Shown: piece by piece, positions 1-23,749 of the stretch
Numbering within the stretch: the first letter of the stretch is position 1
How the letters are laid out: every line of letters starts with the position of its first letter
Origin: a virus
Virus record (IMG/VR): IMGVR_UViG_3300032116_001312
Coordinates: 1-23,749 of that record
Reading direction: 5' to 3' (one strand)
DNA length: 23,749 bases
Made by a program: the position numbers and the translations under genes
Notes under the pieces: generated by a model
What the model was told of the DNA's origin: nothing
Databases searched by the model: none
The model's input: the letters and a program-made list of their open reading frames with translations, nothing else

Positions 1-27
1 GATGCCGGTGGGGAGGTCGCGCTTCAT
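1..27 (-). CDS. Start of a leftward gene cut by the window edge
   Basis: An ATG at 25-27 (minus strand) overlaps the TGA stop of the preceding leftward gene in an ATGA junction. This is the same coupling seen at the two other junctions of this operon (197-200 and 412-415). Only nine codons (MKRDLPTGI) lie inside the window, so no product can be named. No strong Shine-Dalgarno sequence is visible upstream; translation may be coupled to the upstream gene. The call rests on operon context alone. Confidence 0.35.
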
Positions 28-200
28 GCCGACCACCACGCAACCAAAGCAGCCGCCAGCAACACGCCGATCACCACCGCAAGAAATAGCCCTGCTGCGC
101 GTTCTGTGCGCGACTGTGGGTAGTGGTGAATCGCTTGCCCGCCTGCGACCCATGTGGCGTCTTCCATCGTGCGGGGAGTGGTGACATATGAGCTTTTCAT
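24..200 (-). CDS. Small single-pass membrane protein, phage early-left operon
   Basis: A 58-residue protein of unknown function. The start at 198-200 was chosen because it overlaps the preceding gene's stop as ATGA and has GGAAAGG a few bases upstream. An internal ATG at 165-167 lacks any such site. The N-terminal half is polar. Residues about 37-56 form one hydrophobic segment (FLAVVIGVLLAAALVAWW) that ends almost at the C terminus, so this is probably a tail-anchored inner-membrane protein. It could be a superinfection-exclusion or accessory membrane protein, or a holin-like protein, but nothing in the sequence decides. It is the fifth gene from the leftward promoter at 1101-1129. Confidence 0.65.
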   Translation of the reverse strand: MKSSYVTTPRTMEDATWVAGGQAIHHYPQSRTERAAGLFLAVVIGVLLAAALVAWWSA

Positions 201-415
201 TTCACGGCCTTTCCGTAAGCTGTGTTTGCCCGAACATGCGAACGTTGTGTGTACGTGCGCAGTTCATCCAGACGCGCATCCGATTCCAGCGCAGCACGCA
301 CGCTGTCAGCGGCTTCCTGTGCGTCGGTGTCGGGGCCGTTCATCTTGCGAAGCGCCGCCAGGACGATGGCGATCAGGGCGATGTAAGCCACTACGGCGAT
401 GATTGCGGCGGTCAT
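197..415 (-). CDS. Small protein with N-terminal membrane segment
   Basis: A 72-residue protein of unknown function. Residues about 3-22 (TAAIIAVVAYIALIAIVLAA) are a strong hydrophobic helix that begins right at the N terminus and is followed by Arg-Lys. This suits an uncleaved signal anchor with the charged remainder (about 50 residues, rich in Ala, Asp, Glu and Arg) in the cytoplasm. A GAGGTGG ribosome-binding site lies just upstream of the ATG. The gene overlaps its neighbours on both sides by ATGA, so it is translationally coupled in the leftward early operon. No family was recognised. Confidence 0.7.
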   Translation of the reverse strand: MTAAIIAVVAYIALIAIVLAALRKMNGPDTDAQEAADSVRAALESDARLDELRTYTQRSHVRANTAYGKAVK

Positions 416-594
416 GCCGCCACCTCTGCATTGATTTCCTTGAGCATCTCTTTGACGTAGTAGCTCAACTCCGACCGTGCCGACAGTAGGGGCACGTAAG
501 GCGCACCAGCTACCGGCTTGTCGTTCATGTGGTCGAGCGATTTCTGCATTGCCTCCAATGCATTGACAAGCACGTTCAGGGGTACTGCTTTCAT
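412..594 (-). CDS. Small hypothetical phage protein
   Basis: A 60-residue soluble protein of unknown function, predicted to be mostly helical, with a moderately acidic C terminus. It has no cysteines and no membrane segment. An AAGGAG ribosome-binding site lies 6-7 bases upstream of the ATG. The stop overlaps the next gene's start at 412-415. It sits in the leftward operon where lambda-like phages carry accessory and host-takeover genes. I do not recognise the family. Confidence 0.7.
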   Translation of the reverse strand: MKAVPLNVLVNALEAMQKSLDHMNDKPVAGAPYVPLLSARSELSYYVKEMLKEINAEVAA

Positions 595-603
595 GTCTGC
601 TCC

Positions 604-891
604 TTAGATTGCGGTTGCTATGAATGCCGGGACAGCGCCAGTGCTGCGCGGCGTGTACTGGTCGAGTTCTGCCCGCTGTTGTGCGCGGCAGGCTTTGTCG
701 TCATCTGCCCACTCTTGCGCGGCCATTGCGTCGATGTGGTGCTGTTCAATCGCTTCGATGGCGGCGTCCAGCGCCTCACAGGTCGGGTCGGTGTGATGCA
801 GCGTCGAGGACATGGCGCGGAGGAAGTCGAGGATCGCGGCATCTGCATGGCCTGGACGGCGCAGATGGGCGAGGCAGTCAGCGTGGCGCAT
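604..891 (-). CDS. Hypothetical phage protein, His/Ala-rich
   Basis: A 95-residue protein of unknown function, rich in Ala, His, Asp and Glu, with no membrane helix. A perfect AAGGAG (complement of 899-904) lies 7 bases upstream of the ATG at 889-891, which fixes the start. It lies 9 bases upstream of the next leftward gene's ATG and is the second gene of the leftward operon. A longer rightward reading frame across 529-1152 covers the same DNA. I prefer the minus strand because each of these short frames has its own ribosome-binding site and a promoter points this way. Confidence 0.7.
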   Translation of the reverse strand: MRHADCLAHLRRPGHADAAILDFLRAMSSTLHHTDPTCEALDAAIEAIEQHHIDAMAAQEWADDDKACRAQQRAELDQYTPRSTGAVPAFIATAI

Positions 892-915
892 GGGGCGGCT
901 CCTTGGTGTGGGTGG

Positions 916-1062
916 TTAGGCTGCGTAGGACGGGCCGTACATATTCACGGTCAGCTTGGAGCCGTCGGCAAAGCGATAGACGGTGCTGCGGGTGAAGAAC
1001 TGCACGTCCACTGCGTCATTGCGAAGGTCGGCGTTCTTGAGGGCTTGCTGTGCTTGGTTCAT
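916..1062 (-). CDS. First gene of the leftward operon, 48-residue hypothetical protein
   Basis: A 48-residue protein starting at ATG 1060-1062, with GGAG (complement of 1071-1074) 8 bases upstream. It ends at TAA 916-918. The second half looks like two beta strands around a turn (residues about 21-44, including TVYRFADGSKLTVN), so it may be a small beta-rich fold. It is the first gene behind the strong leftward promoter, with a predicted 5' leader of about 32 bases. This is the position of N and other early-left proteins in lambda, but there is no arginine-rich N-like motif. Function unknown. Confidence 0.65.
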   Translation of the reverse strand: MNQAQQALKNADLRNDAVDVQFFTRSTVYRFADGSKLTVNMYGPSYAA

Positions 1063-1100
1063 TTCGTTTGCTCCGGTGGGTTGTTTGCTGCGATGGGTTT

Positions 1101-1129
1101 AGTATCGTCTAGCGAAACAATGCAGTCAA
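1101..1129 (-). promoter_or_regulatory. Leftward early promoter (PL-like)
   Basis: On the minus strand a -35 box TTGACT (1129-1124) is separated by 17 bases from a -10 box GATACT (1106-1101), close to the sigma-70 consensus. The start point should fall near 1094, giving a leader of about 32 bases before the gene starting at 1062. Aligned by its -35 box, it shares 33 of 43 positions with the rightward promoter at 1609-1637, including operator half-sites. The two are probably controlled by the same repressor. Confidence 0.75.
1102..1118. promoter_or_regulatory. Operator overlapping PL -10 (OL1-like)
   Basis: This is a 17-bp inverted repeat, GTATCG-N5-CGAAAC, covering the -10 box of the leftward promoter. 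The same 6-5-6 design (GTTTCG-N5-CGATAC) covers the -10 box of the rightward promoter at 1620-1636. A repressor bound here would block polymerase. That CI or Cro is the ligand is inferred from position. Confidence 0.6.
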
Positions 1130-1133
1130 GCCA

Positions 1134-1150
1134 AACGATACAAAATCGTT
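1134..1150. promoter_or_regulatory. Second operator upstream of PL -35 (OL2-like)
   Basis: A perfect 6-5-6 inverted repeat, AACGAT-N5-ATCGTT, lies just upstream of the leftward promoter's -35 box. It contains CGATAC (1136-1141), which is the half-site GTATCG on the promoter strand. The same half-site lies at the same distance from the -35 box in the rightward promoter (1597-1602). It probably binds the same repressor. Confidence 0.5.
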
Positions 1151-1213
1151 AGACAGAGTTCACATGAAGCCCGGCGCTAAATGCCGGAGTGGCGCATAAA
1201 GGCGCGTAAAGCC

Positions 1214-1555
1214 TTATTTCGCGTGCGGAATTGGTAGAACTTCCATGCCCTGCAGGACAAGGTTCAGGCGGGATCGAGCCGCAGGCTCCAGATCGTCATA
1301 CGCTTGAGCTAGTGCGCGAGCTGCTGGACTCATTCCATTTGCGCGGCCAAGCACCAAGGCATCGGCGGATACCCCGAGAATCTCGCATATCTGTCGCACA
1401 TGCGTCACTACCGGGAAATGCCGGTTAGCTTCCCAGTGCGCAATGGTCTGCTTGCTCACTGGCGGCGCTAATTTGCCCCCGAGCGACTCGCCGGACAATT
1501 TGGCGTCTTTCCTGGCCTGCGCCAGCCGTTCGCCAAAAGTCGAGCCTAACAACAT
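1214..1555 (-). CDS. CI-like lysogeny repressor, short form (XRE-family HTH)
   Basis: A 113-residue DNA-binding protein, read leftward between the two early promoters exactly as cI sits in lambda. Residues about 7-60 form an XRE/HTH_3 domain: FGERLAQARKDAKLS, then SKQTIAHWEANRHFP as the recognition helix region, then VRQICEILGVSADALV. The last 45 residues (alanine-rich helix, then LNLVLQGMEVLP) are too short for a LexA/S24 autoprotease domain. There is therefore no visible RecA-dependent cleavage module. I chose ATG 1553-1555 because family members usually begin just before this first helix. An in-frame ATG at 1688-1690 would place 45 extra codons across the rightward promoter. No good ribosome-binding site precedes 1555. 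Confidence 0.8.
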   Translation of the reverse strand: MLLGSTFGERLAQARKDAKLSGESLGGKLAPPVSKQTIAHWEANRHFPVVTHVRQICEILGVSADALVLGRANGMSPAARALAQAYDDLEPAARSRLNLVLQGMEVLPIPHAK

Positions 1556-1593
1556 GCCAAAAGCATAAAGGCTCGGCACCTTATGACGAAAGA

Positions 1594-1599
1594 ATTGTA
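1594..1599 (-). promoter_or_regulatory. Candidate repressor-maintenance promoter -10 (PRM-like)
   Basis: TACAAT on the minus strand (1599-1594) is five of six bases of a consensus -10 box and would place a start near 1587, about 32 bases before the repressor ATG. No acceptable -35 box lies 16-18 bases upstream, as expected for a weak promoter that needs activation. It overlaps the operator half-site at 1597-1602, which would allow autoregulation. This is an inference from one hexamer and its position. Confidence 0.35.
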
Positions 1600-1602
1600 T
1601 CG
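1597..1602. promoter_or_regulatory. Operator half-site upstream of PR -35 (OR2-like)
   Basis: GTATCG, within TTGTATCG at 1595-1602, lies five bases before CTTGAC of the rightward promoter. The leftward promoter has the identical TTGTATCG-N5-CTTGAC arrangement on its own strand. The second half of this site matches the inverted consensus only weakly, so it may be a low-affinity site. It overlaps the candidate -10 box of the repressor gene. Confidence 0.45.
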
Positions 1603-1608
1603 CCCTGC

Positions 1609-1637
1609 TTGACCACAGGGTTTCGGCAGACGATACT
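1609..1637 (+). promoter_or_regulatory. Rightward early promoter (PR-like)
   Basis: A -35 box TTGACC (1609-1614), a 17-base spacer and a -10 box GATACT (1632-1637) form a strong sigma-70 promoter. Only six bases separate the -10 box from the ATG at 1644, so transcription should begin at or next to the A of the start codon. It shares 33 of 43 aligned positions with the leftward promoter at 1101-1129, the same boxes and spacing included. It should drive the cro-like gene and the whole early operon to about 7400. Confidence 0.8.
1620..1636. promoter_or_regulatory. Operator overlapping PR -10 (OR1-like)
   Basis: A 17-bp inverted repeat, GTTTCG-GCAGA-CGATAC, spans the spacer and -10 box of the rightward promoter. 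Each arm is a variant of GTWTCG. The counterpart at 1102-1118 occupies the same place in the leftward promoter. Confidence 0.6.
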
Positions 1638-1643
1638 TCAGGC

Positions 1644-1877
1644 ATGTCAATCACCGAATCAATCGAGAAAGCCGCCAAGATTCTCGGCAATCAGGAGTCG
1701 CTTGGCGCGTTGTGCGGCGTCACCAAAGCTGCCGTATCTCACTGGAAAAGCATCAACAGCATTCCGGTTGAGTATTGCTACCGCATTGAAGAGGCAACGG
1801 GCGGGGCAGTCACTCGCCGCGATTTGCGCCCGAAGGATTGGCACGACATCTGGCCCGATCTGAAAGAGGTGGCCTGA
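1644..1877 (+). CDS. Cro-like regulator of the YdaS family
   Basis: A 77-residue DNA-binding protein, first gene of the rightward early operon and divergent from the repressor. Residues about 7-40 form a helix-turn-helix typical of YdaS/Cro proteins: EKAAKILGNQESLGALCGVTK, then AVSHWKSINSIP as recognition helix and wing start. The C-terminal part, RRDLRPKDWHDIWPDL, is the usual YdaS ending. The family represses the lysogeny repressor and early promoters during lytic growth. The ATG lies six bases after the -10 box, so the mRNA should have almost no leader; there is no Shine-Dalgarno site within the predicted transcript. The next gene begins immediately after the stop. Confidence 0.85.
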   Translation: MSITESIEKAAKILGNQESLGALCGVTKAAVSHWKSINSIPVEYCYRIEEATGGAVTRRDLRPKDWHDIWPDLKEVA

Positions 1878-2159
1878 ATGCAATTCTTTTTTGATGGGCT
1901 GACTGAAAGTCAAACGAGGGTCTACCGCTATTTGGTGGACTACTTTTGCGAAAACGACCAGATTCCCTCTCATCACGCGATCAGGGAGCATTTTGGTTGG
2001 GCATCGCCGAACACATCGGTTGAGTATTTGAAGCGATTTGAAAAGCGCGGGTACATCGAGCGCAACGCTTGCAACAAGTACAGATTTGCCCGCAAAGCGC
2101 CTGTCACACCACGCCCACTGCCCAAGCGCATAGCTACCCGGCATACAGCAGCAGCCTGA
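1878..2159 (+). CDS. Winged-helix regulator resembling the LexA DNA-binding domain
   Basis: A 93-residue protein. Residues 8-63 match the layout of the LexA N-terminal winged helix: LTESQTRVYRYLVDYF, then IPSHHAIREHFGWASPNTSVEYLKRFEKRGYIERN, with helix, recognition helix and wing. There is no autoprotease domain; the remaining 30 residues are basic and proline-rich. The ATG directly follows the stop of the cro-like gene and has AGAGGTGG upstream. It may be an early regulator, or may compete at LexA-like boxes. The family resemblance is fairly clear but its target is unknown. GC content is lower here than in the structural genes. The next 100 bases (2160-2259) contain no convincing gene. Confidence 0.7.
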   Translation: MQFFFDGLTESQTRVYRYLVDYFCENDQIPSHHAIREHFGWASPNTSVEYLKRFEKRGYIERNACNKYRFARKAPVTPRPLPKRIATRHTAAA

Positions 2160-2259
2160 GCCATGCAGCGCATCAAACACATGAATCCAAGGGGCGGGGC
2201 TTTTGGTGTTGCTCATGCCTCCTATTTTTTTGCCCGTCATTGATAACTGGTGACACGAC

Positions 2260-2631
2260 ATGAAATCAGCAAATATCAGTGACCAGCAAATGACCCTCAG
2301 TTTTGAGGGTGGGCTAGTGGACCGCTACGGCTGTTTGCGCGAGGTTGTGGCTACCGGCATATACCAGCGCGGTTTAAAGCGCACTGCGATTGATCTGGAC
2401 ACTGCGCCGAGCAATCTGAGCGTGAAGCTGTCCGACGATCCAAGCCGTTCATTCAGCGTTGAACTGCTGGAGAAGTACATAGAGACATCGGGCGACATGA
2501 CGCCCATCTACTACTTGGTAGAGAAGTTCCTGCGCCAGCCTGATGCCACGCAGAGCGCAGCCCTTGCCCAACTCGGGCCAATCCTTGCACAACTCGCGCC
2601 GCTGATGCGGCAGGCAGGACTCACGACATGA
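2260..2631 (+). CDS. CII-like phage regulatory protein (CP76-type)
   Basis: A 123-residue protein. Residues about 23-85 have the pattern of phage CII/CP76 regulators: LREVVATGIYQRGLKRTAIDL, then the helix-turn region APSNLSVKLSDD and ELLEKYIETSGDMTPIYYLVEKFL. The C-terminal 35 residues, rich in Ala, Gln and Leu, may form an oligomerisation helix. Such proteins bind DNA and tip the lysis-lysogeny decision by activating repressor synthesis. Its place, second after cro, fits that role. GGTGAC lies just upstream of the ATG. Its stop overlaps the next gene (ATGA at 2628-2631). The family call is from pattern memory, not a search. Confidence 0.6.
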   Translation: MKSANISDQQMTLSFEGGLVDRYGCLREVVATGIYQRGLKRTAIDLDTAPSNLSVKLSDDPSRSFSVELLEKYIETSGDMTPIYYLVEKFLRQPDATQSAALAQLGPILAQLAPLMRQAGLTT

Positions 2632-2843
2632 AACTTACCGGCGACCGCAACCAGTGCCCCGGCTGTGGGCAGTACTTCAACAGCAGCCACGCTTTTGACA
2701 AGCATCGGGCAGGCCAGCACAAGGACAACGGGCGTTATTGCCTTGACCGCGTGGAGATGGTTAAGGCGGGCATGGTGCTTGGCTCTGATGGTTTCTGGCG
2801 CGGCTCTGAAATGCCCAAGCATCTGCATGAGGTGACAGCATGA
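2628..2843 (+). CDS. Small C2H2 zinc-finger phage protein
   Basis: A 71-residue protein with one classical zinc finger. C10 and C13, then H26 and H31, give C-x2-C-x12-H-x4-H, within CPGCGQYFNSSHAFDKHRAG. After the finger comes a basic region and a stretch with GSDGFWRG. Proteins of this size with one finger recur in early operons of proteobacterial phages. They are presumed to bind nucleic acid or a host protein, but no function is established that I can name. The gene is coupled to both neighbours by ATGA overlaps. Confidence 0.7.
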   Translation: MKLTGDRNQCPGCGQYFNSSHAFDKHRAGQHKDNGRYCLDRVEMVKAGMVLGSDGFWRGSEMPKHLHEVTA

Positions 2844-3406
2844 ACAGCGTATGGCAGTGGAACACCGGCCAGCCGTCAATTTTCGGCGGGTTGCAGCAGG
2901 TAGCCAACATCAGCAAGAAATCTGTAGAGACGCAAGGCACCCGATTCCGTCACGACCCTGTAAAGCTGGTCAAGAAGCCGAACCGCGACGGCAGCGGCAG
3001 AACGATCCCGCTGGGCAAGCGCATCAACCTGCAGGATGTCTACGAGTACCGCATGAGTGGCAAGACTTGGGACGAGGTGGCCGCGCATTTCAAATGCTCG
3101 ACTAAGCACATCCACGAAAAGATGACGGACACGTTCCCCGAGCTGCGCAAGGTGTACTTCGGCGGCAAGGAACGCCCCGGCAACAGGCCCAAGGACGTGG
3201 ACATCACGGCCATCATCCGCGACATCCTGGGCGGCATGTCAATTCGCCAGGTTGCGCCGCTGTACGGCATCAGCCATGTGTCGCTGGGGCGAAAGCTCAA
3301 GCAGACGGACAAGGGCGCTCGGGCGGTCGAGGTTGCACGCAATCGAGCGATGGACATGAATGCTGCCAAGAAGGCAGAAGCACAGAAGCGCAGGGCCGCA
3401 GCATGA
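2840..3406 (+). CDS. Protein with two helix-turn-helix regions, early operon
   Basis: A 188-residue basic protein. Residues about 63-96 (INLQDVYEYRMSGKTWDEVA, then HFKCSTKHIHEKM) and about 122-155 (ITAIIRDILGGMSIRQVAPL, then YGISHVSLGRKLK) each look like a resolvase/homeodomain-like helix-turn-helix. The second has the classic S-x-x-x-V-A-x-x-x-G-I-S pattern. The tail is Ala/Lys/Arg-rich. Two DNA-binding units in tandem suggest origin binding or transcription control of the early operon. I cannot assign a named family. The gene starts and ends in ATGA overlaps (2840-2843 and 3403-3406). Confidence 0.65.
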   Translation: MNSVWQWNTGQPSIFGGLQQVANISKKSVETQGTRFRHDPVKLVKKPNRDGSGRTIPLGKRINLQDVYEYRMSGKTWDEVAAHFKCSTKHIHEKMTDTFPELRKVYFGGKERPGNRPKDVDITAIIRDILGGMSIRQVAPLYGISHVSLGRKLKQTDKGARAVEVARNRAMDMNAAKKAEAQKRRAAA

Positions 3407-3891
3407 ACGCCTTCGACACATCAGGCCCAGCCCTGACCGGCCCGAGCAAGGCCGAGCAGGCCTACACGCGCAAGGGGCTCACGCGCACCCGCAAGGTCGG
3501 CCACATGAGCAAGCCAGTGGCGCATGTGTTCAGTCCGCCGATCACCACGCCGGCGCAGGCGGATCGGACCAACTCAATCAGGGGGGAAGCTGTGACCCAA
3601 CTGTGCATTGACTTCGCGGCACCGGCTGCGCGGGCCACAGATCCGGCGGCCAGCCACCAGGCTGCGGCACAAGCGCGCGAGCTGGCCCAGCAACACCATC
3701 GCACCATCCTGGCCGCGCTCGAGCAGCACGGTCCGATGGGCAAGGACGGCATTGCAGCGCGCACCAGCCTGACGGGCGTGGCTGTGTGCCGGCGGCTGAC
3801 TGAGCTGCAGCGCATGGGGCGGATCGCGCCGACTGGGCGGGTGGTGGCGAGTGCGGCGGGCAGGAGCGAGAGGGAGTGGTCGGCGGCATGA
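3403..3891 (+). CDS. Phage winged-helix protein (possible internal start at 3592)
   Basis: A 162-residue protein. Residues about 98-160 form a winged helix: HHRTILAALEQHGPMGKDGI, then AARTSLTGVAVCRRLTELQR and MGRIAPTGRVV, ending in SGREREW-like residues (SAAGRSEREW). This type of domain is common in phage replication neighbourhoods and presumably binds DNA. The ATG at 3403 overlaps the previous stop. An in-frame GTG at 3592, preceded by AGGGGGGA, has the better ribosome-binding site, and related proteins as I recall them start about there (TQLCIDF...). The first 63 residues may be an extension, or a second product may be made from the internal start. The stop overlaps the next start (ATGA at 3888). 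Confidence 0.65.
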   Translation: MNAFDTSGPALTGPSKAEQAYTRKGLTRTRKVGHMSKPVAHVFSPPITTPAQADRTNSIRGEAVTQLCIDFAAPAARATDPAASHQAAAQARELAQQHHRTILAALEQHGPMGKDGIAARTSLTGVAVCRRLTELQRMGRIAPTGRVVASAAGRSEREWSAA

Positions 3892-4213
3892 ACTACTACG
3901 AGCACCACATTGCGACTATGCCGAGGCGACGGCCCATCTGACCTTCGTAGAGGACGCGGCCTACAGCCGGATGATCCGCAAGTATTACGCCACCGAGCGG
4001 CCGCTACCGGCCGACACCAAGGCCGTGCAGCGCCTGGTGGGCGCCAGGACCAAGGAGGAGCGCGAGGCCGTCGAGTCCGTGCTGCATGAGTTCTTCACGC
4101 TGCAAGCCGATGGCTGGCATCAGGCTCGGTGCGATTCTGACCTGCAGCGGTACATCACCAAGCAAGACAAAGCGCGTGCAAGTGCAAACGCCAGATGGTC
4201 AAAGCCGCACGAC

Positions 4214-4302
4214 GAACGCAATGCGAACGCATCACCACCGCATATGCGAACGGACAGCGAACGCAATGCGAACGCATCCGAAACGCATGACGAACGCAAT
4301 GC
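4214..4302 (+). repeat. In-frame repeats encoding Glu-Arg-Asn-Ala-Asn linker
   Basis: The 20-mer GAACGCAATGCGAACGCATC occurs identically at 4214-4233 and 4259-4278. Its first 11 bases recur at 4292-4302. The copies are 45 and 33 bases apart, so the reading frame is kept. They encode ERNANAS-type repeats in the linker of the replication protein. Similar ERNAN-rich linkers are common in this family. Confidence 0.8.
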
Positions 4303-4313
4303 TCTCCAGTCCC

Positions 4314-4337
4314 CAGACACCAGACACCAGACACCAG
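4314..4337 (+). repeat. Tandem heptamer CAGACAC, 3.4 copies
   Basis: CAGACAC is repeated three times and followed by CAG. It lies in the linker of the replication gene. Seven bases is not a codon multiple, so slippage by one unit would shift the frame. Confidence 0.8.
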
Positions 4338-4791
4338 AAGAAACAGCTCGCGCTGTTTCTGCGCGTGAGACCGATGAACCGGAAGACCCTGGAAAACCTC
4401 CGACAACCCGAGCCGGGGATGCCTGCAAGCGGATGAAGGCCGCAGGGCTGTCCGAGGTCAATCCTGGCCACCCGAGGCTGCTCGCGCTGCTGGCGGCAGG
4501 GATCACGGACGCGGAGCTGGAGGCGGCAGCAGGGGATGCGGTCAAGCGCGGGAAAGGCTTCGCCTACGCCCTGGCTGCGGTCGAGGGCCAGCGTCGAGAG
4601 GCGGCAGCGATGGAGGCTTTGCCGGACGCGCCGGCCGCCCAGGTCACGCACTGGTCGGAAACCGCCGGGGGCGTCAAGGCGATGGGCGTGTCGCTTGGGC
4701 TGACCTACACCGGCCTGGAGCAGTTCAGCGTGTACCGGGCGAAAGTGATCGAGGCAAAACGCAAGGCCGATGAGGCAATGGGGGTGGCAGC

Positions 4792-5076
4792 ATGAGTTTT
4801 CGAGGCAGGCCAAAAGACGATTCTGGCGATAGCGGCGAGCCCTTGCGCCTGATGTGCACGGCGCACGGTTGTCCGTTGCATTGGGCCGTCAAGATCGAAG
4901 CGCCATTGTGCAGCTACCACGCATGGGAGGAGCCGAAGCACTGGCCGGCGATCACCGAGCGGCTGTTGCGTGAAGGCCCTTGGAATCGCCCCAGGTCCGG
5001 GGATTCTCCGACCGTCGCGGACATGAAAACCCGGCTGCGTACCGGCCACAAGTTCAACACGGAGGTGAATCTATGA
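4792..5076 (+). CDS. Small Cys/His-rich phage protein beside the replication gene
   Basis: A 94-residue protein. Residues 22-43 hold C22, H25, C27, H30, C40 and H43 (CTAHGCPLHW and LCSYH), which could bind one zinc ion. The motif AWEEPKHWPAITERLL follows. Small proteins with this pattern often lie directly downstream of O-like replication proteins in proteobacterial prophages, which suggests a partner role in replication; the function is not known. The start and stop overlap both neighbours by ATGA. Confidence 0.65.
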   Translation: MSFRGRPKDDSGDSGEPLRLMCTAHGCPLHWAVKIEAPLCSYHAWEEPKHWPAITERLLREGPWNRPRSGDSPTVADMKTRLRTGHKFNTEVNL

Positions 5077-5255
5077 ACGCGGCTCAAATGTTGGCGGACA
5101 TCCAAAAGCGCGTCGAACTCAGCCAGTTGAAAAGCACCGAAGCGCATGTGCTGCAACTGATCGAGGACTCGGACGACGAGCAGGAGCGCGAGATGCTGGA
5201 AGCGAAATACCGCAGAACGCAGGCCCGTCGCCGTGAACTTTCGGGGGCAGCATGA
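5073..5255 (+). CDS. Small helical phage protein
   Basis: A 60-residue, highly charged, probably coiled-coil protein (AQMLADIQKRVELSQLKS, then DDEQEREMLEAKYRRTQARR). GGAGGT lies just upstream of the ATG at 5073, which overlaps the previous stop as ATGA. No cysteine or membrane segment. No family recognised. It is the first of a run of three tiny overlapping genes. Confidence 0.65.
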   Translation: MNAAQMLADIQKRVELSQLKSTEAHVLQLIEDSDDEQEREMLEAKYRRTQARRRELSGAA

Positions 5256-5386
5256 CCCGAGCAGAAGCCCGCGTAATCCTCGACTGCCTGCGGGCTGGCG
5301 ATGACTTCCCGCCCGAGGTGGTTGATCTGGCCCTTGTGCTGACGGGCGACCTTTTGCCGACGAATTGGCGCACGAGGTTTGCATGA
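5252..5386 (+). CDS. Very small phage protein (44 residues)
   Basis: Starts at ATG 5252 in an ATGA overlap with the previous stop, and ends at TGA 5384-5386, which overlaps the next ATG. The product is leucine- and aspartate-rich (VILDCLRAGDDFPPEVVDLA). It is short, but the overlap at both ends and the lack of any competing frame support it. Function unknown. Confidence 0.55.
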   Translation: MTRAEARVILDCLRAGDDFPPEVVDLALVLTGDLLPTNWRTRFA

Positions 5387-5535
5387 CCTCCGAACAGCAG
5401 CAACGCATCGCAGCCCAAGTCCAAGCCTGGCGAGACGCAGGCCAGCACGAACACGCCGAGGCACTGAGGGCGCAGATGTGGGCGATTCTCGGCCCGTATC
5501 TCGCGCCCGCGCGGGAGGTAAATCATGCGCTATAA
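5383..5535 (+). CDS. Very small helical phage protein (50 residues)
   Basis: Starts at ATG 5383 (ATGA overlap) and ends at TAA 5533-5535, eleven bases into the next gene. The product is one or two amphipathic helices rich in Gln, Ala and Glu (SEQQQRIAAQVQAWRDAGQH). The overlap with the endonuclease gene suggests that gene was inserted or moved close behind. Function unknown. Confidence 0.55.
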   Translation: MTSEQQQRIAAQVQAWRDAGQHEHAEALRAQMWAILGPYLAPAREVNHAL

Positions 5536-6043
5536 ACCGGCTTCTCATACGCGCGCGCATTTTACGCGCCAGTTGCTTTTGGAGCTTTTTTCATACGACC
5601 CACGTAGCGGGGCTTTTTGCTGGAATGATTCCGGCGATGAGGTCCTGAAGGTCAACAACTGCGGGTATCGATGGGCTTGGGTGGATGGTCACGCGCTGCT
5701 GGTTCATCGCGCGGCTTGGCGCATGCAAACCGGAGATTGGCCGGCCAAGATGGTTGATCACATTGACCGATGCAAAACAAACAATGCATGGACAAATTTA
5801 CGGCTCGCAGGTCATTCTCTGAACAGCCAAAACGTATTTGATCCAACCCGAACAAACAAGTCAGGGTTTCGCGGAGTTTCGATTGACGAGAGGGGTAGAT
5901 CAAAGCCCTTTAAGGCGGCAATCGTGATCGATGGGGTAAGGCGACATCTTGGGTGTTTTGCGAGCCCCGTGGACGCCCATGCCGCCTACTTGAAAGCAAA
6001 GCGGGTTTTTCATCCAGAAGCATTTTCCGAGGCCAGCCAATGA
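5525..6043 (+). CDS. HNH homing-type endonuclease with AP2 DNA-binding domain
   Basis: A 172-residue protein. Residues about 60-103 hold an HNH_3-type nuclease site: VHRAAWRMQTGDWP, then DHIDRCKTNNAWTNLR, with H61, the D79-H80 pair and N91. Residues about 113-165 form an AP2/ERF-type DNA-binding domain (SGFRGVSIDERG, then AAIVIDGVRRHLGCFASPVDAHAAY). This HNH-AP2 pairing is typical of free-standing mobile endonucleases that cut a target and spread by repair. GGAGGT precedes the ATG. The gene is visibly more AT-rich than its neighbours, a sign of separate origin. It overlaps the RusA gene by ATGA and is co-transcribed. It may have no role in the phage cycle. Confidence 0.9.
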   Translation: MRYKPASHTRAHFTRQLLLELFSYDPRSGAFCWNDSGDEVLKVNNCGYRWAWVDGHALLVHRAAWRMQTGDWPAKMVDHIDRCKTNNAWTNLRLAGHSLNSQNVFDPTRTNKSGFRGVSIDERGRSKPFKAAIVIDGVRRHLGCFASPVDAHAAYLKAKRVFHPEAFSEASQ

Positions 6044-6447
6044 CCAACGCCATCCGCTTCGAGATCCCCGGCATTCCCGTCGCCAAGGGTCGCGCACGCG
6101 TCACCACGATCGGAGGCCACGCACGCGCCTACACCCCGGCCAAAACCGTCGCCTACGAGTCCACGGTCGCGCTGTTTGCCCGCCAGGCAATGGGCGCAGC
6201 CGAACCGATTGCCGGCCCGCTGGCGCTGTCCATCGTGGCAACCTGGCCCATTCCCCCGTCGTGGCCGAAAAAGCGCCGGGAAGCCGCCACGTTCAAGGCC
6301 AGCAAGCCCGACGCCGACAACGTGGCAAAAGCCATCGGAGACGCCTGCAACGGGATCGTGTGGGTGGACGACAGCCAGGTGGTGGATCTGCGGTGCGTGA
6401 AGCGGTACGGAGCTGTGCCTGGGGTGGTGGTGGAGGTTTCGGCATGA
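6040..6447 (+). CDS. rusA: RusA-family Holliday-junction resolvase
   Basis: A 135-residue metal-dependent endonuclease that cuts four-way DNA junctions made during replication and recombination. The signature KPDADNVAKAIGDACNGIVW, followed by VDDSQVV, aligns with RusA: D91, D93 and D111 correspond to the catalytic aspartates, and K97 to the conserved lysine. The N-terminal strand motif FEIPGIPVAKGRARV is also typical. I chose ATG 6040, in ATGA overlap with the endonuclease stop; an upstream in-frame ATG at 5953 would sit deep in the neighbouring gene. Length matches the family (about 120-140). It is probably needed to resolve concatemers before packaging. Confidence 0.92.
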   Translation: MTNAIRFEIPGIPVAKGRARVTTIGGHARAYTPAKTVAYESTVALFARQAMGAAEPIAGPLALSIVATWPIPPSWPKKRREAATFKASKPDADNVAKAIGDACNGIVWVDDSQVVDLRCVKRYGAVPGVVVEVSA

Positions 6448-6563
6448 CCCCCGCCCAACTCGCCGCCCTGCAATCCGCCGCCATGAAGCGCATCGCGGAG
6501 TTCATCAATCGCAGTTCTGCCCAACACCTGCGGGCAATGCGGGAGGGGAGGAAGCACGCATGA
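6444..6563 (+). CDS. Very small phage protein (39 residues)
   Basis: Starts at ATG 6444 and ends at TGA 6561-6563, with ATGA overlaps at both ends. The product is a single basic amphipathic helix (LAALQSAAMKRIAEFINRSS). It is probably a real, coupled gene because it fills the space between two clear genes exactly. Function unknown. Confidence 0.55.
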   Translation: MTPAQLAALQSAAMKRIAEFINRSSAQHLRAMREGRKHA

Positions 6564-7147
6564 TCAACGTCGCCATCCTGTTCGCCCGTGCGGACAGCTT
6601 CTACAAAACCCTGCCGGGCTGCGATGTGTACGACATCGAGCGCGATGCGCGGACATGGCCAGGAGGTTGCCCGGTGGTGGCGCATCCGCCGTGCAGGGCA
6701 TGGGGCCGGCTGTCGCACATGGCAAACCCTCGGCCGGATGAGAAGGACCTAGCGCGCTGGGCCGTTCGCCAAGTGCGCGAGTTCGGCGGGGTGCTGGAGC
6801 ATCCGAAAGCGTCGCGTCTGTGGGCAGACCAAGGGCTACCAGACCCGGGCTGCGTCGATGAGTTCGGCGGGTTCACGCTGCCAATTCACCAGAACTGGTT
6901 CGGCCACCGCGCCGAGAAGGCCACGTTTCTGTACATCGTCGGCATTGAGCGCCGCGATGTGCCGGCTTTCCCCCTGGTGCTTGGCGAGGCTTCGCATGTG
7001 ATCGCCAGCTCGACACATCGGCAAAAGCGCACGCACCCGCAATTCCGGCCCGAGGTAACCCGGCCCGAACGCGAACACACCCCGCCCGATTTGGCCCGCT
7101 GGCTTGTCGAACTTGCGCGGCGCTGCCGCGTGGAGGTAGCCGCATGA
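6560..7147 (+). CDS. Phage protein with cytosine-methyltransferase-like motifs
   Basis: A 195-residue protein common in phages but without a function I can name with confidence. It has VYDIERDARTWPGG, then PVVAHPPCRAWGRLSH (P43-P44-C45), GGVLEHPKASRLW (E80) and HQNWFGHRAEKATFLYIVG (111-128). These resemble, in order, the acidic cofactor-ribose loop, motif IV (PPC), motif VI (ENV-like EHP) and motif VIII (QxRxR-like) of C5-cytosine methyltransferases. The N-terminal glycine-rich S-adenosylmethionine loop is not evident, and the protein is half the usual length. It may be a degenerate or minimal DNA-modifying enzyme. GGGAGGGGAGG lies upstream of the ATG at 6560. Confidence 0.6.
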   Translation: MINVAILFARADSFYKTLPGCDVYDIERDARTWPGGCPVVAHPPCRAWGRLSHMANPRPDEKDLARWAVRQVREFGGVLEHPKASRLWADQGLPDPGCVDEFGGFTLPIHQNWFGHRAEKATFLYIVGIERRDVPAFPLVLGEASHVIASSTHRQKRTHPQFRPEVTRPEREHTPPDLARWLVELARRCRVEVAA

Positions 7148-7401
7148 CCACACTTGCGCCAGACCAACGCTACGACTGGTCCCGCATCCTGCTCGACCTG
7201 AGCATGCACGGCATGACCCTGCAGGCCGTGTTCGAGGCGACCGGCATCCCGGTGTCCACGCTGCACGGGTTCAAGAACCTGGACGCCGAGCCAAAGCACG
7301 CGGACGGCGACCGGCTGTTGGCGCTGTGGCAGCGCAGGATGCATCCGCCTGTGCCGAGGATTACGGGGAGCATCAGGCAGGAGAGGGTGAGCAGGCGCTA
7401 A
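7144..7401 (+). CDS. Small HTH-like phage protein, last gene of the early operon
   Basis: An 85-residue basic protein. Residues about 14-45 (ILLDLSMHGMTLQAVFEATG, then IPVSTLHGFKNL) have the spacing of a helix-turn-helix. The tail is Arg/Pro-rich. Its place at the end of the early region, directly before the structural genes, is where late regulators or small terminase subunits often lie. It is too short and lacks other features to claim either. The stop codon TAA (7399-7401) touches the first copy of the 39-bp repeat. Confidence 0.6.
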   Translation: MTTLAPDQRYDWSRILLDLSMHGMTLQAVFEATGIPVSTLHGFKNLDAEPKHADGDRLLALWQRRMHPPVPRITGSIRQERVSRR

Positions 7402-7439
7402 TTTCCGGGAACCCGAACACCCGCCAGGCTGACACTGCG
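7401..7439 (+). repeat. 39-bp intergenic repeat, copy 1 (before head operon)
   Basis: The first 18 bases, ATTTCCGGGAACCCGAAC, and last nine, GACACTGCG, are identical to the copy at 12324-12362. The 12 bases between match at six positions. The left part holds inverted repeats (TTCC-G-GGAA and CGGG-AA-CCCG) that could bind a protein. It lies between the early operon's last stop and the first structural gene, 29 bases before the ATG at 7469. A regulatory role is inferred from position. Confidence 0.7.
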
Positions 7440-7468
7440 GGCCTATCCCCACGACAGGAGCCCCTCCC

Positions 7469-7708
7469 ATGTCCAAACCCGCCCGCGTCGTCCACACTCC
7501 CGGCGAATCTCCCGAGCCACCCGCAGACGCCCAGCGCGATGCCGAGATTGCCCAGGCCGACGCCGCAGCGATGTCCGAGAAGCTCGCCAGCAACCAGCCC
7601 GCACCCTTGCGCGCTGCTGACGTGGACCCCTTGAGGATCAAGCGCGCAGTGCTGACCGTGGACGGCTGGGTGTGCCCGGCTGTCTCGCCCGGCTTCGCTG
7701 GGGGCTGA
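7469..7708 (+). CDS. Small hypothetical protein at the start of the head operon
   Basis: A 79-residue protein. The first 55 residues are low-complexity (Ala, Pro, Glu, Asp). The C-terminal 25, DVDPLRIKRAVLTVDGWVCP, look folded. AGGAG (7456-7460) precedes the ATG. Its location upstream of the portal gene is conserved-looking, but no function is apparent; it could be a minor virion or assembly protein. Confidence 0.6.
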   Translation: MSKPARVVHTPGESPEPPADAQRDAEIAQADAAAMSEKLASNQPAPLRAADVDPLRIKRAVLTVDGWVCPAVSPGFAGG

Positions 7709-7710
7709 CC

Positions 7711-7971
7711 ATGTGCGTTACCGCGCTCATGGCAGCACAGATCGCGGGCGGCGTTGCGGCCACGAAATCGCTGCTGACCAAATCGCCCAAGACCGCGCCG
7801 CTTGCCGATCCCGCGACCGAGCGCGCAGCCGCTGAGGCCAGGGCAACGCAGGCGGCGAACTCCAAGCTTGCCGAGCGCAACCGCAGCCGCAGGGCATCGA
7901 GCCTGACGGCGGTGGACACGGCCGGCTCCAACGTCCCCGCGCTGGGCGGCAAGACCACGCTGGGGCAGTGA
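7711..7971 (+). CDS. Small head-associated phage protein ending in GGKTTLGQ
   Basis: An 86-residue protein. A short hydrophobic N terminus (MCVTALMAAQIAGGVAATKS) is followed by an Ala/Arg/Glu-rich helix (about 35-62) and ends with VPALGGKTTLGQ. Small proteins with this helix and a GGK-T-LG ending recur beside podoviral portal genes. I recall them as uncharacterised virion or head-tail proteins. The cysteine at position 2 with a hydrophobic stretch is not a convincing lipobox. The stop TGA overlaps the portal start as TGATG. Confidence 0.6.
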   Translation: MCVTALMAAQIAGGVAATKSLLTKSPKTAPLADPATERAAAEARATQAANSKLAERNRSRRASSLTAVDTAGSNVPALGGKTTLGQ

Positions 7972-9590
7972 TGGCCGCTGACGCCAAGAAGATCCTCGAC
8001 CACCTGGCCGCACTGCAGGGCCGACGTGCCCCGTATGAGACGGACTGGCGCGACTGCTTCGACATGACGTTTCCAGTGCGCGGCACCGGGTTCCAAGGCG
8101 TCACGAACGACACGGCACGCGCACGCAACGCTGCACGCCTGGACAGCACCGGCACCGACGCAGGGCGCACTCTTGCATCTGGCCTGATGGGCGGCATCAC
8201 GCCGGCCAACAGTCGCTGGTTTGGCCTGGACGTGGGCGACGAGACGGACGAGGAACGCAAGTGGCTCGATGAGGCTGCGGACACCGTGTGGCAGAACATC
8301 CACGCCGGCAACTTCGACGCGGCAGGCTACGAGTGCTGCCTGGACATGGTGGCCGCTGGTTGGTTCGTGCTGTTCACCGACATCAACCGGGAGGTCGGCG
8401 GCGGGTACGCTTTCGAGCAGTGGCCGATTGCCGAGTGCTTCATCAGCACCACGCGCCAGGACGGGCGAGCCGATACGGTGTACCGGAAATACACCATGAC
8501 CGCGCAGCAGGCGGTCGAGCATTTCGGCAAGATCGGCGGCAAGGTGTCGGAGAAACTGCGCACCAAGGCGATGGACAAGCCCTTCGAGTCGGTGGAACTG
8601 GTGCGCGTGATCGAGCCGCGCCACCTGTACGCCGTGGGCTCCAAGCTGTCCAAGAACATGCCGTTCATGTCGTGCGATGTGGAGGTGGACGGCCGGCATG
8701 TGATTCTGGAACAGGGCTACGAGGAATTCCCCTGCGCCATTCCGCGCTGGACGATGATCCCCGGCAGCGTGTACGCAGTCGGCCCGGCTTTCGATGCGTT
8801 GCCCGACATGCTCGAGCTGACCGAGCTGGTGCGCATGGAGAAGGCGGCAGCGGATCTTGCCATCGCCGGCATGTGGATCGCCGAGGACGATGGCGTGCTG
8901 AACCCCAAGACCGTCAAGGTGGGGCCGCGCAAGATCATCGTGGCGAACTCCGTGGACAGCATGAAGGAGTTGAAGTCCGGCGCGGATTTCAATGTCGCGT
9001 TCACGATCAAGGCGCAGCTTCAAGCGCAAATCCGGCGCACGCTCATGGCCGACCAGTTGCAGCCGCAGGACGGCCCGCAGATGACGGCGACCGAGGTGCA
9101 TGTGCGCGTGGGGCTGATCCGCCAGTTACTGGGCCCGGTGTACGGGCGCCTGCAATCCGAATACCTGCAGCCGTTCGTCGAGCGGTGTTTCGGCCTGGCG
9201 TTCCGTGCCGGTGCATTGGGCCAGCCACCGCAGTCGCTGGCCGGTCGGCAGTTCCATGTGCGCTACATCAGCCCGCTGGCCCGTGCGCAGCGCCTGGAGG
9301 ATGTCGTGGCGATGGATCGACTCGAAACCGGCCTGATCACCAAGTCGCAGCAGGGTAAGCCCGAACTGATGGACATCTACGACTGGGAGGAGGCCGACCG
9401 GCTGCGCGCTCAGTACCTGGGTGTGCCGGGCAAGTTGATGCGCTCGGACGACGACATCAAGACGATCCGCGATGCGCGCGCCGAGGCAACACAGAAGGCC
9501 GAGCAGCAGCAGATGATGCAGCAGCAGGTCGAGGCGCAATCGAAGAATCCAGAGCAAGCGGGCGTCATGGGCGCTCTGATGGCAGCATAG
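7971..9590 (+). CDS. Portal protein (T7-type head-tail connector)
   Basis: A 539-residue protein that forms the dodecameric DNA gateway at one capsid vertex. The N terminus (RRAPYETDWRDCFDMTFPV, then TARARNAARLDSTGTDAGRT, LASGLMGGITPANSRWFGL) and the core (ADLAIAGMWIAEDDGVLNP, then MTATEVHVRVGLIRQLLGPV, YGRLQSEYLQPFVERCF) are diagnostic of podoviral portals of the T7 gp8 type. The length is as expected. The C-terminal 40 residues are Gln-rich (EQQQMMQQQVEAQSK). ATG 7971 overlaps the previous stop; a GTG one codon upstream is an alternative. No large terminase precedes it, which is unusual. Confidence 0.93.
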   Translation: MAADAKKILDHLAALQGRRAPYETDWRDCFDMTFPVRGTGFQGVTNDTARARNAARLDSTGTDAGRTLASGLMGGITPANSRWFGLDVGDETDEERKWLDEAADTVWQNIHAGNFDAAGYECCLDMVAAGWFVLFTDINREVGGGYAFEQWPIAECFISTTRQDGRADTVYRKYTMTAQQAVEHFGKIGGKVSEKLRTKAMDKPFESVELVRVIEPRHLYAVGSKLSKNMPFMSCDVEVDGRHVILEQGYEEFPCAIPRWTMIPGSVYAVGPAFDALPDMLELTELVRMEKAAADLAIAGMWIAEDDGVLNPKTVKVGPRKIIVANSVDSMKELKSGADFNVAFTIKAQLQAQIRRTLMADQLQPQDGPQMTATEVHVRVGLIRQLLGPVYGRLQSEYLQPFVERCFGLAFRAGALGQPPQSLAGRQFHVRYISPLARAQRLEDVVAMDRLETGLITKSQQGKPELMDIYDWEEADRLRAQYLGVPGKLMRSDDDIKTIRDARAEATQKAEQQQMMQQQVEAQSKNPEQAGVMGALMAA

Positions 9591-9600
9591 GGAGCAAATC

Positions 9601-10467
9601 ATGGGTGCGACATTGACGGAAGATGGGTGGGAGGTTCCGAACATCACGGGCGGGATCGTGCAGCTCAGTACGGACGGCACATCCCTGGTGTCAGGGGGTG
9701 GGATTGCGCTGGATATGGGCCGGGATGTTTGGCCGTCCGATGGCTACTGGACGCACATTCACGCCAACCGGGCAAATGTTGGCTCACTGAGCGCCCCCGA
9801 TATTTCAGGCGGTCTGAACCCCGCAACGGCAGGCGCGAACTTGTCTGCCGCGCAACTGTCGGCAAATGCAAACTACTACAGCACGGTCCTGCCCGCTGGT
9901 GGCGCTACGGATTCGGTGCTGCGGTTTCCTCCGCTGTATCACCAATGGCTGCAAGGTGAAAACCTGTTTTTGTTCTGGTCCGGGATTGTCACCCCCGGAG
10001 GCGCAACAGAAGCAATCATTGGTAATACTGCAGACACCGCCATCGCGGGGTTTCGGGTGCGCTGCTATTCGACGGGGCGAATGGACGTTGTGGTGCACGA
10101 TGGGGCAGGCGGCACGCAGTTCGCATCACAAACCACCAATGACGCAGCGGGCAAGCCTTTTGTGGCTGGTGAACTTCACTCCTTGGCGGTGTTCTTTAAT
10201 GGAAGTACGGGCAAGGTTCAGCAGTACGTTGATGGCCTGCTGAACAAGGAAAACATCCTTGTCCGCAAAGACGAAACGGGCGGCTATACGTTCAACATTG
10301 GTTCGTGTCGCCCCGCCCCCGGATTGGCCGAGGGGTTAGCAACTCAGACCCGTGCATTGGTGATTCTGCGCGGCAGATACGGGGAGAGTTCCGAGCATCT
10401 TGCGCCGCTCCTTGCCCAGCGCCTGCACGAAGCGCCAGAAAAGCTCGTAACCAATCTGGAGTGGTGA
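9601..10467 (+). CDS. LamG/concanavalin-like accessory virion protein
   Basis: A 288-residue protein. Residues about 95-275 have the look of a LamG/concanavalin A jelly roll: LFLFWSGIVTPGGATEAIIG, then GFRVRCYSTGRMDVVVHDGAG, ELHSLAVFFNGSTGKVQQYV and DGLLNKENILV. That layout (strands, then an H-S-L-A-V-F-F-N-G strand, then a D-G turn) is typical of carbohydrate- or protein-binding domains in phage decoration and fibre proteins. GGAG precedes the ATG. The C-terminal tail is helical (LAPLLAQRLHEAPEKL). It sits between portal and scaffold, a place normally without extra genes, next to a second jelly-roll gene. It is probably an acquired accessory gene; the ligand is unknown. Confidence 0.6.
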   Translation: MGATLTEDGWEVPNITGGIVQLSTDGTSLVSGGGIALDMGRDVWPSDGYWTHIHANRANVGSLSAPDISGGLNPATAGANLSAAQLSANANYYSTVLPAGGATDSVLRFPPLYHQWLQGENLFLFWSGIVTPGGATEAIIGNTADTAIAGFRVRCYSTGRMDVVVHDGAGGTQFASQTTNDAAGKPFVAGELHSLAVFFNGSTGKVQQYVDGLLNKENILVRKDETGGYTFNIGSCRPAPGLAEGLATQTRALVILRGRYGESSEHLAPLLAQRLHEAPEKLVTNLEW

Positions 10468-10468
10468 C

Positions 10469-11170
10469 ATGACGATACAACTGCAAAACACGTACAGTTC
10501 TAGTCTGAGCAACATCCAACTGCTGCAGGCCAACGGCCAAGAGGTTACTGGCGCGGCGTTTCCGGATGGCATTGCAGGTCGCATCTTCATTGCAGACGGG
10601 TGCCTGAACACCGTCCTCAATGAGAATGATGCGCTTGTGCCGGGGAGTTCTGCCGGGCGGTCTGAGATTCTGACTGTCGGCCCCTTGGGGTATGGGAACT
10701 ATTTCATCGAGTTTGAATTTCGGGTGGACAGTTTCCCGGCGATCCCGATGAGCATCATGCAAATCATGGACAAGGGCTCTGTCACGGACAAACCGATACA
10801 CACGCTGTTCATTGACTCCGATGGCGTCTTGTGCGCTGGTCTGATCCGCAGCGATGTGTTGAAGGTGATTGGTTCCGTGAAAGTCAAGAAAAACGCATGG
10901 AACCAAGTAAACCTGTTTTTCCGTTCTTTTGATGACGCCACCGGCTGGCTTCACTCCATGCTGAACGGGCGCACGCTTGCCAAAAAGCACAACATTAACT
11001 TCTTTGAGCCCAGCGGACTTGGGCCGTATCTCAAGAATGGCATCTATGACTACTTCGGCCTGACGGGCTTTGGGAGCTTTACCGCAAAGTATCGGAACAT
11101 GAAGATTTCCAGCATCACGACGGAGACTTACTACTCCGAAATGGGCGGCTACCCGATGCGATCGCTGTGA
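10469..11170 (+). CDS. Polysaccharide-lyase-like jelly-roll protein
   Basis: A 233-residue protein. The region 70-220 resembles heparin-lyase-like jelly rolls: GNYFIEFEFRVDSFP, KKNAWNQVNLFFRSFDDATG, then HSMLNGRTLAKKHNINFF and GPYLKNGIYDYFG. The last motif matches the yfKlGiY-type strand of that family. No catalytic His/Tyr pair can be assigned by eye, so it may bind rather than cut sugar. The gene is distinctly AT-richer than the portal and scaffold genes. It follows the LamG-like gene with one base between stop and ATG and GGAG upstream, so the two are probably a unit. Surface decoration or host-capsule binding is an inference. Confidence 0.55.
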   Translation: MTIQLQNTYSSSLSNIQLLQANGQEVTGAAFPDGIAGRIFIADGCLNTVLNENDALVPGSSAGRSEILTVGPLGYGNYFIEFEFRVDSFPAIPMSIMQIMDKGSVTDKPIHTLFIDSDGVLCAGLIRSDVLKVIGSVKVKKNAWNQVNLFFRSFDDATGWLHSMLNGRTLAKKHNINFFEPSGLGPYLKNGIYDYFGLTGFGSFTAKYRNMKISSITTETYYSEMGGYPMRSL

Positions 11171-11202
11171 GTCCCATCCCCTGCCGGTGAGTATCGAAAC
11201 CA

Positions 11203-11442
11203 ATGGCCTTTGAAGTCACCCCCGACACCTACCTCGATGTCTTCGAGCGCCACCCGGCAGGCGCTGCAGTGCTGGAAGACCTCATCAAGCGATTCACCCA
11301 GCCAGCCGTGACAGACGGCGGCATCGACGCGGTGCTGAAGACATACCAGCGCATGGGCCAGCGCCGCGTGCTGGATCACATCATCAACAAGATCAACCAG
11401 GCGCACGGCGTGCCTGAACCACAAGGAGAGAGCGATGCGTAG
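11203..11442 (+). CDS. Bbp19-like phage protein
   Basis: A 79-residue protein. The core, FERHPAGAAVLEDLIKRFTQ, then GGIDAVLKTYQRMGQRRVLD and HIINKINQAHGVP, matches my memory of the Bbp19-like domain first seen in Bordetella phage BPP-1. These small proteins lie just upstream of the scaffold gene in such podoviruses. Their role is not established. Only a weak GGTGAG ribosome-binding site is visible, 13 or so bases upstream. The stop overlaps the scaffold start by eight bases. Confidence 0.7.
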   Translation: MAFEVTPDTYLDVFERHPAGAAVLEDLIKRFTQPAVTDGGIDAVLKTYQRMGQRRVLDHIINKINQAHGVPEPQGESDA

Positions 11443-12259
11443 ATTCGTGCTGATGGACGGAACCCCGGGCGCTGCAGGCGGTGGCGATCCCACGCCACCG
11501 GTGCCGCCCACAGCCACGCCACCCGCAACCCCGCCGGCCGGCGACCCACCCGCACCGCCCTCCGCACTGGCTCCACCTCCAGCGCCACCCGCCGAGTTCA
11601 TCCCGGAGAAATTCAGGGTGATGTCTGGCGAGGCCCTGGACGTGGAGGCCAGCGCCCGCAAAATGGCCGAGAGCTACAACCAACTGCAGGCCCGCATGGG
11701 TACGGGTGACGTGCCACCGAAAGCCGCCGAGGAATACACGATCACGGTGCCGGACGCCTTCAAGGAATCGTTTGTCGAGGACGACCGCACCAAGGCATTC
11801 CGCACCGATGCGCTGGCGGCAGGGCTGACGCAGAAGCAGTTCGACTTCGTGATGGGCAAGTATTTCGCGGTGGCCCCCGAGCTGGTGACGGGTGCGATCG
11901 ACACCACCGTCGAGACGACACGCGGGGCGCTGGAGAAAGCCTGGGGGCCTGAGTACGGCAAGCAACTGGACGCCGCAGCGCTGGCGTTCGACAAGTTCGC
12001 CGATCCTGCCGACAAGGGCAAGTTCGACAGCTTGATGACCGACCCGGCGCTGGCGTACCGCATCCTGGCCAAGATCGGCCCCGAGCTGCGCGAGGCTGGC
12101 GGCATTCCTCCGACTGCTGGCGGCGGTGGACAGGAGGACGTGAAGGCCCTGCTGCTGTCCGAGGCCAACACCAACCCGCGCCATCCCGATCACGCACGCA
12201 CGCGCGCCACCATCGACGCGCACTATGCCAAGAAATACGGGACCGCACCCGTGACCTGA
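11435..12259 (+). CDS. Capsid assembly scaffolding protein
   Basis: A 274-residue protein placed directly before the major capsid gene, the standard scaffold position. The N-terminal third is a disordered Pro/Ala linker (about residues 10-55). Then comes AEFIPEKFRVMSGEALDVEA, a helical domain (LTQKQFDFVMGKYFAVAPEL, GALEKAWGPEYGKQLDAA), and a charged C terminus with NPRHPDHARTRATIDAHYAK. The helical acidic body and basic C-terminal helix fit podoviral scaffolds, whose C terminus contacts the capsid protein. GGAGAG lies before the ATG. A strong terminator follows at 12293. Confidence 0.8.
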   Translation: MRRFVLMDGTPGAAGGGDPTPPVPPTATPPATPPAGDPPAPPSALAPPPAPPAEFIPEKFRVMSGEALDVEASARKMAESYNQLQARMGTGDVPPKAAEEYTITVPDAFKESFVEDDRTKAFRTDALAAGLTQKQFDFVMGKYFAVAPELVTGAIDTTVETTRGALEKAWGPEYGKQLDAAALAFDKFADPADKGKFDSLMTDPALAYRILAKIGPELREAGGIPPTAGGGGQEDVKALLLSEANTNPRHPDHARTRATIDAHYAKKYGTAPVT

Positions 12260-12292
12260 ATCTCTCCTGGTGGACGGGCGTTGGAGCCCTTT

Positions 12293-12323
12293 GGCCGGTG
12301 GCGTCACAACCACCGGCCCTTTT
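12293..12323 (+). terminator. Rho-independent terminator after the scaffold gene
   Basis: A perfect nine-base stem GGCCGGTGG/CCACCGGCC (12293-12301 and 12310-12318) with an eight-base loop is followed by CTTTTATTT. It lies 34 bases after the scaffold stop. Such a site before the capsid gene could reduce scaffold-to-capsid read-through, or end a processed transcript. Confidence 0.85.
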
Positions 12324-12362
12324 ATTTCCGGGAACCCGAACGCCACTCGGGCAGACACTGCG
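12324..12362 (+). repeat. 39-bp intergenic repeat, copy 2 (before capsid gene)
   Basis: Begins at the terminator's T-rich tail. It shares 18 identical bases at the left and nine at the right with the copy at 7401-7439. It lies 141 bases upstream of the capsid ATG. In the 12363-12503 stretch that follows I see no gene. There is one small hairpin (CAGCG-GCTG-CGCTG, about 12443-12456), and no convincing sigma-70 promoter. The repeat could be a late promoter, an operator or an RNA element. Confidence 0.7.
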
Positions 12363-12503
12363 CAGCAATCGGCCCGGGGCGGCACCCGGATAACCATCGA
12401 AGCCAGTGCACAGCGATACGCCAAGGCTGTGGACTTTTGAGGGCCAGCGGCTGCGCTGACAACCCACAAGACCGGCGTGTGTTCTCTGACTGAAAGGGTC
12501 GAA

Positions 12504-13379
12504 ATGAACACCACCATCACCGCTGCGTTTGTGCAGCAGTTCCATGACGGCTTCGTCGCCGCCGCAGAGCAGAAAGAATCGCGCTTCGAGTCCCGGGTCA
12601 CGAACCGTGGCTCCATCGTCGGGTCGAGCTTCACCGCCAACGACATGGGCACCATCGAGATGAACACCGTGACCAATCGCTACGGCGACACGGAGTGGAC
12701 CATCCCCGATGTCGGCGTGCGTCAAGCCCTGATGTCCGACTATGACCTGGCCGTGCCGGTTGACCAGTTCGACCTGCCCAAGCTCCTGGCCAATCCGCAA
12801 GGCGACTACCTGCAGCGTTGTCTCGCCGCTTTGCAGCGCAAGAAGGACGCCGTGATCTACGCCGCAATGGTTGGCTCCGCGCTGCGCAAGACCGACGAGT
12901 CGGGTTCTTTTGCCGGCGTCACGGTTCCCGCAGGGCAGGCCATCCTGAACGGCGGCACCGGCATGACCAAGGCGAAGATCATCCAGACGAAAAAGATTTT
13001 CCGCACCAACGAGGCCGACGAGCACAACGGCGAGGAACTCTACTTTGCCTACGACGCCGGCATGCTGGAGGACATCCTGACCGACACGCAACTGACCAGC
13101 GCCGACTTCATGGCCGTCAAGATGCTGCAGGAAGGCAACATCACCGGCAAGTGGATGGGCTTCAACTGGGTTCCGTACCAGAACTTCAGCGGCACCACGC
13201 ACAAGCTGGCAGTCGCCTGGTGCAAGTCCGGCGTGCATGTTGGCACTGCCATGCAGGGCATGGTGGACATCGGCCCGCGCCGTGACAAGCGCAACCTGAT
13301 CCAGATTTACGTCCCGATGTCCATTGGCTCCGTGCGAGTCAACGAGCAAAAGGTCGTGACCGTCGAGTACACCGTTTAA
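12504..13379 (+). CDS. Major capsid protein (BPP-1 type, HK97-like fold)
   Basis: A 291-residue protein that forms the icosahedral shell. The N terminus (NTTITAAFVQQFHDGFVAAA, then EQKESRFESRV) and the ending (RRDKRNLIQIYVPMSIGSVR, then VNEQKVVTVEYTV) are typical of the podoviral capsid family that includes BPP-1. That phage's capsid protein has a permuted HK97-like fold (published cryo-EM). Gene order (Bbp19-like, scaffold, capsid, cement-like) supports it. ATG 12504 with AAAGGG upstream is preferred over an ATG nine codons earlier, which has no site. There is a 244-base gap upstream containing a terminator and a repeat, suggesting separate expression of this abundant protein. Confidence 0.88.
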   Translation: MNTTITAAFVQQFHDGFVAAAEQKESRFESRVTNRGSIVGSSFTANDMGTIEMNTVTNRYGDTEWTIPDVGVRQALMSDYDLAVPVDQFDLPKLLANPQGDYLQRCLAALQRKKDAVIYAAMVGSALRKTDESGSFAGVTVPAGQAILNGGTGMTKAKIIQTKKIFRTNEADEHNGEELYFAYDAGMLEDILTDTQLTSADFMAVKMLQEGNITGKWMGFNWVPYQNFSGTTHKLAVAWCKSGVHVGTAMQGMVDIGPRRDKRNLIQIYVPMSIGSVRVNEQKVVTVEYTV

Positions 13380-13389
13380 GGGGAACGAA

Positions 13390-13845
13390 ATGCCTGAAGT
13401 TCGCAGCACTCAGACCACGGCCATTGCGGCCGGCTACAAGGTCTTGCCCTCGGCAGAGCATGGCCGTCGTCGCCTGTTCTATGCGGAGTACGTCAACGGC
13501 GCCAGCACGCTGGCGACCAGCGACACGATCTACCTGGGCGACCTGCCCAAGGGCGCGCGGATTTGCCACGACTGGGTGTTGAATTTCAGCACCGGCACGG
13601 CATCGTGCACGCTGGACGTGGGCTATCGCAAGAAGTCTGACGGCACCGTGATCGACGTGGATGGCATCGCCGACGGCGTTGCAGTCACCACTGCCGGCCA
13701 GGTCGCGCTGAACAACGGCAGCGGCTTGGCGGCAGGCCTGTCCTACGTCACCACGGAGGTCGTCGAGGTCTACGCCACGGTTCTGGTTGCCGTCCTGGCC
13801 GCGAACCAGAAGCTCATCTTCGAAGGCTCCTACGTCCAAGACTGA
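13390..13845 (+). CDS. Probable capsid cement/decoration protein (Bbp16-like)
   Basis: A 151-residue, beta-rich protein right after the capsid gene. The strands GRRRLFYAEYVNG, TIYLGDLPKGARICHDWVLN, ASCTLDVGYRKKSDGTVID and ATVLVAVLAANQKLIFEGSY fit a jelly-roll fold. BPP-1 carries a jelly-roll cement protein at the same position, which stabilises the shell; I assign this one by position and strand pattern. GGGGAACG before the ATG is the ribosome-binding site. A strong terminator follows, so capsid and cement genes form one transcript. Confidence 0.7.
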   Translation: MPEVRSTQTTAIAAGYKVLPSAEHGRRRLFYAEYVNGASTLATSDTIYLGDLPKGARICHDWVLNFSTGTASCTLDVGYRKKSDGTVIDVDGIADGVAVTTAGQVALNNGSGLAAGLSYVTTEVVEVYATVLVAVLAANQKLIFEGSYVQD

Positions 13846-13866
13846 CGCGCTCGGCGTCTGATGCAG

Positions 13867-13896
13867 GCCGGGAGCGTTCGCGCCCCCGGCTTTTTT
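13867..13896 (+). terminator. Rho-independent terminator after the capsid/cement genes
   Basis: The stem GCCGGG/CCCGGC (13867-13872 and 13885-13890) encloses a second short pairing GCG/CGC and is followed by six T residues (13891-13896). It lies 21 bases after the cement-like gene's stop and closes the capsid transcript. Some read-through or a downstream start must supply the tail genes. Confidence 0.9.
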
Positions 13897-13910
13897 CATG
13901 AAAGCAGCAC

Positions 13911-14504
13911 ATGGCGACTTCCGTTTCAATCTGCTCGAACGCACTGCTCCGGCTTGGCGCACAGACCATCGCCAGCCTGTCGGAGTCCAACGACCGGGCC
14001 CGGATCGCTGCCAACCTGTACGAGAGCGTGCGCGACTCGACCCTGCGCTCGCACCCGTGGAACTGCGCCGTCAAGCGTGTCGTGCTGGCCCCTGACACCG
14101 AGGTGCCCGCGTTCGACTTCACTGCACAGTTCACCCTGCCCAGCGACTGGATGCGCACCCTGCAGGTAGGGCAAGACGGATTCCAGGGCGACTACCGCAC
14201 CGAGAGCGGCAAGATCATGGCAAGCGGCACAAGCCTTGCCCTGCGCTACATCTGGCGCAACACGGTCGAATCGACGTGGGACGCGATGCTGGTCGAGGCG
14301 ATGGAACTGGCGATGGCCGCAAGCATGGCCTACGGCATCACCAAGTCCTCCGCGATGGTGGAGACGCAGACCCGGCTTTACCGCGACCACATGAAGCGCT
14401 GCCGTGCCACCGATGGGCAGGACGATCCGCCTGACACGCTGGGCGACTTCCCGCTGATGCAGTCGCGCTTTGGCGGGGCTTTCCGCTACGGGCCGGGCCG
14501 GTGA
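13911..14504 (+). CDS. Tail tubular protein A-like adaptor (T7 gp11-like)
   Basis: A 197-residue protein that should form the ring below the portal. The N terminus, SVSICSNALLRLGAQTIASL, then NDRARIAANLYESVRDSTLR and SHPWNCAVKR, is the hallmark of gp11-like adaptors. Later parts (FTLPSDWMRTLQVG; ELAMAASMAYGITKSSAMVE; TRLYRDHMKRCRATDGQDDP) also fit. The length agrees with the family (about 190-210). The ATG lies 14 bases after the terminator's T-run, with GAAAG upstream. The next gene follows with one base between stop and ATG. Confidence 0.88.
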   Translation: MATSVSICSNALLRLGAQTIASLSESNDRARIAANLYESVRDSTLRSHPWNCAVKRVVLAPDTEVPAFDFTAQFTLPSDWMRTLQVGQDGFQGDYRTESGKIMASGTSLALRYIWRNTVESTWDAMLVEAMELAMAASMAYGITKSSAMVETQTRLYRDHMKRCRATDGQDDPPDTLGDFPLMQSRFGGAFRYGPGR

Positions 14505-14505
14505 C

Positions 14506-16455
14506 ATGCCGCGCGTAACGGTTTTAGCCACCAACTTCACAGCGGGCGAGATCAGCCCGCAGTTGTATGGGCGCTCGGACGTGGCAAGGTATCAGAACGG
14601 CGTGCGCGCCATGCGCAACACCATCCCGCAAATCTACGGCGGGGCCAAGCGCAGGCCCGGGACGATCTTCGTGCGCGAGGTCAAGGACAGTGCCGACCTG
14701 ACGCGGCTGATCCCCTTCGTGCTGAACGCCACGACCGCGTACATCATCGAGGCCGGCGACCTCTACCTGCGGTTCTACAAAGACAACGCGGTCCTCGGCG
14801 CACCCTACGAGGTGGTGTCGCCCTATTCCTCTGCCACCATCTTCGAAGTGGACTACACCCACGGCGAAGACACCATGTTCCTGTTCGCCGCAGCTGTGGA
14901 GCCCTACCGGCTGGTGCGCATCGCAGACACGAATTGGACGCTCGGGGCGGCGGTGTTCGTCAACACGCCATTCGAGGAGCCCGGCAGCTACCCGGCGTCC
15001 ACCATGACCGCATCGGTCGCCTCTCCTGCCGGCGCTGCCGTGACCATGACCGCAGGCGCTGCCGTGCTGTCTGCTGGCCTGGTGGGTTCGAGCATCAAGA
15101 TTAACGGCGGGATCGTGAAGCTCACGGGCTACACCTCGACCACGATCATGACCGGCATCATCAAGCAGGAATTGAGCAGCACGACCGCTGCGCCTGCTGA
15201 TGCCTGGAGCCTGCACGCGCCGGCATGGTCGGCTGGCCGGGGCTACCCGCGCACCGGCACCCTGTACGAGCAGCGGCTGGTCGCCGGTGGCTCGCCAACC
15301 TTCCCGCAGACGGTGTGGGGCAGCGTGACCGGGGCTTACCTCGACTTTCAGCAGGGCGTGGACGACGATGACGCATTCGCCTTCAAAATCGCCAGCGACT
15401 CGACCAACCCGATCCAGTACCTGGCCGGCAGCACGCAACTGATCGCGCTGACCAGCGGCGGGGAGTTCACGATCCAGGGTGGCCTGGAAAAGCCGCTGGC
15501 ACCGACCAATGCTCAGATCAAGCCACGCAGGAACCACGGCTGCGCGCTGGTTCGCCCGGTGCGCGTGCTGGATTCCGAGATGTTCGTGCAGCGTGCCGGC
15601 AGGAAGCTGCGGGCGCTTGGCGATGTCGATGGCCTGGACAAGTGGGGAGCGCCCGACCTGTCGGTGCTGTCCGAACACCTGACCGAGACCGGCATCGTGG
15701 ATATGTGCTGGCAGCAGGAGCCGGACTCGATCATCTGGCTGGTGCGCGAGGACGGCAAGCTGGCATCCGTCACCTACGACCGCGACCAAGACGTGACCGC
15801 CTGGGCCCTGCATGACCTGGGCGGCATCGTGGAGTCCATCGCCTGCATCCCGACTGCGACCGCCGATCAGACATGGATCGTCATCAAGCGCACCGTCAAC
15901 GGGTCGGACAAACGCTACATCGAGCGCCTGTCCCTGGACGTGCGCAGCGACAGCGCCCTGGTGCTGACTGGCGCATCGGCCACGGTCTGGAGCGGTCTGG
16001 GCCATCTGGAGGGCAAGGCCGTCGATGTGGTGGCCAATGGCTACTACGCCGGCCGGTACACGGTCGCCAGTGGCTCGATCACTCTGGACCGGGCTGCGAC
16101 ATCGGTGGAAATCGGCCTGCCCTACACCAGCAGCATCGAACTGCTCCCGCCCGAAATCCAGACCGGCATGGGCTCGGCATCCGGCCACGCCATGAGTGTC
16201 AGCGAGGTGTCGGTGCGGTTCCATGAGACGACCGGCTGCAAGGTGCAGGCGCTGGCCGCAACCGCTGACGAGTTGACCTTCAGGCAGACCGGCGACGATG
16301 TGCTGGATCAGCCGCCCGCGCTGTTCTCCGGCATCAAGCGCATCGAGTGCCTTGGCTGGGAGCGCGGAGACGCGCCGCTGACACTTTCGCAGGATTTGCC
16401 CATGCCCTGGCATGTGCTGTCCGTCACCCGCATCCTCACGGTGAACGCAGGATGA
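14506..16455 (+). CDS. Tail nozzle/tubular protein B-like structural protein
   Basis: A 649-residue virion protein. The N terminus, NFTAGEISPQLYGRSDVARY, then QNGVRAMRNTIPQIYGGAKR and RPGTIFVREVK, is typical of the large podoviral tail protein that follows the gp11-like adaptor (T7 gp12 position). Beta-rich repeats with many short turns follow (AYLDFQQGVDDDDAFAFK; GGEFTIQGGLEKPLAP; SIIWLVREDGKLASVTYDR), consistent with beta-propeller-like parts of nozzle proteins. I chose ATG 14506, directly after the previous stop; an in-frame ATG at 14470 lies inside the adaptor gene. The stop overlaps the next ATG by four bases. Confidence 0.8.
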   Translation: MPRVTVLATNFTAGEISPQLYGRSDVARYQNGVRAMRNTIPQIYGGAKRRPGTIFVREVKDSADLTRLIPFVLNATTAYIIEAGDLYLRFYKDNAVLGAPYEVVSPYSSATIFEVDYTHGEDTMFLFAAAVEPYRLVRIADTNWTLGAAVFVNTPFEEPGSYPASTMTASVASPAGAAVTMTAGAAVLSAGLVGSSIKINGGIVKLTGYTSTTIMTGIIKQELSSTTAAPADAWSLHAPAWSAGRGYPRTGTLYEQRLVAGGSPTFPQTVWGSVTGAYLDFQQGVDDDDAFAFKIASDSTNPIQYLAGSTQLIALTSGGEFTIQGGLEKPLAPTNAQIKPRRNHGCALVRPVRVLDSEMFVQRAGRKLRALGDVDGLDKWGAPDLSVLSEHLTETGIVDMCWQQEPDSIIWLVREDGKLASVTYDRDQDVTAWALHDLGGIVESIACIPTATADQTWIVIKRTVNGSDKRYIERLSLDVRSDSALVLTGASATVWSGLGHLEGKAVDVVANGYYAGRYTVASGSITLDRAATSVEIGLPYTSSIELLPPEIQTGMGSASGHAMSVSEVSVRFHETTGCKVQALAATADELTFRQTGDDVLDQPPALFSGIKRIECLGWERGDAPLTLSQDLPMPWHVLSVTRILTVNAG

Positions 16456-16925
16456 TCCGCGCTGCACGCCTTGACGACATCCCGCGCTTGGTGGACCTGG
16501 GCGCTGTGATGCACTCCGAGAGCCCGCGTTTCCGGGACTTTGCCTATCAGCCTGCCCGCGTGGGCGAGATGATCGAATGGCTCATGGGTTCGCCCCAGGG
16601 GCTGGTGCTGGTGGCAGAGCAGCCGCTGGAGGGCGTGATCGGCGGTCTGATGGCGATGACCATGCCGCACTATGCCTGTGATCTGGTGCAGGCCAGTGAT
16701 CTGGCGTTTTTCATCCACCCCGAGTTTCGCGGCGGCTCGCCTGCTTTGCGGCTGGTGCGCGGGTATCTGGACTGGGCGCAGGAGATGGGTGCGGAGCCAT
16801 CCATCGGCATCAATACCGGCGTGCAGCCCGAGCGCACGGGGCAACTGTTGGCGGCTCTCGGCGCAGATCAGAGCGGAACCATTTGGACTTGGGGGGCAAA
16901 TTCATGTGCATCAGCGCGTCGATGA
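16452..16925 (+). CDS. GNAT-family acetyltransferase in the tail module
   Basis: A 157-residue protein. MIRAARLDDIPRLVDLGAVM is the usual GNAT opening; LVLVAEQPLEGVIGGLMAMT gives strands 3-4; ASDLAFFIHPEFRGGSPALR is strand 4 with the acetyl-CoA loop; and LRLVRGYLDWAQEMGAE with SIGINTGVQPERTGQLLAALG ends the fold. The loop reads R-G-G-S-P-A, where the family consensus R/Q-x-x-G-x-G/A has glycine, so cofactor binding may be changed. Similar genes occur among tail genes of other podoviruses. The substrate (a host or a virion protein) is unknown. The last 22 bases overlap the next gene in another frame. Confidence 0.82.
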   Translation: MIRAARLDDIPRLVDLGAVMHSESPRFRDFAYQPARVGEMIEWLMGSPQGLVLVAEQPLEGVIGGLMAMTMPHYACDLVQASDLAFFIHPEFRGGSPALRLVRGYLDWAQEMGAEPSIGINTGVQPERTGQLLAALGADQSGTIWTWGANSCASARR

Positions 16926-17395
16926 TGATGGCACTATCGACCGGCGTGTCGGTGGTGGGCCAGTTGCAGCAGGGGCAGGCGGCGAAGGCTGCAGCCAACG
17001 CCGAAGCACGCAACGCCGAGAACCTAGCCGCGCAGACGCGTGACGCCGCCATGCAGGAAGCCAAGCGCATCCGGCTGGCGGGGGACCGCACGCGAGGCGC
17101 TGCACGGGCACAACTTGCGGCCAGCGGGATCGACGTGAACAGCGGAACGGCTGTGACCATCGAGGACGACATCGGCACGAGCTCGGAACTTGACGCCTAC
17201 AACACCCTTCTGACCGGCGACCGCAAGGCGACCAGCCTGCAGGACTCTGCCGCCATCTCCCGCGCCCGAGGCAAGAACGCCGTCACGTCGAGCATGCTGG
17301 GGAGCGTATCGACCGGGCTGCAAGGCTGGAAGGCGGTACGGGCTCCGCAGGTGAGTGCGCCGGGTTACGCTGAACCGTTTCGGGGGCCACGGTAA
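16904..17395 (+). CDS. Internal virion protein (small, T7 gp14-like position)
   Basis: A 163-residue protein. ATG 16904 is preferred because GGGGGG lies seven bases upstream and the resulting start, MCISASMMMALSTGVSVVGQ, is a hydrophobic segment seen in small ejection proteins. A long Ala-rich helix follows (QGQAAKAAANAEARNAENLA, then AQTRDAAMQEAKRIRLAG), then TRGAARAQLAASGIDVNSGT and a C-terminal GY-A-P tail. Proteins of this type are packed in the head and leave with the DNA to help form a channel across the envelope. The stop TAA overlaps the next ATG (TAATG). Confidence 0.75.
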   Translation: MCISASMMMALSTGVSVVGQLQQGQAAKAAANAEARNAENLAAQTRDAAMQEAKRIRLAGDRTRGAARAQLAASGIDVNSGTAVTIEDDIGTSSELDAYNTLLTGDRKATSLQDSAAISRARGKNAVTSSMLGSVSTGLQGWKAVRAPQVSAPGYAEPFRGPR

Positions 17396-19488
17396 TGGCG
17401 CGCATCCCCCTGGGCGACTTCGGTGGTGTGGTGGCTCGCCCGGTCGAGCGGCCGTCAGGCGGTCCGGATGCCTATGGCGCGGGTGTAGGACAAGCCCTAC
17501 AGAATGCAGGCTCCATCGGCATGCGCGCTGCTGGCCAGGAGATGGATCAGGCGGCAGCAGAGGCTGACCGCGCCAAGCGCCAGGACGAGGCAGACGCCAA
17601 GCAAGCGGCGCGAGAGGTGGCCGCAGAGATTAAGGCAGCGCAGCGCCAGGCCGAGGCAGAGGCCAAAGCAGCGGCGCGTGAAGCCGCACGGGTCAAGGCC
17701 CTGACGGCATCGGCCACGATCACCAACGGCCTGAACGACCTGCACGACGAGATCCAGAACGGGCTGGCCGACGGCACGGTGGACAAGGGCAAGGCGCTGG
17801 AGATTTTCCAGACCCGGGCGCAGAAGCTGCAGGCCGCAGGCATCGAGGGCGTGGACCCGGAGAATCGCCCGCTGGTGGAGGCGAGCCTTCTGGACAACGT
17901 GGGCCGCACGCGCCGGTCGGTCGCCGGTCTGGTGGCAGCACGCGAGAAAGCCGACATCATGTCGGGCGGCATGGCCTACTTCGAGGAGATGCAGCGGTTC
18001 GCGGTGCGCGGCCCGAAGGAGGCCGACCAGGCCATCGCCAACGTGCGTGCATTCTGGGCGGCCACCGGCCCGATGGCGGGCGACAAGGATGCGCAGGCCC
18101 GGGTGCAGCAGTTCGCCGAGCGCGTGCGGTTCACCCAGGCCACAGCACTGGTGAACGCCGACCCGGGCGCGGCACTCAAGGCCCTGAAAGACCCCAAGTA
18201 CCTGCCCGAACTGGACCCGGGCGCACGCACGAACCTGATCCAGACCGCCGACGTGCGGGTGACGCAGGCCGTAAACCGGGCCGAGGTCGCCAGCGCGGCG
18301 GCAGCGCGCAGGCTGGAAACCCAGTGGAATGCCCTGTCCACCGTGTTCGACGCCGGCAAGATGCTCGACCCGGCAGCGGCAGAGGCTGCGCGCCGGCAGT
18401 TCCGGGGCACGCCCTACGCTGCGGCACTCGACGCCATGATGACGCAAGCCCCTGCCACGTCGGCATTCGCATCGCAGCCGCTGGCCGCACAGTCGCAATC
18501 CCTGATGGCGTTTCAGGCCACCATGAACACCAAGGGCGCGACGCCCGAGATGATCGCCGAGTACAAGAAGCGCGAGACGGTCTACAAAGCGGCGGTGGCC
18601 GACTACGCGAAAGACCCCTATCAGGCAGCGGCAGAGCGCGGGGTAATCGTCGGCGTTTCCCCGCTATCGCTGGACATCCAAGCCCTGCCGGCTCAGCTTG
18701 CGGCCCGGGCCGAGGACGCGCGCAAGGTCAGCGTGGCGGCTGGCCGGGAGGTGTCGCTATTCCGTCCCGAGGAAGCCGAGAAGATCGGCGGGGTTCTGCT
18801 TGCCATGCCACCCAAAGACCGGGCCGGCGCACTGGTCGGGCTGTCCAAGGTCATGACCGTGGGCCAGCGCGCAGCCTTTGCCAAGCAGATCGAGCCAAAG
18901 GATCAGGCGCTTGCCCTGGCCTTGGCCTACACCGACCGGCAGACGACATCGGGCCGGTACACCTCGGAATTGATCCTGCGCGGGCAGCAGGCGCGGCTGG
19001 ACAAGACCAGCACCAAAGGACTGAAGCAGCCCGACGCAGCGGTGGGCCAGTGGTCTGCCGAGTTCGCCGACAGCCTGGCCGATGTGTACCCCAACCAGCA
19101 GACCGCCGACCAGGTGCGAGAGGCGGCGATGCTCATCAGCCACGGGATCGCGGCAGAGCAGGGCGGCGAACTGTCCACCAAGGATCGGCAGCGGGCTTTG
19201 CGTTTGGCGGTCGGCGGCGAGGTGGTCGAACACAACGGGCGCAAGATTCCCCTTCCTGCCGGCGTGGACGAGGACGGCCTGGCCAAGCGCCTGCGCACCG
19301 TGACCCCTGCCGACATCAAGACCGACACCGTGCGCGCGGGCGGCGTGCCGATGCCCGCTACCGAGTTTCTGAAAACCCTGCCCGGTCTGCCGCTGATGCC
19401 GTACCGCGCCGGCCAGTTCACGCCGCTGGTGGGTGGCCGTCCGGTGGTGGATGGTGCTGGCCGTCCGATCCTGATCGAGGTGCGGTAG
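17395..19488 (+). CDS. Large internal virion / DNA-ejection protein
   Basis: A 697-residue, mostly helical protein. Residues about 50-105 form a coiled coil rich in Ala, Glu, Lys and Arg that contains a 22-residue internal repeat (EADAKQAAREVA and EAEAKAAAREAA). After it come several alpha-helical repeats (NGLNDLHDEIQNGLADGTVD; YFEEMQRFAVRGPKEADQAI) and a C-terminal domain with QWSAEFADSLADVYPNQQTA. The size, position and lack of a catalytic motif fit the middle ejection protein of podoviruses. No transglycosylase or peptidase domain was seen. The coupled start (TAATG) and the TAGTG overlap at the end keep its stoichiometry tied to its neighbours. Confidence 0.75.
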   Translation: MARIPLGDFGGVVARPVERPSGGPDAYGAGVGQALQNAGSIGMRAAGQEMDQAAAEADRAKRQDEADAKQAAREVAAEIKAAQRQAEAEAKAAAREAARVKALTASATITNGLNDLHDEIQNGLADGTVDKGKALEIFQTRAQKLQAAGIEGVDPENRPLVEASLLDNVGRTRRSVAGLVAAREKADIMSGGMAYFEEMQRFAVRGPKEADQAIANVRAFWAATGPMAGDKDAQARVQQFAERVRFTQATALVNADPGAALKALKDPKYLPELDPGARTNLIQTADVRVTQAVNRAEVASAAAARRLETQWNALSTVFDAGKMLDPAAAEAARRQFRGTPYAAALDAMMTQAPATSAFASQPLAAQSQSLMAFQATMNTKGATPEMIAEYKKRETVYKAAVADYAKDPYQAAAERGVIVGVSPLSLDIQALPAQLAARAEDARKVSVAAGREVSLFRPEEAEKIGGVLLAMPPKDRAGALVGLSKVMTVGQRAAFAKQIEPKDQALALALAYTDRQTTSGRYTSELILRGQQARLDKTSTKGLKQPDAAVGQWSAEFADSLADVYPNQQTADQVREAAMLISHGIAAEQGGELSTKDRQRALRLAVGGEVVEHNGRKIPLPAGVDEDGLAKRLRTVTPADIKTDTVRAGGVPMPATEFLKTLPGLPLMPYRAGQFTPLVGGRPVVDGAGRPILIEVR
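17587..17678 (+). repeat. 66-bp-spaced internal repeat in the coiled coil
   Basis: The segments 17587-17612 and 17653-17678 are near-identical (about 22 of 26 bases, both beginning GAGGCAGA). They lie exactly 66 bases (22 codons) apart, which points to a partial duplication that lengthened the coiled coil by three heptads plus one residue. Confidence 0.6.
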
Positions 19489-21455
19489 TGGACTTCGACA
19501 ATTCCACCCAAGTCGATGCCCTGGCGAAACTCCCGCCAGAGCCCGCCAAGCCTGCCGAGCGCAGCGCCTGGGGCTGGGTGCCGCGCATCACCAAGGCGGC
19601 AGTGGCAGGCGTTGCTGGTTCCGTTGCCGATGTGGTCAAGGGCGCGGCGGCGGCTGATGCCCTGACGCTGGCCGCTGATCCCAGGGCGCGTGGCGCATTC
19701 ACTGCCGAGCAACTGCAGGCCGGGCAAGTCGAGGGCCAGCGCCAGATCGACACGGGCGAGGCGATGACATCCACGCTGGGCGACTCGTTCAGGCAAGTGC
19801 AGCGCGATGCCCGGCCTGATCCACTCACGGCGGGGCAAGCGGAGACCATCGTCTTCGGCGTGGCCGAGCCCATGCTTAAGCTGATCGGCAGCGGGCTGAC
19901 GCTGGGGCCGTTCGGGCTGGGTGCGGCAGCGTTAGAGATTGGCCTGCAGCAGTCCGACGATCTGAGGCAGCAGGGCGTGGACTTCCAAACGCGGACCAAG
20001 GTGGGCGCGCTGACGGCGGGCGTCACCGGGCTGAGTGTGGCACTTCCTCTTGCCGGCCAGACGCTCAAAGGCACGGCGGGTTACTACGTGCTGGGCGGCC
20101 CGGGCGGCTTTGTCGCGCAGCAGACTGCCACCAGCGAAATCCTGAAGCGCGCCGGTTACGCCAAAATCGCCGAGCAGTTCGACCCGCTGGACCCTGTAGG
20201 GCTGGCGATGTCGGCGCTGATCCCGCTGCCGTTTGCTGCCTACGGGGCGCGCAATGTGGTGCGGGCGAGGAATGCGGCGAAGGCGGGCGATGTTCCGCCC
20301 GTTGCCCCTGTTGCGCCCGAGCCCCCGACCGTCCCGCGCGAGGCAGTGGACGCGGCGATGGTGCACAACTTGACGTTGCAGCGGCAGGCGCAGACAGCAG
20401 TGCAGGAGCGCGTGCGGACCCTCGGGCCAGCGGAGGTGCTGCGTGCCGAGGTAGAAACCCGCGTTGCCGATCTGCAGGGCCAGCGTGCCGAGTTGCTGCC
20501 AGATGCCGGGGCGCTTGCCGGACGCGGCGAGATTCGTGCAGCCCGCGAGGAACTGAAGGCGCTGGAGCAGACCCGCCCCGCAGACACGCCCGAGGCCATC
20601 CGGGAGCGCGCCAAGGAAATCCAGGCGCAGGAACGGGTGAGCTACAAGGCGGCGCTGTCAACGGCCACCAAGGAGATTGCCGGCCGGGTGGCGGATCATG
20701 CGGCGGCTGTCGCTCGCGTCACCGACTTCATTGAAACCAACGCCCGCGCCCAGCAGGCTGTGGGCAGGATTGCGGAACTGGACAAGTCGATTGCGCTGCT
20801 GCAAAAGGAGGTCGAATTCCTGCAGACCGGCACGCGCACTGCTGACCCGGTGAAGCAGCCCGGCATGCTTGCACCGGCAGCAGACACCGCGCCCACCCCC
20901 AAACCCGAACCCGCCACCCCCTACGGCGCCCTGACCGAAGCCGTCACCAAAGCACAAGACGAGTTCGCAGCCTTCCAGAAAGCAGGCGGCACGCTGGACG
21001 AGTTTCTGGCACAGCGCGAACTCCCGCCCGCCGTCAACAACCTGCTGATCGGCCTGACCGAGACCATGAAAGACCCGCGCCGGGCGAAGGCGCTGCTCGA
21101 TCTGGTGGCGAAGAACGCAGGCGACACGACCAAGAGCGCGGCGGATGTGACGGCTGATGCTGTGGAGGGCGTGCGCACCCTGACCGACGCCGACCTGACC
21201 AACACCCCACCCGACACCATCGCAGCCAAACCCGACCCGCTGATGCAGTCCGTGACCGAGCGAGTTGCAGCGGTGGAACTGACGAACCCTGACATGGTGG
21301 TCGGGACTACGGAATCCGGGAACCCGATAACGGTTCGTGATGAACTCGCACGCATCCGCAAGGAAGCATTCGAGGGCACGGACGTGGAACTAGGTGCCAA
21401 GGACGCTGATCTGGTCAGCGTGGCGGCGAATTGTGCATTGACGAACGGAGGTTAA
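19488..21455 (+). CDS. Third internal virion / membrane-active ejection protein
   Basis: A 655-residue protein. GTG 19488 overlaps the previous stop (TAGTG) and is preferred; the reading frame is open further upstream only as a shadow of the previous gene. Residues about 120-215 include small-residue hydrophobic stretches (LKLIGSGLTLGPFGLGAAAL; VGALTAGVTGLSVALPLAGQ; GGPGGFVAQQTA) that could insert into membranes. A long coiled coil spans about 290-440. The C terminus ends in SGNPITVRDELARIRKEAFE and VSVAANCALTNGG. No lytic enzyme is visible. By position it is the last of the ejection proteins. Its mass (about 68 kDa) is smaller than the T7 counterpart. Confidence 0.7.
   Translation: MDFDNSTQVDALAKLPPEPAKPAERSAWGWVPRITKAAVAGVAGSVADVVKGAAAADALTLAADPRARGAFTAEQLQAGQVEGQRQIDTGEAMTSTLGDSFRQVQRDARPDPLTAGQAETIVFGVAEPMLKLIGSGLTLGPFGLGAAALEIGLQQSDDLRQQGVDFQTRTKVGALTAGVTGLSVALPLAGQTLKGTAGYYVLGGPGGFVAQQTATSEILKRAGYAKIAEQFDPLDPVGLAMSALIPLPFAAYGARNVVRARNAAKAGDVPPVAPVAPEPPTVPREAVDAAMVHNLTLQRQAQTAVQERVRTLGPAEVLRAEVETRVADLQGQRAELLPDAGALAGRGEIRAAREELKALEQTRPADTPEAIRERAKEIQAQERVSYKAALSTATKEIAGRVADHAAAVARVTDFIETNARAQQAVGRIAELDKSIALLQKEVEFLQTGTRTADPVKQPGMLAPAADTAPTPKPEPATPYGALTEAVTKAQDEFAAFQKAGGTLDEFLAQRELPPAVNNLLIGLTETMKDPRRAKALLDLVAKNAGDTTKSAADVTADAVEGVRTLTDADLTNTPPDTIAAKPDPLMQSVTERVAAVELTNPDMVVGTTESGNPITVRDELARIRKEAFEGTDVELGAKDADLVSVAANCALTNGG
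21315..21327 (+). repeat. Third copy of the 13-bp repeat core, inside a gene
   Basis: TCCGGGAACCCGA here is identical to positions 7404-7416 and 12327-12339. It encodes part of ESGNPI near the end of the third ejection-protein gene, and the flanks do not match the two intergenic copies. It lies about 130 bases before the next gene. It may be coincidence driven by codons. Confidence 0.5.
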
Positions 21456-21458
21456 CTC

Positions 21459-21836
21459 ATGGCAAAAGCCATTCCTGATGCGATTCTCGACAAGACTCTG
21501 GACGAAATCGCCACAGCCACACGAATGGTGTTGTGCAACGCGCAGCCAACGACCTACACGGAGGCAAACGCGACCTTTGCGCTGGCCGATGTGACGATGG
21601 GCGGCGGCGACTTCACCAAGGCCAACGGCGACACCAGCGGACGCAAGGTCACGGTCGCCGCAAAATCCGGCGTGCTGATCGACACCAGCGGCACGGGCAA
21701 CCACATCGCCCTGGTGCGGGTGTCGGACACCACGCTGATCTACGTGACGACCTGCAGCTCGCAGGCGGTGACGGCGAACGGGTCGAACACGGTGAACTTC
21801 CCGGCCTGGGACATCGAACTGGCAGACCCGGCCTGA
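21459..21836 (+). CDS. Tail-associated phage protein, 125 residues
   Basis: A 125-residue, beta-rich protein. The helical opening, KAIPDAILDKTLDEIATATR, is followed by strands and a C-terminal NTVNFPAWDIELADP. Proteins of this form recur among distal tail genes of tailed phages, and I recall no experimental function. A perfect GGAGGT lies seven bases before the ATG. It opens a group of four closely packed genes. Confidence 0.65.
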   Translation: MAKAIPDAILDKTLDEIATATRMVLCNAQPTTYTEANATFALADVTMGGGDFTKANGDTSGRKVTVAAKSGVLIDTSGTGNHIALVRVSDTTLIYVTTCSSQAVTANGSNTVNFPAWDIELADPA

Positions 21837-21838
21837 CC

Positions 21839-22063
21839 ATGCCCATCGTCTCCAGCACTTTTACCCAAGACGCGCACACCCAAAAGGATGGCGGGCGTTA
21901 TGTGGTCGAGCGCCACACGGATGACGCTGGACAGGTGTATCAGGTCGGCCCGTGGCTGGCCCCTGTGGGCTTCGATGTGCAGGCCCGTGTGAACAGTCGC
22001 GCATCGGAGATCAACGCGCAGTTGGCCGAGGCAGAGGCAGCGCAACTGCTGGGGCAGGACTGA
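21839..22063 (+). CDS. Small phage tail-region protein, 74 residues
   Basis: A 74-residue protein with strands at RYVVERHTDDAGQVYQVG and a C-terminal helix (RVNSRASEINAQLAEAEAAQ). It starts two bases after the previous stop. The stop overlaps the next gene (TGATG at 22061-22065). The family has the look of a small tail-fibre chaperone or linker, but this is not supported by any motif. Function unknown. Confidence 0.6.
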   Translation: MPIVSSTFTQDAHTQKDGGRYVVERHTDDAGQVYQVGPWLAPVGFDVQARVNSRASEINAQLAEAEAAQLLGQD

Positions 22064-22338
22064 TGGCTCTCAATCTTCGTCACCAGACTCCGGCGCAGTT
22101 CGCAGCGCGGTTCTGGGAGCGTGCGCGGGATGCTGACCGGGTGGAGTTTTCGCGCCTGATGTACTGGCTAACGCGCAGGCTTGTTGCTGGTGATCTGACA
22201 GACACGCAAGCACGCAACAGCTTCAACACGGCATTCGGGCGCAGCCTCACGGCGCAGCAGTGGACGACCCTGCGGGCGAACCGCATCACCCCGGCGCATG
22301 ACCGTTGGGCGGCGATTCTGGCGGAAGGGGCGTTGTAA
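22063..22338 (+). CDS. Small helical phage tail-region protein, 91 residues
   Basis: A 91-residue, arginine-rich, all-helical protein (TPAQFAARFWERARDADRVE; FSRLMYWLTRRLVAGDLTD). It starts in a TGATG overlap and ends in a TAATG overlap. It is probably an assembly helper or minor structural part, since it lies between tail genes. No family is recognised. Confidence 0.6.
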   Translation: MALNLRHQTPAQFAARFWERARDADRVEFSRLMYWLTRRLVAGDLTDTQARNSFNTAFGRSLTAQQWTTLRANRITPAHDRWAAILAEGAL

Positions 22339-23666
22339 TGGCGACTTACTTCCTCTGGAGTGGTGCAGGCGGGTCTGGAACTGGGGCCGATTGGACGAAC
22401 GCATACACGACCTATGCGGCAGCAATTGCAAGCAAGGCTGCGGGCGACATCATCAAGGTCCACAAGACGCACACCGAGGAACTAGCGGCAGACACGACAT
22501 TCACGCATTCTCAGAGCATCAGCGTAATCTGCGTGGACAAGGACGCAAGTGATGCGCTGGCAACGATGGGCACGGCGGCGTGGATCGGGAACAGCACCTC
22601 GAACCGCGGCATCACGATGGCTGGAGCGTTTCGCGTTTTTCTGTATGGGATCACCTTGCGGACTGCTGGTGGAACGGCAGACAACATGGTGTTGGGCGGG
22701 ACTGACGGCTGTCATTTTGAATATGAGTCATGCTATTTCTGGCATGGCAACACGGGCGCAAATAGCGGCATATTCACTGCTACTGCAGACGTTCAATCAT
22801 TTGTGAAAGCGAAGAACTGCACTTTTAGATTGAATTTGACCACGGCAAGAATTGGTCTTGTCTCCAAGTTGGTCATTGAAGGCGGCGAGTTGGCGGCAAC
22901 AGGCACCATTCCTACGGGCGGGCTGTTTATCGCGGCCACTACAGACCCTGCGGGCGCATCAGTCGAGGCTGTCGGCTTCGATATGTCCTACCTCGGGTCG
23001 AACCCCATCGTAGGCAACGCAACAACGAACGTATTCACGGCCCGATTCGCCCAGTGCAAACTCGGCACCGGCTTCGTCCCCCTTGCCACACAGACAAACC
23101 TGAACCGCTCCAGCGCGGAGGTGTACCTATTCGACTGCGCTGTTGGCGACACGCACGGCTTCTTCGGGTACTACAACCCAATGGGCAGCGTCATCAGCGA
23201 TGGCATCGGCGGCAGTGGCATCTACTTCACATCCGGCGCGGCAGGGCAAAGCTGGAAGATCACGACGACCCCGCATTGCTCGTACTACACGCCGTTTGAA
23301 ACCCCCTGGTTCGGCTACTACAACACCGTCACGACAGCCATCACGCCATACGTCGAAATCCTGCGCGACGGGTCTACGACTGCGTACCAAGACAATCAAG
23401 TCTGGTTTGATGTTGCGGCCAAGACAACGAGCGGGTTTGTCACGGCGTCTCTGTTCACCGACCGCATGACGCTGCTCGGCTCCCCGACAAACCTGCCTGC
23501 AGGCGCTGGGCTTGGATCGTGGACGGGCGAGAGCGGCACAGCCTGGAGCGGCAAGGTTGAGCTAGGGTCCAGCATCACTCCCGCAGAAGTCGGGCATATC
23601 CAGGCGCGGATTGTGGTGGGTGCGCCGTCCATCACCGTCTACGCAGACCCACAAATCCGCACGTAA
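22338..23666 (+). CDS. Beta-helix-like tail protein
   Basis: A 442-residue protein. The start (ATYFLWSGAGGSGTGADWTN, then AYTTYAAAIASKAAGDIIKV) is a typical opening of phage tail spikes and surface proteins built on a right-handed parallel beta-helix. Repeating short strands with Asn/Gly turns follow through about residue 280 (FRVFLYGITLRTAGGTADNM; DGCHFEYESCYFWHGN; VKAKNCTFRLN). The last 150 residues look like a separate beta-sandwich. It may bind host polysaccharide. No catalytic residues can be picked by eye. The middle of the gene is AT-richer than its ends, which suggests exchange of parts. Confidence 0.7.
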   Translation: MATYFLWSGAGGSGTGADWTNAYTTYAAAIASKAAGDIIKVHKTHTEELAADTTFTHSQSISVICVDKDASDALATMGTAAWIGNSTSNRGITMAGAFRVFLYGITLRTAGGTADNMVLGGTDGCHFEYESCYFWHGNTGANSGIFTATADVQSFVKAKNCTFRLNLTTARIGLVSKLVIEGGELAATGTIPTGGLFIAATTDPAGASVEAVGFDMSYLGSNPIVGNATTNVFTARFAQCKLGTGFVPLATQTNLNRSSAEVYLFDCAVGDTHGFFGYYNPMGSVISDGIGGSGIYFTSGAAGQSWKITTTPHCSYYTPFETPWFGYYNTVTTAITPYVEILRDGSTTAYQDNQVWFDVAAKTTSGFVTASLFTDRMTLLGSPTNLPAGAGLGSWTGESGTAWSGKVELGSSITPAEVGHIQARIVVGAPSITVYADPQIRT

Positions 23667-23669
23667 ATC

Positions 23670-23749
23670 ATGGCAACGACCAGCCGCGTCACGCCTTGGG
23701 GTTGGGAGCAGGGCGATGACTCTGCTGATTCCTCGCGGGTCACGCCTGG
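23670..23749 (+). CDS. Start of a distal tail gene cut by the window edge
   Basis: An open frame begins at ATG 23670, three bases after the previous stop, and runs off the edge. The 26 residues visible contain SRVTPW twice (residues 5-10 and 22-27 or so), with GWEQGDDSAD between. Such RVTPW repeats are typical of some phage tail proteins. Product unknown. Confidence 0.5.
   Translation, partial: MATTSRVTPWGWEQGDDSADSSRVTP

Follow-up and report, generated by a model that had tools for sequence, protein, structure and literature searches.

This study revealed that a 23,749-nucleotide stretch of viral DNA (positions 1 to 23,749 of IMG/VR record IMGVR_UViG_3300032116_001312; hereafter the window) carries a compact lambda-type (lambdoid) immunity region, in which a leftward and a rightward early promoter with shared operators flank a repressor gene. 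We consider it highly probable that these elements form the operator/promoter pair of that region, through which one repressor would control both arms. This interpretation, which the original prediction had put forward, draws on the match between the two promoters and their operators, the lambda-type layout, the covariation of the operator with the repressor and a counterpart in the prophage CP-933P; its description of a half-site beside each promoter had to be revised.

The PL and PR promoters and their operators

The leftward promoter PL (1101-1129, minus strand) consists of the hexamers TTGACT (1129-1124) and GATACT (1106-1101), and the rightward promoter PR (1609-1637, plus strand) of TTGACC (1609-1614) and GATACT (1632-1637), each pair separated by a spacer of 17 nt and located where the original prediction had placed it. 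Both promoters scored 9/12 in a sigma70 scan and were the only sigma70-like matches within 900-2000, where 0.5 were expected; the scoring used an E. coli sigma70 consensus. When 1101-1143 (minus) was aligned without gaps to 1595-1637 (plus), 33 of the 43 bases were identical, the very number that had been claimed. In 300 dinucleotide shuffles of the 801 bp between 900 and 1700, the best inverted 43-mer averaged 24.05 (sd 1.05) and never exceeded 27. Some likeness is to be expected of two sigma70-like promoters, but these shuffles and the recurrence of the pattern in relatives leave only a minute probability that a chance resemblance was combined with coincidental palindromes.

Two 43-mer pairs in the whole 23.7-kb window scored above PL and PR. 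One is a repetitive coding stretch (17572/17638). The other is a direct repeat (7396-7438 and 12319-12361) with the common core ATTTCCGGGAACCCGAAC, which is the second highest match in the window (34/43).

The 17-bp operator with 6-5-6 geometry that had been proposed for each -10 box, GTTTCG-N5-CGATAC, was found exactly twice in the window, both times overlying a -10 box: OL1 (GTTTCG-CTAGA-CGATAC, 1102-1118, minus) at PL and OR1 (GTTTCG-GCAGA-CGATAC, 1620-1636, plus) at PR. The pattern GTNTCG-N5-CGATAC retrieved the same two sites only. The GTATCG upstream of each -35 box, previously described as a lone half-site, pairs with CTTGAC at a 5-base gap, giving on both sides a 17-bp site, GTATCG-N5-CTTGAC, whose centre is 23 bp from that of the first operator. 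These putative second operators are OL2 (GTATCG-TTTGG-CTTGAC, 1125-1141, minus), which fits the pattern with two mismatches, and OR2 (GTATCG-CCCTG-CTTGAC, 1597-1613, plus), which is placed relative to PR as OL2 is to PL. One half of the site is good; the other overlaps the -35 box, and because it is constrained by that box it matches at only 3/6 positions, so that the dyad is weak when taken alone. As the same place is occupied by a complete palindrome in several relatives, for example AGGCATGCCT in locus L065 and ACATTAATGT at PL of locus L056, the upstream GTATCG is better read as half of a second operator.

Inspection of the sequence gave no convincing third operator beside either promoter. 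A scan of viral contigs for the operator recovered both copies in L011, an identical contig, and one match in each of eight others, which by our own estimate is about the number expected by chance. A genome search allowing two mismatches gave one match; it adjoins a porin-like gene, is accompanied by neither a repressor nor Cro, and was attributed to chance.

With regard to what keeps PL and PR alike, all 27 functional bases (-35, -10 and operator half-sites) are identical, as against 6 of the 16 remaining bases between them, and the 120-bp flanks match at chance level (32/120 and 36/120). As identity ends at the -10 box and above about -45, selection on the sites is favoured: selection would hold the -35 box, the -10 box and the operators while the bases between them drift, and the two promoters would be alike since both serve the same repressor and polymerase. 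Duplication and selection had been left side by side in the original prediction; the sharp edges, seen in the window and in the 19 pairs of relatives described below, point to the latter, and segmental duplication is disfavoured as the upkeep of the likeness. It is improbable that a fairly recent segmental duplication, or gene conversion, left these two sites behind and that their likeness is one of descent. Such an origin would fit the arrangement of the elements, all of which stand in one order and orientation in both copies, as well as the non-consensus T shared by the GTTTCG halves of OL1 and OR1, but not the chance-level flanks, the divergent non-functional core or edges that are equally sharp when averaged over those pairs. 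An ancient duplication behind PL and PR is possible.

Recurrence in related phages was assessed in a panel of 64 loci, comprising this phage and relatives of its Cro gathered from phage records, viral contigs and one bacterial-genome scan; judging by their record labels, these relatives come mostly from Burkholderiales. Each predicted PR was compared, ungapped, with the left arm of its own locus and with those of the other loci. The mean match was 24.7/45 for own arms versus 21.9/45 for foreign ones, and this own-arm mean was reached in none of 10,000 permutations (maximum 22.7). In 14 loci the own-arm match was above that of every foreign left arm, where about 1 was expected. The comparison across related phages that had been proposed as a check thus shows that matched PL/PR pairs recur. 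In the ungapped test, p<=0.05 was reached by only 19 of the 64 loci; in many of the others the copy may be gapped, more distant or absent. Averaged over these 19 pairs, identity between -45 and the last base of the -10 box is approximately 0.5-0.84, values that are inflated by the picking of best matches; outside it is approximately 0.25, and there is no such inflation there.

The immunity genes and the protein followed by the operator

The repressor gene (1214-1555, minus) encodes a CI-like protein of 113 aa with an HTH_31 domain (Pfam, PHROGs) and is divergent from cro, with promoters between the two genes. The HTH was the only domain detected by Pfam and PHROGs; no S24/peptidase domain was found, whereas lambda CI has an autocleavage domain, an SOS-cleavable S24 repressor being a feature of lambda that not all lambda-like switches share. 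The 77-aa Cro (1644-1877, plus) belongs to the YdaS/P22 Cro family, with 59.4 bits against PF15943 (cut-off 30), 36 bits against PF14549 (cut-off 30.2) and matches to solved Cro proteins (PDB 3bd1, 8co2, 8c7k and 1rzs). The cII/ydaT position is occupied by a gene for a 93-aa protein (1878-2159, plus); a CII-type identity was considered for it, and the search gave a LexA-like DNA-binding domain only (Pfam PF01726; PDB LexA).

On the left arm, the first open reading frame (48 aa, 916-1062, minus) has GGAG upstream and lies approximately 32 nt past the predicted PL start. The contig IMGVR_UViG_3300042691_013017 (29176 bp) is identical to the window over the 2129 bases compared (1-2129) and reaches 1357 bp further left; given this identity, the window probably forms a section of a longer record from this same phage. 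In L004, an identical-sequence contig that reaches further left, the left arm encodes an exonuclease VIII homologue (2.2e-84) followed by a RecT homologue (1.9e-71), so that the leftward early operon contains recombination genes. Genes for a head-tail connector, a major head protein and tail proteins are also present in the window. ARAGORN called a tRNA-Trp of 96 bases at 18155-18250 (minus); the call lies within a long plus-strand open reading frame (17395-19488) and is possibly a false positive.

The question of which protein the operator follows was addressed in the 52 loci whose repressor call was usable, the repressor and cro starts of relatives being our own calls. Similarity of the PR region, compared without its -35 and -10 boxes, correlated with repressor similarity (Mantel r 0.55); the partial correlation was 0.45 for the repressor given Cro and 0.08 for Cro given the repressor. 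This supports the view that the spacer/operator sequence tracks the repressor, not Cro. These correlations argue against a scenario in which the operator sequence is dictated by Cro and the repressor recognises different sites. In its favour, Cro is the more conserved of the two proteins, and CP-933P has a YdaS-type Cro that binds the PR/PRM region (PMC8630535); the scenario is nevertheless improbable.

In the panel, no repressor is closely related to that of the window (normalised similarity <=0.16), so that the assignment of its operator rests on its own two copies and on locus L082, which was reached by repressor similarity alone, without use of promoter sequence. In a set of 401 genomes from one family, the nearest relative of the repressor lies in L080/L082, with 43% over residues 6-82. 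The PL/PR match of L082 is 31/45; the next best left-arm match was 22, and a right-side control gave 23.

As near-identical control sequence lies at both early promoters, one repressor could shut both off. Transcription from PL is expected to start near 1094 (minus) and that from PR at about 1644 (plus). In the lysogen, repressor dimers would bind OL1 and OL2 as well as OR1 and OR2, perhaps with cooperation between the two sites of each promoter, and would sterically block RNA polymerase at both promoters. This would silence the left arm, with its small genes, exonuclease VIII-like nuclease and RecT, and simultaneously the right arm, with cro, the gene of the LexA-like DNA-binding protein and the replication genes. 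During lytic growth, Cro would occupy the same sites.

Comparison with known switches

In lambda, 17-bp operators 23-24 bp apart overlie the -10 and -35 boxes of near-identical promoters that flank cI. The window resembles lambda in its 17-bp operators 23 bp apart, their overlap with the -10 and -35 boxes, the near-identical promoters flanking the repressor gene and the recombination genes on the leftward arm. In contrast, lambda has three operators on each side, a trait of lambda itself that other lambda-like switches need not share, whereas two are visible per promoter region here, the operator sequences are unrelated, and lambda cro has a leader.

A further counterpart is CP-933P of E. coli O157:H7, whose PaaR2/YdaS/YdaT switch was described by Jurenas 2021 (PMC8630535). 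Its PL has -35 and -10 boxes identical to those of PR, with similar operators, and PaaR2 and YdaS each repress both promoters in reporter assays. Both systems combine a short repressor (PaaR2-His is 15 kDa) with a divergent YdaS-type Cro, and both include operator sites with one poorly conserved half. The CP-933P operators differ in being 18-bp repeats with a sequence of their own, of which each region has three to four, as opposed to two of 17 bp here; toxin-antitoxin genes sit with the repressor, unlike in the window; and YdaT is a POU-type protein, where the window has the LexA-like DNA-binding protein. Judged by its sequence, the locus is a CP-933P-like and lambda-like switch with an unrelated operator sequence, a kind already known.

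Predicted leaderless translation of cro

The ATG of cro lies 6 nt past the end of the PR -10 box (1632-1646) without a Shine-Dalgarno motif, and cro is therefore predicted to be leaderless. A spacing of 5-9 between the -10 box and the cro ATG was found in 34 of 55 non-redundant loci (window included), compared with 2.5 expected (200 shuffles gave at most 8) and with 12/242 control ORFs. None of these 34 cro genes, as opposed to 87/242 control ORFs, had a Shine-Dalgarno motif; the relatives with predicted leaderless cro were drawn from L005-L077. On the other strand, a candidate PRM -10 box (TATGCT, 1562-1567, minus) with a weak -35 box lies 6 nt before the repressor ATG and would perhaps yield a leaderless repressor mRNA. 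Across the panel, the spacing seen for cro also peaks at the start codons of repressor genes, but less strongly.

In the immB region of PY54, cI and cro are both leaderless by RACE (PMC4488713), a likeness to what is predicted here for cro and perhaps for the repressor; PY54 Cro binds a single site, OR3, and the repressor and operator of PY54 differ from those of the window (PMC4488713). In CP-933P, the PaaR2 mRNA is leaderless, and ydaS is not reported as leaderless in the portion of the paper at hand (PMC8630535), in contrast to the prediction for cro. Our search of the open-access literature found no report of leaderless cro as a general pattern, which is no proof of novelty.

We lean towards the view that in YdaS-type switches, mainly of Burkholderiales phages, PR gives a leaderless cro, the repressor often being leaderless too, whereas the left operon has an ordinary leader. 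With similarly modest confidence, near-copies PL and PR would differ systematically right after the -10 box, and both sides of the switch would need leaderless translation. The PL leader of this window has no 5'-terminal hairpin. The PL transcripts of L065 (PL near 2356), L064 (near 2977), L036 and others would open with a short stem-loop, but the z-scores are mostly weak, and a hairpin is therefore not claimed as a feature of PL leaders.

These results define a putative new immunity specificity, GTWTCG-N5-CGATAC, with direct targets for binding studies. The recurrence of matched PL/PR pairs in relatives, together with an operator that tracks the repressor, can help to predict which prophages share immunity. 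Finally, the pattern of leaderless cro would open to testing a link between leaderless translation and the choice between lysis and lysogeny in this large group.
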